This document shows positions 1 through 64,000 of a stretch of 64,000 nt of DNA, in pieces. Position numbers and translations under genes: made by a program. The DNA lies in contig NZ_SBIV01000003.1 of the NCBI RefSeq assembly GCF_004765795.1, positions 248,001 through 312,000 of the forward strand, written 5' to 3'. This stretch comes from Halorussus marinus (GTDB lineage: Archaea > Halobacteriota > Halobacteria > Halobacteriales > Haladaptataceae). The notes under the pieces are model-generated. The model did no database searches. It was not told the origin of the DNA and saw nothing but the letters and a program-made list of their open reading frames with translations. Numbering within the stretch: the stretch's first letter is position 1; every line of letters begins with the position of its first letter.

Positions 1-47
1 CGCGTCGGTGGTGATCCCGATCAGTCGCTCTGAGACATCCGATAGCA

Positions 48-1154
48 ATGACCGAGATCCAACTGCTGTTGTCCGCCGACGGCAACCGCCGGGCGCTGGC
101 GTCGGTCGTGGACGAACACTACGATCCGATCGTCGACGAGGAGCTCCGGGACGCGGATCTGTATCTCGTCGACGAGCCGTCGTTTCACCGCTACCGCGAC
201 GCGCTGGATCGACGCAGACGCGAGACCAGAACGGTGTTCTGTCCGGTGGTGTTGCTCCGTCGCGACCGGACGCCGGTGACCGTCGACCTCCCCGACCCGG
301 TCGAGTCCGAGTCGCCGCTCCTCGTCAACGAGGTGCTGGACGCGCCGGTCGGGAAACAGACGCTCTTTCGAACGGTCGAGAACCTCCTCGCGAGGCAGGC
401 CCGGAGCGAGCACATCGCGGCGGAACTCGACGCCGCGACCGCCAAACTCCGCGAGCGAAACGACCAGCTCGAAGCCCAGCGCGACGACCTCGGGCTGTTG
501 AACCAGATGTTGCGCCACGACATCCGCAACGACCTACAGCTCGTCACCGCCTACGGCGACCTGCTCGAAGCCCACGTCGACGAGGCGGGGCGCGAACACC
601 TCCGAACGGTCCTCGACAGCGCCGACCACGCGGTCGAGCTCACCGAGACGGCGCGGGAGATGGCCGACGTGATGCTCTCGACCGAGGAGGCCGAACCGGA
701 GCGAATCGCGCTTCGCGGGACGCTCGACCTCGAACTCGAACGAGTCCGCTCGGAGTACCCGGACGCGACCGTCGCCGTCGAGGGGACCGTCCCGGGGGTC
801 ACCGTCGTCGCCGACGACATGCTCGACTCGGTGTTTCGAAACCTGCTCAAAAACGCCATCCAACACAACGACGGGCCGGCCCCGAACGTGACCGTCTCGG
901 TCCGCGAGCGTGCGGGCGAGGTCGCGGTCCGAATCGCGGACGACGGCCCCGGCGTCCCCGACGAGCAGAAAGACGAGATCTTCGGGAGACGGGCGACCGG
1001 TCTGGAGAGCGACGGGACGGGCATCGGGCTCTATCTGGTCCGGACGCTGGTCGAATCGTACGGCGGCGACGTGTGGGTCGAGGACAACGACCCCGAAGGC
1101 GCGGTGTTCGTCGTGACGCTCCCGACGGTCGAGGAGGCTCGGTCTGATGGCTGA
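48..1154 (+). CDS. Sensor histidine kinase with N-terminal receiver-like domain
   Basis: Predicted cytosolic two-component kinase of 368 residues. Residues 1-115 form an alternating strand/helix domain that looks like a degenerate receiver (DLYLVDEPSF near 38-47). A charged helix follows (about 118-150), then the H-box LRHDIRND with phosphoacceptor His157. The ATPase part shows the N-box NLLKNAIQHND near 264, G1 DDGPGVPDE near 298 and G2 GTGIGLYL near 322, so the catalytic core looks complete. No membrane segment is visible, so the stimulus is probably cytoplasmic or arrives through the N-terminal domain. The gene overlaps the next kinase by 8 bp, and the two share their N-terminal domain. 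The partner regulator is not in the window. The receiver-like label is my reading of the pattern, not a domain search. Confidence 0.9.
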   Translation: MTEIQLLLSADGNRRALASVVDEHYDPIVDEELRDADLYLVDEPSFHRYRDALDRRRRETRTVFCPVVLLRRDRTPVTVDLPDPVESESPLLVNEVLDAPVGKQTLFRTVENLLARQARSEHIAAELDAATAKLRERNDQLEAQRDDLGLLNQMLRHDIRNDLQLVTAYGDLLEAHVDEAGREHLRTVLDSADHAVELTETAREMADVMLSTEEAEPERIALRGTLDLELERVRSEYPDATVAVEGTVPGVTVVADDMLDSVFRNLLKNAIQHNDGPAPNVTVSVRERAGEVAVRIADDGPGVPDEQKDEIFGRRATGLESDGTGIGLYLVRTLVESYGGDVWVEDNDPEGAVFVVTLPTVEEARSDG

Positions 1155-2550
1155 GATCCAACTGCTGGTCGACGGCTCGGGCAACCGCCGCGCCCTTACC
1201 TCGATTCTGGACGACAACCACACTCCGGTCGTCGACGAGGAGTTGCGCGAGGTCGATCTGTATCTCGTCGACGAGCCGTCGTTTCACCGATACAGCGACG
1301 CGCTAGAGCGCCGCAAAAGAGAGCTCGATCCGGTGTTCTGTCCGGTCGTCCTCGTGCGCCGGGACCAGACGCCGGTCACGGTCGACCTCCCGGACGTCGA
1401 GACCGCCGAGCGCCCGCTGGTCGTCGACGACGTCGTGACCGCCCCCGTCGAACCGGCGTCGCTGTTCCGGACCATCTCGAACCTCCTCGCGCGTCGCAAC
1501 CAGACCGCCGAACTCCACGCCGACCTCCGGGCGCAAAACGACGAGCTCCGGCAGTTCAAGAACGCGGTCGAGCACGCCGGTCACGCGATCCTCATCACCG
1601 ATCCCGACGGGGTCATCGAGTACGTCAACCCGGCCTTCGAGCGGATGACCGGCTACGCCGCCGCCGAGGTCATCGGCGAAAACCCCCGGATCCTCAAATC
1701 CGGCGAGCAGGACGAGTCGCTGTACCGGGAGCTGTGGCACACCATCCGGGACGGCGACATCTGGACCGGCGAACTGGTCAACGAGCGCAAATCCGGCGAG
1801 CGGTTCGTGATCAATCAGACGATCGCGCCGATCGCGGACGCCGACGGGGAGATTCAGGCGTTCGTCGGGATTCAAGACGACATCACCGCGCACAAACTGC
1901 GCGAGCAACAGCTCACGGTGTTCCACCGCATACTCAGACACAACCTCCGGAACAAAGGGACGGTCATCAACGGGTACGCCGCCGAACTCGAGGCGTCTCT
2001 CGACGACGACGCGTTCGTCGAACACCTCCGCACCATCCAGGAGAACGTCCAGTTGCTCCTCGAAACGAGCGAGAAGGCCCACCGCATCCAGCGGATCTTC
2101 GGCGACTCGCTCGACGAGGACACCGAGCGCGGGCTGATGGCGGCGCTGGAACAGATCGCCGACGAGGTCGGGGCGCTGTACCCGGACGCCGAGATCGCGA
2201 TCGAGGGCGACCGCACGGAGTCGGTTCGGATCGACGCGCGGGCGATCCCCGCGTTTCGCGAACTCGTCGAGAACGCGGTCAAACACTCAGAGTCGGCGGT
2301 CCCGCGTGCGGCGATCACCGCGAGGACCGAGTCCGCCACGGCGACGGTCACCATCGCGGACAACGGTCCCGGCATCCCCGACCAGGAGCGACGCGTCATC
2401 GAGGCCGAGACCGAAAAGCCCCTCGAACACGGCTCCAGACTCGGGCTGTGGTTCGCCTACTGGGTCATCACGTACGTCGGCGGCGACATCGATCTGGAGA
2501 CCACCGCCGACGGCACGACGGTGTCGGTGACCCTCCCGGTCACGCGGTAG
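1147..2550 (+). CDS. PAS domain sensor histidine kinase, paralogue of the preceding gene
   Basis: This 467-residue kinase has the same 115-residue receiver-like N-terminus as its upstream neighbour (it begins AEIQLLVDGSGNRRAL), followed by a PAS/PAC module at about 137-250 (GHAILITDPDGVIEYVNPAF, then QAFVGIQDDIT). The H-box RILRHNLRNK has its His at about 265, the N-box ELVENAVKHS lies near 372 and G1 DNGPGIPDQ near 405. The G2 region is short (GSRLGLWFAYWV), as in other haloarchaeal HNLRN-type kinases. Start and stop overlap with the first kinase (8 bp) imply translational coupling. PAS could sense redox state, light or a small ligand; the sequence does not say which. Confidence 0.9.
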   Translation: MAEIQLLVDGSGNRRALTSILDDNHTPVVDEELREVDLYLVDEPSFHRYSDALERRKRELDPVFCPVVLVRRDQTPVTVDLPDVETAERPLVVDDVVTAPVEPASLFRTISNLLARRNQTAELHADLRAQNDELRQFKNAVEHAGHAILITDPDGVIEYVNPAFERMTGYAAAEVIGENPRILKSGEQDESLYRELWHTIRDGDIWTGELVNERKSGERFVINQTIAPIADADGEIQAFVGIQDDITAHKLREQQLTVFHRILRHNLRNKGTVINGYAAELEASLDDDAFVEHLRTIQENVQLLLETSEKAHRIQRIFGDSLDEDTERGLMAALEQIADEVGALYPDAEIAIEGDRTESVRIDARAIPAFRELVENAVKHSESAVPRAAITARTESATATVTIADNGPGIPDQERRVIEAETEKPLEHGSRLGLWFAYWVITYVGGDIDLETTADGTTVSVTLPVTR

Positions 2551-2555
2551 CGCGC

Positions 2556-3695
2556 CTATCGGTTCGGGTGGTCGTCGAGCGCGTCCTCCAACCGCTCTCT
2601 CCGGGACCGAAGCTCGTCGAGTTCGCGCTCGACCGCGCCGCGCTCGATCTTCTCGCGTTCGGCCTCCGAGAGCTGTTCGGCCGCGATCGCCGCGGTCCGC
2701 AGACGTTCGAAGCGGTCGGCGTCCCGGACCGCCGTCTGGACCGCCCGGAGGTCTGCGACCACGCCCTCGGGCGCGAACCGGCCGACGACCGACACCAGCT
2801 CGTCGGTCCGCCACCGGAGGTCGGCCGCCGACCGGGGCGGCCAGTCGAGCCGCAGGGGCGCGGCGTCGAGGCGTTCGAGGTACGTCTCGTTGGTCGCCAC
2901 CGCGCGCTTGAGCGCGGCGGGCGCCTCGACGTAGTGGTCGAGCTTCGAGTTCGAGTACCCCGAGAGCTCCAGTAGCTCCGGGACGGGCTTCTCGCCGGCC
3001 TCGCTGTCGGCGACGTACGCCCGGAGGCGCTCGGGCGGCTCGCGGAACTCGACCAGCGGGTAGTCGCGGGTGACAGCCACGAAATCGAGGACCGCACGGG
3101 CGCTCGCGTTCCGTCGGAACTCGTCGAACGCCTCGGTCACCGCGTCGTTGTACGCCTCGATGGGCTCGCGGATCTCCTCGACCGGCGCGTCGAGGTCGGC
3201 GTCGCCGAGTTCGAGCAGTCGCTCGCGGTCGGCGATCTCCTCGCCCACGCCTTCGAGCGCGTCCCGGACCGCGCGCCGGCGCTCGCGGTAGCGATCGAGC
3301 GCCTCGGCGCGGTCCTCGAGCAGTCCCGCGATCTCGGCGGCGGGTTCGAGGTCCTCGCGGGCGAGTTCGAAGTCCCGCTCGTTGAGTCGGTTCTTGTCGA
3401 AGCGGTCGCCGGCCGCGTCGAAGGCGTCGTAGGCGGGCAGGTCCTCCGAGAGCTCTTCGACGAACGAGCCGAACTCGGCTTTGAACTCCACGAACTTCTG
3501 GAAGTTCTGGCGGCCGGTCCCGGTCGCCTGCTCCTCGTAGCGCGCCAGCAGGCCGGTCGCCCGGTCGTAGGCGTCGGCCACCGACTCGACGGTCGACTCA
3601 CCGTACTCCTCGATCCGGGCGTCGATCTCGCGACGCCGCTCGTCGGCGTCCGCCAGCTCGGCGACCGCCGAGGCCGGCGCGGCGTTCTCACTCAT
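2556..3695 (-). CDS. Conserved haloarchaeal coiled-coil protein, function unknown
   Basis: A 379-residue acidic, almost wholly helical protein. Heptad-like charged stretches run along most of its length, and a C-terminal segment near residues 345-375 is very rich in Glu and Arg ([20 protein letters not shown]). There are no cysteines, signal peptide or membrane segments. A short central stretch around residue 245 ([16 protein letters not shown]) looks like a small HTH or tetratricopeptide-like helix pair. Its start overlaps the end of hisI by 8 bp, so the two are probably cotranscribed, but nothing in it suggests a histidine enzyme. It resembles a haloarchaea-specific domain-of-unknown-function family (DUF7118, from memory). 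SMC-like architecture is possible, but there is no ATP-binding motif. Confidence 0.8.
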
Positions 3696-4098
3696 ACGCG
3701 TCGTCGGGGTCGAACGCGCGGTCGGCGACCGTCTCGCCGTCGAGCGTCCGGTAGAAACACGTCTCGTAGCCGGTGTGACACGCCCCGCCCTCCGGGTCGA
3801 CGAGGTACAGCAGGGCGTCGCCGTCGCAGTCGACCCGGACCTCCTCGACGTGCTGGACGTTCCCGCTGGTCGCGCCCTTCTGCCAGAGCTCCTCGCGGCT
3901 CCGCGAGTAGTAGTGGGCGAGGCCGGTCTCGCGGGTCTTCGCGACCGCCTCGTCGGTGACGTACGCGAGCATCAGCACCTCGCCCGTCTCGGCGTCCTGT
4001 GCGACCGCGGGAATCCGTCCGGACTCGCCGAAGTCGAGTTCGACCGCCCGGGCGGCGTCGGGGTCGGCCTCGGCCTCGGTCGTGGGGGCGTCGCTCAT
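3688..4098 (-). CDS. hisI: Phosphoribosyl-AMP cyclohydrolase (HisI)
   Basis: Third step of histidine synthesis: opens the adenine ring of phosphoribosyl-AMP. The 136-residue protein has the family landmarks: [35 protein letters not shown], then the metal-binding Asp/Cys region [14 protein letters not shown] and [11 protein letters not shown] with the conserved Cys ligands. The length fits stand-alone archaeal HisI without a HisE fusion. The frame stays open far upstream, but the Met at 4098 starts just before the conserved core with an acidic leader ([12 protein letters not shown]), typical of haloarchaea. The downstream coiled-coil gene overlaps it by 8 bp. hisA and hisB lie 5-6 kb away on the same strand, so the pathway is scattered. 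Confidence 0.95.
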
Positions 4099-4223
4099 TT
4101 GGTGAGGCTTCGTCTTTCCCGGCGATATGCTTTGTGTGTCGGACACGCCGCGCCGATCGCGGAAAATAGCGACGAGCGGCCGCGCCGCCGATCGGCGCCG
4201 TCCCGCCCGAGCCCGTGCCGGCG

Positions 4224-6188
4224 TTAGGACTCGGGGGCGCCGACCGCGCCCGCCCGCCGGAAGTCGGCCGCCCCGACGTACTCGCCGTCCCGGACTAAGA
4301 TCGCCTGCGCGTTGCCGAGCCCGACCGACTCGTCTTGGATCGCGTGGCCGAGCCCCGACAGCTCCTCGCGGACGCCTTCGGGGACGCCGTCCTCCCAGTA
4401 GAGCTCCGGGTCGTCGTCGGCGTAGATACGTGGCTCGGCGATCGCCTCGGCGAGCCCCATCCCGAACGTCGTCACGTTCTGAATTATCTGGGCGACCGTC
4501 GTGATGATGGTCGTGCCCCCGGGCGAGCCGACGGTCATGAACGGCTCGCCGTCGCGGAACACGATGGTCGGGCTCGTCGAGCTCAGCGGGCGCTTGTTCG
4601 GTCGGACCTCGTTCGGACCGCCCGGCGTGGCGTCGAAGTCGGTCAGCTCGTTGTTGAGCATGAACCCGTAGCCCGGCACCATCATCTTCGTCCCGAAGAA
4701 CTGCTCGATGGTGCTCGTCCACGACACCATGTTGCCCTCGCTGTCGGCGGTCGTGAAGTGGGTCGTCTGGCCGCGATCGGCCGCCAGCGGCGTGGCTCGG
4801 TCGGGTCCGGGCCGGCCGGCGGCCGCCCCCGCTCGCGCCCCGGCGTCGCTCCGGGAGACCGCCAACAGCGCCGCCAGCATGCCGAGCACGGTCTCTGCGC
4901 TCTCGGCGTCGAGGCTCCGGGCCATCTCGGCCGGGTCGGCCACCAGCGGGCTGGTGCGGTAGGGCTCGCCGGGCTGGTAGGCCCACGGGTCGCCCGGCTC
5001 CCACGGCGGTTCGGTCGCCGACGACAGCGAGATCTCGTCGCGGCGCTCGGCGAGGTACTCCTCGTCTAACAGTCCCTGCCACGGCGCGTCGGCGAACAGC
5101 TTGTCGCCCATGTACGCCCCGCGGTCGGCGTACGCCCGGTGGAACGCCTCGGCGAGCGCGTGGTACTTCTCGGTCGATCTGGGGCCGTACTCGCCGAGGT
5201 CGAAGCTCTCGACCAGCTTCAGGACGTGGCCGACCGTCAGCCCCCCGGAGCTGGGCAGTGACATCGTCCGGATCACCACGTCCTCGTACTCGACGTACTC
5301 GGGGTGGTCCATGGTGACGTTGTACGCCGCCAGATCGTTCGTGGTCATGGTCCCGCCGGTGTCTTGCACCGTCTCGGCGATGGCTTCGGCGATCTCGCCC
5401 CGATAGAACGCCTCGACCCCCTCGTCGCGGATCAGCTCGAGCGTGTCCGCGAGGTCGGGCTGGAGCAGCGAGTCGCCCGCCTCCAGGGGCTCGCCGCCGG
5501 GCGCGAACACCGACCGGGCGGCGTCGTTGAAGTTGTCGACCTCCTCGGCGATCACCTCCGCGAGGTACGCGTCGACCGTCGCTTCCCGGAAACCGGGCGA
5601 CGCGAGGTCGATGGCCGGCTGGATCAACCGCTCGAGCGGCCGGGTGCCAAAGCGCTTGAGCGCCACGTCGATTGCCCGCAGGGTCCCCGGGACGCCGACG
5701 GCCTGACCGCTCATGTGGCGCTGGTCGAACGGGATCGGCTCGCCGTCCTCGCCGAGAAACATCTCCGGGTCGGCCCCGGCCGGCGCGCGCTCGCGGTTGT
5801 CCACCGCGTAGGTCACGTCCTCGTCGGCCGAGTACACCAGCATGAACCCGCCGCCGCCGATGCCCGAGCCGTGCGGCTGGACCACGTTGAGCGCAAACTG
5901 GACCGCCACCGCCGCGTCGACCGCATTGCCGCCGTCTTCGAGTACGTTGGTGCCGACCCGGGTCGCCTCCGGGTGGACCGACGACACCATCCCCTCGGCG
6001 CTGGTCGCGGTCGCGACCTCCTCGGCCTGCATCGCGCGCGGTCGGCCGTCGACCGCGCTCGCCCGTGCGGAGGCGGGCACCGCGCTCAGCCCCAGCGCGG
6101 CCGCCGACCCCCGCAAGAAGTCGCGTCGGTTCGTTCGCCCTGTTCGTTCGCGGTCGCGCTCCTCGGAGCGCGTGTCGTGTCCCCCCAT
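4224..6188 (-). CDS. ggt: Gamma-glutamyltransferase, Tat-exported
   Basis: Ntn-hydrolase that transfers or hydrolyses gamma-glutamyl groups. It has 654 residues with a twin-arginine leader ([19 protein letters not shown], about 21-39), so it is probably folded in the cytosol and exported. The autoprocessing nucleophile is Thr475 in [19 protein letters not shown], followed by the small-subunit motif [15 protein letters not shown]. The oxyanion and substrate loop [12 protein letters not shown] lies in the large subunit, and [11 protein letters not shown] closes the core. An Ala/Gly/Arg-rich stretch of about 30 residues (near 443-472) sits directly before the cleavage site and looks like low-complexity filler. 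The likely role is peptide or glutathione-type thiol (gamma-Glu-Cys) turnover outside the cell; substrate is inferred. Confidence 0.93.
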
Positions 6189-6272
6189 AGTTACCTCGTC
6201 CCGTGCGAACGCACGGCACGAACCGGCTACTGTTAGTCGCCGCTTAACTCTAGGGGACGGCGAGCTGACCTG

Positions 6273-6896
6273 TCAGTCTATTTCGGCCCGGCCGCTGGTG
6301 GCGCTCCGGATGCGGTCTCTGAGCCCCGCGGCTTCGGCGACCGGAACCGTCACCGCGAACGACACCTCCGCCTCGTAGGTCGCCTCGAACTCGGCGTCCG
6401 CGCTCTCGAGGATCCCCCGGACGGTCCCCGAGTCGTCGTAGGCGACCGTCACCCCGAACTGTTCGCGCGGCCGGCGCTCGGCGATTCCGGCGTCCGCGAG
6501 CGCCTCCTTGACTCCACGGGAGTACGCGCGGGCTAACCCGCCGACCCCGAGGTTGGTCCCGCCGTAGTAGCGGGTCACGACCGCCGCGACGTTCTCGACG
6601 CCCTCCTGCTGGAGCACGTTCAGGGCGGGCTTGCCAGCCGACCCCGAGGGCTCGCCGTCGTCGTCGCCGTACTCCCGGAGGAGGTCGCCGTCCGCCCGAA
6701 CCCGGTAGGCGGGGACGTTGTGGGTCGCGTCGGCGTGCTTCTCGCGGACCTCCGCGACGAACGCCTCGGCCGCCTCGCGGTCGGCGACGGGCCGGACTCG
6801 GCCGACGAACTCCGACCCCCTGATCTCGAAGGCGGCTCGACCCGACCCCGCCGCGGTGCGGAAGGTGTCGGGCGCGCCGGCGCGCTCGTCACCCAT
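6273..6896 (-). CDS. IMPACT / YigZ family protein
   Basis: A 207-residue member of the IMPACT (UPF0029) family. Visible signatures are SEFVGRVRPV near the N-terminus, DATHNVPAYRV, the long conserved block DGEPSGSAGKPALNVLQ and VVTRYYGGTNLGVGGLARAYS. The C-terminal third is a ferredoxin-like domain (DUF1949 type: YDDSGTVRGILE). Family members are linked to translation control or nucleic acid binding; the bacterial YigZ function is unsettled. The stop side is free and the start overlaps the AI-2E transporter stop by 8 bp, so the two are likely cotranscribed. No export signal is seen. Confidence 0.9.
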   Translation of the reverse strand: MGDERAGAPDTFRTAAGSGRAAFEIRGSEFVGRVRPVADREAAEAFVAEVREKHADATHNVPAYRVRADGDLLREYGDDDGEPSGSAGKPALNVLQQEGVENVAAVVTRYYGGTNLGVGGLARAYSRGVKEALADAGIAERRPREQFGVTVAYDDSGTVRGILESADAEFEATYEAEVSFAVTVPVAEAAGLRDRIRSATSGRAEID

Positions 6897-8082
6897 CGCT
6901 GGACCCCTCCGAAGTCGTCGGGCCGGGGCCGGCGCCCGACTCGTCGGCGTCGCCCGATTCCGCGGCGCCGGGCTCCACGACGCCCGGGTTTGACCCCAGC
7001 GACTCGGCGGCCCGCACCTCTCGGGTGACGGTCTCGCCGTGGATCAGTTCCGGGAGGACGATCCGGGCGAGGTGGACCCCGAGCACGACCAGCATCGGGC
7101 CGAGAAAGAGCCCGTACCAGCCAAAGAGCATGGTGCCGCCGATGTACGCGAACACCATCAGCCCGCCGTGGACGTGCCGGCCGGCGATGTAGGGTCGAAG
7201 CACCGCCACCGGGAGGAGGTCCAACAGCACGAACGCCGCCGCGAAGAACGCGATCGGGAACCACAGCGCGTCCGGCCCCGGCCCGGTTGTCGCCCGGTAC
7301 GCGAGCAGGAGTCCGACCGGCACGTAGACGATCTTGCCGACGACCAGCGGGACCAGCGTCGCCAGTCCGGTCAGCAACGCGAGCAGGGTCGGCACCGGCA
7401 CGCCGACCCCCGACGGCGCGAGGAGGTCGAGGCCGTTGTAGACGCCCAGTCCGAGCGCGGTGACCGCGAAGACGGTCAGGACGTTGCCGACGTACACCTC
7501 GTGGAGGTCCTGATCGACCGCCGCCGCGTAGGCGTGGGCGGCCGACCCTTCGCCGCCGAACATATTCCGGAACCACGCCGCGATGCGGGCGTCCTCCCGG
7601 AGCAGGACGAACGACAACAAAAGCGACAGGAAGAAATGAGACAGCCCGGTGGCGGCGGCCGCCAGCGTCCCCAGCACGGTCGAGAGCAACTGTCCGCCCG
7701 CCGACCCGGCCGACCCCGAGCCCAGCGCGGCCCGGAGGTCCTCGAACAGCGCGGTCGGCTGGTCGGGCGACCACGGCACCAGCCGGGCGAGCGCCCCATC
7801 GGTCCCGATCAGTTGGCTCAGCTCCTGAAATCCGACGGCAACCGCGAATCCGACCAGCCCGAGCACCGGGAGCGCGACCAGCACGACCGTCAGGTCCGCG
7901 GCGACGTCCGAGGAGAGCCGGCGGCGGAGCTGGCGGTCGAGCGGGCGCATCCCGTAGTAGAGAAAGACCCCGAACACCACGGTCCCGACGAACGACCAGA
8001 CGACGAACCCGAGCGCGCCGACCATCGCGAGCGTGAACGTCCACCACGCGAGGCGCTCGCGGTCCTCCGGCACCAGCGTCAT
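6889..8082 (-). CDS. AI-2E family (PerM-type) membrane transporter
   Basis: A 397-residue polytopic membrane protein with about seven or eight hydrophobic helices, beginning LAWWTFTLAMVGALGFVVWSF. It has the family features GVFLYYGMRPLDRQL near the N-terminus and a C-terminal hairpin ending GTMLFGWYGLFLGPMLVVLGVHL. The last 60 residues are an acidic, disordered cytosolic tail (ESGDADESGAGPGP). The family includes AI-2 exporters and Na+/H+ antiporters; substrate cannot be told here, and in a haloarchaeon ion transport is at least as likely as quorum signalling. It lies upstream of and overlaps the IMPACT gene. Confidence 0.88.
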   Translation of the reverse strand: MTLVPEDRERLAWWTFTLAMVGALGFVVWSFVGTVVFGVFLYYGMRPLDRQLRRRLSSDVAADLTVVLVALPVLGLVGFAVAVGFQELSQLIGTDGALARLVPWSPDQPTALFEDLRAALGSGSAGSAGGQLLSTVLGTLAAAATGLSHFFLSLLLSFVLLREDARIAAWFRNMFGGEGSAAHAYAAAVDQDLHEVYVGNVLTVFAVTALGLGVYNGLDLLAPSGVGVPVPTLLALLTGLATLVPLVVGKIVYVPVGLLLAYRATTGPGPDALWFPIAFFAAAFVLLDLLPVAVLRPYIAGRHVHGGLMVFAYIGGTMLFGWYGLFLGPMLVVLGVHLARIVLPELIHGETVTREVRAAESLGSNPGVVEPGAAESGDADESGAGPGPTTSEGSSDG

Positions 8083-8176
8083 GGCCGGCGGTTGGTCGGC
8101 CAGCCCTAAATAGGACGCGCCGCCCGCCCGTCCCGGGGCCCCGGCACCCGGCGCTCGACGGACTCGTCGGTCCGGC

Positions 8177-8680
8177 CTACTCCAGTTCGATCTTCCGCAC
8201 GAACCCGAGGTTCTTGAGTTCGTTGAGCACGTCGCCCGGGATGTCGGCGTCGGTGACGAGGTAGAGCCGCGGGTCGTCGGTGAACTCCGGGTCCTCGCTT
8301 ATGGTCTGGCGGATCGAGATGTCGTGGTCGGCGAGCAGTCCCGTGACGGTCCCGACGATGCCCGACTCGTCGGCGTCGGTCACCTCGACGGTGAGCACCG
8401 TCAGGTCGAGCACGGGCGCCAGATCCATCAGGCTCGGGATCGAGGAGATGTTCTGGAAGATGCGCCGGAGCTGTTCGTCCTCGAGGATGGCGTCGGTCGT
8501 CGAGTCGACGACCCGCCGGTCGACGTCGATCTCGCGGGCGATCTGGGTGTTTGGGATCTCGATGCTCCCCGAGACCACCCGCCCCTCGTCGCTGACCGAG
8601 AAGCCGCGTTCGAGCAGCAGTCGGATAACCGCCTGCTGGGAGGGACTCCCCTCGAACTTCCGCATTATCTCGTCGAACAT
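8177..8680 (-). CDS. ACT domain-containing regulator of amino acid metabolism
   Basis: A 167-residue protein with an N-terminal winged-helix-like half (SPSQQAVIRLLLERGFSVS ... TQIAREIDVDRRVVDSTTD) and a C-terminal ACT domain from about residue 90 (LTVEVTDADESGIVGTVTGLLADHDISI). This matches the archaeal COG2150-type predicted regulators. ACT domains bind amino acids, so a ligand-gated transcription factor is likely. It follows hisA and hisB on the same strand with short gaps (64 bp after hisB), which suggests control or feedback within histidine synthesis; that link is inference from position. Confidence 0.85.
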   Translation of the reverse strand: MFDEIMRKFEGSPSQQAVIRLLLERGFSVSDEGRVVSGSIEIPNTQIAREIDVDRRVVDSTTDAILEDEQLRRIFQNISSIPSLMDLAPVLDLTVLTVEVTDADESGIVGTVTGLLADHDISIRQTISEDPEFTDDPRLYLVTDADIPGDVLNELKNLGFVRKIELE

Positions 8681-8744
8681 TGATTGGCGGATGATACGCG
8701 GTGACGGCTTTAGTGGTGTTGGGTTCCGCCGGGCGCTCGCATCG

Positions 8745-9332
8745 CTATAGCTGGCCCTTCGTGCTCGCGACGTCGCCGCGCCGGTCGTCGATCCGGGTCG
8801 CGTCGTCGAGCGCCCGTCCGACCCCCTTGAACAGCGCCTCGATCTCGTGGTGGGCGTTCTCGCCCGTCACGCCGAGGTGGAGGGTCAGTCCGGCGTTCAT
8901 CGAGAGCGACCGGAAGAAGTGGCCGGCCATGTGGCTGGTCATCCCGCCGACGCCGGCCTGCGAGAAGTCGCCGTCGAACTCGAACAGCGGCCGGCCGCTC
9001 ACGTCCACGACGACCTCGGCGACCGCCTCGTCGAGGGGCACCTTCCGGTCGGCGAAGCGCACGATCCCGCGCTTGTCGCCCAGCGCCTCCTCGAACGCCG
9101 TTCCGAGCGCGATCGCAACGTCCTCGACGGTGTGGTGGTCGTCGACGTCGAGGTCCCCGTCGCACCGCACCGTGAGATCGAACAGGCCGTGCTTGGCGAA
9201 GCTATCGAGCATGTGGTCGAAGAAGCCGACGCCGGTCTCGACCGTGGCGTCGCCGTCGCCATCCACGTCGAGGATCACCTCGATGTCGGTCTCGGCGGTC
9301 TCGCGGGTCACCGCCGCGGTTCGGTCGCTCAT
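8745..9332 (-). CDS. hisB: Imidazoleglycerol-phosphate dehydratase (HisB)
   Basis: Dehydrates imidazoleglycerol phosphate to imidazole-acetol phosphate. The 195-residue protein has the duplicated metal-binding fold: [14 protein letters not shown], then [13 protein letters not shown] in the first half and [11 protein letters not shown] and [15 protein letters not shown] in the second half, giving the expected His and Glu manganese ligands. It is monofunctional, without a HisN phosphatase domain. The Met at 9330-9332 was chosen because the sequence before it is unrelated filler while [12 protein letters not shown] matches the usual start of the protein. It lies between hisA and the ACT regulator on the same strand. 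Confidence 0.96.
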
Positions 9333-9433
9333 GGTCGACAATTCGGGCCGAGACACAAGGCCGTTGCCCTCCGCGTGCGACCCGCGTCGTCGGCGAACCG
9401 CGGACGCGTGGCACCCGGAACGGGGCGCCCGCC

Positions 9434-10156
9434 CTAGATCGAGTTCGCCGCTTCGAGCGTGAACTCCCCCTCGTAGAGCGCTGTCCCGACGACGACGGCG
9501 GCCGCCCCGGCGTCCCGGAGCGCGGCCACGTCGTCGAGGGTCGCGACGCCGCCCGAGGCGACGACCGGGATCTCGACCGCCTCGACCACCGCCCGGACCC
9601 GGTCGGTCTGGACGCCCGCGAGTCGCCCCTCGACGTCCACGTCGGTGAACAGGATCGCGCCCGCGCCCAGATCCTCGTAGCGGGCCGCCGCCTCGGCGGG
9701 GTCGAGCCCCGTTCCCTCGGTCCACCCCGAGACGACGACCTCGCCGTCTTTCGCGTCGAGGCTGACGGTCACCGACCCGGGGTACGCCGCCGAGATCTCC
9801 GCGACGATCTCGGGGTTCTCGACCGCCGCCGTCCCGAGGATGACCCGATCGACCCCGCGGTCGAGTAGGCCGATCGCGTCGTCGGCGGTCCGGATGCCGC
9901 CCCCGAGCTGGACGGAAACGTCGACCGCCTCGCGGATGCGCTCGACCGCGTCGGCGTTCGCGCGCTCGCCGTCGAACGCGCCGTCGAGGTCGACGAGGTG
10001 GAGGGTCTCGGCGCCCCGGTCGACCCACTCGCGGGCGGCCTCGACCGGGTCGCCGTAGGTCTTCTCGGTGCCGCGCTCGCCCTGTACCAACTGGACGACC
10101 TCGCCGTCCTGCATGTCGACGGCCGGGACGACCTCGAACTCGGGGAAGGCTGTCAT
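9434..10156 (-). CDS. hisA: Phosphoribosylformimino-AICAR-phosphate isomerase (HisA)
   Basis: A (beta/alpha)8-barrel isomerase of histidine synthesis, 240 residues. The first strand ends [10 protein letters not shown] with the catalytic Asp14. The half-barrel phosphate loops are [12 protein letters not shown] and [13 protein letters not shown], and the second acidic residue is in [14 protein letters not shown]. The duplicated half-barrel pattern is clear. The gap to hisB is 101 bp. It could be confused with HisF, but the HisA-type start (PAVDMQDG) and the GW..GTGL loop favour HisA. Confidence 0.96.
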
Positions 10157-10249
10157 GGCCGGGTGTTGGTCGGACGGCGGTTAAACGCTGACTCTTCGGG
10201 CGAGCGCCGCGTCCGACCGCCCCGGCCCGCCCCGCGGGACACTTCGACG

Positions 10250-10257
10250 TATTTTTA
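10250..10257 (+). promoter_or_regulatory. TATA box for the S6e gene
   Basis: An A/T octamer (tattttta) in very GC-rich surroundings ends 25 nt before the S6e start codon. This is the spacing expected of an archaeal TATA box for a leaderless or nearly leaderless transcript. Confidence 0.6.
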
Positions 10258-10281
10258 CGCCCAATCGCCCTTCTGTTCCGT

Positions 10282-10683
10282 ATGGCAGACTTTCAGGTCG
10301 TCGTCGCGGACCCCGACTCCGGGACGACATTCCAGCGCGACGTGGACGGACAGGACGCCAACCGGTTCCTCGGCAAATCCATCGGCGAGGACGTCGACGG
10401 CGGCGCGGTCGGCCTCGACGGCTACAGCGTCGAGATCACCGGCGGCTCCGACGAGGCGGGTCGACCGATGCGCGGCGACGTGTCCGGTCCGGACCTGAAG
10501 GAGGTCCTCCTCGACGGCGGCACGGGCTATGCGCCCTCCCGCGACGGCGAGCGCCGGCGCGTGACCGTCCGCGGCGGCGAGGTCAGCGAGTCGGTCGTCC
10601 AGATCAACGCCAAGATCAGCGAGCGCGGCGACACCGCCGTCGAGGAACTCCTCGGCGAGGGCGACGACGAAGACGCCGAGTAA
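10282..10683 (+). CDS. rps6e: 30S ribosomal protein S6e
   Basis: Small-subunit ribosomal protein of 133 residues, the usual archaeal size without the eukaryotic C-terminal phosphorylation tail. It starts [19 protein letters not shown] and has the conserved core [32 protein letters not shown] and [24 protein letters not shown] box 25 nt upstream suggests a leaderless mRNA. It is a single gene pointing away from hisA. Confidence 0.97.
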
Positions 10684-10738
10684 CGCTCGACCGCAGGCGT
10701 TTTCTCCCGACCGACCGTACCCCGCCCCAGCGATCGCT

Positions 10739-11179
10739 ATGGCCGACCGCATCTCCAGCGACCACTCCTCGGTCCCGACCGTCCGGGCGACGCTCGTCCG
10801 GAGCGGTGGGCTCGACCGCCCGAAAGTAGAGATTCCGAACGACGAGGCCGACCGATTTCCGGACGGCGACCTCGTGCGCGTCGTCGCCGGCGACACCGAG
10901 TACCGCGCTCGGATCGAGGCGCCGCTGACCGGCGAGGGCCGGGAGCTCCGCGGGCTGTACGACACCCCCCGGCTCGCGCGCAACCCCGGCGAGGCCGACA
11001 ACCGCCTCGAATCGTGGGTCGCGGACACCGGCGTGGAGTTCGGCCAGTCGGTGCTGGTCGACGTGATCGAGCCCGGGTTCAAGTACGGCCTGCGCGAGCC
11101 GGGAAAGCGGGTGTTCTACGACGCGACCGAGTCGCCCGACGAGGGGCTCTCGGACATCGCCGAGCAGTTAGACGGGTAG
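10739..11179 (+). CDS. Conserved haloarchaeal protein, function unknown
   Basis: An acidic 146-residue cytosolic protein. The first half is beta-rich (VRATLVRSGGLDRPKVEIP, LVRVVAGDTEYRARIEAP), like a small barrel. A conserved-looking core is LYDTPRLARNPGEADNRL and the C-terminal part contains VLVDVIEPGFKYGLREPG. I recall this as a haloarchaeal domain-of-unknown-function family (possibly DUF7112). It stands 55 bp after S6e and may share its transcript. No catalytic or metal motif is obvious. Confidence 0.8.
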   Translation: MADRISSDHSSVPTVRATLVRSGGLDRPKVEIPNDEADRFPDGDLVRVVAGDTEYRARIEAPLTGEGRELRGLYDTPRLARNPGEADNRLESWVADTGVEFGQSVLVDVIEPGFKYGLREPGKRVFYDATESPDEGLSDIAEQLDG

Positions 11180-11242
11180 GGTCGTTCCGGCGGGCCCGTC
11201 GGCCATCGGACAGATAACGCCCGACGGTGAACGTCGCGTAGA

Positions 11243-12289
11243 ATGGCCGAGGCAGACCGCGACTCGCTGACCGAGATCAGCGACACCATCGACCGACCGG
11301 ACCGGGGGACGCTACGGGCCGCGCTGTTCGCGCTCAAGCGATGGCTGTTGCTCGACGCGAACCGGTGGACGGTCGTCGGGCTGTTGACCGGCTCGGTGTT
11401 CGTGCTGACGGTGCTGGTCGGCACCTTCGGACCGGTCTCGGCCCAGCGATTTCTCGCCCGCGGCACGTCGCCGGGCTCGGTGCTGGTCGAGCTGATGAAG
11501 ACCATCGTCTCGGTCGTCACCATCGTGCTCTCGATCAATCAGCTCGCGCTCTCGCCCGAGCTCGGGCCGGTCGGCGACCAGCGCGAGCGCCTGGCCGACA
11601 CGATGGAGCTCAGACGCGACAGCGAGGACCTCCTCGACCGGCCGACCAGCCCGCTCGCGCCGGGTCAGTACCTCGACGACCTCGTCTCGGCGCTCAGAGA
11701 GCAAGGGGTCGAACTCGCGGCGTCGGTCGACGGCTCCCCGGAGCTCCAGTCGGAACTCGCGTCGTTCGCCCGGGAGCTCGCCGCCGAGGCCGACGGCGTG
11801 AACGACGAGCTCGCCGAGGCGACGTTCGGCGAGTTCGAGGCGGTCGCCGCGGTCATGGATCTCGACACCTCCGGGAAGATCGAGCGACTGCGCCGCGTTC
11901 GGATCGAGTACGACGACAAACTCGGCGACGACGAGCGGGCGGCGATCGAGGAGATGGTCGACACCATCGAGCTGTTCGTCACCGCGCGGGGCTTCCTGAA
12001 GACCACGTACGTCCGCACCGAGTACATCAACTTCTCGCGGGCGTTGCTCTACGTCGGGCTCCCCACGCTGTTTGTCACCTACCTCGCCACCCAGATATAC
12101 GATCCCGGCGTGTTCCCCGGCGCGACGCTCGGCGTCGAGAACAGGCTGTGGTTCGTCGCCGCCGCGACCACGGTGTCTCTGATCCCGTTCGCCACGCTGG
12201 TGTCGTACGTCGGGCGGCTGGCGACCGTCTCCCAGTCGACGCTGTTCATGGGGCCGTTCGTCGCCGGGGCCGAGCGCGACGGCGATTAG
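11243..12289 (+). CDS. Haloarchaeal integral membrane protein, function unknown
   Basis: A 348-residue protein with two hydrophobic helices in the first third (about 42-62, TVVGLLTGSVFVLTVLVGTF, and 83-102, MKTIVSVVTIVLSINQLALS) and two near the C-terminus (about 266-284 and 307-328). Between them lies a soluble helical region of about 150 acidic residues (SELQ.. to ..TIELFVTARGF). The layout resembles bestrophin-like or mechanosensitive accessory proteins, but no diagnostic motif is seen. Its stop overlaps the end of the convergent gene by 4 bp. Confidence 0.8.
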   Translation: MAEADRDSLTEISDTIDRPDRGTLRAALFALKRWLLLDANRWTVVGLLTGSVFVLTVLVGTFGPVSAQRFLARGTSPGSVLVELMKTIVSVVTIVLSINQLALSPELGPVGDQRERLADTMELRRDSEDLLDRPTSPLAPGQYLDDLVSALREQGVELAASVDGSPELQSELASFARELAAEADGVNDELAEATFGEFEAVAAVMDLDTSGKIERLRRVRIEYDDKLGDDERAAIEEMVDTIELFVTARGFLKTTYVRTEYINFSRALLYVGLPTLFVTYLATQIYDPGVFPGATLGVENRLWFVAAATTVSLIPFATLVSYVGRLATVSQSTLFMGPFVAGAERDGD

Positions 12290-12948
12290 TCGTCGGCCGG
12301 CTCCATCTCGTGGCCGCAGTGGGGACACTCGAGTTCGTCGTGGCGGAGCTGTTCGCTGGCCGACTGGACTTCCCGCATCACCGACGAGATGCGGTCCTCG
12401 GCCTCTAGCTCCTCCTCGACCGAGAGGTCGACGCCCTCGACTTCGAGCAGGAACTTCGCGACCTCGGTCACCTCGTACATCGTGTCGTCGAGCTCCTCGG
12501 CGGTGAAGAACCCGGACATCGCCCCGTAGAGGAAGGTGGCGCCGGCCTGCTTTACCTTCTCCTCGAAGCTCGCCCGGGCCTGATTGACCGCTTGCGGGGT
12601 GTAGGTGTCGGTCATGAACGGGACCAGTTCCGGGAGGTTCTCGCCGATCTTGGTCATCTCGACGCCGGTCTCGGTCCGGAAGTCCGCACAGAGCCGGGCG
12701 ATGGCCCACTCGCGGGCGGTGATGTACGTCCGATCTCGGAGGAACTCGTTGACCCGGTCGTACTCCGCGCCGTCCATCTTCTTGAACCGCTCGTACTTGC
12801 GGACTTCGTCGGGGACGTCGCCGCCCTCGGCCGAGCCGTCGGCGACAGAGGCGTCGGCCTGCTCGTCGTCTGTCTCCGGGGCGTCGACCGCCCCGGTGTC
12901 GGCGTCCTGGTGGTCGTTCTCGGTCGGACGCGGTCGGTCGTCTGCCAT
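12286..12948 (-). CDS. Conserved haloarchaeal protein with C-terminal CPxCG zinc ribbon half
   Basis: A 220-residue protein. The first 55 residues are a disordered acidic leader (ENDHQDADTGAVDAPETDD). The core from about residue 60 is helical and looks conserved (YERFKKMDGAEYDRVNEFL, ITAREWAIARLCADFRTETG, LPELVPFMTDTYTPQAVNQA). The tail ends CPHCGHEMEPADD, one CxxC knuckle that could pair with another subunit to bind zinc. I recall the core as a haloarchaeal family (DUF5806). The Met at 12948 was chosen because the frame upstream is open but reads as non-coding filler. Confidence 0.8.
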   Translation of the reverse strand: MADDRPRPTENDHQDADTGAVDAPETDDEQADASVADGSAEGGDVPDEVRKYERFKKMDGAEYDRVNEFLRDRTYITAREWAIARLCADFRTETGVEMTKIGENLPELVPFMTDTYTPQAVNQARASFEEKVKQAGATFLYGAMSGFFTAEELDDTMYEVTEVAKFLLEVEGVDLSVEEELEAEDRISSVMREVQSASEQLRHDELECPHCGHEMEPADD

Positions 12949-13051
12949 GGATCTCGCTTGCGGTGGGAGGTGGAAAAGCGTATCGTCTGTGGGGATCGCC
13001 AGCCCGGACGCTCGCACAACTGTTTTCACTGATGCCCGGGTTTGGTCGAGT

Positions 13052-13420
13052 ATGAACCTCCTGCTCGGCATCGGCGGAAGCGAGGACTCGATCCGCGCGT
13101 TAGAGAAGACGGTCGAGCGCGCGAAGACGGCCGGCGACGAACTCACGGTCGCGATCGTCGACAACCCCGAGAGCGACCGCACGCCCGAGGGCATCGAGAC
13201 GCGGGTCCGAGACACTCTCGAAGACGCCGACTTCTCGGCGACGGTACGACACGTCTCGGGCGATCCCGGGAGCGAGCTCGTCGACCTCGCCGAGCGGGAG
13301 GGGTTCGACCAGATCGCGCTCGGCGGCGGCCAGCGGAGCCCGATGGGGAAGATACAACTGGGCCACATCGCGGAGTTCGTCCTGCTGAACTCCCCGGTGA
13401 CGGTGACTCTGGTTCGATGA
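13052..13420 (+). CDS. Universal stress protein (UspA-like)
   Basis: A 122-residue protein of the UspA fold with N-terminal strand MNLLLGIGGSEDSIRALEKT, central LVDLAEREGFDQIALGGGQ and C-terminal nucleotide-loop-like segment RSPMGKIQLGHIAEFVLLNSPVTVTLVR. The usual GxGxHG.. ATP loop is altered (GGGQRSPMGKI), so ATP binding is uncertain. Its TGA overlaps the ATG of the acetyltransferase gene (ATGA), giving translational coupling. It is shorter than the two other UspA proteins nearby. Confidence 0.88.
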   Translation: MNLLLGIGGSEDSIRALEKTVERAKTAGDELTVAIVDNPESDRTPEGIETRVRDTLEDADFSATVRHVSGDPGSELVDLAEREGFDQIALGGGQRSPMGKIQLGHIAEFVLLNSPVTVTLVR

Positions 13421-13941
13421 ACGGATCCGAACGCGAGTACCCCGACGCGTCCGCGGGCTCGTTCCCCGAGCCGCCGCTGTCTTTCACCGACCGCGAGGAC
13501 CGCGAGATCGAGGTCCGGCCCTACGAGGACGGCGACCTCGAATCGGTCGTGGCGATGTACGTCGACTTCGACTCGGCCGACCGCGCGCAGGGCATCCCGC
13601 CGGCGACCGAGTCGCGGGTCCGGGACTGGTTCGACGCGCTGCTCGACGGCCTGAACGTGGTGGCGTGGCACGGCGACCGCGCGGTCGGTCACGCCACTCT
13701 CGTGCCGGGCGACGACGCCGACCACGAACTCGCCATCTTCGTCCATCAGGACTACCAGCGCGCGGGCATCGGCTCGAAGCTCCTCCGCGGCCTGCTGGGT
13801 CACGGGGGGGCCAACGGCGTCGAGAAGGTGTGGCTCACCGTCGAGCGGTGGAACCGCGCCGCGATCGGGCTCTACGAGTCGGTCGGCTTCGAGACCTGTA
13901 GCTCCGAGAGCTTCGAGCGGGAGATGGCGCTGCGACTCTAA
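13417..13941 (+). CDS. GNAT family N-acetyltransferase
   Basis: A 174-residue acetyl-CoA-dependent transferase. The GNAT core is visible: RPYEDGDLESVVAMYVDF (motif C region), VGHATLVPGDDADHELAIFV (strand 4), the acetyl-CoA loop QDYQRAGIGSKLLRGLLGH (motif A, Q/RxxGxG) and VWLTVERWNRAAIGLYESVGFE (motif B). The target is unknown; small molecules or protein N-termini are possible. It begins inside the stop of the UspA gene, so both are made from one message. A GC-rich hairpin with T4 follows 17 bp downstream. Confidence 0.9.
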   Translation: MNGSEREYPDASAGSFPEPPLSFTDREDREIEVRPYEDGDLESVVAMYVDFDSADRAQGIPPATESRVRDWFDALLDGLNVVAWHGDRAVGHATLVPGDDADHELAIFVHQDYQRAGIGSKLLRGLLGHGGANGVEKVWLTVERWNRAAIGLYESVGFETCSSESFEREMALRL

Positions 13942-13957
13942 ACGACCGTTTCTGCGG

Positions 13958-13981
13958 GCGGCGCACGAACGCGCCGCTTTT
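13958..13981 (+). terminator. Hairpin terminator after the UspA/GNAT pair
   Basis: A perfect 7-bp GC stem (gcggcgc / gcgccgc) with a 6-nt loop is followed at once by four T. It stands 17 bp after the acetyltransferase stop and faces a convergent gene, so it probably ends the plus-strand transcript. Confidence 0.55.
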
Positions 13982-14093
13982 GCAAACCGTTGCTGAAAAA
14001 CACGGCGCCACCCCCTCTTTCGCGACCTCGCGTCGCTCGCGGTGGGATTGCCGGTGCGTCGGGGAAAAGACCGAGCGTGCGAACGCGTCTTCC

Positions 14094-14549
14094 TCAGACC
14101 GACAGCACGGGCTGGCTCGCGTACAGCAACACGTACTCGGCGGCCTTTTCGAGCACCTCGCCGGGCTCGCCGCTCACCGGCTCGCGCGGGATCACGAGGA
14201 AGTCGGCGTCGAGGTCGTCGGCGGTGTCGAGGATCGCGCTCCCGGGGTGTTGGGTCTTGCGCGTGGTCGAGAAGCCGTACGCGTTGGAGGTCGAGAGCTC
14301 CACGCCGTACTCCTCGGCGAGGTCTCCGACCGTCTCCATGAACGCCTCGGTCTCCGAGAGCACCTCCTCCTCGGCGACGGTCCCGGTCTCGATCCCCCGG
14401 ACGAACTCCTCGCCGAGGACGTACATCGCGTGGACCGAGGCGCCGTACGTCTCGGCGACCGCGGCGGCGTACTCGGCGGCCTCGACCGACTCGTCGCTTC
14501 CGTCGACCGGGACGAGGACGGTTTCGACTGCGAGCGGCGGTTCGGTCAT
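14094..14549 (-). CDS. Universal stress protein (UspA family)
   Basis: A 151-residue UspA protein beginning PLAVETVLVPVDGSDESVEA (ATP-contacting Asp and the Gly-Ser loop). The middle is AAVAETYGASVHAMYVLGEEF. The C-terminal part, FLVIPREPVSGEPGEVLEKAAEYVLLYASQPVLSV, lacks the GxxGxxxxxxGS phosphate loop of ATP-binding members, so it is probably of the non-ATP type. It is transcribed away from the next UspA gene across 127 bp. The Met at 14549 lies directly before the conserved strand. Confidence 0.9.
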   Translation of the reverse strand: MTEPPLAVETVLVPVDGSDESVEAAEYAAAVAETYGASVHAMYVLGEEFVRGIETGTVAEEEVLSETEAFMETVGDLAEEYGVELSTSNAYGFSTTRKTQHPGSAILDTADDLDADFLVIPREPVSGEPGEVLEKAAEYVLLYASQPVLSV

Positions 14550-14656
14550 ACGACTACGTGTGTGGCCTCCCGGGAAAAATCTTCGTTCGCGCGCCGGCCG
14601 AAGGCGCGCCCCGAACCGGCGGGCCGGTCCCGGCGACTCACCGAACTTTAAGAGGC

Positions 14657-14676
14657 GTCCGCCGGTAGAGGCGGAC
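14657..14676 (+). promoter_or_regulatory. Inverted repeat abutting the start codon of a UspA gene
   Basis: Perfect 7-bp arms (gtccgcc and ggcggac) with a 6-nt spacer end on the base before the ATG. A TATA-like actttaag stands at 14645-14652, so for a leaderless transcript the palindrome spans the region between TATA box and start. It could be an operator or a 5' hairpin. Confidence 0.35.
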
Positions 14677-15105
14677 ATGATAGACACGGTCGTCATCGCC
14701 ACCGACGGCTCCGAGAGCGTCCGACGGGCCGTCGAGGTCGCGCTCGACTTCGCCGAGCGGTTCGACGCCGCGGTCCACGCGCTGTACGTCGTCGACGAAG
14801 GGGAGGTCGGCTCCTCGCCCGAGGAACTGCGAGACGAACTGCGGACCGCGCTCGAGTCCCAGTCGGAGGCGGCGCTCGCGCAGGTTCGGGACCACGCCGA
14901 CCGCGAGATCGAGACCGCGGTTCGGGAGGGCCATCCCGCGCCCGAGATCACCGAGTACGCCCGCGAGAACGACGCCGACGTCGTCGCGACCGGCACCCGC
15001 GGGCGCCACGGCGAGAACCGCTTTCTCATCGGGAGCGTCGCCGAGCGAGTCGTCCGGTCGTGTCCGGTTCCGGTGCTCACCGTCCGCCAACTCGCCGAGG
15101 AGTGA
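14677..15105 (+). CDS. Universal stress protein (UspA family, ATP-binding type)
   Basis: A 142-residue classic UspA. It begins IDTVVIATDGSESVRRAVEV and ends with a complete nucleotide loop, ATGTRGRHGENRFLIGSVAERVVRSCPVPVLTV (GxxGxx...GS pattern). The middle carries the small acidic helix EELRDELRTALESQSEAAL. It probably acts as an ATP-dependent stress regulator. It is divergent from the other UspA gene and lies 48 bp before the DHH phosphoesterase, with which it may be cotranscribed. Confidence 0.93.
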   Translation: MIDTVVIATDGSESVRRAVEVALDFAERFDAAVHALYVVDEGEVGSSPEELRDELRTALESQSEAALAQVRDHADREIETAVREGHPAPEITEYARENDADVVATGTRGRHGENRFLIGSVAERVVRSCPVPVLTVRQLAEE

Positions 15106-15153
15106 CCGGCCCGGAACCGGGGATTCTTTCGTGTCGGGCGCCCAGAGGAGGGT

Positions 15154-16269
15154 ATGAAAGACTGGGTCATCGACGACGACGCCCTGCCCATCGAGCGCAA
15201 ATCGATCCTGCCGGGCGAGGGGTTTTTCGTCCCCGATTCGATCGAAGACGAAAGAGAGGACGCCGAGGCCGAGGCGGCGCTCACCGGCGCCGACGTGGCG
15301 GTCGTGGCCGACCCCGACGCCGACGGGCTCGCCTGTACCGCGCTCGTCCGAGAAGTGTACGGCGACGCGGCGCTCGTCGACGCCGGCCCCCACGACCTCG
15401 ACGAGGCGCTCGAACGCGTCGCCGAGTACGCCGAACCCGACGCGCGCGTGTTCGTCTGTGACCTCTGTCCCGACGCCTACGACGACGTCGGGGCGCCCCT
15501 GGAGACGCTGGTCGAGCGATCGGGGCCGGTCCGGTGGTTCGACCACCACCAGTGGGACGACGCGGTCGCCGAGGCGGTCCGCGAGGCGGGCGTCGACCTC
15601 GTCGTCGGCGACAGCGACGAGGAGTGTACCGCCGACGTGGCGCTCCGGTCGCTCGACTACGAGTTCCCCGAGTACCTCGCCGAACTCGCGGCGGTCACCC
15701 GCGACCACGACCTCTGGCTCCGCGAGGACCCCCGGAGCGACGATCTGGCGGACTTCTCCTACTGGTCGGACCCCGAGGAGTACATCGAGGCGGTCGCCGA
15801 GCACGGAGCGGACCTCCCGCCGGAGATCGAGGAGTTCCTCGCCGAACAGCGCGTCGAGAAGGAAGCCCTCATCGAGAAGGCGGTCGAGCGCGCCGACGTC
15901 GAGGAAGTCGGGCCGTGGACGATCGGGGTGACCTACGGTCGGTGCTCCCAGAACGAGGTCGCCGAGGCGCTCCGCCAGCAGGGGACCGACGCCGCGGTCG
16001 TGGTCAAACCCTCCGGGAGCGCCTCGATCCGGGGCACCGACGCCTTCGAGCGCGCCCACGAGGTCGCAGGGCAGGTCAACGGCGGCGGCCACCCGAAGGC
16101 CGCCGGGTGCAAGCCCGACATCTACGACGACATGCTCGACTACGCCCACCACTGGACCACCCGCGGCGCGGTCGCCAAGCAGGTGATCGTCGACGCGTTC
16201 CGAAATCTGGAGTACGACGAGCCCGACTCGGACGACGAGCGAGCGGACGCCGAGGGCGCCGGGGAATGA
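15154..16269 (+). CDS. DHH family phosphoesterase (RecJ/NrnA-like)
   Basis: A 371-residue manganese phosphoesterase. Motif I is VVADPDADGLACTALV near residue 50, motif II VFVCDLCPD near 106, motif III WFDHHQWDD near 128 (the DHH), and a further acidic site is AVTRDHDLWL near 180. The C-terminal DHHA1 domain carries the substrate loop GQVNGGGHPKAAGCKPD near 310. It fits archaeal single-strand exonuclease or nano-RNase/GAN-like proteins; which substrate it prefers cannot be told. Its stop overlaps the start of the BtpA gene by 4 bp. Confidence 0.92.
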   Translation: MKDWVIDDDALPIERKSILPGEGFFVPDSIEDEREDAEAEAALTGADVAVVADPDADGLACTALVREVYGDAALVDAGPHDLDEALERVAEYAEPDARVFVCDLCPDAYDDVGAPLETLVERSGPVRWFDHHQWDDAVAEAVREAGVDLVVGDSDEECTADVALRSLDYEFPEYLAELAAVTRDHDLWLREDPRSDDLADFSYWSDPEEYIEAVAEHGADLPPEIEEFLAEQRVEKEALIEKAVERADVEEVGPWTIGVTYGRCSQNEVAEALRQQGTDAAVVVKPSGSASIRGTDAFERAHEVAGQVNGGGHPKAAGCKPDIYDDMLDYAHHWTTRGAVAKQVIVDAFRNLEYDEPDSDDERADAEGAGE

Positions 16270-17111
16270 CGACGCTGGACGCCATCGACGCCCGGAAGCC
16301 GATCGTCGGCATGATCCACCTCCCGGCGCTACCGGGCGCCCCGGGGTTCGACGGCGACTTCGAGGCGGTCCGGTCGGCCGCCCTGCGGGACGCCCGTCGG
16401 CTCGCGGCCGGCGGCGTCGACGCTCTCATGGTCGAGAACTTCGGGGACGCACCGTTCTACCCCGACGACGTGCCCAAGCACGTCGTGGCGTCGATGACTC
16501 GGCTCGCGACCGAGATCCGCGAGGCCGTCGACCGCCCGCTCGGGGTGAACGTCCTGCGAAACGACGCCGAGGCGGCCCTCTCGGTCGCGACCGCGGCGGG
16601 CGCGGCGTTCGTCAGGGTCAACGTCCACGTCGGCGCGCGGGTCACCGATCAGGGCGTCGTCGAGGGGCGGGCCCACGAGACGATGCGCCTGCGCGAGCGC
16701 CTCGACGCTGACGTGGCCGTGCTCGCCGATCTGGACGTGAAACATTCAGCGCCGTTGGCGAGGCGCCACGCGCCTCGGACTGCGAGCGGGGAGCGCCCGC
16801 TCGACGCCGAAGCCGTCGCCGAGCCGATCGAGCGCGGGCTCGCGGCCGGCGTCGTCGTCAGCGGCGCGGGCACGGGCCACGCCGTCGCGGGCGAGCACCT
16901 CGCGGCGGTGGCGGCGGCCCGCGACGAGCGGGGGCTCGACGCCCCGGTGTTCGTCGGGAGCGGAACGACCGTCGAGAACGTCGCCGACCTGCTCGCGACC
17001 GCCGACGGCGCCATCGTCGGCACCGCGCTGAAGGTCGACGGCGAGACGACCGCGCCGGTCGACGAGGAGCGCGTCGCGCGGCTGGTCGCGGCCGCCGACG
17101 AGGTCCGTTAG
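16266..17111 (+). CDS. BtpA/SgcQ family protein
   Basis: A TIM-barrel protein of 281 residues. Family landmarks are KPIVGMIHLPALPGAPGF at the start, GVDALMVENFGDAPF, PLGVNVLRNDAEAALSVA, FVRVNVHVGARVTDQGVVEGRA, VLADLDVKHS and the phosphate-site loop VSGAGTG and VGSGTTVENVADLL. In cyanobacteria BtpA stabilises photosystem I; in archaea and other bacteria (SgcQ) the role is undefined, probably a sugar- or nucleoside-phosphate enzyme. It is coupled to the DHH gene upstream (ATGA) and its 3' end overlaps the convergent PfkB kinase by 4 bp. Confidence 0.9.
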   Translation: MTTLDAIDARKPIVGMIHLPALPGAPGFDGDFEAVRSAALRDARRLAAGGVDALMVENFGDAPFYPDDVPKHVVASMTRLATEIREAVDRPLGVNVLRNDAEAALSVATAAGAAFVRVNVHVGARVTDQGVVEGRAHETMRLRERLDADVAVLADLDVKHSAPLARRHAPRTASGERPLDAEAVAEPIERGLAAGVVVSGAGTGHAVAGEHLAAVAAARDERGLDAPVFVGSGTTVENVADLLATADGAIVGTALKVDGETTAPVDEERVARLVAAADEVR

Positions 17112-18040
17112 CTCGATTCGAGGAACGCCTCGACGTCCCGGGCGGTCGGCAGGCCGCCGCGGGCGGTCTCGGCGGTGCAGTTGAGCGCCGCGGTCGCGGC
17201 CGCGAACCGGCCGGCCGCCGCGGGCGGTCGCCCGTCGAGTAGCCACGCGTGTATCAGCCCCGCGGTGAACGCGTCGCCCGCGCCCGTGGTGTCGACGGTC
17301 TCGACGTCGAACGCCGGGATCTCGCTCACCGACTCGCCGTCGAACAGGAGCGCGCCCGCCTCGCCCCGCGTGATCGCGGCCCGCGGGACCCCGCGATCGC
17401 GGAGCTCGGCTATCGCCGCTCGCGGACCGACTCCGAGATACGACCGGACGGACACCTCGTTGGCGACGAACAGGTCGCAGGCCGAACAGAGCGAGTCGAT
17501 GGTCGCCCGACGAGTCGCCCGGCCGTCGAGCTCCGCGAGCGGTCCCGAGAGATCGAAGACCAGCGGCGGGAGCTCGCCAGACCCCGCGGCGTCGGCGAGC
17601 GCGGCGGTCACCCGGTCGGGCGCGTACGCGCTGGTGAAGACGAGGTCCGACCGCCTGAGGTACGCACGATCGGCGGCGTCGAGTCGGAGCTTCGGGACGC
17701 TCTGGCCGCCCGCGACGATCATGCGCTCGCCGTCGGGGTCGCGCAGAATCAGCGAGTAGGAGGTCGATTCGTCGCCCCGGACGATCCGGCTCGCGTCGAC
17801 GCCGCGCTCGCGGAGGGCCGCGAGCACGCGGTCGCCGGCCTCGTCGTCGCCGACCCGCGAGACCACGCCGGTCTCGCGCCCGAGTTCGGCGAGCGCGGCC
17901 GCGACGTTCGCCGCGACGCCGCCCGTCGCGGTCGTCTCCTCGCGGACGAACGCGCCGCCGTCGGGTTCCGGGAGGTTCGAGAGCCCGTAGAGCCTGTCGA
18001 GGACCGCGCTCCCGACCGCGATCGCGTCGAAATCGCTCAT
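17108..18040 (-). CDS. PfkB family carbohydrate/nucleoside kinase
   Basis: A 310-residue ribokinase-like kinase: N-terminal AVGSAVLDRLYGLSNLPEPDGG, the substrate Gly-Gly region TATGGVAANVAAALAELG, and PfkB signature 2 DTTGAGDAFTAGLIHAWL with the catalytic Asp near residue 255. Substrate is not evident. Its 3' end overlaps that of a BtpA gene; BtpA/PfkB neighbourhoods make a sugar-1-phosphate or nucleoside route plausible, but this is inference. The protein keeps the anion hole GAGD intact. Confidence 0.92.
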   Translation of the reverse strand: MSDFDAIAVGSAVLDRLYGLSNLPEPDGGAFVREETTATGGVAANVAAALAELGRETGVVSRVGDDEAGDRVLAALRERGVDASRIVRGDESTSYSLILRDPDGERMIVAGGQSVPKLRLDAADRAYLRRSDLVFTSAYAPDRVTAALADAAGSGELPPLVFDLSGPLAELDGRATRRATIDSLCSACDLFVANEVSVRSYLGVGPRAAIAELRDRGVPRAAITRGEAGALLFDGESVSEIPAFDVETVDTTGAGDAFTAGLIHAWLLDGRPPAAAGRFAAATAALNCTAETARGGLPTARDVEAFLESS

Positions 18041-18089
18041 TAGGAGAGAGGGGCGCCCCGCCGTGAAACGGCTTTCGGGAGCCGGCGGC

Positions 18090-18677
18090 TCAGACGCCCT
18101 CGAAGTCGGTCCGGACCTCGCCGTCCCGGTCGAGGTCGACGACCGCGTCGAACAACCCCATGAACTTCTCGACGTGCTCCTCGTCGTGGACCCCCTTCGA
18201 GAGGTGGAACAGCGCGACCGCGTCGTGGTCGTCGAGCAGGTCGAGCAGTTCCCGGATCAGGTCCCGCACCCGGGCCTCGTCGGCGTAGTAGGCCATCTCG
18301 GTGATCGAGTCGAGGCTGATCCGGCGCTTGCCGTCGGTCGATTCGAGGAACTCGCGGGCGATCTCGAGGATGCCCTCGAGGTCGTCGGGCGACGAGACGT
18401 AGTGGACGTTGTCGGTGCTTCGCCGGGAGTAGCCCCGCTCGATGCTCAGGGTGTCGAGGATCTCGGCGCGCTCCTCGTCGACATCGTAGTGGTCGAGTTT
18501 CTGTTTGACCTCCCGGGCGGTCGTGCGGGTCGAGATGACGAGAAAGTGATCGGTGTCGGTCTTGAGAAAGTCGGTATCGATTCGGTCGGTTTCGCCGGTA
18601 CTCGGGTGCAGAAGGAGGATCCCCGTGCCACCGGGAATCGATTCGGGGGCGTTTTCGACGGCGAGTCGATAGTCCAT
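18090..18677 (-). CDS. KaiC/RecA-fold-like protein lacking a Walker A loop
   Basis: A 195-residue haloarchaeal protein annotated in relatives as HTR-like. It has the strand/helix order of a RecA-type core (GILLLHPSTGETDRIDTDFL, HFLVISTRTTAREVKQKLDHY, LDSITEMAYYADEARVRDLIRELLDLLDDHDAVALFHLSKGVH), where the usual GxxGxGKT loop is absent and LLHPSTG stands in its place. The Walker B-like SLDSITEM and the sensor-like ALFHLSKG survive. It may sense rather than hydrolyse nucleotide. No partner gene is adjacent. Confidence 0.75.
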   Translation of the reverse strand: MDYRLAVENAPESIPGGTGILLLHPSTGETDRIDTDFLKTDTDHFLVISTRTTAREVKQKLDHYDVDEERAEILDTLSIERGYSRRSTDNVHYVSSPDDLEGILEIAREFLESTDGKRRISLDSITEMAYYADEARVRDLIRELLDLLDDHDAVALFHLSKGVHDEEHVEKFMGLFDAVVDLDRDGEVRTDFEGV

Positions 18678-18738
18678 ACCGACCGATAATACGGGGCGAG
18701 GACTTAAGACTGCGGGTGCGCCGCCGGGGAGTTCGCGG

Positions 18739-19176
18739 TCAGAAGACGCTGTCGGCGGTGGCCGCCCCGACCACGCTGAACACCGCGCCGACGCTGATCG
18801 CCTTGAGGGTCGTGGCGACCGTCTCCATCGACGGCCCGGCGTCGTAGGTCGGTTCGAGGAAGGTGCCGGGCGCGCCGAACGACAGCGAGAGGATCGCGAC
18901 CGACCCGTACGAGACCAGCATGAGCGAGACGAACCGGGTGGGGACGCCCGCGACCTCCGCCTCTCGGTCGGGATCGCGGTCGTCGTCGGCCTTGTAGAGG
19001 GCGCCGTAGCCGATCAGAAAGACGATCAGCACCGTCGACAGCGACTGGAGGACCGTCATGTCGCCGGCGAGCGACCAGACCTCCTCGGTGACGACGAACG
19101 GCCCCGCGAGCAGGAATCCGCCGACCAGTTGCTGTGCGGAGTCCGCGAGCGCGAACCGCTTTTTCGAGCCGACCAT
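18739..19176 (-). CDS. DUF2391-like integral membrane protein
   Basis: A 145-residue membrane protein with about four helices: AQQLVGGFLLAGPFVVTEEV, TVLQSLSTVLIVFLIGYGAL, FVSLMLVSYGSVAILSLSF and TTLKAISVGAVFSVVGAATAD. A short charged loop (KADDDRDPDREAEVAG) separates helices 2 and 3. The N-terminal motif resembles DUF2391 proteins. The start at 19176 (MVGSKKRF) is preferred; an in-frame Met seven residues earlier is possible. Function is unknown. Confidence 0.75.
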   Translation of the reverse strand: MVGSKKRFALADSAQQLVGGFLLAGPFVVTEEVWSLAGDMTVLQSLSTVLIVFLIGYGALYKADDDRDPDREAEVAGVPTRFVSLMLVSYGSVAILSLSFGAPGTFLEPTYDAGPSMETVATTLKAISVGAVFSVVGAATADSVF

Positions 19177-19240
19177 ACCGCCAGCGACACACCCCATAAG
19201 TAAAAGGGACGCGCTCGGCGGCGTCTCCCGGCCAGCGCGC

Positions 19241-19305
19241 TCGGCCCGAATCGCCCCTGTCGGCGTCGGCCCGAATCGCCCCTGTTGGCGTCGGCCCGAA
19301 TCGCC
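19241..19305. repeat. 25-bp tandem repeat, about 2.6 copies
   Basis: Copies at 19241-19265 and 19266-19290 differ at one base, and a third partial copy runs 19291-19305. Each unit begins tcggcccgaatcgcccctgt. The repeat lies between the SDR stop and the start of the DUF2391-like gene. It does not encode anything clear and looks like slipped-strand duplication. Confidence 0.85.
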
Positions 19306-19313
19306 GCCGGCCG

Positions 19314-20279
19314 TCACTCGGCGGTGGCGGCCGCTTCGAGGTCGTAGCTCACGCCGGTCAGTTCCTCGGAGACCGACCAGAGGCGCTCGGCGCGCCGACG
19401 GTCGTACGAGCGGTCGCTCGACTGCTGGACGGTCGGCGCACCCCGCATGTCGAACAGTCCGCCGGGGCCGACGTACTCGCCGCCCTCGATCGCCGGGGCG
19501 GTCGCGGCGTACAGCATCGGGAGCGCGCCCGCCTCGGCCGGCTGGGCGAACGCCGCGTTCGCGGCCTTCATCGCCACCAACCGGAGCCGCGAGCCCGCCA
19601 TCTCGGGGCCGCGGCGCTGGAGGTCCGTGTCGGCGTACCCCGGATGACACGCGACGCTCGCGACGTCCGCGCCCGCCCGGTCGAGCCGGCGCTGAAGCTC
19701 GTAGGCGAACAGCACGTTCGCGAGCTTGCTCTGGGCGTAGGCGTCCCACTCGTCGTAATCGTCCTCGCCCTGCAGGTCCGCGAAGTCGATCTCGCCGCGC
19801 TCGTGGACGCCCGAGCTCTGGGTGACGACGCGGGCCTCGCCGTCGGCCGCCCGCAGGCTGTCGAGGAGCAGTCCCGTCAGCGCGAAGTGGCCGAGGTGGT
19901 TGACGCCGAACTGAGTCTCGAAGCCGTCTGCGGTCTCGCGTCGAGGGATCGCCATCACGCCCGCGTTGTTACAGAGGACGTCGAGTCCGTCGTGGGTCGC
20001 CCCGAACTCGTCGGCGAACGACCGGACGGAGTCGAGGTCCGCGAGGTCGAGCGCCGCCACGTCGAGCGACCCCCGGAGGTCGCCGTCCCGGAGTTCGCGT
20101 CTCGCCGCCTCGCCGCGGTCGGTGCTCCGACACGCCATGACGACGTCGGCGCCCTTCCGGGCGAAGACGCGGGTCGCCTCGTAGCCGAGCCCGGTGTTCG
20201 CGCCGGTGACGACCACGGTTCGGTCGTCCAGTTCCGGAACGTCGTCCGCCGTCCACGCCGAGTCGCTCGTGGTGACCAT
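19314..20279 (-). CDS. SDR family oxidoreductase (retinol dehydrogenase-like)
   Basis: A 321-residue short-chain dehydrogenase. The Rossmann loop is VVVTGANTGLGYEATRVFARKG (TGxxxGxG), followed by LCNNAGVMAIP (NNAG), the catalytic Ser in VTQSSGVHE and the YxxxK pair YAQSKLANVLFAYEL. The RS motif after strand 2 (MACRSTDRGEAA) suggests NADP preference. The layout and length fit the protochlorophyllide reductase/retinol dehydrogenase subgroup common in haloarchaea; the substrate is unknown. A 52-residue zinc-ribbon gene stands 30 bp upstream on the same strand. Confidence 0.92.
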   Translation of the reverse strand: MVTTSDSAWTADDVPELDDRTVVVTGANTGLGYEATRVFARKGADVVMACRSTDRGEAARRELRDGDLRGSLDVAALDLADLDSVRSFADEFGATHDGLDVLCNNAGVMAIPRRETADGFETQFGVNHLGHFALTGLLLDSLRAADGEARVVTQSSGVHERGEIDFADLQGEDDYDEWDAYAQSKLANVLFAYELQRRLDRAGADVASVACHPGYADTDLQRRGPEMAGSRLRLVAMKAANAAFAQPAEAGALPMLYAATAPAIEGGEYVGPGGLFDMRGAPTVQQSSDRSYDRRRAERLWSVSEELTGVSYDLEAAATAE

Positions 20280-20309
20280 ACGTAGCGTCCCGTCGGCAGA
20301 CAGTTAGGG

Positions 20310-20468
20310 CTACTGCCGGCCGGTCGCGTCGGACTCGACCACGTACCCTCGACAGTCGGGACAGAGGACGGGCGCCGCCTCGTCGAACGTCTCGCCACAG
20401 AGCGTACAGACGTACCCGCCGCTCGATTCGCCTCGGAACCGCACCCGCAGTCTGTCGAAGATCCCCAT
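20310..20468 (-). CDS. Small zinc-ribbon protein, 52 residues
   Basis: This very small gene encodes MGIFDRLRVRFRGE followed by two CxxC knuckles, YVCTLCGETF and VLCPDCRGYVV, the paired-Cys pattern of a rubredoxin-like zinc ribbon. The N-terminal amphipathic helix and knuckle spacing match small CPxCG-type haloarchaeal proteins. Met20468 is chosen; another in-frame Met lies ten residues upstream. It precedes the SDR gene by 30 bp. Role unknown; relatives are thought to mediate regulation or protein contacts. Confidence 0.75.
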   Translation of the reverse strand: MGIFDRLRVRFRGESSGGYVCTLCGETFDEAAPVLCPDCRGYVVESDATGRQ

Positions 20469-20640
20469 TCTCGTCCGACCGAGGACGGCGACCGACATAG
20501 CGGTTGGTGACCGTCGCGCGGGTAATCCCGGATTCCGCGACCGGTCCGGGCGTAACGGCTCCATAACCCCCGCGCCACCGATCGAGAGAGCCCCGACGCG
20601 ACCCACGGCTTTTTGCGTTCGGCACCCGAGGCTTCGAGCG

Positions 20641-21303
20641 ATGACCGAAGACGGAGGCGGCCCCCCGACCGACCGCGAGTCGCCGGTGGGCCAGCCGGTA
20701 GTCAGGGGCGACGAGAGCGTCACGGGCCAGCGCGCCGACCGGGCCAAGGCGTTCGACCCGGACGAGGAGGCGAGCCTCGCGGAGGCCGCCGACACCGCGC
20801 GACGCTTCGCCCAGAACACCGCGGGCGGCGAGGACAACGTCTTCATGCTCCGGGGCGCGGCCGCCTGCGCCGCGCTGGTCCGGGGCGTCGGCTCGTACAA
20901 GGGCGCCGCCGACCGCGCGGGCGGGGAGGTCACGGTCGCGTTCGTCCGGAAGTGGGCCAGAGTCCACGACCTCCCCCGGTCGATCCGGCGGTACGTCGCG
21001 ATGGGCCACGTCGCACCCACCGCCGCCAAGCACATCGCGCGGGTCGACGGCGAGGATCGGTTCCTGCTCGCGTGGGCCGTGCTCGACGGCGATCTCACGG
21101 TCCGGGAGGTCCGGGCGATCGCGAGCGAGATCAACCGCGGGACGCCGGTCGCCGACGCGCTCGCGGACCGCGACGTGACCCTCGGCGAACTCACGCTGGC
21201 GCTCCCGGCCGACACCTACCGGGAGCTCCGGCGGGCGGCCGCGCTGAACGACGCGGAGCCGGCCGACGTGGTCGCGAGCGCGCTCGACGAGTACCTCTCC
21301 TGA
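20641..21303 (+). CDS. Conserved haloarchaeal protein, ParB-like helical core
   Basis: A 220-residue protein with an acidic leader of about 50 residues and a helical core. The segment DLPRSIRRYVAMGHVAPTAAKHIARVDGEDRFLLAWAVLDGDLTVREVRAIASEI resembles the helix-turn-helix half of ParB-type proteins (a helix, then a turn with an AKHIARV recognition helix). The C-terminus LALPADTYRELRRAAALNDAEPADVVASALDEYL looks like a ribbon-helix-helix segment. A DNA-binding role is plausible. I recall a haloarchaeal DUF for this family but cannot name it safely. Confidence 0.75.
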   Translation: MTEDGGGPPTDRESPVGQPVVRGDESVTGQRADRAKAFDPDEEASLAEAADTARRFAQNTAGGEDNVFMLRGAAACAALVRGVGSYKGAADRAGGEVTVAFVRKWARVHDLPRSIRRYVAMGHVAPTAAKHIARVDGEDRFLLAWAVLDGDLTVREVRAIASEINRGTPVADALADRDVTLGELTLALPADTYRELRRAAALNDAEPADVVASALDEYLS

Positions 21304-21315
21304 GGCCCGCAGTCT

Positions 21316-22671
<1,356 letters not shown>

Positions 22672-22719
22672 CTAACGAAAGTAAACGTTTAACCCGTATC
22701 GCCCGCAAGCGAGTGATGT

Positions 22720-22793
<74 letters not shown>

Positions 22794-22947
22794 CTTTTAG
22801 GACCAACGAACGCGGGTAGCGACGCGACTCGGAGAGTACTGAATCGGCGTCGGAAGCGAAGCCGAATGACCGTGGTTCAGATCCCCCTTGACTCGTCTTC
22901 TCGCCCGTCGGAAACGCTACGAGCGAATACGTTCGGCCTCTCGGTCC

Positions 22948-23367
22948 CTACTCCTCGCCGCCGGCCACCCACTTGTCGGCGTAGGCGGTCCCGCACTCGC
23001 AGTACGCGTAGGCGTGGATCACGTCGCCCTCGCCGTAGAGGCCGCCGACGTCCTCGTTTTGCGCCTCGGCGAACGCGAAGATGAACGTCGGGTCGGCGTC
23101 GCACTCGGGGCAGTCCCCGCCCGCGAGGTCGCGGTCGACGTCGCCGTCGGTGCCCATCGCTCGCTTGGCGAACCCCATCGCGTCCATGTCGGTCGCGGTC
23201 TTGAACACGCTCCGGCCCCGGTCGCCCTCGACGACGAGGACGGTTCCCCGTTCGACGGTCTCGCCGTGGTCGGCCAGTCCGCCGTCGCCCGAGACGAACG
23301 AGTCGGCGAGGTAGAGCGCCACGTCTTCGGGACGCTCGCCCGCCAGGAACTGCTCGCGCTTGCTCAT
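22948..23367 (-). CDS. Conserved haloarchaeal Cys-rich protein (DUF5807-like)
   Basis: A 139-residue cytosolic protein. It starts MSKREQFLAGERPEDVALYLADSFV, has a beta-rich middle (RGTVLVVEGDRGRSVFKTATD) and two Cys pairs, GDCPECDADPTFIF and YAYCECGTAYADK, which together form a plausible four-Cys zinc ribbon. The family appears limited to haloarchaea (DUF5807, from memory). The reading frame extends further upstream but that part looks non-coding, so the Met at 23367 is chosen. Function unknown. Confidence 0.8.
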   Translation of the reverse strand: MSKREQFLAGERPEDVALYLADSFVSGDGGLADHGETVERGTVLVVEGDRGRSVFKTATDMDAMGFAKRAMGTDGDVDRDLAGGDCPECDADPTFIFAFAEAQNEDVGGLYGEGDVIHAYAYCECGTAYADKWVAGGEE

Positions 23368-23749
23368 ACCCCCCGTAGCGAGGTGAGCGGGAAAAGGCTC
23401 GCGTTCTCGGGCGGCGACGGCGCTCGCGAACGCGGGGTCGGCAGGAATGGTGGACGGCGGTCGACGGTCGTCGCGGTCTCGCAGTCCGAGCAAGGCGACG
23501 AGAGCCGATAGTGGCGGGTCGACGACCGGACGCCGATGTCACAGACGAGCACTCGATCGTTCGAAGGCGGTACGACAGTCGGCGACGCGCCGACACGTCT
23601 TCGTATGCCGGGGAGCGACATAACCGGGACTCTTCGCGCAATATTCTCGACGGACAGGCTGGAAGCTGTTCGTTTGAACAACGATCGGGCGATACTCGCC
23701 ACAAAGAGTGTCGGAGATACAGAAGAATAGCGAACTTCGTGTCCGAACT
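23368..23749. other. 382-bp stretch without a confident gene
   Basis: Between the DUF5807-like gene start and the dihydroorotase stop. It holds an open frame on the plus strand (23536-23730, 64 codons, MSQTSTRSFEGG...). Its third-position GC of roughly 55 percent is well below that of real genes here, so I do not call it. Local GC falls toward the right end (cacaaagagtgtcggagatacagaagaatag). No tRNA or hairpin terminator was seen. Confidence 0.5.
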
Positions 23750-25027
23750 TCAACTTCGGACGTTCTCGCCGACGGGGTCGCCGAACGTCCCCGAGTCGTA
23801 CACCACGTTCCCGCGGACCATCGTGAGTTCGGGGAACACGCCGGCCATCCCCTCGAAGGGGGTCCACCCGCACTTCGAGTGGAGGTCCTCGCCGCGGATC
23901 TCCCGGTTCTCGTCGGGGTCGACGAGAACGAGGTCGGCCATCAGGCCCTCCTCGATGCGTCCTTTCCGAGTGAGCCCCAGCACGTCGGCGGGGTTCGCCG
24001 CGGTCAGATCCCGGACGCGCTCGTAGCTCAGCCGCCCCGCTCGGGCCTGCTCTAACAGGAGCGGGAGCATCGTCTCGACGCCCGGCACGCCGCTCGGCGC
24101 GTCCCACACGCCGGCGTCTTTCTCCTCGCGGGTGTGGGGCGCGTGGTCGGTCGCCACGATGTCGACCGTCCCGTCGGCGACGCGCTCGAAGAGTGCCTCC
24201 CGGCGGTCCTCGCTCCGGAGCGGCGGGTTCATCCGGCCGAACGCCTCGAGATCGTCGTAGTCGTCTCGCGAGAGCAACAGGTGGTGGGGCGTCACCTCGC
24301 AGGTCGCGTCCCGCTCTTTGGCGGCGTCGACGCCCTCGGGCGTGCTGGTGTGGGCGATGTGGATGCGTGCGTCGGCCTCGGCGCCGATCTCGCAGGCGCG
24401 CTCGACCGCGGCGGCCTCCGCCTCGGGAGTGCGGTAGGCGCTCCACGCGTCGTAGTCGTCCGCGTCGCGCTCGGTCGCATCGGCCGAGAACAGGTCGGCG
24501 TCCTCGGCGTGGACGGTCACTACGCGGTACTCGTCGGTCGCGCGCTCGACCGCCTCGGCGAACAGCGCCTCGTCGATCCCCATCTCGCCGGTCGAATCCG
24601 CCAGAAACACCTCGCCGAGCGCGAGGAGGGGCCGATCGAACAGCGCGTCGGGGTCCCAGTCGGGGGTGACCCCGCCGTTGATGCCGTAGTCGACGTACGA
24701 CTTCGCGGCGAGGTCGGCCTTCTCGTCGTAGCTCGGGCCGTCGACGGTCGGCGGGTCGGTGTTGGGCTGGTCGACGACGGTCGTCACCCCGCCCGCGGCC
24801 GCGGACTTGCTCCCGGTCTCCCACGTCTCCTTGTGGGAGAACCCGGGCTCGCGGAAGTGGACGTGGGCGTCGATCGCGCCCGGCAGGAGGAGCTTCCCGT
24901 CGGCGTCGATCACCTCGCCCGCCTCGGTGAGCGTCGAGCCGACGGCGGCGATGCGCCCCGCCGACGTGTCGATTCGGACGTCGCACTCGCGGCCGTCGGC
25001 GAGCGTCGCGTTCCGGATAGTGAGCAT
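23750..25027 (-). CDS. pyrC: Dihydroorotase
   Basis: Third step of pyrimidine synthesis: cyclises carbamoyl-aspartate to dihydroorotate. The 425-residue type I enzyme has the binuclear zinc motif AIDAHVHFREPGFSHKETW near residue 55, the later ligands VTVHAEDADL and RIHIAHTSTPEG, and the catalytic Asp in VDIVATDHAPHTREEKD near 300. Asn in PPLRSEDRREAL and the C-terminal amidohydrolase strand pair are intact. The active-site lysine that is carboxylated in the bacterial type I enzyme corresponds to a position I could not assign by eye. No other pyr gene is adjacent. Start at MLTIRNAT. Confidence 0.95.
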   Translation of the reverse strand: MLTIRNATLADGRECDVRIDTSAGRIAAVGSTLTEAGEVIDADGKLLLPGAIDAHVHFREPGFSHKETWETGSKSAAAGGVTTVVDQPNTDPPTVDGPSYDEKADLAAKSYVDYGINGGVTPDWDPDALFDRPLLALGEVFLADSTGEMGIDEALFAEAVERATDEYRVVTVHAEDADLFSADATERDADDYDAWSAYRTPEAEAAAVERACEIGAEADARIHIAHTSTPEGVDAAKERDATCEVTPHHLLLSRDDYDDLEAFGRMNPPLRSEDRREALFERVADGTVDIVATDHAPHTREEKDAGVWDAPSGVPGVETMLPLLLEQARAGRLSYERVRDLTAANPADVLGLTRKGRIEEGLMADLVLVDPDENREIRGEDLHSKCGWTPFEGMAGVFPELTMVRGNVVYDSGTFGDPVGENVRS

Positions 25028-25186
25028 TCTCGGTCTTAGCATCCCGGGCGAGCGCCCTAAGCTTCCCGATTTGGGCTCCCGACAGACGGTGTCTGTGTCT
25101 CTGGCGCCCCGAAGTGCCAGCGTCGTCTGCTCGGCGCCCGACGGCCGGCCGTGCCGGCGAGCGAAGGGGCGGGTCGAACGCCCGGC

Positions 25187-25888
25187 TCAGGCGCTGGCGG
25201 CGTCCTCGCGCTCGCCCACGCGAACGACCTCCGTCTCCCGGTCGCCCACCAGTAACGCCTCGATCGTCCGGGCCACCTCGTCGGGATCGTCGGTGCCGCC
25301 GGCGTCGGCGACGCTCCCGACCGAGTCGGGGTCGAAGGGAACGCCGAGCGCGGCGTAGACCGGATCGAGCACGTCAGCGATCTCCTCGCGGTCCCGGACG
25401 ACGACGACCCCCGAGACCAGCGCGGCGTTCTTCCGGACGCGCTGGGCGATGCCGACGAGCTTGCCCTCACACTGCAGCGAGTAGTCGCCCGCACAGAAGC
25501 TCGCCTCGGGCTCGCCGCGCCGCGCCGGGACGCCGAGCTTCCAGAGGGCGCGCTGGATCGCCCGGGTCGCCTCGTCGTAGCGTTCGTCCATCCCGACCCG
25601 CATGTCCGCCAGCGGGACCGCCGTCGCGAACGCGACCGTGTTGCCGGTGTAGGCGACCGCCCGGCCGCCGACCGACCGCTCGACCGGATCGAACTCGCAA
25701 CCGCGGGCGACCCGCTTTGCGACGTCGTAGTCGTCGCTCCGCGAGTCGCGGCGACCGAACGCGATCTGGCGGTGGGGTCGCCACGCCCGGACCGCGGGGT
25801 CGCCCGACTCGGCGGTGCGTTCGAGCATCGCGGCGGTGGCGTCGCGGTCGGCGACCGGCGAGTCGGCCCGTCCGCGGAGTACGCGCAT
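25187..25888 (-). CDS. Lipoate--protein ligase family protein
   Basis: A 233-residue member of the LplA/LipB/BirA-like fold. The lipoyl-adenylate loop is VERSVGGRAVAYTGNTVAFA (R-x-x-GG-x-AV pattern), and the conserved lysine sits in QCEGKLVGIAQRVRKNAALV. The N-terminal RVLRGRADSPVADRDATAAML resembles other archaeal lipoate ligase-like proteins. It could attach lipoate or octanoate to 2-oxoacid dehydrogenase or glycine cleavage H protein; neither is encoded nearby. The start at 25888 (MRVLRG) is preferred to a Met five codons earlier. Confidence 0.85.
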   Translation of the reverse strand: MRVLRGRADSPVADRDATAAMLERTAESGDPAVRAWRPHRQIAFGRRDSRSDDYDVAKRVARGCEFDPVERSVGGRAVAYTGNTVAFATAVPLADMRVGMDERYDEATRAIQRALWKLGVPARRGEPEASFCAGDYSLQCEGKLVGIAQRVRKNAALVSGVVVVRDREEIADVLDPVYAALGVPFDPDSVGSVADAGGTDDPDEVARTIEALLVGDRETEVVRVGEREDAASA

Positions 25889-25942
25889 GGCGGGGGGTTG
25901 CATCCGGAGTACCTAAATCCTCCGGGCTTCGAGACACGAACG

Positions 25943-26827
25943 ATGGTCACGCTTCCCGCGGCGACCCTCGAACTGTTCCCGCGGTTCTCGCTGTACAACT
26001 CGCCGTACGTCGCCCACGAAGAGGGGTGTGCGATCGACCTCTACCCCCAGTCGGACGACCGACCGGGCGACGACGCTCCGAGCCCGGTCGCGGGCGAGGT
26101 CGTCGCCACCCGGACGGTCTCGGCGCCGCCCAAGCCGTACGCGGTCGAGCACGACTACCTCGTGGTGATAGACACCGGCACCCACCTCGCCCGGATCCTC
26201 CACGTCGAGCCGGCGGTCGAACCGGGCGAGGCGGTGGCGGTCGGCGACTCGCTCGGCGAGATGGTGCGGTCTGGCTTTTTCGCGCCGTGGGTCGACAACC
26301 ACGTCCACCTCGGCTTCCGCGAGCGCGACGCGAACCCTCACCGGGCCTCGGGGTCGCTCTCGGTCGACGCGGCGGTCGACCCGGTCGCGGTCGCGTGGGA
26401 CGGGACCGGTCGGGTCGCCGAGCGCGCCGACACCTACGTGGTCCTCGACGCCCCCGACCACCCCGCGCCGGGCGAGCGGTTCGCGGGGATCGGGGGGCGC
26501 GTCGCGGCGAGCGAGGCGGACGGAGGCTCCTCGGGCGGGGACCCCGAGCCCGACGGCGTCCTCGACGGCGGCCTCCCTCACTACGACGGCGGCGGGCTCC
26601 TCGGCGACGCCTCAGGTCCCGTCTCGCTCGCGGGCCGGCCCGTGGGCGTCGCCGACGGCCGGACGGTCGCGTGGGACGACGTGACCGTGCTGGCGAACGG
26701 GACGCCGATCACGGGCGTCTCGCTGTTCTGCTCGCGCCGGGCGTCGTTCGGCGCGAAGCTGGTGTGTCCCGACGCCGACTTCGAGGTCGGCGAGCGCGTC
26801 GCGGTGACCGTGACGCGCGGTCGGTAG
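25943..26827 (+). CDS. M23/LytM-like protein with lipoyl-type barrel, haloarchaeal
   Basis: A 294-residue protein without a signal peptide. Residues 25-135 look like a peptidase M23 (LytM) fold: YVAHEEGCAIDLYP (HxxxxxxD zinc site), SPVAGEVVATR (the usual P-x-x-G-x-V hairpin), EPAVEPGEAVAVGDSLGEMV and NHVHLGFRE (HxH). The second half (to 294) is acidic, Gly-rich and of unknown fold, ending VCPDADFEVGERVAVTVTRGR. Archaea lack murein, so the substrate, if any, is unclear; the zinc residues are present but activity is unproven. Confidence 0.7.
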   Translation: MVTLPAATLELFPRFSLYNSPYVAHEEGCAIDLYPQSDDRPGDDAPSPVAGEVVATRTVSAPPKPYAVEHDYLVVIDTGTHLARILHVEPAVEPGEAVAVGDSLGEMVRSGFFAPWVDNHVHLGFRERDANPHRASGSLSVDAAVDPVAVAWDGTGRVAERADTYVVLDAPDHPAPGERFAGIGGRVAASEADGGSSGGDPEPDGVLDGGLPHYDGGGLLGDASGPVSLAGRPVGVADGRTVAWDDVTVLANGTPITGVSLFCSRRASFGAKLVCPDADFEVGERVAVTVTRGR

Positions 26828-26839
26828 CCGGCGCCCGCG

Positions 26840-27256
26840 TCAGAACGGCCCCGACTCGGTCGTCGGCCGGGTGTACCACAGCGCCCAGAGAATCAACACC
26901 CCCTGCAGTGGGAGCCGTCCCCAGCGGACGAGCTCCGAGGGGTCGCCGCCGCCCGGCATCCCCTCGACGACGACACCGTGGGTCGCCATGTAGACGTTCG
27001 CCGGAAAGACGGCGACGAGGAGCGCGACGGTTCCCCACGCCGCGAGCCGCCGGGTCCGGGGGATCGCGAGCCCGACCCCGACGGCTATCTCCGCGAGCCC
27101 GGAGAGATAGACGAGCGCGAGCGCCGCCGGGAACACCGGCGGCACGATCTGGACGTACAACTCCGGGACGACGAAGTGTAGCACGCCCGCGAGGACGTAC
27201 GCCGACGCCATCAGGTACAACAGCGGGCGCTTGAGCCGTTGGAGAAGTCGGTTCAC
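26840..27256 (-). CDS. DoxX family membrane protein
   Basis: A 138-residue four-helix membrane protein: LLYLMASAYVLAGVLHFVVPELYVQIVPP, LVYLSGLAEIAVGVGLAIP, WGTVALLVAVFPANVYMATHG and LVRWGRLPLQGVLILWALWYTRP. This pattern with the FxxNxYM motif is typical of DoxX/DUF417-like proteins, some of which take part in quinone-linked redox or detoxification. Partner not visible. It is convergent with the M23-like gene (12 bp). Confidence 0.88.
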   Translation of the reverse strand: MNRLLQRLKRPLLYLMASAYVLAGVLHFVVPELYVQIVPPVFPAALALVYLSGLAEIAVGVGLAIPRTRRLAAWGTVALLVAVFPANVYMATHGVVVEGMPGGGDPSELVRWGRLPLQGVLILWALWYTRPTTESGPF

Positions 27257-27394
27257 CGTCGGCGGTTGCGCTCACAGCGGTGAAACAGTTTCGCTCTCTC
27301 GCCGGGGTCGGACACGCTACGTGGCGACCCGGACGCGCTCGAAGCCGTGGTGGGACGGCGGGGGTCTCGCTCGACGACGAATATTATTGAAAAA

Positions 27395-27399
27395 TTTTA
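27395..27399 (+). promoter_or_regulatory. A/T promoter core before the membrane-PH-propeller operon
   Basis: Local A/T island atattattgaaaaattttat (27381-27400) in a GC-rich region, with ttttat ending about 30 nt before the ATG of the first gene. The spacing fits an archaeal TATA box. Confidence 0.5.
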
Positions 27400-27430
27400 T
27401 GTTGCGTTGCGAACGCCGAGTAACCGTACC

Positions 27431-28228
27431 ATGTCACGGACGGTGAGCGTAGTCTCCGGACTGTACGACGCGGTACTCAGACCGGCGGCGCTCGTCGAGG
27501 CGCGCACCGTCCGACAGCGACAGGGGTCGCTGTTGACCCAACTGGGTCAGCTCCGGCGGCTGTTGGTGGTCTACGTGATCAACCTCGCGGCGTACGCCGG
27601 ACCGTTGACCCTCGCGGGCTTCGGGCGCCAGAACGTTCCCGCGATGCCCGCGTGGTTCGGCGGCTCGCTCGGTGGCGTCGGCGGTCCCGAGACGTGGAAA
27701 CTCCTGTTCGGGTTCGCCCAGAACTCGCTGTTCCTGCTGGCCGCGACTGGACTCACACTGCTGAGCGTCCACGTCTCGATGGTGGTCACGCTCCAGTCGA
27801 ACGGCTTCCTCCGGACCGCGTACGCGGTCATCTACTCCACGAGCGCGTACCTCGCCGGTATCTTCACCGTCGTCTGGTACCTCTCGACCGCCGAGGGCGT
27901 GGCCGCCGCTCGCACCCTCGTCGTCGATTTCCAGAAGGCGTTCATCTACGCGGTCATCGACTGGTTCGGCGCGGGCCTGGGGCTCCCGGGCGGTCGTCCC
28001 GGCGCGCTCGAACTCGGGCAGTTGTCCCCGCACGGCCAGTCGGTGCTCGCGGTCCTCGTCGTCCTCGTCGCGTACTACCTCTACTCGCTGTATCTCGGCG
28101 CGCGCCTCAACCACGGGGCCGACCGCATCAAGGGCCTGCTGGTGGTCCTCGCGGTGGTCGCCTCGCCGGTCCTCTACATCTCCGCGTCGATACTCGCGTA
28201 CACCACGCCGGCCATCCCGACGCTGTAA
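27431..28228 (+). CDS. Haloarchaeal polytopic membrane protein, first gene of a three-gene operon
   Basis: A 265-residue membrane protein with five hydrophobic helices (QLRRLLVVYVINLAAYAGPL; LLFGFAQNSLFLLAATGLTLL; AYAVIYSTSAYLAGIFTVVWYL; SVLAVLVVLVAYYLYSLYLG; GLLVVLAVVASPVLYISAS). It opens with a cytosolic amphipathic stretch. The overall layout recalls YIP1/YesK-like proteins, but no defining motif was found. The PH-domain gene begins 19 bp downstream and the propeller lipoprotein overlaps that by 4 bp, so the trio may form a membrane complex. Confidence 0.75.
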   Translation: MSRTVSVVSGLYDAVLRPAALVEARTVRQRQGSLLTQLGQLRRLLVVYVINLAAYAGPLTLAGFGRQNVPAMPAWFGGSLGGVGGPETWKLLFGFAQNSLFLLAATGLTLLSVHVSMVVTLQSNGFLRTAYAVIYSTSAYLAGIFTVVWYLSTAEGVAAARTLVVDFQKAFIYAVIDWFGAGLGLPGGRPGALELGQLSPHGQSVLAVLVVLVAYYLYSLYLGARLNHGADRIKGLLVVLAVVASPVLYISASILAYTTPAIPTL

Positions 28229-28246
28229 CTCTTCCATTCACGAACA

Positions 28247-28792
28247 ATGAGCGTACAATCATCCGATACGCCCGACGAAGCCGCACCGACCGACGCGGGG
28301 AGCGATGCGACGACCTCGACGTCGAACCGAACGACGGTCGAGACGCCGATACGGACTCACCCGACGCTCCGGCCCACGACGATCTGGCTCGTCTCCGTGA
28401 CGGTTCTGGGCGTCGGACTGATCGCGGCGATCCGGTCGGCCCCCGGAGTCCTCGGCGGTGCGGGGGCCGCGACCGTCGCGATGCGGGCGGTGGCGCTTCT
28501 GACCGGGCTTGGGGTCCTGCGCTTCCTCGCTCGGCTCTACGTGCTCAGACAGACCGAGTACGTCGTCGACGAGGACACCATCACTCGCCAGTACGAACTG
28601 TTCTTCCGGACGTGGCAGCGCACGGTCCCTGTCTCTAAGGTCCGGAGCCACGAACTCCGCCAGAGCAGGGTCCAGAAGCTGCTGGGGTACGGTACCATCT
28701 CGATGAATCAGGGACTCGGCGCGATCGAACTGGAGAACGTCACGAGCCCCCACGCGCTGTACGACAGCGTCAGCACGCTGGTCGAGCGATGA
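28247..28792 (+). CDS. PH domain-containing membrane protein (bPH2/DUF304)
   Basis: A 181-residue protein with an acidic N-terminal tail, two hydrophobic helices (LVSVTVLGVGLIAAIRSA; AVALLTGLGVLRFLARLYVL) and a C-terminal bacterial pleckstrin homology (bPH2) domain: TEYVVDEDTITRQYELFFRTWQRTVPVSKVRSHELRQSRVQKLLGYGTI. This repeat-like VxxxxVRSxELRQSxxQRxLGxGTI pattern is diagnostic. Likely role is membrane-associated protein assembly. It sits between a membrane protein and a lipoprotein in one operon. Confidence 0.9.
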   Translation: MSVQSSDTPDEAAPTDAGSDATTSTSNRTTVETPIRTHPTLRPTTIWLVSVTVLGVGLIAAIRSAPGVLGGAGAATVAMRAVALLTGLGVLRFLARLYVLRQTEYVVDEDTITRQYELFFRTWQRTVPVSKVRSHELRQSRVQKLLGYGTISMNQGLGAIELENVTSPHALYDSVSTLVER

Positions 28793-30030
28793 ATCGGGAC
28801 GAGGCCCCCGACCACGACTCGCCCGAGTCCCGTCGTCGCGGCGTCCTCGCGGCGCTCGGCTCGCTGGCGGTGTCGGGCTGTCTCCGGCTGACCGCGACCG
28901 GCGACGCGACGACTACCGCGTCCGAGACGCAGGGCGGCACCACGAACGACCGAGTGCCGGACACCGAGATCACCGAGAACCCGGCGACCACCACCGAGAC
29001 GACCTCCGACTGGGACGTCGAGTTAGCGCCTCAGTGGAGTCGCCACCTCGGCCCGGGCGAACACGTCCTCGACGGCGACACGCTGTACGTCGCCGACCGC
29101 GATCAGACCACCGACCTCGGCCTGCTCGCGCTGGACGTCGCGGACGGCTCGCGGCGCTGGACCGTCTCGTCCCCGTACCGGACGCGATCGCTCGCACTGG
29201 CCGACGACGGAACCCTCTACGCCGGCGTGGGACAACTCACCGAAACCGACGGGTCGCTGTACGCCGTCGACGCCGAATCGGGGTCGGCCGAGGTCGTCTT
29301 CGACGCCGACCAGTCGCCGACGCGGGGCTCGCCGCTGATCGGGTCCGACTTCGTGGTGTTCGGAACGACGTTCCACGAAGACGGCGAGGACAAGCTCTAC
29401 GGCCTCTCTCGGGACGGCCACGATGTCCGGTGGTCGGCGAGCGTCGAGGACGGCAGCTACACCGGCGGCGTCCTCGCCGACGGAACGGCCTACGTCGGCG
29501 GATTCGACTACCGGTTCGGAGCGCTCGATCCCGCGACCGGCCAGTGGGCGTGGCGCGAGGACTGGCAACTCGCCCCCGACACCGACCCGGTTGTCAAGGA
29601 CGGGTCGTTGTTGTTCGTTGACGCCGACCGTGGGCTCGAACTGCTCGACCCCGCGACCGGCGAGGAGGTGTGGCGTCACGCGGTCGAGCGGGAGACGAAC
29701 GTCCTCTCGCACGTCTCGGGGCCGGTGTTCGACGGCGACGTCGCCTTCTTCACGGTCGGTCCGAACGTCCACGCGGCCGGAATCGGCGGCGACGAACTGT
29801 GGTCGGTCGAACTCCCCAATCCGGTACGGTACTCGCCCGCCGTCGTCGGGGACGTGGTCTGGGTCGCCACGCAGGACACCGACGTTCTCCACGGCCTCGA
29901 CGTCGAGACCGGCGAGACGGTGTTCCGAACGCAACTCCCCGCCAACACTGAGCGGACCGCGGCCGCGGGCGACCGCCTGTTCGCGTTCCTCGACGACCGC
30001 GTGCTGGCGTTCACCGTGACTCGACCGTGA
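28789..30030 (+). CDS. PQQ-type beta-propeller lipoprotein
   Basis: Predicted surface-exposed lipoprotein of 413 residues. The leader carries a twin-arginine run (ESRRRGVLAALGSLAVSGC) and a lipobox ending at Cys34. A Thr-rich linker follows, then about seven to eight short blades with repeated GxxLYVxDxxxG or xLxALDxxTGxxxW motifs (YAVDAESGSAEV, LLDPATGEEVW). No pyrroloquinoline ligands can be read with certainty. It may bind a metabolite or act as a scaffold. It overlaps the PH gene by 4 bp; its 3' end overlaps that of a convergent paralogue by 20 bp. Confidence 0.9.
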   Translation: MNRDEAPDHDSPESRRRGVLAALGSLAVSGCLRLTATGDATTTASETQGGTTNDRVPDTEITENPATTTETTSDWDVELAPQWSRHLGPGEHVLDGDTLYVADRDQTTDLGLLALDVADGSRRWTVSSPYRTRSLALADDGTLYAGVGQLTETDGSLYAVDAESGSAEVVFDADQSPTRGSPLIGSDFVVFGTTFHEDGEDKLYGLSRDGHDVRWSASVEDGSYTGGVLADGTAYVGGFDYRFGALDPATGQWAWREDWQLAPDTDPVVKDGSLLFVDADRGLELLDPATGEEVWRHAVERETNVLSHVSGPVFDGDVAFFTVGPNVHAAGIGGDELWSVELPNPVRYSPAVVGDVVWVATQDTDVLHGLDVETGETVFRTQLPANTERTAAAGDRLFAFLDDRVLAFTVTRP

Positions 30031-31174
30031 ACGCCTCGACGCCCGCGTCGTGTTCGACGTAGAGGCGGTCGCCCGAGCCGGCGAGCCACTGCCCGCGCCC
30101 GTCGAGTTGCGTCTCGAACCTCGCCTGCTCGCGGGTCGGATCGACCGCGAGCAGTCGCTCGTCGACCGTGAGAATCCAGACGTGGCCCGCGTGGAACGCC
30201 GGCGGGGTCGTGACGTACGTCTCCTCGCCGCCGGTGTCGAGTACCTTCCGTCCGTTCGAGCCGTCGCGTCCGACCGCGTAGAGGCCGTCCCAGCCGCCGA
30301 CGTACAGCGTCTCGTCTACCAGCGTCGGCGCCGTATGGATCTTCTCGTTCTCGAACGACCACTGTTCTAGCCCGCTGGCGACGTCGAGCGCCCGGAGACC
30401 GCCGTGTGTCGTGAGGTAGGCGACGCCGTCGACCACTAGCGGGCTCCCGGAGACCCCCCAGTCGGTCGTCATACCGACCGAGCCGTCGTCGAGCGAGTAG
30501 GTCGCGAAGTTGTTGAGATAGCCGACGAGTACCGTCCCCTCGGTCACCGAGACGCCGCCGACCGCGTCGGTGGCGAACTGGCTCGCGGTCCACCGCTCGT
30601 CGAGGCCCCGACGAGCGAGCGCGAACAGCGTCGGCCCCTCGCGCTCGGAAGTGGTGTTGGAGTAGCCCGCAAACACCGTCTCGTCGGTGACCCCGAACAG
30701 GTCGACCGTGCGTGCCACCTCGGTCTGGTTCTCGACATTACCGTCCGGACTCAGAGTGGCGACGGTCCCCGACTCCGTCGTCTCCTCGTCTTCGTCTACG
30801 CCGCCCGAGACGACGACGCCCTCGTCGGTCGCCGCGACCGAGTGAATCTGGAAGTCGGTCGCTTCGGCCCACAGTTCGTCGCCCGATTCGGGGTCGAGCG
30901 CGGTCACGCTATCGCTCCGGCCGACGTAGAGCGCGTCGTCACCGAACGTGGTGGCCGCCGGCCGTTTTCTCCACAGCCACCCCGAATCGAGCGTGAGTGA
31001 TTCCGGTCCCGACTCGGTCGTCGAGGCGCCTTCCGGCGCGTCGTCGTCGGTAGTCGATCCGGCCGTCGCCGCGCCGTCGGCCGTCTCGGTCCTCGTTTCC
31101 TCGGTGGCGGTCAGCCTGAGACAGCCCCCGAGCGCCGACAGTCCGGTCACCGCGAGCAGACGCCTCCGACGCAT
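30011..31174 (-). CDS. PQQ-type beta-propeller lipoprotein, convergent paralogue
   Basis: A 387-residue predicted Tat-lipoprotein: RRRRLLAVTGLSALGGC with lipobox Cys18, followed by the same LRLTAT segment seen in its convergent neighbour. A Thr/Ser/Asp-rich linker leads to the propeller, with blades such as SVTALDPESGDELWAEA, DGVAYLTTHGGLRALDVASGLEQW and ETLYVGGWDGLYAVGRDG. The last 20 bp overlap the opposite gene, so the two mRNAs could pair at their 3' ends. Similar leader sequence points to an inverted duplication. Confidence 0.9.
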   Translation of the reverse strand: MRRRRLLAVTGLSALGGCLRLTATEETRTETADGAATAGSTTDDDAPEGASTTESGPESLTLDSGWLWRKRPAATTFGDDALYVGRSDSVTALDPESGDELWAEATDFQIHSVAATDEGVVVSGGVDEDEETTESGTVATLSPDGNVENQTEVARTVDLFGVTDETVFAGYSNTTSEREGPTLFALARRGLDERWTASQFATDAVGGVSVTEGTVLVGYLNNFATYSLDDGSVGMTTDWGVSGSPLVVDGVAYLTTHGGLRALDVASGLEQWSFENEKIHTAPTLVDETLYVGGWDGLYAVGRDGSNGRKVLDTGGEETYVTTPPAFHAGHVWILTVDERLLAVDPTREQARFETQLDGRGQWLAGSGDRLYVEHDAGVEAFTVESR

Positions 31175-31265
31175 TTTCGCGGGGGTTTCGGCCGTCAGAA
31201 ATTATATCTACTGGTTCCCGAAACCCCGGGCCGAGCGGTCGGACCGCCGGAACCAGACGCGGGCG

Positions 31266-31838
31266 CTACGCGAAACCGATCTCGTCTCTCGTCGTCACCT
31301 CGCCGAACAGGAAGTCGGCGTGGTCGACCGCGTACTCCCTGTGGGCCTCCTCGATGTACCCTACCGCGTCCTCGACCAGCACGGGGCGGTAGTCCCGGAG
31401 CCCGGCGCTCCCGGCGGTGTGGAGCACGCAGACGTTCGCGAGCGTCCCGCAGATGACCAGATCGTCGATCCCGTGGGCGTCGAGATACCCCTCGAGGTCG
31501 GTCCGGTAGAAGGCGTCGTAGGTGTGTTTGTCGACGACGTGGTCGTCCTCGCGCACGTCGAGGTCGTCGTGGAACTCGGCGTCCCAGGTGTCTTCGAGGA
31601 CGTGTTCGCCCCATCGCTCGAACTCGTCGTAGTAGTGGTTCCCGTCGAACTGCTCGGGCGGGTGGACGTCGCGGGTGTAGACGACCGACGCGCCCGCCTC
31701 GCGGGCGGTCGCGACCACCTCGGTCACGGCCGCGAGCGCCTCCTCGCTCGCGGGCGCGTGGAGACTTCCGTCGGGGTGACAGAAGCCGTTCTGCATGTCG
31801 ACCACGACCACTGCGGTGGAGTCGGGTTCCAGACGCAT
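31266..31838 (-). CDS. Isochorismatase-family cysteine hydrolase, candidate nicotinamidase
   Basis: A 190-residue hydrolase with the Asp/Lys/Cys triad: Asp14 in AVVVVDMQNGF, Lys in DKHTYDAFYRTDL and Cys in CGTLANVCVLHTAGSAG. Metal-ligand-like residues DVHPPEQFDGNHYYDEF match nicotinamidases (DWHPxxH..). Because nicotinate phosphoribosyltransferase lies 1.7 kb away on the other strand, nicotinamide deamidation (PncA) is the most likely reaction; that is inference. Start at MRLEPDSTAVVV. Confidence 0.85.
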   Translation of the reverse strand: MRLEPDSTAVVVVDMQNGFCHPDGSLHAPASEEALAAVTEVVATAREAGASVVYTRDVHPPEQFDGNHYYDEFERWGEHVLEDTWDAEFHDDLDVREDDHVVDKHTYDAFYRTDLEGYLDAHGIDDLVICGTLANVCVLHTAGSAGLRDYRPVLVEDAVGYIEEAHREYAVDHADFLFGEVTTRDEIGFA

Positions 31839-31942
31839 ACGCGACCCTACGAAAACGGCGGCAAAAAGCGCTTTCCCGGTGTCGGAGGCCCGAGCCTTCC
31901 CGAACTTTTTAGCGGAGTAGCCCCATGTGAGAGTTACAACTG

Positions 31943-33436
31943 ATGCGATCAAGCTTGGCAATCGCCGTCGCGCTCATGCTCGTCCTCGCGGGGTGCTCGC
32001 AGGCGCCCGGCGGGGCGACGACCACGGCGGCGGACACGACACAGCCCGAGTCCGGGGTGGAGACGACGACCGTCGACACCGAGTCGGCGGTCGTCGCGCC
32101 CGACGACCCCGATACCGACGTGCTCGGATGGGAAGACGGACGGTGGTACAACGAGACGATAAACGTCACGCCGTCCGACGGCCTCAACGACACGGAACTC
32201 GACGCCGTCGTCTCCCGGTCGATGGCTCGCGTCGAGCGGATCCGGGGGCTCGAGTTCGACGAGCGGGTGCCCGTCGAGATACAGACTCGCGAGGAGTTCC
32301 GGGCCGAGCAACGCCGCGGCTCCGGCTCGGAGAAGCGCCGGACGTTCGACAACGCGAAGTTCGAGGCCCTGTTCATGATCAACGAGTCGACCGACTCGCT
32401 CGCGATTCAGCGGCGCAACTCGGGCTCGTCGGTCGGCGGCTACTACAGCCCGACCGACGAGGAGATCGTGGTCATCTCCGACAACGTCTCGACGCCCCAA
32501 CTCGACGAGATCACCCTCTCACAAGAGCTGTTCCACGCGCTTCAGGACCAGCAGTTCGACATCTCCTCGTACAATCAGTCGACCCGCGAACTCCACAACG
32601 CCAACGACGGGCTCATCGAGGGCGACGGCAACTACGTCGACTACCTCTACGAACAGCGGTGTCGCGACGAGTGGGACGGCGACTGCCTGTTCCCGCAGTC
32701 CCCGCCCGGTGGCGGCGCCGAACTCGCCAACATCGGTCCGTACCTGCTCCGATTCCAGCCGTACAGCGACGGGCCGGCGTTCGTTCGCGGCGTCCAGCGT
32801 CGGGGCGGCTGGACGGCGGTCAACGACCTCTACGAGAACCCGCCCGCGAGCACCGAGCAGGTCATCCACCCCGACAAGTACGGCGACGACGAGCCGGCGG
32901 CCTTCGCCATCGAGGGCGCGTCCGACGACGACTGGAGTCGACTGAGGCTCGACGGGCGCCCCGACTACGCCAGCGTCGGCGAGGCCGGGCTGTTCTCGAT
33001 GTTCATGTACCCCGTCTACGCCTCGGAGGGCCAGACACAGATCGTCCCGGCCCAGTCGTTCTTCAACCGAGGAGAAGACGGTGAGATCGACCAGTTCGAC
33101 CCGTACGACTACAACAGCACCTACTCGGACGGCTGGGACGGCGACAAGCTCGCGGTCTACACCAGCGAGTCCGCCGCCGAGAACGAGACCGGCTACGTCT
33201 GGAAGACGGTCTGGGACTCCGAGGACGACGCCGCGGAGTTCGTCGAGGGCTACCGCCAGCTCCTCCGGGCGAACAACGCCACCGCGGTCGACGGCCGCAC
33301 GAACACCTGGCGCATCGAGGGCGAGTTCGCCGACGCCTTCCACGTCGACCGGGACGGCGAGACGGTCGTCGTCACCAACGCCCCGACCGTGGCGGACCTC
33401 GGCGACGTTCGGGAGGGCGCGGCGCCCGAGCAGTGA
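31943..33436 (+). CDS. Hvo_1808-type surface lipoprotein, gluzincin-like with altered zinc motif
   Basis: A 497-residue secreted lipoprotein: MRSSLAIAVALMLVLAGC with Sec lipobox Cys18, then a Thr/acidic linker. The core contains TLSQELFHALQDQQFD, where a peptidase-like HExxH would be expected, and then HNANDGLIEGDGNYVDYLY, matching the downstream Glu-Gly-Asp zinc ligand of HEXXH/EGD proteins. Here the first His is Gln, so catalytic zinc binding is doubtful. It corresponds to the Hvo_1808 surface protein family as I recall it. A TATA-like ctttttag stands about 30 nt before the start. Confidence 0.85.
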   Translation: MRSSLAIAVALMLVLAGCSQAPGGATTTAADTTQPESGVETTTVDTESAVVAPDDPDTDVLGWEDGRWYNETINVTPSDGLNDTELDAVVSRSMARVERIRGLEFDERVPVEIQTREEFRAEQRRGSGSEKRRTFDNAKFEALFMINESTDSLAIQRRNSGSSVGGYYSPTDEEIVVISDNVSTPQLDEITLSQELFHALQDQQFDISSYNQSTRELHNANDGLIEGDGNYVDYLYEQRCRDEWDGDCLFPQSPPGGGAELANIGPYLLRFQPYSDGPAFVRGVQRRGGWTAVNDLYENPPASTEQVIHPDKYGDDEPAAFAIEGASDDDWSRLRLDGRPDYASVGEAGLFSMFMYPVYASEGQTQIVPAQSFFNRGEDGEIDQFDPYDYNSTYSDGWDGDKLAVYTSESAAENETGYVWKTVWDSEDDAAEFVEGYRQLLRANNATAVDGRTNTWRIEGEFADAFHVDRDGETVVVTNAPTVADLGDVREGAAPEQ

Positions 33437-33547
33437 CCCGCGGCTGAGCGGCGCTCGCGACCGACGCGCCGTCTCGCCCGCAAGCGAGACCTTTTTCGCT
33501 CCGGCGGCGGTACCCCCGGACATGCACACTGTCCGGAGGCGGTGGCG

Positions 33548-34699
33548 ATGAGCGGCCGGTTCGACGCGATCCCGGAGGCGGCCGTCCGCGACGGGACCGC
33601 CACCGACGCGTACTTCCTGCGAACCGAGGAGACGCTCGAACGGGCCGACCGCAATCCGACAGTCGTCGCCGAGATCACGCGCGATCAGTTCCCGACCGGG
33701 GAGTTCGACCTGCTCGCGGGCGTGAAAGACGCCGCGCGACTGCTCGAAGACCTCCCGGTCGACGTCGACGCGATCAGGGAGGGGCGGCTGTTCGACGGCG
33801 GACCCGTGTTGCGGATCGAGGGCGAGTACCTCGATTTCGCGCGGTACGAGACCTCTTTGCTCGGATTCCTCTCTCACCAGAGCGCCATCGCCACCGCGGC
33901 GCTGGAGGCCCGCCGAGCCGCGCCCGACGCGTCGGTCCTGAGCTTCGGCGCGCGCCACGTCCACCCCTCGCTGGCGGGCGTGGTCGAGCGCGGCGCACTG
34001 CTCGGGGGCCTCGACGGCTTCTCGCACGTCGCGGCGGGCGAACTGCTCGGCCGGGAGGCCGGCGGCACCATGCCCCACGCGCTGGTCATCGCCTTCGGCG
34101 ATCAGGAGACCGCGTGGGAGGCGTTCGACGACGCGGTCGCGCCCGAGGTCCCCCGGATCGCGATCGCCGACACCTTCTCCGACGAGAAAGACGAGTCGCT
34201 CCGGGCGGCCGCGACTCTCGGGGACGCGCTCGACGGCGTCAGACTCGACACCACCGGCTCGCGGCGCGGGGACTTTCGTCACATCGTCCGGGAGGTCCGG
34301 TGGGAGCTCGACGCTCGGGGCCGCGAGGACGTCGACATCTTCGTCAGCGGCGGGCTCGGGCCGACCGAGCTCCGCGAGCTCCGCGATCTGGTCGACGGGT
34401 TCGGCGTCGGCGGCTACGTCAGCAACGCCGATCCGCTGGACTTCGCGCTCGACATCGTCGAACTGGACGGCGAGCCCGTCTCGAAGCGCGGGAAGCTCTC
34501 GGGGGTCAAGCAGGCGTTCCGGACGCCCGACGGCGGTCATCACGTCGGGCTCGCCGATCGCGCCGATCCCGAGGGCGGCGACCCGTTGCTCGAACCCCTG
34601 ATCCGGGACGGCGAAATCGTCCGGGAGTTCGACCTCGACGCGGCGACCGAGCGCGCACGCGAGGACGCAGACGCAGTCGGATTCCGCGAACAGGCGTAG
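33548..34699 (+). CDS. pncB: Nicotinate phosphoribosyltransferase
   Basis: Makes nicotinate mononucleotide from nicotinate in NAD salvage. The 383-residue protein shows TDAYFLRTEETL (substrate site near the N-terminus), YLDFARYETSLLGFLSHQSAIAT, SFGARHVHPSL, GGTMPHALVIAFGD and the C-terminal phosphate loop IFVSGGLGPTELREL, VGGYVSNADPLDFALD. The size and NAPRT type fit archaeal short forms. ATG at 33548 is used; a GTG two codons earlier is possible. With the isochorismatase-type hydrolase it would close a two-step nicotinamide salvage route. Confidence 0.93.
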   Translation: MSGRFDAIPEAAVRDGTATDAYFLRTEETLERADRNPTVVAEITRDQFPTGEFDLLAGVKDAARLLEDLPVDVDAIREGRLFDGGPVLRIEGEYLDFARYETSLLGFLSHQSAIATAALEARRAAPDASVLSFGARHVHPSLAGVVERGALLGGLDGFSHVAAGELLGREAGGTMPHALVIAFGDQETAWEAFDDAVAPEVPRIAIADTFSDEKDESLRAAATLGDALDGVRLDTTGSRRGDFRHIVREVRWELDARGREDVDIFVSGGLGPTELRELRDLVDGFGVGGYVSNADPLDFALDIVELDGEPVSKRGKLSGVKQAFRTPDGGHHVGLADRADPEGGDPLLEPLIRDGEIVREFDLDAATERAREDADAVGFREQA

Positions 34700-34700
34700 C

Positions 34701-34754
34701 GGTGGAGTCGCGGAGCGGTCGCGGTGCGGTGGAGTCGCGGAGCGGTCGCGGTGC
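34701..34754. repeat. 27-bp tandem direct repeat
   Basis: Two perfect copies (34701-34727 and 34728-34754), each beginning ggtggagtcgcggagcggtc and ending gcggtgc, sit directly after the pncB stop. Each copy itself contains short ggtggag/ggtgc steps. It is not part of a CDS. Confidence 0.9.
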
Positions 34755-34855
34755 GGTGCCGTTGCTGTCTAGTTAGTCGTTGTACCGCGAGCGAACGGAG
34801 TGAGCGAGCGGACCAAGCGAGGACCGGAGGGACGAGCGCCGTGTTTTTGATCGAG

Positions 34856-34898
34856 CTTTTGCAAGGGCGGCGCGTTTATGCGCCGCCCACAGCAAAAG
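34856..34898. terminator. Long bipartite hairpin between convergent pncB and AMMECR1 genes
   Basis: A 9-bp GC stem (gggcggcgc / gcgccgccc, loop gtttat) lies inside a 7-bp outer stem (cttttgc / gcaaaag) with short bulges. The T/A runs at both ends give a U-tract in each direction, so it can serve as a bidirectional terminator. It lies 7 bp from the AMMECR1 stop. Confidence 0.75.
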
Positions 34899-34904
34899 GT
34901 CGTG

Positions 34905-35507
34905 TTAGACCTCTTCGATCGTGCCTTCGGGCTCGCGCTCGCGGAACACCTGACCGTCGAACAGCGTCACCATCACGTCGTCGTCCTCCCACGCCCCCTT
35001 CGGGAGATTGGCCTTTCGGCACGTTCGGTCGAGATACTCGAAGACGCTCCAGTCGTTCTCGCAGGGGAGCATCGGATACATCCACGCCTGCTTGCCCCGC
35101 CCTTCGATCGCGACGCCGTGGGTGCCGAGTTCGATGTCCTCGACGGGGTCGTCGGTCAGAGTCGTATCGGTGACGATGCAGACCGAGATCTCGAGATTGG
35201 GGAGCTCCGGTGCCTCGACCTCCGAGCCACAGGAGTTGTCGCTGGCGGCGCTGATAGCCGAGTCGACGATGAGGTGGCCGAGCTGGTCAGTTCCCTCGTA
35301 GGCGCCGTCACAGCCGCGAAGCCGGCCGCGCCCCCGGGTCGACGCGAGCCGGACGAAGACGCCGGTGCGGGCGTAGAACGCTTCGCGCATGCTACCGGGC
35401 TGTTCGCGCTGACCGTTGATGACGTAGGATTCGACGGATTCGCGAGCGAGTTCAACGGCGCGTGTGCCATCCTCGTAGGAAAGGGTGACTGCCTGGGCCT
35501 GTGCCAT
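34905..35507 (-). CDS. AMMECR1 domain protein
   Basis: A 200-residue member of the TIGR00296/AMMECR1 family. Starts AQAQAVTLSYEDGTRAVELA and holds the conserved signature LRGCDGAYEGTDQLGHLIVDSAISAASDN, with later LEISVCIVTDTTLTDDPVEDIELGTHGVAI and the C-terminal CRKANLPKGAWEDDDVMVTLFDGQVF. The LRGC motif is invariant in the family. Function is unresolved; the fold suggests a nucleic-acid or small-ligand binder. The strong hairpin next to its 3' end separates it from pncB. The Met at 35507 is the first with the family start. Confidence 0.93.
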   Translation of the reverse strand: MAQAQAVTLSYEDGTRAVELARESVESYVINGQREQPGSMREAFYARTGVFVRLASTRGRGRLRGCDGAYEGTDQLGHLIVDSAISAASDNSCGSEVEAPELPNLEISVCIVTDTTLTDDPVEDIELGTHGVAIEGRGKQAWMYPMLPCENDWSVFEYLDRTCRKANLPKGAWEDDDVMVTLFDGQVFREREPEGTIEEV

Positions 35508-35650
35508 ACAGAACACTATATGGCGGGCGATGACTTCAAGTCTTCCCTTCAATACTAAAGACGGTAATGTTCGACTACCTTTTACGTGGCAACGCTTGAC
35601 ACCGAGTAACGGGACGTTAGACGAGGCCTACCGGTCGTCGCACCGAACTG

Positions 35651-35657
35651 CTTAAAC
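35651..35657 (+). promoter_or_regulatory. TATA box of the RNase P RNA gene
   Basis: An A/T heptamer (cttaaac) ends 23 bp ahead of the predicted RNA 5' end at 35681, the correct spacing for an archaeal promoter. Confidence 0.6.
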
Positions 35658-35680
35658 GGGGTCGGGCGCTACGTTCGAAC

Positions 35681-36049
35681 GGCAGAGGGAGCCGAGTTCC
35701 CGCGGCGACGCCGGCGATTCGGGTCGCCGTGAGGAAAGTCCCCCCACCGTCCGGGCGGGCGACCGGGCGCAAGCCCGGAGCGGGAGACCGCTGGCTCTGG
35801 AACAGAAACGAGACCACTCCACCCGACCGATGAGGTGCGCGAACCCCGAGGCAACGAGGGGGAGCTAACCCACCGAGGGACGCGATGTCGCGCGAGCCGT
35901 ATTGGCTCGGTCGGCACGCCGACGGTGGAGAATGGATGGAACGGCGAATCCTCGCCGGTGCAAGTCCGCGCCGCTTGGTAGCCCGGACGCTGGCGCGGAC
36001 GCTCAGCCGAATACTCGGACGAACAGAAGGGGGCTTACTCCCCTCAGCC
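35681..36049 (+). ncRNA. rnpB: RNase P RNA (rnpB), archaeal type A
   Basis: The catalytic RNA that trims tRNA 5' leaders. The P4 region is clear: gaggaaagtcccccc near the 5' end and acagaagggggctta near the 3' end, complementary and family-diagnostic. P1 is formed by ggcagagggag (35681) with ctcccctcagcc (36038-36049), which sets both ends. The middle has GC-rich helices and the conserved gcaagtccgc segment. Length about 370 nt, somewhat shorter than other haloarchaeal RNAs I recall. Ends are approximate. Confidence 0.92.
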
Positions 36050-36078
36050 GACTTCGAATCGACCAGCGGCGGCGCTGG

Positions 36079-36225
36079 CTACCCGAACACGACGGCGAGG
36101 ACGATCAGCGCCGCCGCCACCTCGACTGCCAGCAGCGTCACCGCGGCCCCGATTTTCAGTGCGGTCGTCTCCGTCCCCCGGTCGAAGGTGCTCATCCCGT
36201 TTTCGACTCGGACGCCGTCCCCCAT
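36079..36225 (-). CDS. Small single-pass membrane protein, 48 residues
   Basis: A short ORF: cytosolic MGDGVRVENGMSTFDRGTET, then one hydrophobic helix (TALKIGAAVTLLAVEVAAALIVLAVVFG) running to the end. Two start codons fit (36225, or 36195 for MSTFDRG). It lies between RNase P RNA and the P-type ATPase, on the opposite strand to both. Typical of small haloarchaeal membrane proteins; role unknown. Confidence 0.5.
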   Translation of the reverse strand: MGDGVRVENGMSTFDRGTETTALKIGAAVTLLAVEVAAALIVLAVVFG

Positions 36226-36345
36226 AAGTCGGACACAAAGTTGGGAACCGTTTCCGATTCCGGCCGTTACGTAACGCAATGAACGCTCTAGAACGGTTCT
36301 ACGCCCTCGGAAATCCCTAATTAAATCGGGACGAACACAGTAGCG

Positions 36346-36366
36346 ACTCAGAATTAATATCTGAGT
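36346..36366 (+). promoter_or_regulatory. Inverted repeat ahead of the heavy-metal ATPase
   Basis: Perfect 7-bp arms (actcaga / tctgagt) around an A/T spacer (attaata). It lies about 52 bp ahead of the TATA-like tttaataa (36418-36425), itself 25 nt before the ATPase ATG. It is a candidate operator for a metal-responsive regulator, though it could also be a hairpin. Confidence 0.35.
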
Positions 36367-36449
36367 GCGGACGAGTTATTAACAAGTACCACTTTGATCG
36401 TCGAATATAGCAGGAGATTTAATAACGGACGGGCGACTACTTTCGGACG

Positions 36450-38930
36450 ATGACCGACGACTCAGACGGGCGGATCACCCTCTCGGTCCCCGAGATGGAC
36501 TGTGCTTCCTGTGCGGGGAAAGTCACCGCCAGCGTCGAGCGCCTCGACGGCGTCCGTGCGATCGACGCCGCGCCGACCACCGGGACGGTCACGGTGCGCT
36601 ACGACGCCGGTCGGACCGACGCCGAAGCCGTTCGCGAGCGCGTGCGTGCGGCGGGGTACGCGGTCGGGTCAGACGCCGGCCGGGAGAGAACGCTCCGGCT
36701 CTCGGTCCCCGAGATGGACTGTGCCTCCTGTGCGGGGAAAGTCGGGGACGCGCTCGACCGGGCGGGGGTCGCCCACGAGACGTACCCGGCGACGGGCGAG
36801 GTCGTCGTCTCCGGCGACCCCGACCGCGAGGCCGTGGTCGACGCGATCGAGAGCGCGGGCTACGCGGTCGCGGACGCGATCGACGACGCCGCCGGCCCGC
36901 AGGTCGCCGACTCGACCGCGGTCTGGACGAGTCCGCGCGGGCTCAAGACGGCGGTCGGGGCGGTGTTACTGATCGCGGGGATGGCGCTCGAGTTTCTCCT
37001 CGAGGGCGCGAACCCGCTCCTGTTCGAGGCGGTCGGCCGGGAGTTTCACGCCTCGGCGGTCCTGTTGCTCGGGGCCGCCGGGATCGCCGGCCAGCCGATC
37101 GTCCGGGGCGGCTACTACTCCGCGCGGAACCTGAGCCTCGACATCGACCTGCTGATGGGCGTGGGCGTCCTCAGCGCGGTCGCGGTCGGCCTCTACGTAG
37201 AGGCCGCCACCTTGGCGGTCCTGTTCAGCGTGGCCGAACTCCTCGAAGCGTACTCGATGGATCGGGCTCGCGATTCGGTCCGGGAGTTGATGGACCTCTC
37301 GCCCGACACCGCCACCGTCCGACGCGGGGGTGGCGAGGAGACCGTCCCCGTCGAGGAGGTCGCGGTCGGCGAGACGGTTCTCGTCAGACCCGGCGAGAAG
37401 ATCCCGGTCGACGGCGAGGTGACCGACGGGACGAGCGCGGTGAATCAGGCCCCGATCACCGGCGAGAGCGTCCCGGTCGACAAGACGCCCGGCGCCGACG
37501 TGTACGCCGGCACGGTCAACGAGGAGGGGTACCTCGAGATCGAAGCCACCGCCGAGGCCGACGAGACCACCCTCTCGCGGGTGGTCGAACTGGTCGGCGA
37601 CGCCCAGCGCGAGCGCACCGACAGCGAGCAGTTCATCGAGCGGTTCGCGCGCTACTACACGCCGATCATCGTCGCCGGGGCGCTCGTGACCGCGTTCGGT
37701 CCGCCCGCGTTCGGCGAGCCGTTCCGGCCGTGGTTCGTCCGCGGGCTGACCCTGCTGGTGGTCGCCTGCCCCTGTGCGTTCGTCATCTCGACGCCGGTCT
37801 CGGTGGTGTCGGGCGTCACCAGCGCGGCGCGCAACGGCGTGCTCGTGAAGGGCGGCCCGCACCTCGAATCGATGGGCTCGGTCGAGGCGGTCGCGTTCGA
37901 CAAGACGGGCACTCTCACCGAGGGGAACCTCGCGGTGACCGACGTGGTGGGACTCAACGGCGCCGACGAGGCCGACGTGCTGGCCCGTGCCCACGACCTC
38001 GAACGCCGGAGCGAACACCCCCTGTCGGAAGCGATCGTCGACGAGGCCCACCGTCGGGCGGACCCACACGACGGGGCCGACGGCGACCGGTCGGTCGAGA
38101 ACTTCGAGAGCCTGACCGGCAAGGGCGTCCGCGCCGACCTCGACGGAGTGACCCACTACGCCGGCAAGCCCGCGCTGTTCGCGGAGCTCGGCTTCGATCT
38201 GGAGCACGTCCACCTCTCGACCGACGGCGGTGAGAACCGCCTCGCGTCCCGGACGTCGAAGTGCGAGGACCGCGAGGACTGCCTCGACCTGCTCGCGGAC
38301 GTCGTTCCGCGATTCCAGCGCGAGGGCAAGACGGTCGTGCTCGTCGGTACCGAAGACGAACTGGAAGGCGTCGTCGCCATCGCCGACGAGGTCCGCGAGG
38401 AGGCCGCGACCGCGATCGAGCGCCTCCGAGAGCGCGGGGTGACCTGCGTCATGCTCACCGGCGACAACGAGGGGACGGCCCGCGCGGTCGCCGAGCGCGT
38501 CGGCGTCGACGAGTACCGCGCGGAACTCCTCCCCGAGGAGAAGGTCGCGGCCGTCGAGGAACTCACCGAGAGCCGGGGCGCCACCGCGATGGTCGGCGAC
38601 GGCGTCAACGACGCGCCCGCGATGGCCGCCGCGACCGTCGGGGTGGCGATGGGGGCGGCCGGCACCGACGCCGCCATCGAGACCGCCGACATCGCCCTGC
38701 TCGGCGACGACCTGCTCGCGGTGCCGTACCTCTATCGCCTCTCGCGGGCCGCCACCGGCGTGATCCGCCAGAACATCTGGGCGAGTCTCGCGGTCAAGGC
38801 GGTGCTGGCCGCGGGTGCGCCGCTCGGGCTGGTGTCGGTCGCGGCCGCCATCGTGGTCGGCGACATGGGGATGAGTCTGGCGGTGACGGGCAACGCGATG
38901 CGGCTCGCGCGCGTCGAACCCGAGGAGTAG
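36450..38930 (+). CDS. Heavy-metal P1B-type ATPase with two N-terminal HMA domains (Zn/Cd type)
   Basis: An 826-residue metal exporter. Two MDCASCAGKV sites start metal-binding domains at residues 10-75 and 85-145. The membrane core includes the CPC motif (VACPCAFVISTPVSV near 439), the phosphorylated Asp in DKTGTLTEG near 483, HP of the nucleotide domain in RRSEHPLSEAI, and MVGDGVNDAPA. The M7 Lys (ASLAVKAVL) and M8 Asp-x-Gly (VVGDMGMSLAV) point to Zn/Cd/Pb (P1B-2) over copper. A Cys-containing insert (RTSKCEDREDCLDLLADVV) sits in the nucleotide domain. The TATA box 25 nt upstream suggests a leaderless mRNA. Confidence 0.93.
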   Translation: MTDDSDGRITLSVPEMDCASCAGKVTASVERLDGVRAIDAAPTTGTVTVRYDAGRTDAEAVRERVRAAGYAVGSDAGRERTLRLSVPEMDCASCAGKVGDALDRAGVAHETYPATGEVVVSGDPDREAVVDAIESAGYAVADAIDDAAGPQVADSTAVWTSPRGLKTAVGAVLLIAGMALEFLLEGANPLLFEAVGREFHASAVLLLGAAGIAGQPIVRGGYYSARNLSLDIDLLMGVGVLSAVAVGLYVEAATLAVLFSVAELLEAYSMDRARDSVRELMDLSPDTATVRRGGGEETVPVEEVAVGETVLVRPGEKIPVDGEVTDGTSAVNQAPITGESVPVDKTPGADVYAGTVNEEGYLEIEATAEADETTLSRVVELVGDAQRERTDSEQFIERFARYYTPIIVAGALVTAFGPPAFGEPFRPWFVRGLTLLVVACPCAFVISTPVSVVSGVTSAARNGVLVKGGPHLESMGSVEAVAFDKTGTLTEGNLAVTDVVGLNGADEADVLARAHDLERRSEHPLSEAIVDEAHRRADPHDGADGDRSVENFESLTGKGVRADLDGVTHYAGKPALFAELGFDLEHVHLSTDGGENRLASRTSKCEDREDCLDLLADVVPRFQREGKTVVLVGTEDELEGVVAIADEVREEAATAIERLRERGVTCVMLTGDNEGTARAVAERVGVDEYRAELLPEEKVAAVEELTESRGATAMVGDGVNDAPAMAAATVGVAMGAAGTDAAIETADIALLGDDLLAVPYLYRLSRAATGVIRQNIWASLAVKAVLAAGAPLGLVSVAAAIVVGDMGMSLAVTGNAMRLARVEPEE

Positions 38931-38961
38931 CCGCCGGTCGCGCTCGCCGGGAATTGCTTTC

Positions 38962-39975
38962 TCAGTCGTTCAGCGCCGGGTGGTCGGTCCGGATCTCGTC
39001 GATCAGCTCTCGTACGTCCTCGTTGGCCTCGCCGTCGGGCGCGACCGGCCGCCGGCCGTCGAACGTCTCGTGGACCTCCGCGACGCTCTCGGAGAGGGTG
39101 TCGAGCCCGTAGCCGCCTTCGAGCACGAACCCGAGCGCGGCGCCGATCTCGTCGGCGAGGTCACGCACGCGTGCGGTCAGCATCCCGTACCCGTCGGTCG
39201 AGACCCGCATCCGGGAGATCGGATCGTGGCGGTGGGCGTCGAACCCCGCGCTCACCAACACGAGTCCGGGGTCGAACTCCCGGAGAGCGGGTGCGACCAC
39301 CTCGTCGACGGCGTCGCGGTACTCGGGGTCGCCGGCACCCGCCGGGAGCGGGACGTTGAGCGTCGTACCTTCGCCCGCGTCCGTTCCGGATTCGCCGACC
39401 TCGCCCGTCCCCGGATACAGTCCCTCTTCGTGGACCGAGGCGTAGAACACGTCGCCGACGTCGTAGAAGATGTCCTGGGTCCCGTTGCCGTGGTGGACGT
39501 CCCAGTCGAAGATGGCGACCCGCGAGACGCTCCGCGAGTCGATGACGTGACGGGCCGCGACCGCCGCGTTGTTGAAAAAGCAAAACCCCATCGCGTCGTC
39601 GCCGACCGCGTGGTGGCCCGGCGGCCGGCCGATCGAGAACGGCGTCTCGCGGCCGTCGACGCCGTCGAGCGCCGTCTCGGCAGACCACTGGGCGAGCCCC
39701 GCCGACCGGAGCGCGGCCTCCCACGTCGCCTCCACGGCGACGGTGTCGGGGTCCCAGTTGCCGCCGCCGGACTCGCAGAACTCCCGGAACTCCGCGACGT
39801 AGTCGGGGTCGTGGACGGCTTCCACCGCGGCGCGGGACGCGGGGTCGGCCTCGACGTACTCGACGCCGTGTTTGCGAGCCAGTAGCTCCCGTATCGCACG
39901 CAGACGGTCGGGGGTTTCGGGGTGTCGCCCGCCCGTGTCGTGGGCGAGACACGCCTCGCTGTAGCCGAACTTCAT
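38962..39975 (-). CDS. hdaI: Histone deacetylase family protein (class II/AcuC-like)
   Basis: A zinc hydrolase of 337 residues, probably a protein lysine deacetylase. All active-site parts are visible: RPPGHHAVGDDAMGFCFFNNAA (charge-relay His-His), IFDWDVHHGNGTQDIFY (zinc Asp and His), LVSAGFDAHRHDPIS (zinc Asp) and the catalytic Tyr in EGGYGLDTL. So it should be active. It overlaps the 3' end of the histone gene by 4 bp (ATGA), i.e. is translated right after it. The Haloferax volcanii counterparts (hstA, hdaI) are neighbours too, as I recall. Histone tails are short in archaea, so its real target is open. Confidence 0.93.
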   Translation of the reverse strand: MKFGYSEACLAHDTGGRHPETPDRLRAIRELLARKHGVEYVEADPASRAAVEAVHDPDYVAEFREFCESGGGNWDPDTVAVEATWEAALRSAGLAQWSAETALDGVDGRETPFSIGRPPGHHAVGDDAMGFCFFNNAAVAARHVIDSRSVSRVAIFDWDVHHGNGTQDIFYDVGDVFYASVHEEGLYPGTGEVGESGTDAGEGTTLNVPLPAGAGDPEYRDAVDEVVAPALREFDPGLVLVSAGFDAHRHDPISRMRVSTDGYGMLTARVRDLADEIGAALGFVLEGGYGLDTLSESVAEVHETFDGRRPVAPDGEANEDVRELIDEIRTDHPALND

Positions 39976-40403
39976 TCGAAGAGCTTGAAGTACGTCTCGA
40001 TGTCCTCGGCCTTAACAGTTCGCCGGTCGGCGTGACGCGCGAGGGTCGCGGCCGCCGTGGCGACGTTGTCGGCGTAGTCTTCGAGGATGTCCGCCAGCGC
40101 GATCCGGGCGTCCATCGCGACCCGGTAGTCGTCGCCGATGTCGAGCCGCGCGATCCGGTCGACGGGCGCGACCGGGAGTTCGAGCTCGTCCTTGTCGACG
40201 ACCTGCTCGACGCCGAAGTCGCCGCTCATCAGCGTCTTGCGGCCGTCGTCGTTCGCGCGCTCGGCGGCGTCGGCCGCCAGCTCGGCGCCGTGGCGCTGGA
40301 TGCGTCGGGCCAGTTCCTCGGCGGCGTCGGCGCTGACTCGGAGGTCCCCCGCGTTCCGTCGAATGATAGCATCGACCGGTGCAAACGGCAGCTCGACGCT
40401 CAT
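39972..40403 (-). CDS. hstA: Archaeal histone, fused doublet
   Basis: A 143-residue protein with two histone folds in tandem: ELPFAPVDAIIRRNAGDLRVSADAAEELARRI (fold 1) and ELPVAPVDRIARLDIGDDYRVAMDARIALADILE (fold 2, ending RTVKAEDIETYFKLFE). Fused doublets are known in haloarchaea and act as pre-formed dimers. It is acidic overall, yet keeps Arg on the DNA face. The Met at 40403 begins exactly at fold 1; the frame upstream is a non-coding extension. The histone deacetylase follows with a 4-bp overlap. Confidence 0.95.
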   Translation of the reverse strand: MSVELPFAPVDAIIRRNAGDLRVSADAAEELARRIQRHGAELAADAAERANDDGRKTLMSGDFGVEQVVDKDELELPVAPVDRIARLDIGDDYRVAMDARIALADILEDYADNVATAAATLARHADRRTVKAEDIETYFKLFE

Positions 40404-40493
40404 ACCCGAATCCGGGTATCTCGCGCCCTTAGTTCTTTCCGTCGCGTCTTTCGAGGTCCCTGCCGGCGTCTCTCGGCCCACCGGCGTGCGCGG

Positions 40494-41918
40494 TCAGAAC
40501 ACGTCCTCGGCGTCGAGCCGCCCGTCCCGGAGCTCGCCGCGCGCGGTGAGCTTCTGCCCGAGGGTCACGTCGGTGTTCGCGTCGACGCTCACCGTCTCTT
40601 CGCCGTCGTCGAGGATGATCGGGTCGCCGGCCTGCACGACGGTGCCGGTGAACTCGACGACCTCGCCGCTCTCCTCGGCGGTCGCCGCCGCGTTCGAGCC
40701 GCCGTCCGCCGCCGACTCCGCCCCGTCGCCGTCCGCGAAGTCGTCGAGTCCGGGGCCGTCGCCGCCGGTCGCGCCCGCGTCGGCTGGACTCCCATCGTCA
40801 CCGGGCTCGGCCTCGCTGAAGACGGTCACGGTCGACTGCCAGCCCGCCGAGCCCTCGATGTCGTCCTCCCAGCCGTCCTGAATCTCGATGTCCGCGAGCT
40901 GGACCTCGTCGCCGGGCGCGATCTCTTCGTCTGCTTTCTCGCCCCAGAGCGCGACCCGGAGGTCCCCGGTGTCGTCCTGCACGCGGATGTTACGGACCTG
41001 CCCCTCCGAGCCGTCGTCGCGGTCGAAGGTTCGCTTGGGATCGGCCGACCGGACCACGCCCGCGATGTCGACCTCGTCGCCGATCTCGAGGTCGGCGATG
41101 TCGGCGGTCTCGGGAACGTACTCGACATCTTCGTCGATCTGTTCGACGGCGCCCCGGTCGCCGACGTGGAGTTCGAGGCTCCCGTCGCGCTCGCGGACGT
41201 AGCCGTCGACGACCTCGACGGAGGTCCCGGCGTCGAGCTCCGCGGCGCGGTCGGCCCGATCGTCCCAGAGGGTGACCCGGACCCGGCCGGTCTCGTCGCC
41301 GACCTTCAGGTTCGAGACGCGACCCTCCGAGCCGTCGTCGCGATCGAAGGTCCGGATGGCGTCGGTGTCGAGCACCTTCGCCCGGAGGTTCACGTCCGAG
41401 AGCCCGAGCGAGAGGTCCTCGATCCGGTAGGTGTCCTGGACTTGAACGTCGATGTCGGCGTCGTCGTCGGCCTCGGCCTGATTCACGTTGACTTCGACGC
41501 CGTTGTACCCCTCCTTGGGTCGGCCCGCGATACGGAGCGTCTCGCCCACTTCGAGTTCGTCCTCGCCGGCGTCGGCCTGCTTGTCCCAGAACGTGATGCG
41601 GACCGACCCGGTCTCGTCGGCGACTTCGACGTTCAGCACGCGGCCGTCCTCCTGATCGCCGTCGCGCTCGAAGCTTCGAACGTCGCCGATGCCGACGACC
41701 TTCGCGACGAACTTCACCTCCTCCATGCCGGGCTCGATGTCCGCGACGCTGTCGACCTCCCCGCCCTCCTCGTCGAGCTCGTGAGCGATGAGCATCGCCG
41801 CCGTCTCCTCGTCGGCCAGCCCGCCCATCTGTGCCACCTTCTCCTCGACCGCCTCGCGGAACTCCTCCAGAGAGATATCTGCGTCGAGGTCGGCGTGAAC
41901 GTCCTCTATCGCGCCCAT
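40494..41918 (-). CDS. rpa2: Replication protein A-type ssDNA-binding protein (RPA2)
   Basis: A 474-residue single-stranded DNA-binding protein. An N-terminal helical part (1-60, DISLEEFREAVEEKVAQMGG) is followed by three similar OB folds, each with the pattern F-x-R-D-D-G-S-E-G-x-V-x-N and D-x-T-G-x-x-R-V-x-L-W (about 63, 165 and 270). A Gly/Asp-rich disordered linker leads to a fourth smaller OB-like unit (EVVEFTGTVVQAGDPIILDDG). It fits haloarchaeal Rpa2. It stands just before the histone gene, on the same strand. Confidence 0.92.
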   Translation of the reverse strand: MGAIEDVHADLDADISLEEFREAVEEKVAQMGGLADEETAAMLIAHELDEEGGEVDSVADIEPGMEEVKFVAKVVGIGDVRSFERDGDQEDGRVLNVEVADETGSVRITFWDKQADAGEDELEVGETLRIAGRPKEGYNGVEVNVNQAEADDDADIDVQVQDTYRIEDLSLGLSDVNLRAKVLDTDAIRTFDRDDGSEGRVSNLKVGDETGRVRVTLWDDRADRAAELDAGTSVEVVDGYVRERDGSLELHVGDRGAVEQIDEDVEYVPETADIADLEIGDEVDIAGVVRSADPKRTFDRDDGSEGQVRNIRVQDDTGDLRVALWGEKADEEIAPGDEVQLADIEIQDGWEDDIEGSAGWQSTVTVFSEAEPGDDGSPADAGATGGDGPGLDDFADGDGAESAADGGSNAAATAEESGEVVEFTGTVVQAGDPIILDDGEETVSVDANTDVTLGQKLTARGELRDGRLDAEDVF

Positions 41919-42106
41919 AATCGTATTAGCGAGCAGGGCTGGCCCGCGCTTAAGCATTGTCCTTGGCGCGGACGCCGCTCCGTCTCGGTCACGTCGGGCG
42001 ATTTTTCGGACGGCGGTTTCCATCGTTCGCGGGCCCGTTCGGGCCCGCCCGCGGTCGGCTCTCGGGGGGTCACGCGCCGAACTGGTCGCCCCTCTCGGTA
42101 TAAATC

Positions 42107-42583
42107 TTAGCTCGGGTCGGCGGACGCGACGGCGCTCGTCTCGCCGAGCGCCTCGTGGGTGACCGTCACGCTCGCCGGTAGGCCGCCGTCGAAGGCGAAC
42201 GACGCCTCGTAGTCGATCTCCGAGACGCAGTCGGCACACGCCTCCGCGTCGTCGCGCCGGACGCTCTCGACGGTCACGGCGAGCGAGTCGGCGTCGGGAT
42301 CGTAGTCCGCGCCGGCCAGCCGCGCGACGTGACACGCGTCGGCGCCCGGAACAGTCCCGGTGACCTCGACTATCCCCTCCTCGGCGTCGAAGCCGACGGT
42401 CGCGTCGTTCGCCGCCGTTCCGCAGTCGGCGTCGGTCATCTCGAACGACTCCTCGGCCAGCGTCGGCGCGGTCCCGCCTCCACCGCTTCCCTCCTCCGGT
42501 ACTCCGTATCGGTCGAGACACCCGCCGAGCGACGCGGCGGCGAGGGACGCGCCGGCCCCGGCGAGCAGTTCGCGTCGGTCCAT
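42107..42583 (-). CDS. Predicted Tat lipoprotein, haloarchaeal
   Basis: A 158-residue secreted protein. The leader MDRRELLAGAGASLAAASLGGC carries a twin Arg and lipobox Cys22. A Gly-rich spacer leads to a compact beta-rich domain with four Cys outside the leader (DADCGTAANDATV, ADACHVARLAG, EACADCVSEID), which could form disulfides. Repeated strands (SLAVTVESVRR, YEASFAFDGGLPASVTVTH) suggest a small immunoglobulin-like fold. Function unknown. Confidence 0.8.
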   Translation of the reverse strand: MDRRELLAGAGASLAAASLGGCLDRYGVPEEGSGGGGTAPTLAEESFEMTDADCGTAANDATVGFDAEEGIVEVTGTVPGADACHVARLAGADYDPDADSLAVTVESVRRDDAEACADCVSEIDYEASFAFDGGLPASVTVTHEALGETSAVASADPS

Positions 42584-42717
42584 ACGGACGACCACGATCT
42601 CGACTTTCATAGTCTTGATGTTTGGAAAAATAGGTCTTTGAGTCTCCCGTGCCTACGTCTCTCACTGGACGCCCAGACCGTAACCCCTATTAGTTGAACC
42701 GGCCAACGTAGAGTTGA

Positions 42718-42790
42718 GTCCTGATAGGGTAGTGGACTATCCTCTTGGCTTGCGGAGCCAGGGACCGGAGTTCAAATCTCCGTCAGGACG
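42718..42790 (+). tRNA. tRNA-Arg (GCG)
   Basis: Cloverleaf with acceptor gtcctga / tcaggac and discriminator G, D arm around tagggtagtggacta, anticodon stem ttggc / gccag with loop ttgcgga (anticodon GCG) and T arm ccggagttcaaatctccg. No intron, no encoded CCA. Its 3' half is repeated downstream. A TATA-like cctattag stands about 25-30 nt upstream. Confidence 0.95.
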
Positions 42791-42859
42791 CTCACTACGT
42801 TTTCGACCTGACGTGGTTCGCGCTCGCGACGCTCGCGTGAACCTCCGTCAGGACGTTTT
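42769..42859. repeat. First copy of a 91-bp direct repeat starting in the tRNA-Arg T arm
   Basis: This segment begins at the tRNA T stem (agttcaaatctcc), includes the tRNA 3' end, and continues through ctcactacgttttcgacctg to gacgtttt. A second copy at 42992-43082 matches 89 of 91 bases. Direct repeats anchored on a tRNA 3' end are the signature of an integration site (attL/attR). Confidence 0.9.
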
Positions 42860-42927
42860 CACAGAGTAAGCACGCGAGGGCTTTCTGTGAATCTCACAAA
42901 TTGCGGAGTGAAAACGTCACCACGGAG
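42843..42927. repeat. Imperfect inverted repeat behind the tRNA-Arg repeat
   Basis: Arms at 42843-42862 (ctccgtcaggacgttttcac) and 42908-42927 match at 17 of 20 positions when one is reversed and complemented. A perfect inner hairpin (tcacaga 42859-42865 / tctgtga 42884-42890) lies between. The right arm continues as an inverted copy of the tRNA 3' end (acggagatttga, 42922-42933). No gene is present inside. Confidence 0.8.
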
Positions 42928-42991
42928 ATTTGAGCAGACGAGTCGCACGCCCGGAAGCACAACGGAGTGAGCATCCCGGACCGTCTCGGCC

Positions 42992-43082
42992 AGTTCAAAT
43001 CTCCGTCAGGACGCTCACTACGTTTTCGACCTGACGTGGTTCGCGCTCGCGACGCTCGCGTGAACCCCCGTCGGGACGTTTT
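42992..43082. repeat. Second copy of the 91-bp direct repeat
   Basis: Copy of 42769-42859 at a spacing of 223 bp, with two base changes (near its right end: c for t and g for a). It keeps the tRNA T-arm and acceptor 3' strand, but no tRNA 5' half. The stretch 42791-43163 holds only these repeats and the inverted repeat; I see no gene in it. Confidence 0.9.
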
Positions 43083-43163
43083 TCGCGCGACGCATCGACG
43101 ACGAGCACAGCGACTCGTCCGAGTCCCGAAGCCACTTGCTCGCCGACGTCGTACTGCTCGCGC

Positions 43164-43781
43164 ATGGACGACCACCTCCGGGCGGGCATCGCCGTCTACA
43201 ACGCGGGGGAGCACCACGCCGCCCACGACGCGTGGGAGGACCACTGGCTCGGCCTCGACGCCGGCACCGACGACGAGCGGTTCCTCCACGGACTCATTCA
43301 GTTCACCGCCGCGGTCCACCACGCCCACGGCGCGAACTGGGTGGGCGTGCAGGGGCTCGCCGAGAGCGCGGCGGCGTACCTCGCCGACCTCCCGGCCAAC
43401 TACCGCGGGGTGAACGTCGCCGCGGTCCGGCGGTGCCTCCGAGCGCTCGCCGCCGATCCGGAACACGTCGAGCGCGCCGCCCCGCCGCGCTTGCGCGCGG
43501 ACGGACTGGCCCTGGTGCCCGAGGACCTGGAGTTCGACGCCGCCGCGATCGCGGCCGTGACCCTCGCCGAGGAGTACGGCTACGACGAGGCCGTCATCGA
43601 GCGCGGCGTCGACTACGCCCGCGAGGACCTCGCCGACGGGCAGGCCAATAGCTCGTTCGTCACGTTCGTGATGGACTTCGCGCGCGACGCCGCCAATCGG
43701 GGGATCGTCTTTCGGCGACTGCGCCAGCACGTCGCCGAGCGACGCCGCCGCGAGACCGACGTCGAGGGACTGTTCGAGTGA
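43164..43781 (+). CDS. DUF309 domain protein
   Basis: A 205-residue helical protein with the DUF309 signature: AGIAVYNAGEHHAAHDAWEDHWL, followed by DDERFLHGLIQFTAAVHHAHGANWVGVQGLAESAAAYLADLP (two helices of conserved His, Gln and Ala). The second half is more variable and ends in an acidic/basic helix (LRQHVAERRRRETDVEGL). Function unknown; the fold is all-helical and metal binding through the His-rich helices is possible. The gene starts 82 bp after the last tRNA-Arg repeat copy. Confidence 0.9.
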   Translation: MDDHLRAGIAVYNAGEHHAAHDAWEDHWLGLDAGTDDERFLHGLIQFTAAVHHAHGANWVGVQGLAESAAAYLADLPANYRGVNVAAVRRCLRALAADPEHVERAAPPRLRADGLALVPEDLEFDAAAIAAVTLAEEYGYDEAVIERGVDYAREDLADGQANSSFVTFVMDFARDAANRGIVFRRLRQHVAERRRRETDVEGLFE

Positions 43782-43837
43782 CCGATCGACCCCGTCGCGC
43801 CGCCGGGTGACCGACCCGTTCGATCTGCCGACCCCGG

Positions 43838-43999
43838 TTAGCGCCGGAGCGTCACGTTCGTGCTACCGCAGTCCGGACAACTGGTCATCCGGCCCAGCGA
43901 CGGCGACTCCACGTTCTCCCAGTCGTCGCCGTCCGACGCCGCTTCGAAGCCGCAGTTCGTGCACCGCGATACCGACTGCTGTCCGTCCGTCTGTGACAT
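43838..43999 (-). CDS. Small zinc-ribbon protein, 53 residues
   Basis: A 53-residue protein with two knuckles: RCTNCGFEAASDG near the N-terminus and TSCPDCGSTNVTLRR at the end, giving four Cys in a classic zinc-ribbon order. The middle is acidic (DDWENVESPSLGRM). It resembles small haloarchaeal zinc-finger proteins that are broadly conserved but poorly characterised. It is convergent with the DUF309 gene (56 bp gap). Confidence 0.8.
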   Translation of the reverse strand: MSQTDGQQSVSRCTNCGFEAASDGDDWENVESPSLGRMTSCPDCGSTNVTLRR

Positions 44000-44081
44000 A
44001 CGATCTCGTACGACAAGCACTTCAATAGGTGTTTGGGTCGCCGTCGCACGCCCCGTGGGGCCGCCGTCTCCTCGGAGCGGG

Positions 44082-44843
44082 CTACTCGTCGACCTCGGCG
44101 TCGGCGAACTCCGCGGAGTTGTCCTGCGGGTCGTAGCCGAGCACGTCCTTCGCGCGCTCGATCGAGTAGTACTTCCGGTCGTTGTCCGAGATGCCGTAGA
44201 CGATCTCGTAATCGTAGTCGGCTTCGAGACATCGGTCGAAGAGATGTGCACAGTCTCGGTGAGAGAGCCACATCGCCTGCCCGCGCTCGTAGTCACGCGG
44301 CGGATGGTCCTTGGTGAGATTGCCGATCCGGACGCAGACGACGCTCAGGTCGTGGTGGTCGTGGTAGTAACGCCCGAGCACCTCGCCGCTGGCCTTGCTC
44401 ACGCCGTAGAGGTTGCTCGGTCGGGGGAGTTCGGTCCCGTCGAGTCGGAACTCGTCGCTGGGGCGGTACATTTCCGGGGTGCGCTCGTCGGTCTCGAACG
44501 CGCCGACCGCGTGGTTCGAGGAGGCGAACGCGAACTTCTCGACGCCGGCGTCGACCGCCGCCTTCAGCACCGTCCGGGTGCCGTCGATGTTGTTCGCCAG
44601 CACGCTGTCCCACGGCGCCTCGGGGCGGGGATCGCCCGCCAGATGCACGACGGCGCCGACGCCCTCGACCGCCTCGCGGACCGCCTCCTCGTCAGTGATG
44701 TCGGCGACGACGAACTCGTGGTCGACGTCGCGGGTCGGCGGGTCCCGATCGAGCAGCCGCCAGTCGTACTTCCCAGACAGCTCCGAGAGGATGGCCTGCC
44801 CGACGCGGCCCTCCGCGCCCGTAAGCAGGACTGGGTCGTCCAT
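44082..44843 (-). CDS. azf: NAD-dependent glucose-6-phosphate dehydrogenase (Azf)
   Basis: An extended-SDR enzyme of 253 residues. The nucleotide loop is LLTGAEGRVGQAILSEL (TGxxGxxG), the acidic residue after strand 2 is LLDRDP (favours NAD), then VVHLAGDPRPEA, FASSNHAVGAF and the catalytic YGVSKASGEVL (YxxxK). The sequence matches the haloarchaeal azf family, where the reaction is NAD-dependent oxidation of glucose 6-phosphate in the oxidative pentose phosphate route. The assignment is from recognition, so another sugar-nucleotide epimerase-like role cannot be excluded. Confidence 0.82.
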   Translation of the reverse strand: MDDPVLLTGAEGRVGQAILSELSGKYDWRLLDRDPPTRDVDHEFVVADITDEEAVREAVEGVGAVVHLAGDPRPEAPWDSVLANNIDGTRTVLKAAVDAGVEKFAFASSNHAVGAFETDERTPEMYRPSDEFRLDGTELPRPSNLYGVSKASGEVLGRYYHDHHDLSVVCVRIGNLTKDHPPRDYERGQAMWLSHRDCAHLFDRCLEADYDYEIVYGISDNDRKYYSIERAKDVLGYDPQDNSAEFADAEVDE

Positions 44844-44921
44844 TCAGGTCGAGAGACGAAGGGCCGCGATAAGTAAGGTACGATTCGGGGCGGTCAGTCT
44901 CCGGCCCCGGCTCCTCGGGAG

Positions 44922-45149
44922 TCACCCGAGCCGCGGGCGGACTTTCCGCCGTGCGAGCATCGTCGCGAACGCGAGCGCGACGAGGCCGACGTAGGCGTAC
45001 CAGGCCGCGAGCAGTCGGTCGCCCCCGACCAACTGCTGGAGGCCGTTGTACTCGGCCGCGACGCCAAGCGCGGACAGCGCGACCGTCATCCCGCCGTACA
45101 ACACGAGCGCGAGCAGTTCCGATCCGATCTCGGTGAGGATTCCGTACAT
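44922..45149 (-). CDS. Small membrane protein, 75 residues
   Basis: A short protein with two hydrophobic helices: YGILTEIGSELLALVLYGGMTVALSALG (residues 2-29) and AAWYAYVGLVALAFATML (about 48-65), and a basic tail (ARRKVRPRLG). No known motif. It lies 78 bp before azf on the same strand. The Met at 45149 gives the shorter form; another Met lies a few codons upstream. Confidence 0.65.
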   Translation of the reverse strand: MYGILTEIGSELLALVLYGGMTVALSALGVAAEYNGLQQLVGGDRLLAAWYAYVGLVALAFATMLARRKVRPRLG

Positions 45150-45240
45150 TCGCTTCGAGCGATGGGCCTGACGGCTATCGTCTTTTCGCCTCGGTCGAAT
45201 GTAGCAAGTCTTTTCGGCTTCCTCGCCGGACTTCGTCGCT

Positions 45241-45468
45241 ATGGGACGATACGGCGATCTGGAGTACGAACGGTTGGCCAAACGCGGCTTCCTGCTGAGT
45301 CTGGCGCTCCTCGCGGTCGGTGCCGGCGGCGAACTGACCGCCGCGACGATGCACGCCTCGCTCCCGGCGTGGGAACAGACGCTTCTGTTCGACATGGAGG
45401 TCGTCGGCACGCTCGGTATCCTGCTGTGTCCGCTGGTGTTCGGCGTGGTGTTGCCCCTAACCGAGTAA
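45241..45468 (+). CDS. Small membrane protein, 75 residues
   Basis: A two-helix membrane protein: cytosolic GRYGDLEYERLAKRG, then FLLSLALLAVGAGGELTAA and VVGTLGILLCPLVFGVVLPL. A GGEL.. turn and a Glu in the second half are polar within the membrane. Conserved in haloarchaea as far as I recall, function unknown. It is convergent with the aIF2-beta gene. Confidence 0.75.
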   Translation: MGRYGDLEYERLAKRGFLLSLALLAVGAGGELTAATMHASLPAWEQTLLFDMEVVGTLGILLCPLVFGVVLPLTE

Positions 45469-45495
45469 CGACCGAAGAAACCCCAACCGCGCGGC

Positions 45496-46104
45496 TCAGG
45501 CGAGTCGCGCGAACGCCAGATTCCCGCTGATGTTCTTGATGTAGATCTGGACCACGTCGCCCTCCTGAGTGCCGGGGACGAAGATGGTGTAGTTGCCCTT
45601 CTCGGCGACGCCGTCGCCCTTCCGGCCGGTGCCGGTGATCTTGACCTCGTAGGTGGCACCCTCCTCGACGGCGTCCCGGCTCTGGGTCTGGCTCGACGTC
45701 GAGCGCTTGGTGACCGGCCGGAACGCCCCGCAGGCGTCACATCGAAGCATCAGGTTGCGGTTCTCGCGGACGAGCCGGGTGTCGGGAAGCCCACACTCCG
45801 AGCAGAGGACGAACTCCTCGATGTAGCTCTCGATGGCGGCGTCGAAGTCCCCGCCCGAGAAGGTCCCGTTGTAGCGGGCGCGGCCCTCTTCGAGCTTCCC
45901 GTTGGTCCCGAGCTCGCGCTGGAGCGTGCTGTGGACGTGCTCGGGATCGCGGCCGAGCGCGTCGGCGATGTCGCTCAAGTTGGTGAGTCGGGTGAACGCG
46001 CCGTCCTTCTGGGCCTCGGCGTCCGGATAGCTGAACCGGTCGGTCTGGCCTTCGAAGTCCGGGGTCGCGTCCATCGCGCGGTCGAGGCTGGCTGTGTAGT
46101 CCAT
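45496..46104 (-). CDS. eif2b: Translation initiation factor aIF2-beta with TRAM domain
   Basis: A 202-residue translation factor. Residues 1-135 match aIF2-beta/aIF5: DYTASLDRAMDATPDF, TNLSDIADALGRDPEHVHSTLQRELGTNGKLEEGRARYNGTFS and the zinc knuckle (CSECGLPDTRLVRENRNLMLRCDACGA). A C-terminal TRAM domain follows (EGATYEVKITGTGRKGDGVAEKGNYTIFVPGTQEGDVVQIYIKNI), an RNA-binding OB-like fold. The fusion with TRAM is typical of haloarchaeal aIF2-beta. Start at MDYTASL; upstream Mets extend into non-coding sequence. Confidence 0.94.
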   Translation of the reverse strand: MDYTASLDRAMDATPDFEGQTDRFSYPDAEAQKDGAFTRLTNLSDIADALGRDPEHVHSTLQRELGTNGKLEEGRARYNGTFSGGDFDAAIESYIEEFVLCSECGLPDTRLVRENRNLMLRCDACGAFRPVTKRSTSSQTQSRDAVEEGATYEVKITGTGRKGDGVAEKGNYTIFVPGTQEGDVVQIYIKNISGNLAFARLA

Positions 46105-46183
46105 ACGGTCGAGAGGCGGTCGACACGGATAGGTATTCCGTGTTCCGTGGGCGTCTGGGCCCCGGTCCGTCGACATCCCGGGG

Positions 46184-46354
46184 CTACGCTCGGTCCGCCG
46201 ACGAGCCGTCTTCACCGGCGTCGGACGACTCCTCGTCGACGTCGAGCAACTGGAGCGCTTGCCGAACGTGGAAGTCCTTCGGCTCGGCGTCGTCGGCGTC
46301 GAGCGCGTCCCGGAGGTGATCGATCGCCTCGTCTCTGGCGTCGATGTCTTTCAT
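46184..46354 (-). CDS. Small acidic helical protein, 56 residues
   Basis: Too short for most gene callers: MKDIDARDEAIDHLRDALD, followed by ADDAEPKDFHVRQALQLLDVDEE and a Ser/Asp/Glu tail. The composition, GC-rich third positions and two amphipathic helices read as a real haloarchaeal gene. It sits between aIF2-beta (80 bp) and the divergent mptD. Function unknown. Confidence 0.65.
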   Translation of the reverse strand: MKDIDARDEAIDHLRDALDADDAEPKDFHVRQALQLLDVDEESSDAGEDGSSADRA

Positions 46355-46457
46355 CGCCGACCCAACGCCCCGCTGGCGTAAATACGTTGGCGCGACGGCG
46401 GACAGACCAGCTCGCGAAAGGGCAGGAACTTAGCGGTCGGGGCGCCCACTCTCGGCC

Positions 46458-46805
46458 ATGGACCCAACCGACCGCGAGTCGGCCTGCTTCGAGGCGGGCA
46501 TCAAGTTCGGCGCGCTCTACCACCAGTTCGCCGGGACGCCGGTCAGCCCCCGGAACGCGGCGAGCCTCGGGGCCGCCATCGAGGAGTCGATCGAGAACCA
46601 GCCGTTCTGCGAGGCGGTGACCGTCGAGATCCTGACCGACGAGCTCGAGGCCGAACTCGCCGACGCGCCCGCCGAGTACACCGAGCTCACGGGGCGGTTC
46701 ATGGAGGTCGAGATCGTCGTCGACCGCGAGGGAGTCGGCGTCACCGCGCGGATGGAGATGGACGACGGCTACCCGCGGATGCGAGTCGACTCCGTCTCGG
46801 AGTGA
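46458..46805 (+). CDS. mptD: Archaeal dihydroneopterin aldolase (MptD)
   Basis: Converts dihydroneopterin to 6-hydroxymethyl-dihydropterin in pterin synthesis. The 115-residue protein has the archaeal MptD signature SACFEAGIKFGALYHQFAGTPVSP, followed by SLGAAIEESIENQPFCEAVTVEI and YTELTGRFMEVEIVVDREG. The Glu and His residues near the N-terminus correspond to the catalytic region of this family. It stands alone; other pterin genes are not in the window. It ends 4 bp before the convergent CBS gene. Confidence 0.88.
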   Translation: MDPTDRESACFEAGIKFGALYHQFAGTPVSPRNAASLGAAIEESIENQPFCEAVTVEILTDELEAELADAPAEYTELTGRFMEVEIVVDREGVGVTARMEMDDGYPRMRVDSVSE

Positions 46806-46809
46806 TCGA

Positions 46810-47214
46810 CTACGACGGGCTGGGCGTCCGGACCGTCGAGAGGTAGGCGGTGATGTCGGTCGTGGTGACGATGCCCACGACGTTGTCCTCGTCGTCGACG
46901 ACCGGGACGTGCTGGAACCCGTTGTCCACCATCAGGTCGGCGATCTCCCGGACCTCCGCGTTCGCCGTCGTAGTGGTCACGTCGGTCGTCATGTAGGTCG
47001 CGACTGTCGCGTCGCTCGCCCACCGCTGTTCGGCGGCGACGTGGACGAAGTCGGTCGCGGTGAGGATGCCTTCGAGGCGGCCGTCGTCGCTCGTGACGAT
47101 GACCGAGCCGATGCCCTCGTCGAGCATCGTCTCGGCCGCGCGGTGGGCCGGCGTGTCCGGCGATACCGTCTTTACGGGCGAGGACATGAGCCGTCCGACG
47201 AAGATATCTTCCAT
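46810..47214 (-). CDS. Paired CBS domain protein
   Basis: A 134-residue protein made of two CBS domains: MEDIFVGRLMSSPVKTVSPDTPAHRAAETMLDEGIGSVIVTSDDGRLEGILTATD and VATYMTTDVTTTTANAEVREIADLMVDNGFQHVPVVDDEDNVVGIVTTTDITAYL. A stand-alone CBS pair usually binds adenine nucleotides or SAM and regulates a partner. No partner is adjacent except mptD on the other strand. Confidence 0.93.
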   Translation of the reverse strand: MEDIFVGRLMSSPVKTVSPDTPAHRAAETMLDEGIGSVIVTSDDGRLEGILTATDFVHVAAEQRWASDATVATYMTTDVTTTTANAEVREIADLMVDNGFQHVPVVDDEDNVVGIVTTTDITAYLSTVRTPSPS

Positions 47215-47381
47215 ACGGACCGGTTCTGGTCCGCGAAAGATAAGCATTGGCTTCGAGAGAGGTCACGCCGCCGGGCCGCCGTACGCCGGTCCGTCGACGC
47301 CGACGCCTCGGTCGACCCTCACCGGGTCGTCGTTTTCGGTTTCGGTCGAGACTCACCCGTCGCGTTGGTGGGTTTCACTTC

Positions 47382-47422
47382 CGGTTTCGGGCATGGTTTT
47401 AAACATGATGGGGCCGAAACCG
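47382..47422 (+). promoter_or_regulatory. Promoter embedded in a palindrome ahead of the DUF5790-like gene
   Basis: Arms cggtttcgg (47382-47390) and ccgaaaccg (47414-47422) are exact inverted copies, symmetric about position 47402. A TATA-like ttttaaac lies in the centre (47397-47404), 24 nt before the ATG. A third copy of cggtttcgg lies upstream at 47337-47345. The layout fits an operator that hides the TATA box when bound. Confidence 0.5.
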
Positions 47423-47427
47423 AACGT

Positions 47428-47877
47428 ATGAGCCAATCGACACTCGACGAGGACGAACTGTTCGGCGAGGCCGCGACCGAGGTCCGCGACGACGTCGAGT
47501 CGAGCCTCGCGGACGCGGCGGCCGCGCTCCCCGCGGCCGACGACGTCTGGGAACTCGACGCCGACAACACCCTCGGCGCGCTCAACGCCCTGAGTTCGTC
47601 GCTGGACGCCGGCGACGCCGAGGACCACCTCCGGGACGCCAAAAAGTGGTACACGATGGGCGAGCGCGCCGACGCCTTCGAGGACGCCGACGACCTCGAA
47701 GCCGAGATCGAGCGTCTGGAGACCGCCATCGACGACGTGGCCGACGCCAAGGCGCAGGTCGGCGAACTCACGAGCACGATCCCGGCGCTGAAGAACGCGC
47801 TCGAAGGGCTCGACGACGAGTCCGAGGCCACCGACGCCGACGACGCCGACGAGGACGCCGAACCCGCAGAAGCCTGA
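47428..47877 (+). CDS. DUF5790-like haloarchaeal protein
   Basis: A 149-residue acidic helical protein: SQSTLDEDELFGEAATEVRDDVESSLADAAAALP, VWELDADNTLGALNALSSSLD, KKWYTMGERADAFEDADDLEAEIERLETAIDD and a disordered acidic tail. It has a coiled-coil-like second half. Recognised as a haloarchaeal DUF family (DUF5790, from memory). The unusual promoter palindrome ahead of it suggests tight regulation. Start at Met47428 is set by the TATA spacing. Confidence 0.8.
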   Translation: MSQSTLDEDELFGEAATEVRDDVESSLADAAAALPAADDVWELDADNTLGALNALSSSLDAGDAEDHLRDAKKWYTMGERADAFEDADDLEAEIERLETAIDDVADAKAQVGELTSTIPALKNALEGLDDESEATDADDADEDAEPAEA

Positions 47878-47894
47878 GCCCGAGCCTTCGGCCG

Positions 47895-48632
47895 TTACTT
47901 GTGGGGCGGTCGGCTCGCGTCGCGCGACTCGACCGCCTCCAGTAGCGCCGCCAGCGCCGCGCTCGCCAGTTCGAGCAGTTCGTCTCCCCGGTCGGCGTCG
48001 CCCGCGGTCGGGTCCCCGACCACGCCGTTGTCGGTGAACTCCGCCGAATCGAACGCGAGATTCGCGTAGCTGACCCACTCGCCCCAGCCGTCGGCGCCGC
48101 CCTCGCGGGCGGCCTCGATGCGGTCCTCTCGGACCAACTCGGGCGCGATCGCGCGCAACAGCGCGGTTTCGAGGGGTCCGCCGTGGCCCATCTCGTCGCT
48201 GTGATCCCCGACCGCTTCGAACCACGTAAACGGAACGGCGTAGGCGTCGTCCTCGCGAGCGATCGCGCCCGCGACCTCCCGGAGCGCGGAGACGTTGCCG
48301 CCGTGGCCGTTGACGAGCACGACCCGGTCCCAGCCGTGGTGGGCGAGGCTCGCGACCGTCTCGCGGACGTAGTTCCGGAAGGTGTCCTCGCTCACCCACA
48401 GCGTGCCGGTGAACTGGCGGTGCTCGGCCGCCACTCCGATCGGGATCGCCGGCGCGACGACCACCTCCCCGTCGTAGGCCGTCGCCCCCGCCTCCGCGAC
48501 CGCCTCTGCGGTGTAGGCGTCGGTCCCGAGCGGGGCGTGGGGGCCGTGCTGTTCGGTACTGCCGACCGGGACCACCGCGAGGTCGGTCGCGGCGGCGTCG
48601 GCGTCGGTCCACGTCGCGTCCGAGAGATGCAT
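47895..48632 (-). CDS. Creatininase family amidohydrolase
   Basis: A 245-residue zinc/manganese amidase: LAVVPVGSTEQHGPHAPLGTDAYTA (Glu and His ligands), PIGVAAEHRQFTGTLWVSEDTF, VLVNGHGGNVSALREVA and the metal-site EMGHGGPLETALLRAI. Such proteins hydrolyse cyclic or formyl amides; the archaeal member ArfB deformylates an intermediate of riboflavin/F420 synthesis, which makes that a candidate role. The specific substrate is not shown by the sequence. Start chosen at MHLSDATWTD. Confidence 0.88.
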   Translation of the reverse strand: MHLSDATWTDADAAATDLAVVPVGSTEQHGPHAPLGTDAYTAEAVAEAGATAYDGEVVVAPAIPIGVAAEHRQFTGTLWVSEDTFRNYVRETVASLAHHGWDRVVLVNGHGGNVSALREVAGAIAREDDAYAVPFTWFEAVGDHSDEMGHGGPLETALLRAIAPELVREDRIEAAREGGADGWGEWVSYANLAFDSAEFTDNGVVGDPTAGDADRGDELLELASAALAALLEAVESRDASRPPHK

Positions 48633-48714
48633 GTCCGGACGCAGGGCGACCGCGGACTTGTAGCCCCCGATATGGGGCCACACGGCTTATTCGGACTCGC
48701 GGCGTACGCTCGCT

Positions 48715-49032
48715 ATGAGCGAATCAGGCGACGACGACCGCGAACTTGGCATCGACTTCGGCGACGTCGAGGACGACCTCGAAGACGAAGAGTACCCCGT
48801 CTCCGCCGACGAACTGCTCGACCGGTACGGCGACCGCGAGATCGGGATGTCCGACGGCACCGAGTCGTTTCGCGAGGTGCTGGTGACCGGCGGCGACGAG
48901 GAGTTCGAATCGGCCGACGAGGTGCGACAGGCCGTCCTGAACCGGGTCGGAAGCGAGGCGGTGGGCCGGCAGGGCTACTCGGATCGGGGCGCGGGGAGCG
49001 CCCAAGACGAGGGAAGCGACGAGTCGTTCTGA
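48715..49032 (+). CDS. DUF5789-like haloarchaeal protein
   Basis: A 105-residue acidic protein. The core EEYPVSADELLDRYGDREIGMSDGTESFREVLVTGGDEEFESADEVRQAVLNRVGSEAVGRQGYSDRG looks conserved, with a disordered acidic start and a Ser/Gly tail. Recognised as a haloarchaeal DUF (DUF5789, from memory). It starts 82 bp ahead of the creatininase start on the opposite strand, so the two are divergent. Confidence 0.78.
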   Translation: MSESGDDDRELGIDFGDVEDDLEDEEYPVSADELLDRYGDREIGMSDGTESFREVLVTGGDEEFESADEVRQAVLNRVGSEAVGRQGYSDRGAGSAQDEGSDESF

Positions 49033-49092
49033 CCGGCGCCGGAACTCGACGACCGGGACAAGCGCTAACCCGACCCCGTCCGAACCGCCGGT

Positions 49093-50067
49093 ATGGTTCG
49101 TGTCCTCTCAGACTCGGCGGTCGCACAGTGCCTCTCGCTGTCCGAACTGCTCCCCGTGGTCCGCGAGGCGTTCGTCAGGCAGGGCCGCGACGAAGTAGAG
49201 CGCCCCGAGCGGCCCCACTTCCCGGTCGGCGCGGGGCCCGACGGCTCCGATCCGGCCGGCACCGGGCTGGTGATGCCCGCGTACGTCCGCGGGGCCGACT
49301 ACTACGCGACGAAACTGGTCGGGGTCCACGAGGGCAACGCCGAACGGGGCCTGCCGACGGTCAACGCCCAGATCGCGCTGACCGCGGCCGACACGGGTCT
49401 GCCGGCCGGCTACCTCGCGGGGACCCGCATCACCAACGCCCGGACGGGGTGTATCGGCGGGCTCGCGGCGGCCGAACTCGCGACCGGCCCGGTGACGCTC
49501 GGGCTCCTCGGGGCGGGCACGCAGGCTCGCTGGCAGGCCCGCGCCATCGACGCCGCGACCGACCTCGACGCGGTTCGGGTCTACTCGCCGAGCGACTCGA
49601 AACGCGAGTGTGCGGCCGACCTCGGCGACGAACTCGGCGTCCCCGCCGAGCCGGTCGACGCGCCCGAAGCCGCGGTCGCCGGCGCGAACGTCGTGGTGAC
49701 CGCGACCACCGCCACCGACCCCGTCTTCGACGGCGGGGCGCTCGACCACGGGACGCTCGTCGTCGCGGTCGGGGCCTACGAGGCGGAGATGCGCGAACTC
49801 GACGCCGAGACCTTCGAGCGCGCGAGCCGACTGTTCGCCGACGTGCCCGCGGAGGTCGCGGAGATCGGCGACGCGCGCGAGGCGGGACTCGACGCCGAGG
49901 ACTTCGCGCCGCTGTCTGCGGTGTTCGACGGCGATCGGGGCCGCGAGCGCGCGGACGAGATTCTGGTGGTCGAGAGCGTCGGGACTGCGGTGCTGGACGC
50001 GGCGGCCGCCGAACACGTCTTCGACGCGGCCGAGGCGCGAGACGCGGGCACCGAGGTGCCGCTGTAG
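49093..50067 (+). CDS. Ornithine cyclodeaminase / mu-crystallin family dehydrogenase
   Basis: A 324-residue NAD(P)-dependent protein. N-terminal RVLSDSAVAQCLSLSELLPVVREAFV, the substrate region YYATKLVGVHEGNAERGLPTVNA, then the Rossmann loop TLGLLGAGTQARWQARAI (GxGxxA) and VVVTATTATDPVFDG. It could be an alanine dehydrogenase of the archaeal type or an ornithine cyclodeaminase/ketimine reductase; the lysine in TKLVG fits both. Gene symbol withheld. Its stop is one base from the MATE gene's stop. Confidence 0.9.
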   Translation: MVRVLSDSAVAQCLSLSELLPVVREAFVRQGRDEVERPERPHFPVGAGPDGSDPAGTGLVMPAYVRGADYYATKLVGVHEGNAERGLPTVNAQIALTAADTGLPAGYLAGTRITNARTGCIGGLAAAELATGPVTLGLLGAGTQARWQARAIDAATDLDAVRVYSPSDSKRECAADLGDELGVPAEPVDAPEAAVAGANVVVTATTATDPVFDGGALDHGTLVVAVGAYEAEMRELDAETFERASRLFADVPAEVAEIGDAREAGLDAEDFAPLSAVFDGDRGRERADEILVVESVGTAVLDAAAAEHVFDAAEARDAGTEVPL

Positions 50068-50068
50068 C

Positions 50069-51523
50069 TCACTCCCCGTCGGCGCCGGCGGCGTCCGGCG
50101 TCGGCGACTCGGGCGGCGTTTCTTCGTCGTCTCCCTCGCCGATAACCGTCTCTTTCCACGTCCCGCGGGTGAACCACAGCGCGGCCACGATCGCGCCGAC
50201 GACGTTGCCCAGCGCCATCCCGACCCAGATGCCGGTCGGCCCCCAGTCCGCGACGAACGCGAGGTAGTAGACCGTCGGCACCCGGCCGATCCAGAGCGCG
50301 AGCACGGAGAACGCCATCGCGGTCTTGGTGTTGCCGGCGCCCCGGTAGGCCCCGAGCATCACCTGCAGGACCGCCATGAACGTGAACTCGACCGACCGGA
50401 TCCGGAGGTACTCCGAGCCGTACGCGACGGTCTGGGCGGCCGCGTCGGTGCCGGTCGCCATGAACACCGAGACGATGGGCTCGGGGACGAGCGCGGCGAC
50501 GACCGCGACCACGAACATCACAGCCGCGCCGGCTTTCGCTGCGAGCCAGACCGCCCGCTCGGCCCGGTCGGTCTTCTTCGCGCCCAGATTCTGGCCGACC
50601 ATCGTGTTGGTCGCCCGGCCCAGCCCCATCGCCGGCAGAAAGACCAGCGACGCGAGCCGGTTGCCCAGCCCGTAGGCCGAGACCACCGGCGGCGCGAACT
50701 GGACCACCATCGCGGTCAGGGTGATCATCGCCAGCGCGCTCATCGACTGTTCGAGCGTCGAGGGGACGCCGATCCGGACGATGTCCCAGATGTAGCCGAC
50801 GTCGGGCAACAGGTACTCGAGGCGGACGTCGGGACCGGCCCGCGCGACGAACAGGATGTAGAACCCGAGCAGGCTGGCGACGCCCCGCGAGAAGATGGTC
50901 GCCAGCGCCGCGCCCTCGATCCCCATCGCCGGGAACGGCCCCCAGCCGAAGATGAGCGCCGGGTCCAACACGACGTTGAGCGCGACGCTCACGACCATCA
51001 CCCGCATCGGCGTCCGGGTGTTGCCGTAGCCTCGCATCAGCGCCGAGAACACGAAGAAGCCGAACAGGAACGGCAGGCCGAGGAAGAACACCTCCATGTA
51101 GTCGGCCGCCAGCGGGATGATCTGGGCGGTCGTCTGGCCCTGGCTCGGGAGGACAGCCAGCATCGGCTCGGTCGCGACGTAGCCGATCGCGCTCAACAGG
51201 ACCGCGAGGATCGTGACGAACATCAGGATCTGGCCGGCGACTTTGCCCGCCGACCCCTCGCTGTCGGCCCCGGTGTACTGAGCGACCAGAATCGAGCCCG
51301 CGGTGGTGAACCCGCCCGCGATCGAGATGAGCAGGAAGATGAGCGGGAACGCGAGGCTGATCGCCCCGACCGCGTCGGCCGACAGCCGCCCCAGCCAGAA
51401 GGTGTCGGCGATGTTGTAGGTCACCTGGAGGAGCTGGATGACAACGATCGGCCACGCCAACCGGAACATCGGTCGGACTAACCCGCCTTCGGTTATCGAG
51501 TCGTCCGGCGTCGCGGGTTCCAT
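50069..51523 (-). CDS. MATE family efflux transporter
   Basis: A 484-residue integral membrane protein with about 12 helices. The family shows LAWPIVVIQLLQVTYNIADTFWLGRLSADAVGAISLAFPL and the Gly-rich helices TTAGSILVAQYTGA and ATNTMVGQNLGAKK in the two halves, an internal repeat typical of MATE. Probably a Na+ or H+-driven drug/organic cation exporter. The start at MEPATPDDS lies just ahead of helix 1; a longer Met is possible. Convergent with the OCD gene. Confidence 0.94.
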   Translation of the reverse strand: MEPATPDDSITEGGLVRPMFRLAWPIVVIQLLQVTYNIADTFWLGRLSADAVGAISLAFPLIFLLISIAGGFTTAGSILVAQYTGADSEGSAGKVAGQILMFVTILAVLLSAIGYVATEPMLAVLPSQGQTTAQIIPLAADYMEVFFLGLPFLFGFFVFSALMRGYGNTRTPMRVMVVSVALNVVLDPALIFGWGPFPAMGIEGAALATIFSRGVASLLGFYILFVARAGPDVRLEYLLPDVGYIWDIVRIGVPSTLEQSMSALAMITLTAMVVQFAPPVVSAYGLGNRLASLVFLPAMGLGRATNTMVGQNLGAKKTDRAERAVWLAAKAGAAVMFVVAVVAALVPEPIVSVFMATGTDAAAQTVAYGSEYLRIRSVEFTFMAVLQVMLGAYRGAGNTKTAMAFSVLALWIGRVPTVYYLAFVADWGPTGIWVGMALGNVVGAIVAALWFTRGTWKETVIGEGDDEETPPESPTPDAAGADGE

Positions 51524-51778
51524 TGTGTTTCGAAACGAAAGGTCGTCGTTTGAACGTTGTGGGTCTCGGCCACAGCGACCGGCGTCGGTCGCCACGCGAA
51601 CGGTACGGTCGCAGTACTCACGTCGCTAACAAATCAGTTTCCCATCCGCGGTACTTGTTCCCATTCGCCGCTTCGGGTTCCCGACCCGCGGTGAGTCCCC
51701 AGTCCGGTCGGAAACGAGGAAACGAGTCCAGACGACGCGCGCCGTCTCCGCGCGCCGGGATTGTCGACGGGCGGCCGA

Positions 51779-52855
51779 TTAGAGTTCGACGAGAATCTTC
51801 ACTTCCTCTCGGTCCGAGTCGAGGAGCGCCTCGAAGCCGTCCTCGACGACGCTCTCCAGTTCGATTCGACTGCTGATCAGCGCCTCCGGATCGAGGGCTC
51901 CGGAGTCGAACATGTCGAGGACCGCACCGAACTCCTCGTCCGACCGGGGACCGCCCTGGTAGGCGAGCGTCCCGGTGAGCGTCCGCTCGCCCATGACGAA
52001 CTCGTTGGGCTGGAGTTCCACGCTGTCCTCGAAAATGCTGACGATCGTGACGTTCCCGCCCGAGGCGGTCGACGCGATCGCGTCTTGGACGGTCTGTTCG
52101 ATCCCCGCGACTTCGAACGCGACGTCGACGCCGCCGTCGGTCCGCTCGGTGATGTACTCGACCGCGTCGGTCTCGATCGGCGAGAGCGCCTCGTCCGCGC
52201 CGACCTCGGCCGCGAGCTCGCGCCGCGAGTCCTGGGGTTCGACCGCGTAGATCGTCCCCGCCCCGGCCGCCCGGAGCACCTGAATCACCGTCAGGCCGAT
52301 CGGGCCCGCGCCGTACACCGCGACCGAATCGCCGGCGTCGAAATCGCTCGTCCGGAGCGCGTGGAAGCCGACGCTGTACGGCTCGACGAGGGCGCCGTAC
52401 TCGGTGGGGACCGAGCCCGGAAGCGCGACGGCCTTCTCCTCGGGGACGACGACCTCCTCGGAGAGTCCACCGCCCCCGCCGGACAGCCCGACGAACCCGC
52501 CCGACTCACAGAGGTGGTACTGGCCCGCCTCACACTGCCGGCACTCGTCGCAGTACACGATCGGATTCACCGCCACCTGATCGCCGACGGAGAGGTCGCT
52601 CACGTCGTCGCCGACCTCCGTCACTTCCCCCGCGAACTCGTGGCCCATCGGGATCGGGAGCGTCTCTCCGGTCACCGGATGTGGCTCGCCTTCGTCGGGG
52701 ATGAAGATCGGACCGGCCGCGTACTCGTGGAGGTCCGAGCCACAGATCCCGCACGCCTCGACGGCGACGCGGACTTCGTCTGTGCCGGGCCCGTCGGGCC
52801 GTTCGATGTCTTCGACGCGTACGTCCTCTCGACCGTGGTAAACTGCTGCTCTCAT
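51779..52855 (-). CDS. Zinc-dependent medium-chain alcohol dehydrogenase
   Basis: A 358-residue MDR enzyme similar to butanediol/threonine dehydrogenases. The catalytic zinc ligands are in CGICGSDLHEY (Cys37) and GHEFAGEV (His-Glu). A structural zinc lobe follows (YCDECRQCEAGQYHLCESG, four Cys). The Rossmann loop is VAVYGAGPIGLTVIQVL with YAVEPQDSR (Glu, so NAD is favoured). Substrate uncertain: 2,3-butanediol, polyols or threonine. Promoter: a TATA-like attat stands about 30 nt upstream on the minus strand. Confidence 0.92.
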   Translation of the reverse strand: MRAAVYHGREDVRVEDIERPDGPGTDEVRVAVEACGICGSDLHEYAAGPIFIPDEGEPHPVTGETLPIPMGHEFAGEVTEVGDDVSDLSVGDQVAVNPIVYCDECRQCEAGQYHLCESGGFVGLSGGGGGLSEEVVVPEEKAVALPGSVPTEYGALVEPYSVGFHALRTSDFDAGDSVAVYGAGPIGLTVIQVLRAAGAGTIYAVEPQDSRRELAAEVGADEALSPIETDAVEYITERTDGGVDVAFEVAGIEQTVQDAIASTASGGNVTIVSIFEDSVELQPNEFVMGERTLTGTLAYQGGPRSDEEFGAVLDMFDSGALDPEALISSRIELESVVEDGFEALLDSDREEVKILVEL

Positions 52856-53014
52856 TGCAGGTCCCGTTTGACGGCGTCGACGGATAATAGTTCATATCGG
52901 CGAGCAATCAACTTCCGGGGATTCCGTTACTGGGACCGGTCGGCGGTCGGTGGGCGAGACGCGTCCGTGACTCGCAGACTCGACCCCGTCGATCATCACA
53001 CTTCGAGAATCGAA

Positions 53015-53087
53015 CGGGCGGCATGGGATTTGAACCCATGACCTCTTGGTCCGGAACCAAGCGTTCTGTCCGCTGAACTAGCCGCCC
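53015..53087 (-). tRNA. tRNA-Arg (CCG)
   Basis: On the minus strand: acceptor gggcggc / gccgccc, D arm tagttcagcggacagaa, anticodon stem cttgg / ccaag with loop ttccgga (anticodon CCG) and T arm catgggttcaaatcccatg. No intron or encoded CCA. It stands 160 bp ahead of the dehydrogenase on the same strand. Confidence 0.96.
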
Positions 53088-53294
53088 TCACACCCAGATA
53101 CTCGGTTCGCCGGTATAACGGTTATGAAATGCGCGAGTCGACCGGCGCCGTCCCGCTGGTCGGCAAGTCGACGCGTGATCGCGTTCGCGCCGCTGTGCGA
53201 GCGGCGATTCGTCCCGAACGACGAACCGGTCGCTGTCGATGTAGTGTTCCGGAAAAACGCGTGTCGGACCGCCGTCAGGCGGACTACCGCGTAA

Positions 53295-53489
53295 TTAAAG
53301 ACGCGTCAGGTTCGACGCGCGGGGGCCCTTGTCGGCCTGTTCGATGTCAAACTCTACCTCAGTTCCCTCTTCGAGGTCCGGGCCGCCGATGTCTTCCATG
53401 TGGAAGAACACGTCGTCGTCCGCGTCGTCCGTCGAGATGAAACCGTAGCCGCCTGTGTCGTTGAAGAAATCAACGTTGCCTTCTGCCAT
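53295..53489 (-). CDS. Cold-shock protein (CspA family)
   Basis: A 64-residue single cold-shock domain, an RNA/ssDNA chaperone. RNP1 is GGYGFIST and RNP2 is DVFFHMEDI. The start EGNVDFFNDTG aligns with MAxGTVKWFNDxxG. It is acidic at its ends, as in haloarchaea. The Met at 53489 is set by the domain start; upstream in-frame codons belong to the A/T-rich leader. Confidence 0.95.
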   Translation of the reverse strand: MAEGNVDFFNDTGGYGFISTDDADDDVFFHMEDIGGPDLEEGTEVEFDIEQADKGPRASNLTRL

Positions 53490-53809
53490 TGCAAATAGAC
53501 AAATGCCCGTCGCACGGATAAGGCTTCGCAATCTGTTTTCTCGCTCGTCGATATATTGGTCAAACGTATTCGAAATGACTCCAAAACTGCGTAAATGAAC
53601 ACGGACAGTCAACTACTCGCCGCATCGTCCCGTCTTTCGTCGGCTTTTCGCGTGAATCCCTCCGCATCCACAGTTCTCGCTTTCGAGATAGGTCGACCGG
53701 TCGTCTTTCGGGGTTCGCTCCCGCAACAGCCCATCAGCTCCTCACTACCGCAGAGACAATTCGTCGGCGCCGGCTCCTCGCGTCGCTCGTCGCGTGGCGC
53801 CGTCAGAAG
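53490..53809. other. 320-bp region between the cold-shock gene and tRNA-Val, no gene seen
   Basis: The part next to the cold-shock gene is A/T-rich for this genome (gtcgatatattggtcaaacg, near 53546-53565), consistent with a promoter and an untranslated leader for that minus-strand gene. The rest is GC-rich with no convincing ORF. An open frame on the plus strand runs into tRNA-Val and is discarded. Confidence 0.6.
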
Positions 53810-53883
53810 TGGGTCTGGGCGGGTTCGAACCGCCGACTTCGGCCTTGTAAAGGCCGCGTCATGACCAACTAGACCACAGACCC
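53810..53883 (-). tRNA. tRNA-Val (UAC)
   Basis: Minus strand: acceptor gggtctg / cagaccc with discriminator A, D arm tggtctagttggtcatgac, anticodon stem cggcc / ggccg with loop tttacaa (anticodon UAC) and T arm cggcggttcgaacccgccc. No intron or CCA. Confidence 0.96.
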
Positions 53884-53975
53884 CGCACCCGAACACAACC
53901 GCTCGCCGGAAATAACGTTTACCTTCTCGCCCGGGCTTCGAAATCACTACCACGGCCGGGGCCCACGCCTCCCGC

Positions 53976-54242
53976 ATGGACGAGATCGAGGCGCTCGCCG
54001 AGCAGGACGGGTGGCGGACCGAAGGGTTCGCCGCGCGCGTCCACTACGGCGGCGGCGACGACCGGTACAGTATCGAGTACTACGCGCCAAGCGACTGCGT
54101 CGTCTACTGGAAAGTCAAGGGCGACGGCGAGACCGCGGTCCCGGTCGGTCGCGACACCGTCCCCGACCCGCTTCGAGAGCGCATCCGTCGCGATCTGGCC
54201 GAGGCGGGCGTCGATCCGGCCGCCGAACAGCGGACGCTGTAG
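53976..54242 (+). CDS. Small haloarchaeal protein, function unknown
   Basis: An 88-residue alpha/beta protein: MDEIEALAEQDGWRTEGFAARV, YSIEYYAPSDCVVYWKVKGDGETAVPVGRDTVPDPLRERIRRDLAEAG. The beta-hairpin YYAPSDCVVYWKV with one Cys and the helix LRERIRRDL look conserved. No motif assigned. It points toward the ABC transporter gene (153 bp) and may be a single gene. Confidence 0.7.
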   Translation: MDEIEALAEQDGWRTEGFAARVHYGGGDDRYSIEYYAPSDCVVYWKVKGDGETAVPVGRDTVPDPLRERIRRDLAEAGVDPAAEQRTL

Positions 54243-54395
54243 GGGTCGGGACCCCAACCACGTTACCTTTTCTCACACTATCGCCAGCCATAAGACCGCC
54301 GTTTCCGTACTGAACGGTCCGATGGGCACCCACTCGGAGCGCGTGTTTCGATTCGAAGGAAACATTTTCAAGAGCCGAACCATTCCGAAGTGACA

Positions 54396-56350
<1,955 letters not shown>

Positions 56351-56354
<4 letters not shown>

Positions 56355-57196
56355 CCTCGTCGGTAGCGGTTCCCGCTCTTGTCGCGCTTGAACTCGCGTT
56401 GGCGGTCTCGCTCGCGGTCCATCCGCCGCTCGTACTCCCGGAGTTCGCGCTCGCGTCCGCCCGCCCGATCCGACGCGTCGTCCTCGCGCGGGCCCCCGTA
56501 CCGGCGCGTCTCTTTCTCCCGGTCGACGCCCGCCGATCGGGACTGCTCGTCGGCCGTCCGGGCGTCGGCGGGCTCGCGAAGCGGTTGGGTCCGTTTCGGC
56601 GGCGACGCGTCTCCTCGATCGCCGACTCCCGACTCGCCGGTCTGCCGTCGGGACGACTCGGCGTCGTCTCGTCGGGACTCCTCGCCGGACTCCGGTCGGT
56701 CGCCGCTCCGTCCGCCGCGTCGCTCCGAGTCTACTCGCTCGGAGTCGGACTCGTCGGTCGTCGACGCGTCCGGTTCGTTCGTCGCTCGCGGTCTCTCGGA
56801 TCGCCGCTCCGGTTCGGGCTCCTGTCGCGGGGTGGACGCTCCGCCGGTCGCGGTCTGGTCGCGATCTCCGGGCTCGCCCGCGCCGGGGTCGCTCCGCTCG
56901 CCGGCGGAGCCGCTTTCGACGCGGGGTTCGGTCGCCGGCGCCGCGTTCGTCGGCGGTCGCGATCCGTACCGTCGCGGCGGCCGGTCGGACCGTGGTCGCT
57001 CGCGCGAGCCGTACCGGTGGCCGACCGGCGGTCGCGCCGCGGCCCGGCCCCGATCGGTCCGTCGCTCGGCGGGGTCGGTTCGGCGCCGCTCGCGACCGGC
57101 GTCCGCCTCGCGGCCGCCGTTCTGATACCGACCGATGGTGGCGTCCGCTCGTTCGCCCGACTCCTCGCCGTCGTCGTCGCGGTTGTCGGTAGCCAT
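56351..57196 (-). CDS. Arginine-rich, fully disordered protein
   Basis: A 281-residue protein with almost no hydrophobic residues: about 60 Arg (over 20 percent) interleaved with Asp, Glu, Ser, Gly and Pro. Short RYGSR, RERPRSDRPP and EYERRMDRERD runs recur. The last 40 residues are most charged and may form a single helix (GRERELREYERRMDRERD). Arg nearly balances acid, unusual in this acidic proteome, and fits an RNA-binding or condensate-forming role (inference). It is convergent with the ABC gene (4-bp overlap). Coding is supported by codon usage; the opposite strand also stays open. Confidence 0.6.
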
Positions 57197-57282
57197 GATC
57201 CGAGAGAAACTGCGCGAGTCGGCGACTAAACCGAGCCGACCGTTCACATCGTTTTCGCGGGGGGCCGGGATTCAACGCGGCG

Positions 57283-58140
57283 TTACGCGGTTTCGGTCGG
57301 GACCTCGTCGGGCGCGCGGTCGAGGAACTCGACGCCGTAGGTCCCGAGCCACGACAGCACCGTCCGGACCGCCTCGGGATCGGCGACCCGGTAGCCGGCC
57401 TCGGTCGCCGGATCGTCGCCGACCTTGATCGCGACGCCGTCGTCGGCCAGCACCGCGAACGCCGCCTCGTCGGTGGTGTCGTCGCCGACGTATATCGGTA
57501 GCCACGCGGCGTCCTCGGGGACGAGTTCGTCGCGCAATCGAGCGAGCGCCTCGCCCTTGTCCCACTCGACCGCGGGCCGGAGTTCGAGCACCTCCTTGCC
57601 GGTCGTGAGTCGAAGGTCCTCGCGGGCGGCCGCAAGCGACTCGACCGTCTCGACGACGGCGGAGACCGCCGCGTCCTCGACCAGCCGGTAGTGGACCGTC
57701 GCGGTCACGCCCTTGTTCTCGACGATGACGCCCTCGACGTCGGTGAGCTCGGCGGCGACCTGCTCGCAGACCTCCGCGATGGCGGTCTCGGCCGCCTCGG
57801 CGGCGGGGTGGACGACGTACTCGTCGGTGTGGAGCTCGAGGCCGTGATTCCCGGCGTACGAGGCGCTCGGGATCGCCACCCGTTCGCGTACGTCGGCCAG
57901 TTCGCGGCCGCTGACGACCGCGACTTCCACGTCCGGGCGGTCGGCCAGCACCGCGACGACCTCGCGGGTCGCGTCGGGCAACGTCGCCGCCTCCGGGCGC
58001 CCCTCGATGGCCGCGAGCGTCCCGTCGAAGTCGAGAGCGACCAGCAGGCCGTCGCGGTCGACCAGCCCCTCGACCAGCGCGTAGAGGTGCTCGCTGATCG
58101 CCGGCGGGGTCTCGGGGGCGTCGGTCGCTTCGTCGGTCAT
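57283..58140 (-). CDS. otsB: Trehalose-6-phosphate phosphatase (OtsB)
   Basis: Removes phosphate from trehalose 6-phosphate. A HAD-fold protein of 285 residues: LLVALDFDGTLAAIEGRP (nucleophile and acid/base Asp), AVVSGREL (motif II Ser), SYAGNHGLE, then WDKGEALARL (motif III Lys) and the metal site YVGDDTTDEAAF. The first residues overlap the otsA end by 4 bp, so they are made together. Trehalose serves as a compatible solute or stress protectant in haloarchaea. Confidence 0.95.
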   Translation of the reverse strand: MTDEATDAPETPPAISEHLYALVEGLVDRDGLLVALDFDGTLAAIEGRPEAATLPDATREVVAVLADRPDVEVAVVSGRELADVRERVAIPSASYAGNHGLELHTDEYVVHPAAEAAETAIAEVCEQVAAELTDVEGVIVENKGVTATVHYRLVEDAAVSAVVETVESLAAAREDLRLTTGKEVLELRPAVEWDKGEALARLRDELVPEDAAWLPIYVGDDTTDEAAFAVLADDGVAIKVGDDPATEAGYRVADPEAVRTVLSWLGTYGVEFLDRAPDEVPTETA

Positions 58141-59660
58141 CTGGTCGGTTCGGCCGGGGCCGACCGCCGGCCGCGCTCGATCGCGGCCGCGGTCTCGAAG
58201 GTCGATTCGAGCCACGCGTAGACGTCCTCGGCGTGGACCACCCGCTGGAGGTCGGCGATCCGAACGCGCCGCGCCCGCTCGCTCATCCCGAGGGCCTCCT
58301 CGATGGCGTCGGCGACGCTCTCGGGGTCGTGGGGGTGGACCAGAATCGACCCCTCTCCGAGTTGCTCGCTCGCGCCCGCGAGTTCGCTCAACACCAGCAC
58401 GCCGGGGTCGGCGGTCTGGGCCGCGACGAACTCCTTCGCGACGAGGTTCATCCCGTCCCGGACCGGGGTGACGAGCGCGAGGTCGGCCTCCCGGTAGAGC
58501 GCCGCGAGCCCGGCCTCGGGGAGGTGTTCGGTCACCGCGACCACCGGCGTCCAGTCGTCGGTCCCGAACCGGTCGTTGACCCGATCGATGGCGTCGCCGA
58601 CACGGCTCTGGAGGCGCTGGTAGTCGCCGATGTCGCCGCGGCTCTCGATGCTCTTCTGGAGGTACGTGAACTCCTCGCGCCACTCGGGGTGCTCGGCCCA
58701 GAACAGTTCGAGCGCGTCGAGGCGTTGCTCGATGCCTTTCGTGTAGTCGAGGCGCTCGACCCCGAGCGCGAACCGGTGGTCCCCGACGAGGCCGTGTTTC
58801 TCGCTGAACGACGCCCAGAAGTCGTCGCCGGCCTCGGTCTCCGAGAGTTCGGCCTGCCGGGCGGCGTCGATGCCAAGCGGGAACGACCGCACGAACGTCC
58901 GCCGGCCCCGGTGGGCGATGCTCCGATTGGCCCGGTCGACGCGGGCGTCGGTCGCGGCGTCGACGCAGTCGAGGAAGTTCCGGCAGTACTCGTCGGTGTG
59001 GAAGCCGATCAGGTCGTTGGCAAGCAGGCCGTCGAGCAACTGTTCGTACTGCGGGCAGGCGTGGAACACGTCCCACGACGGCCACGGGATGTGCCAGAAG
59101 TGCGCGAGAAAGGCGTCGGGCCGGGCGTCCCGGACCCGCCGGGGCGCGAGCGCGAGGTGGTAGTCCTGAAACCACACCACGGGGTCGCTGTCGGTCGCGC
59201 CGAGCACCGCGTCGGCGAACTCGTCGTTCGTCTCGCGGTAGGCCCGCCAGTACGACGGCTCGGGCGTCATCTTCGCGGTGTCGAGGTGACACAGCGGCCA
59301 CAGCACCTGATTGCTGTACCCCCGGTAGTAGCCGTCGACCTGCTCGTCGGTGAGCCACACCCGCCGCAGGTCGTAGCTGGGGTCCTCGGGCGGGACGGCG
59401 ACGACGCCGTCGGGGCCGACCGTCTCGCGGTCGGCGTCGCCGTCGCCCCACGCGACCCACGTTCCCTCGACGGCTTGCATCACCGGGTCGAGCGCCGCGG
59501 TCAGCCCGCCGGCCGGCCTGTCGACGACGACCTCCCCGTCCTCGCGGTGGTGACTGTACGGTTCGCGGTTCGATACGACGACGAGCTCGCGGTCCTCACA
59601 AAGCGTCGCGACGGTCTCGACTGCGGCCTCTGCTATCGCCCCTGTCGTGTCTGAACTCAT
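58137..59660 (-). CDS. otsA: Trehalose-6-phosphate synthase (OtsA, GT20)
   Basis: A 507-residue glycosyltransferase joining UDP- or GDP-glucose with glucose 6-phosphate. Landmarks: LVVVSNREPYSH and GGLTAALDPVM (donor loop), WVAWG, VWFQDYHLALAPRRVRD, IPWPSWDVFHACPQY, the His in DLIGFHTDEYCRNFL, SFPLGIDA, VERLDYTKGI (Arg/Lys phosphate site) and ALVTPVRDGMNLVAKEFVA. The pattern places it firmly in GT20. It overlaps otsB by 4 bp. Together they form a complete two-step trehalose operon. Confidence 0.95.
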   Translation of the reverse strand: MSSDTTGAIAEAAVETVATLCEDRELVVVSNREPYSHHREDGEVVVDRPAGGLTAALDPVMQAVEGTWVAWGDGDADRETVGPDGVVAVPPEDPSYDLRRVWLTDEQVDGYYRGYSNQVLWPLCHLDTAKMTPEPSYWRAYRETNDEFADAVLGATDSDPVVWFQDYHLALAPRRVRDARPDAFLAHFWHIPWPSWDVFHACPQYEQLLDGLLANDLIGFHTDEYCRNFLDCVDAATDARVDRANRSIAHRGRRTFVRSFPLGIDAARQAELSETEAGDDFWASFSEKHGLVGDHRFALGVERLDYTKGIEQRLDALELFWAEHPEWREEFTYLQKSIESRGDIGDYQRLQSRVGDAIDRVNDRFGTDDWTPVVAVTEHLPEAGLAALYREADLALVTPVRDGMNLVAKEFVAAQTADPGVLVLSELAGASEQLGEGSILVHPHDPESVADAIEEALGMSERARRVRIADLQRVVHAEDVYAWLESTFETAAAIERGRRSAPAEPTR

Positions 59661-59912
59661 GGAGTTTGATCCCTCGCGGCGGAGCGACCCGCCGTCGACG
59701 AGTGTACTGCAAACGCTTGCTCGGACGGCGGTATAACGTAGTCGTCCGTTCAAAACCGTTCCAAAACTGAAACGATCGGGCCGCGGGGTTACGGGGGGTC
59801 TAAGCGAGGGTAACCCCGGCTTATCGGGGAGAAACGAGCGCGTTCGGCGGCGTGATGACCTGCGGGCACCGTACGACGGGCGGGGAGGCCGACGGCCCGG
59901 GATCGCTCGGTC

Positions 59913-60470
59913 TCAGTCCCCGGAGGCCGCGACGTACAGGTCGTAGAGCTCCGACACCGCGAGCAGGACGCCGGGAACGACGATCAGGGCCACGATCCCG
60001 GGCCCCGACTGAGCGAACGAGATCACCCGACCGACGAACGGGATGTGGAACATGACTCGGCCCTCGACGTTCGAGGCCGGGACCAGCGCTCGGTCGGCCT
60101 CCTCGTTGGCGTCGCCTTTGGTCTTGAAGTGGCGCTCGCCGCCCTGTTCGGTCACCGCCACGACCCGGTGGGTCACCAGATTCACGTCCGCGAGTTCGTG
60201 GTCCGCGGGCGGCTCGTAGGTGATGACGTCGCCCTCCTCGATCGCGTCGGTCGCGACCCCGTCGACCACGACCACGTCGCCGGCGTGGATCGCCGGGGAC
60301 ATACTGCTCGAGAGGACGACGTGGCTCGCGTCCGCGCCCACGACCTGCGGGACGGCGACGACGACGAACGGGACGACGATCGCGAGCAAGACGACGAATC
60401 CAAGCGTTCGGAGGGCGCTTGCGGTGTTTATCGAGGCGACGCGCTGGCGTAGCGATTGTTCTCGGCTCAT
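59913..60470 (-). CDS. sec11: Signal peptidase I, archaeal (Sec11/SipW type)
   Basis: Membrane serine protease of 185 residues. One N-terminal helix (about 22-44), then the nucleophile Ser in VLSSSMSPAIHAGDVVVVDG (box B) and the His of THRVVAVTE, used in place of Lys by the archaeal/ER (SipW-like) type, then KGDANEEAD (box E) and a C-terminal helix (PGIVALIVVPGVLLAVSEL). It overlaps the preceding Thr-rich protein by 4 bp, so it is tuned to the secreted proteins of this locus rather than being the general housekeeping copy (inference). Confidence 0.93.
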   Translation of the reverse strand: MSREQSLRQRVASINTASALRTLGFVVLLAIVVPFVVVAVPQVVGADASHVVLSSSMSPAIHAGDVVVVDGVATDAIEEGDVITYEPPADHELADVNLVTHRVVAVTEQGGERHFKTKGDANEEADRALVPASNVEGRVMFHIPFVGRVISFAQSGPGIVALIVVPGVLLAVSELYDLYVAASGD

Positions 60471-61312
60471 GTCTCGGTCTCAGTCGTAGTGGTAGTCTCG
60501 GTCGTCGTTCGGTTCGCGGTGGTCGATTGCGGGGTTTCGGTCGCGGTGATCGTTTCGTTCTCGGTCGTCGTGGTGGTGGTCGTTTCGTTCTCGGTCGTCG
60601 TGGTCTCGTTCGCGACTGTTGTGGGAGTGGTCGTTTCGTTCGGAGTGGCGTCGGTCGTCGTCGTCGCCGTCTCCGTGACGGTCGTCTCGTTCGTGACGGT
60701 AGTCGTCGGTGCAGTAGTCGTCTCGGCGGTCTCGCGAACTGTTTCGTTTCCGGACCCGTCGGGGGCCGTAGTGGGGGTGGGAGTGTCTTCTGTTTCGGCA
60801 ACCGAACTCGAACCGAACGCTGTTGCGCTACTCGCGTCGTCGTCGCTGTTTGACTCCCCGTCCTGACACCCGCTCACGGTCAGCGTCGCTACCTTCTTGC
60901 CGTTCACGGTCCATGACGGCTTTTTCCCTGCCTTCTTCTCGCCGAGCCAACCGATCCCCCGTCCGGCCGTGAGTTCGTACTCGCCGGCGGGCAGAGTCGC
61001 CCTCGTCTTCACTTTGTGGTGGACCGTTCCCACCCAAATCACACGATCGTCTACCCTCTCGATTTGGACGATGACGTTTCCTTTTCCTTCGTTCTCTAGG
61101 GTCACCGTGTGACAGGACGTCGTCGCGACGACGTTCCGTCCGGGCGGGTCCGGCGTGGTCGTCGGTTCGAAATCGGCGGTGATCGAGACCGTCGACGACT
61201 CCTGATCGGAGAGCAGTCCGTAGGTGTACGCGCCGCTCGTGAACGCGCAGACGACGATCACGATGCCCGCCAGCGCCGCGGCCCGCGAGAGGTCGGTGTC
61301 GTTCCACGCCAT
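60467..61312 (-). CDS. Secreted protein with SipW-like leader and long Thr/Asn-Glu-Thr stalk
   Basis: A 281-residue protein. The leader has a hydrophobic core and a SipW-like end (AALAGIVIVVCAFTSGAYTYGLLSDQE, then STVSITADF). Residues 60-150 form a small beta-domain with two Cys (TSCHTVTLENEGKGNVIVQI, TLTVSGCQD). The last 120 residues are a Thr/Glu/Asn run with many Asn-Glu-Thr sites (NETT), i.e. N-glycosylation sequons, and likely O-glycosylation, like a surface stalk. No C-terminal anchor is seen. It starts inside the stop of its upstream neighbour and overlaps the signal peptidase by 4 bp. Confidence 0.85.
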   Translation of the reverse strand: MAWNDTDLSRAAALAGIVIVVCAFTSGAYTYGLLSDQESSTVSITADFEPTTTPDPPGRNVVATTSCHTVTLENEGKGNVIVQIERVDDRVIWVGTVHHKVKTRATLPAGEYELTAGRGIGWLGEKKAGKKPSWTVNGKKVATLTVSGCQDGESNSDDDASSATAFGSSSVAETEDTPTPTTAPDGSGNETVRETAETTTAPTTTVTNETTVTETATTTTDATPNETTTPTTVANETTTTENETTTTTTTENETITATETPQSTTANRTTTETTTTTETET

Positions 61313-62673
61313 TATGCGGTCCCCCCGGTCATGTCTCTCGGACGTGTGATAATATCACTTTTCCCGACTAAATCGGTCGGGGCTGTCGGCGCCCCCGCGT
61401 CCTGCAGTGCGCTCGCGTCGTCGACGACGGTTGCGTTGAAATCGAAGCTGACCGAATCGCTCTGGATCTCGTTGCCGACGTCGGCGTCGACGCGCCACTC
61501 GGCGACGAGATCGACCGTCTCCCGGGCGTCGAGACGGGTCCGGGCGCTCAACTGCTCGGGCGACTGGCTCCCGAGCGCGACGTACGACGAGTCGTCGCCC
61601 GCGAGATACGCGACGGTTTCGCCCGACTCGTCTTCGAGGCTGATTCGCACGTCGAGCGCGGCGGCCAGCTCGCCGCTCGACGGCGAGTCGTCGACGGCGC
61701 GCTCGGGTTCGGTCAGCCCGTTCTCGCGCTCCGCGATCGCCGTGATCGACGCACGGAGCACGCCCTCGTCGTCGCCGTCGTTGGTGATCGCCAGCCGGCC
61801 CTCCCCGGAGTACCCGGGAGCCACGCCGGCCACGTCGAGGACCGCCGGCGCCGCCTCGCCGTCGCCGAGTCGGACCGACGGCTCGCCGTCCGACCCGCCG
61901 AACGCGTAGACCGTCGGGGCCTCCTCGTTGATCACCCGGACGGCGTAGCCGTCGACGGTCGAGACGCGATCGAGTTCGGTGCCGTTCGCGTCGAACAACA
62001 CGCCGGTGACGGAGACGAACCCCTCCCGGGAGACGTTCGCGCCGTCCTCGTCGACGTCGAATTCGCTCGCCCGGTCGCCCTCGGCGTAGACCAGTTCGGT
62101 CCCGCCCAGCGCCGCTTCGACGGCGAGACTCGACCCGTTCGGCTCGACCTCAACGCGCCGGGATTCGCGCCACTCCGAGTCTGGCGTCCAGGTCTGGACG
62201 ACCAGCGCAACTCGGGTGACGTTCGCGCCCGCGGTCCAGTCGAGCGCGCCGGTGAGGTTCCCCGCGATGCGCTCGACCGCGCCGTCGTCGTTGCGTACCG
62301 TCGGCGGGTCCGACGCCGAGAGCGCGAGCGTCGCGTTCGGCGCGACGGGGTCGGGCGCCGTGGTCGTCTCCGGGGTGGTCGTCGTCGCCGTCTCGGGATC
62401 GAGCGCGGCCTCGTCGGCATCGCTCGCGTCGGTCGTCGCGGTCGACTCGGTCGCGGTGGTCGTCGCGGTCGGCTGAGTGGTCACGGTCGGGTCGGGCGGC
62501 GCCGGCGTGGTGGTCGGGGTCGCGGTCTGCTCGTCGGCGCCGTCGGTGAGCGTCCCGACGAACCCGAACCCGGCGCCAGCGACGACGACCCCGGTGATGA
62601 GTAACACGAGCGCCGTCTGCCGGACGCCCATCTTCGTCAGGCGAGCGAGGAGTTCACGGAGCACCGCGATCAC
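61312..62673 (-). CDS. Anchored secreted protein, candidate fibre assembly or anchor factor
   Basis: A 453-residue protein: one N-terminal membrane helix (about 17-42, TALVLLITGVVVAGAGFGFV), a Thr/Pro-rich spacer (to about 120), a beta-rich middle domain (about 125-260) and a second beta domain near 300-425. The second ends WRVDADVGNEIQSDSVSFDFNATV, which recalls the C-terminal motif of the neighbouring SipW-type proteins (NEIQSDRVVID; NAVQGDSVSFNID). It may anchor or cap a fibre, comparable to TapA. Its TAA overlaps the next ATG by one base. Confidence 0.8.
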   Translation of the reverse strand: MIAVLRELLARLTKMGVRQTALVLLITGVVVAGAGFGFVGTLTDGADEQTATPTTTPAPPDPTVTTQPTATTTATESTATTDASDADEAALDPETATTTTPETTTAPDPVAPNATLALSASDPPTVRNDDGAVERIAGNLTGALDWTAGANVTRVALVVQTWTPDSEWRESRRVEVEPNGSSLAVEAALGGTELVYAEGDRASEFDVDEDGANVSREGFVSVTGVLFDANGTELDRVSTVDGYAVRVINEEAPTVYAFGGSDGEPSVRLGDGEAAPAVLDVAGVAPGYSGEGRLAITNDGDDEGVLRASITAIAERENGLTEPERAVDDSPSSGELAAALDVRISLEDESGETVAYLAGDDSSYVALGSQSPEQLSARTRLDARETVDLVAEWRVDADVGNEIQSDSVSFDFNATVVDDASALQDAGAPTAPTDLVGKSDIITRPRDMTGGTA

Positions 62674-62895
62674 CCGCGGTTGCGAACGTCACGGCTACTC
62701 GTTTCGAACGGCTGGAGGGCGTCTCTACTCGCGTATGAAGGAGTTGCATGCTGAAAATCGTGCTGTGAGACGAGAGAGTCGAGACTGTCGACCGACGGCG
62801 AGCGTTCGAACGGCCGGTGTCCGACATGACTCGATAGGTGGTTCGCGGTTAGTTCTCGGTCGCTGCGGCGCAACGGATCGGCGGCGATCGCCGGA

Positions 62896-63558
62896 TTACT
62901 GGCTGTCCTCCTGGTTCAGGTGGAACTTTGCGTCGATGACGACCCGGTCGCTCTGGATTTCATTGCCCGCGTCCTCGGGGATCCGGTACTCCGATTCGAT
63001 AGTCGCGTAGTCGCCAGCGTCGATCTGGACGTTCAGATCTCGCTCGCCGGTCGTCAGCGTCGACGCCTTGACCAGACCGTTCTTGTCGCCGATGAGATAC
63101 GCCGGGTCGGGATTCGCCTCGACGATGCGAGACCGAATCCAGAGGTTCTCGGCGAGCTCGCCGCTCTGGGGGCCGCCGCTGGACTCGCCCTCCGGATCGT
63201 CTTCCTCCGGCGACGCCGCTTCCGGGTCGTTCACGCCGTTCTCCTCGTCGCGGATCGAGACGATCTCGAAGTCCAGCGAGCCGTCAACGGTTCCCTCGTT
63301 CTTTATGATCGCGGTCTCCTGGTCGTCGCTCATTCCCGGGGCGGCCTCCTCGACGTGGATCAGCTGAAACTCCCCGGCGTTGCCGACTTCGAGGTCGAGT
63401 GTGCCCGCGGCGAGGGTGTTGTCACCGCTCGTCTCCGTGTCCTGGAACAGCGCCATCGTGCCCGCACCAGCGGCTGCCGACGCCGCGCCGATCGTCGCGA
63501 GTCCGCCGAGCACCCGTCGACGGGTGCGGCCGGCGGTACCGTCAGTTTCGTCGGACAC
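62896..63558 (-). CDS. SipW-dependent-type (TasA/camelysin-like) secreted protein
   Basis: A 220-residue protein with a twin-Arg leader and the SipW-cognate pattern RRRVLGGLATIGAASAAAGAG, then TMALFQDTETSGDNTLAAGTLDLEV (A-x-F-x-D-x-E-x-S, then AGTLDL). The mature part is beta-rich, with GEFQLIHVEEAAPGMSDDQETAIIKNEGTVDGSLDFEIV typical of TasA-like folds, ending YRIPEDAGNEIQSDRVVIDAKFHLNQEDSQ. This last motif repeats in both neighbours. TasA-like proteins form biofilm fibres in bacteria and bundling pili in some archaea, so a fibre subunit is the best guess. Confidence 0.85.
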   Translation of the reverse strand: MSDETDGTAGRTRRRVLGGLATIGAASAAAGAGTMALFQDTETSGDNTLAAGTLDLEVGNAGEFQLIHVEEAAPGMSDDQETAIIKNEGTVDGSLDFEIVSIRDEENGVNDPEAASPEEDDPEGESSGGPQSGELAENLWIRSRIVEANPDPAYLIGDKNGLVKASTLTTGERDLNVQIDAGDYATIESEYRIPEDAGNEIQSDRVVIDAKFHLNQEDSQ

Positions 63559-63572
63559 TTGCGGTCACCCGG

Positions 63573-64000
63573 TTACTGGGAGTCTTCCTGATTGAGTTCG
63601 GCGTCGATGTTGAAGGACACCGAGTCGCCCTGAACGGCGTTACCGACGTTCTTCGAGAGCTCGTACTCCACGATGACGTACTTCGTGCTACCGGACGGGA
63701 GGCTGACATTCGATTCCGCGTCGACCTTCGGCAGCCGGTTGACCTTGCCGGCGCTCACGAAGGTATCGTTGTTGCTTTTCTTCGAGTCGGAGCTGACGCG
63801 AACCGAAACGTCGAGCATGTCCGCGAGCGTCCGGAGCTGGCCGCGCTGAATCTCGACCATCTTGGTCGCGTGGCCGTCGAAGCTGCTGGTCCCCGCGATC
63901 GGGGGGTTGTTGTAGCCGAAGCCGGGGATGAACGGGATGGCGAGGTTCGAACCGGACGTCGAGGGGGTGTATGCTGCGAGGTTGGCCTGTCCGGTGATCG
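63573..64000 (-). CDS. TasA-like secreted protein, 5' part beyond the window
   Basis: The frame stays open to the right edge, so the gene is partial. Visible residues read GQANLAAYTPSTSGSNLAIP, FIPGFGYNNPPIAGTSSFDG, then LADMLDVSVRVSSDSKK and VIVEYELSKNVGNAVQGDSVSFNIDAELNQEDSQ, matching the last residues of its neighbour (LNQEDSQ). The gap to the next gene is only 14 bp. The start and signal peptide are outside the window. Inferred second fibre subunit or its homologue. Confidence 0.8.
   Translation of the reverse strand, partial: ITGQANLAAYTPSTSGSNLAIPFIPGFGYNNPPIAGTSSFDGHATKMVEIQRGQLRTLADMLDVSVRVSSDSKKSNNDTFVSAGKVNRLPKVDAESNVSLPSGSTKYVIVEYELSKNVGNAVQGDSVSFNIDAELNQEDSQ

Follow-up and report, generated by a model that had tools for sequence, protein, structure and literature searches.

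Repeated non-coding units behind a tRNA gene have a precedent in the 178-bp repeats (rtT) of E. coli tyrT, which are reportedly arranged in tandem with the tRNA 3′ end copied in each unit; rtT belongs to a single locus in enteric bacteria. In Methanopyrus kandleri a palindrome lies about 10 bp downstream of tRNA genes; its motif, CGTTA(N)9TAACG, is short and species-specific, and the part of the report drawn on here mentions no tail copy (PMC5217627). Small dispersed imperfect palindromes are also known as REP and BIME elements, some arrays of which alternate in orientation, according to the portion of PMC2817692 used here. The units reported below for Halorussus marinus and other haloarchaea are not described in the parts of PMC8371274, PMC4046053, PMC2817692, PMC5217627, PMC3119063 and PMC7714728 that were drawn on, nor in the literature as far as it was searched, namely in openly licensed papers, so that an earlier description elsewhere is possible.

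The window analysed here is a stretch of 64,000 nucleotides of H. marinus DNA, in which a tRNA-Arg(GCG) gene occupies 42718–42790 of the forward strand according to the Rfam tRNA model (42718–42791 according to ARAGORN). It is followed on the same strand by an array of the order B-A-B, whose units all terminate in a duplicate of the tRNA 3′ end. The first unit B (42791–42855, 65 bp) consists of an inverted acceptor-stem hairpin, a second hairpin and a 13-nt tail copy (42843–42855). Unit A (158 bp), which separates the two B units, begins with the spacer hairpin X (42856–42923), harboring the palindrome GTTTTCAC..GTGAAAAC, and continues with T′ (42924–42933), a minus-strand copy that covers the T loop of the tRNA and the beginning of the 3′ T stem. 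The hairpin core follows at 42934–42993 (covariance-model match 42927–43001, 97.3 bits), and the unit ends in a tail copy (42994–43013) of tRNA positions 54–73, that is 42771–42790 of the gene, with 0 mismatches. The second unit B (43014–43078) closes with a tail copy containing 2 mismatches (43066–43078), and the residual flank 3′ of the array (43079–43126) resembles, by eye, the left spacer X arm of relatives.

An earlier, sequence-only reading of this DNA had reported a 91-bp unit repeated 223 bp further on with 89/91 identity, and exactly this is found at 42769–42859 and 42992–43082 (start-to-start distance 223, 98% identity). The repeat is a composite of the tRNA tail (22 nt), the 65-bp unit B and four T's. 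The motif said to recur inside the first copy, CTCCGTCAGGACG, is located at 42778, 42843 and 43001, and the inverted tRNA 3′ end noticed at the same time, GGAGATTTGA, at 42924–42933. The reported 20-bp inverted repeat and its hairpin are present as well, although the repeat is slightly longer and imperfect (42840–42862 and 42908–42930, 23 nt, 83%); a further inverted pair from the repeat search of the window comprises 42772–42790 and 42915–42933 (19 nt, 84%).

Genome-wide, the 20-nt tail occurs at two sites, the tRNA and the unit A copy, even with three mismatches allowed, which rules out chance as an explanation. Compared with shuffled sequences, the T′-core-T segment of the window folds more stably (z −3.3 as DNA and −3.9 as RNA), as do spacer hairpin X with its surroundings (z −3.6) and the acceptor hairpin of unit B (z −2.3), and the second hairpin of unit B is no more stable than shuffles (z −0.4). 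In unit B the last 12–13 nt of the tRNA are copied, with the pivot in the acceptor stem. Such partial tail copies are observed at 15 of 83 tRNA loci and in 0.6% of controls, and a second, smaller unit type like B may exist. Within 42500–43300, Rfam at E ≤ 1 gives the tRNA model and a weak tRNA-like model, both on the tRNA itself, and no match to rtT; with curated Rfam models at gathering scores, 14 loci yield two tRNA matches and nothing else. The claim that no integrase is left nearby agrees with a profile search, in which the nearest PF00589 match on the contig is about 84 kb away and all 13 matches in the genome are remote from the array. Given their lengths of 65 and 158 bp, the units cannot contain an integrase gene.

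A match to the locus was found in 39 of 40 genomes searched (own genome included), and array strings were determined at 30 tRNA-Arg(GCG) loci including the window, with unit boundaries set so that every unit ends with a full or partial tRNA tail copy. No unit is present at six loci, while b is found at seven, A at six, Ab at three and bAb at two; the strings AbAb, bAbb, AAAAA, Abb and AAb occur once each, as does bA, which is the window itself as scored, its final b with two mismatches having fallen below the threshold. The arrays are short, hairpin-rich and variable. With 11 array strings in 30 loci, the arrangement is thus not identical in all relatives, an identity which the sequence-only reading had named as favoring a conserved RNA or terminator.

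Further sites in the genomes of relatives matched the central part of unit A, and ARAGORN called a tRNA at 18 of 20 fetched unit-A-like sites; an intron-bearing tRNA is recognizable by eye at locus L040. A covariance model of the core, R1, built on 31 copies, gave 113 matches at E ≤ 0.01 in seven genomes (G000, the genome of the window, 5, G005 11, G006 21, G010 28, G009 12, G018 20 and G026 16). One hundred of these are positioned within 700 bp downstream of a same-strand tRNA, at a median distance of 72 nt. The preceding tRNAs bear 34 anticodon labels and represent about 30 tRNA species, some labels being doubtful; introns were allowed in ARAGORN, and one Leu-CAG label is Asn-GTT in another run. 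The 13 matches lacking a same-strand tRNA within 700 bp were excluded from the 100. They comprise two with a tRNA on the opposite strand (L137, L143), one at a contig end (L109), two next to sequences that look tRNA-like by eye and are called neither by ARAGORN nor by Rfam (L151, L087), two weak matches (L115, L166), four short core-only matches within another repeat (L107, L118, L121, L167) and two without any tRNA (L127, L170).

In a sample of the class, 135 of 145 genomes and 53 of 58 genera contain matches at E ≤ 1e-4. A sample of the phylum gave matches in 22 of 148 genomes, all belonging to the order of the window and all among the 24 genomes labelled as own or same order; none of the remaining 124 (of which 18 are listed) matches. 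An exact core pattern occurs in 32 stretches of an 84,980-species collection, with haloarchaeal titles throughout. No copies were found on plasmids, phages or viral contigs with one 174-bp query, run at a sensitivity meant for distant matches, and two exact patterns, a search that is not exhaustive. Core identities lend no support to a recent genome-wide amplification, as they amount to 0.655 between tRNAs within a genome and, between congeners, to 0.660 at other tRNAs and 0.711 at the same tRNA.

Several loci deviate from the usual layout. At L039 (360–2273) two tRNA-Gly(GCC) genes 1.7 kb apart are each followed by an identical element, which is a tandem duplication of the tRNA plus its element. 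At L107, L118, L121 and L167 (each around position 900) the core hairpin is seen by eye without its T-loop arms. These arm-less cores come from two Halorussus genomes, are remote from tRNA genes and lie within what looks like another repeat with shared flanks, and three of the four run on into GCGACCGGGCGGGGGCTTTC or a near variant; a second repeat family seems to have acquired the core there. Upstream of the element at L087 (around 1000), a tRNA-Glu-like 3′ half is joined to an unrelated 5′ part on which the tRNA finders are silent, perhaps a broken tRNA or one with an unusual intron.

The full element consists of a spacer hairpin, T′, the conserved hairpin core and a direct copy of tRNA positions 54–73. 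The window element carries all three family marks, namely the core-model match, T′ and the copy of 54–73. After 86 of the 100 tRNA-linked elements the last 20 nt of the own tRNA are found again (at least 16/20, median 20), and a good tail copy is absent in the other 14; with the tails of other tRNAs as control, 34 of 898 comparisons reach at least 16/20. From the 100 elements, 67 were used for a positional profile of the tail copy and 77 for one of T′. Identity of the tail copy to the tRNA is 0.90–1.00 over −21 to −1 and 0.82 at position 0. It falls from 0.90 at −21 to 0.58 at −22 (control 0.44) and is at control level at +1 (0.70 vs 0.66), and these sharp edges place the start of the copy at the T loop and its end at that of the tRNA. 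T′ matches the tRNA from position 54 to about 63/64, with little or nothing past 65, and is specific for the own tRNA (0.95 vs 0.54 in controls at position 57, 0.87 vs 0.54 at 62 and 0.68 vs 0.36 at 63). Duplication of the flank is detectable in 15 of the 67 elements.

The core is bounded by inverted T-loop-like ends, GATTYGAAC..GTTCRAATC. In an alignment of 119 distinct sequences, which is model-fitted and thus biased towards the model structure, 98.1% of 1157 stem cells are paired; the controls lie far lower, with 78.0% in shuffles and 29–41% in slid stems. The covariation score is 0.484 compared to 0.125 in shuffles. Among the 1157 cells, 13 are G.T and 5 are A.C. G.T pairs are rarer in the core (13/1135) than in tRNA acceptor stems, of which 81 from these genomes were counted (15/563, p 0.026), and on the sense strand they exceed A.C pairs without significance (p 0.096). 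These statistics lean towards DNA rather than RNA but are not decisive.

The tail copies follow the tRNA of their host. At positions within tRNA 54–73 that differ between species, both copies have the own-species base in 202 of 215 cases, one of the two in 13 and neither in 0 (97 pairs, which are not independent, with copies of at least 16/20 only). A fixed attP of a departed element was rejected on the basis of this tracking, together with the lack of a further genomic tail copy and of vector copies in the non-exhaustive search; a fixed attP on an invader would not lead to tails equal to each species' own tRNA. For tails to carry the bases of their own species, they must have been copied when the element inserted, been homogenised afterwards or been exchanged repeatedly with the gene. 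Derivation of the core from the body of the own tRNA was also rejected, as the bases 5′ of the copied T loop (−22 and beyond) mismatch the tRNA. The two interpretations offered by the sequence-only reading fare differently. Its tiny non-autonomous element is broadly supported, in the form of layered gene-free units whose number and order vary in relatives, whereas its integration scars are at odds with copies that track the host tRNA, with the occurrence of such units behind about 30 tRNA species and with the failure to find a vector in the collections searched or any other att-like copy in the genome. As a side effect, ARAGORN with introns calls extra tRNAs at L207, L214, L217 and L229 which end in tail copies and have the same anticodon, with the end shifted by one unit; the arrays can thus create false tRNA annotations.

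Spacer X and core vary independently between congeners at one tRNA, with identities of 1.00 for X and 0.52 for the core at Leu-TAG (in part due to a loop insertion), 0.58 and 0.95 at Ala-CGC, and 0.32 and 0.91 at Tyr. Near-identical cores with different arms are found behind different tRNAs, and in G010 the cores at Leu-TAG and at a Thr-AGT-labelled locus are identical. Evidence for permutation comes from a single species pair, the close relatives G101 and G131, whose upstream flanks are about 0.9 identical at most paired loci. Twelve locus pairs were hand-picked by anticodon, and Ser-CGA, Ser-GGA and Gly-TCC were re-analysed because the automatic pairing had taken a wrong tRNA call there. Tail-bounded units are permuted at Val-CAC, Ser-TGA and Ser-CGA, with identities of 0.91–0.97 for units in swapped order and 0.69–0.81 for non-matching units, to be read against a wide range between different tRNAs (99th percentile 0.89, maximum 1.00 in 1589 comparisons). 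The second Ser-TGA pair reaches 0.98 over the first 45 nt and only 0.83 overall because its core has been replaced, the replacement in G131 resembling by eye the Glu-TTC core of G101. Furthermore, each genome has gained one additional tRNA-proximal unit, G131 at Cys and G101 at Glu. As evidence to the contrary, the same unit is retained in both at Gly-TCC and Leu-TAG. Exchange at Leu-TAA and Ile-GAT is apparent by eye only.

The two R1 matches without tRNA are located in G009 (L170) and G018 (L127). At L170 the element (around 860–1010) immediately follows an open frame and its stop codon. A stretch of 31 nt or longer adjoins the element on both sides as a direct repeat, scoring 25 compared with at most 10 in 30 shuffles, and the inverted arm is, by eye, the complement of the upstream copy. 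The 3′ end of this open frame is duplicated beyond the element, and the frame reads by eye like a small zinc-ribbon protein. At L127 an 18-nt repeat, CGATTCGAATCCGCGAAC, flanks spacer and element; its score of 18, set against a null maximum of 16 in 30 shuffles, makes this a weak case on its own. Since both insertions duplicate their local target, starting at a T-loop-like motif, the templated arms appear to need a T-loop-like motif and not tRNA function, and the two sites are the main reason for preferring a DNA process.

From these comparisons of sequence we conclude, with moderate confidence, that the array is a local instance of T-loop-targeted and target-templated DNA elements, a family of haloarchaea whose members are very small, non-coding and non-autonomous. 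Such an element is made up of an imperfect but conserved core hairpin, to which a second one is usually added as spacer; its insertion sites would be DNA resembling a T loop, in nearly all cases within tRNA genes. The target would template both arms, about 10 nt in inverted orientation on one side and the rest of the gene, T loop included, directly on the other, and with a direct copy of this extent the tRNA would be left intact. As mechanism we infer template switching or recombination at T-loop sequences. A nascent strand may copy the target up to the T loop, pair with a resident core at its T-loop edge, copy this core, fold back on its own inverted copy T′ and rejoin the target, foldback or microhomology template switching thereby forming both arms. 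A single foldback path of this kind would give rise to a locus-specific T′, a shared core and a locus-specific direct copy. The direct T repeats could later recombine, resulting in loss, duplication and reordering of units, and tail copies would stay equal to the tRNA because any of them may become the real tRNA end. Counting against such DNA elements is the core itself, whose structure is conserved and occurs in almost the whole class, as could be the case for an RNA or DNA structure useful to the host. Further points against them are the 14 elements without a good tail copy, the detection of flank duplication in no more than 15 of 67, the reliance of the permutation evidence on one species pair and the excess, though not significant, of sense-strand G.T over A.C.

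The covariation of the core, together with its class-wide presence, its placement downstream on the same strand and the retention of tail copies but not of flanks, would also be expected of a conserved RNA, i.e. of cotranscribed trailer hairpins acting in tRNA 3′ maturation or as regulatory RNA, with the tail copy under selection. Such a function accounts for the covariation but not for the patchiness (5 to 28 matches per genome in one genus), the permutation or the sites without tRNA. Moreover, 6 of 30 Arg-GCG loci are unit-free, the order of units is not kept, G.T pairs are scarce, and the window element has no Rfam match beyond tRNA-like models. We regard an RNA function as quite improbable, and a DNA process is favored over it. 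Unequal recombination that duplicates the tRNA end and a terminator hairpin in tandem, with no dispersing element involved, would produce arrays such as AAAAA, the duplicated flanks and the exchange of X and core within a locus. It is very doubtful nevertheless, as one core family is associated with about 30 tRNA species and passes from one to another with its arms changed, and as the inverted T′ and the insertions outside tRNA genes are left over.

The permuted units and tRNA-proximal gains could, in a scheme we consider unlikely, stem from a tyrosine recombinase that excises and inserts cassettes, the T′-core-T hairpin then corresponding to attC and the tRNA to attI. The exact span of the copy from T loop to tRNA end, the conserved mismatched hairpin and the 13 PF00589 matches in the genome would suit this scheme, as would the preference of archaeal integrases for tRNA 3′ ends (stated in the part of PMC8371274 drawn on here). 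A recombinase acting on folded hairpins would explain order changes and tRNA-proximal gains equally well, and the target-specific T′ would remain unexplained by it. The arrays are without a linked recombinase, tail and T′ track the host tRNA unlike a fixed attP, permutation is also obtainable by duplication and deletion, and two insertions are outside tRNA genes. That dozens of haloarchaeal tRNA genes serve as anchors for integron-like hairpin cassettes free of genes, acted on by a host or selfish recombinase, is likewise rather unlikely; if true, this recombinase would continuously insert, remove and shuffle cassettes and thereby rewrite the 3′ ends of tRNA genes.

If instead the target-templated DNA elements preferred here are the right reading, mobile hairpins in 135 of 145 haloarchaeal genomes land in the most conserved sequence of tRNA genes and leave these genes intact. 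How tRNA 3′ ends turn into hot spots rich in repeats would thereby acquire a testable explanation, and archaea would provide a natural setting for the study of template switching or hairpin recombination. The tail copies would then also mislead tRNA finders and programs that predict att sites.

In order to compare the haloarchaeal units to known systems, integrons may be considered first. Shared with them are a fixed anchor, a structure-conserved imperfect hairpin closing the units, gain at the anchor side and reordering. The hairpin as a structure-conserved cassette end would be a resemblance in design only. Unlike integrons, the array has neither an integrase gene nor ORF cargo, about 20 nt of the anchor are copied, and many different tRNA genes can serve as anchor. 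The attC core of integrons is GTTRRRY / RYYYAAC, and the element ends GTTCRAATC differ from it in the fourth base, which is C and not R. With the att element of a tyrosine integrase the units share the direct repeat of the tRNA 3′ end (86 of 100 elements, exact in the window), while in the window no integrase is present between or beside the repeats. Casposons likewise insert at tRNA 3′ ends, but they encode Cas1 and PolB, for which the window insert of less than 300 bp has no room, and at tRNA genes they overlap 4–7 tRNA nucleotides, in contrast to about 20 nt copied here by gene-free units. REP and BIME elements differ from the units by the absence of tRNA/T-loop targeting and of target-specific arms; the REP consensus, in the part of the source drawn on, mostly starts with GTAG or TGTAG, a foot that is missing from the haloarchaeal core consensus. 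rtT and the units described here are both tandem, non-coding and located behind a tRNA, with a tRNA 3′-end copy in each unit, and the haloarchaeal ones differ in being class-wide, in following many tRNA species and in having a common hairpin core and an inverted T′. The nearest case in the papers drawn on is that of M. kandleri, which has in common with the haloarchaeal family a palindromic motif behind many archaeal tRNA genes.
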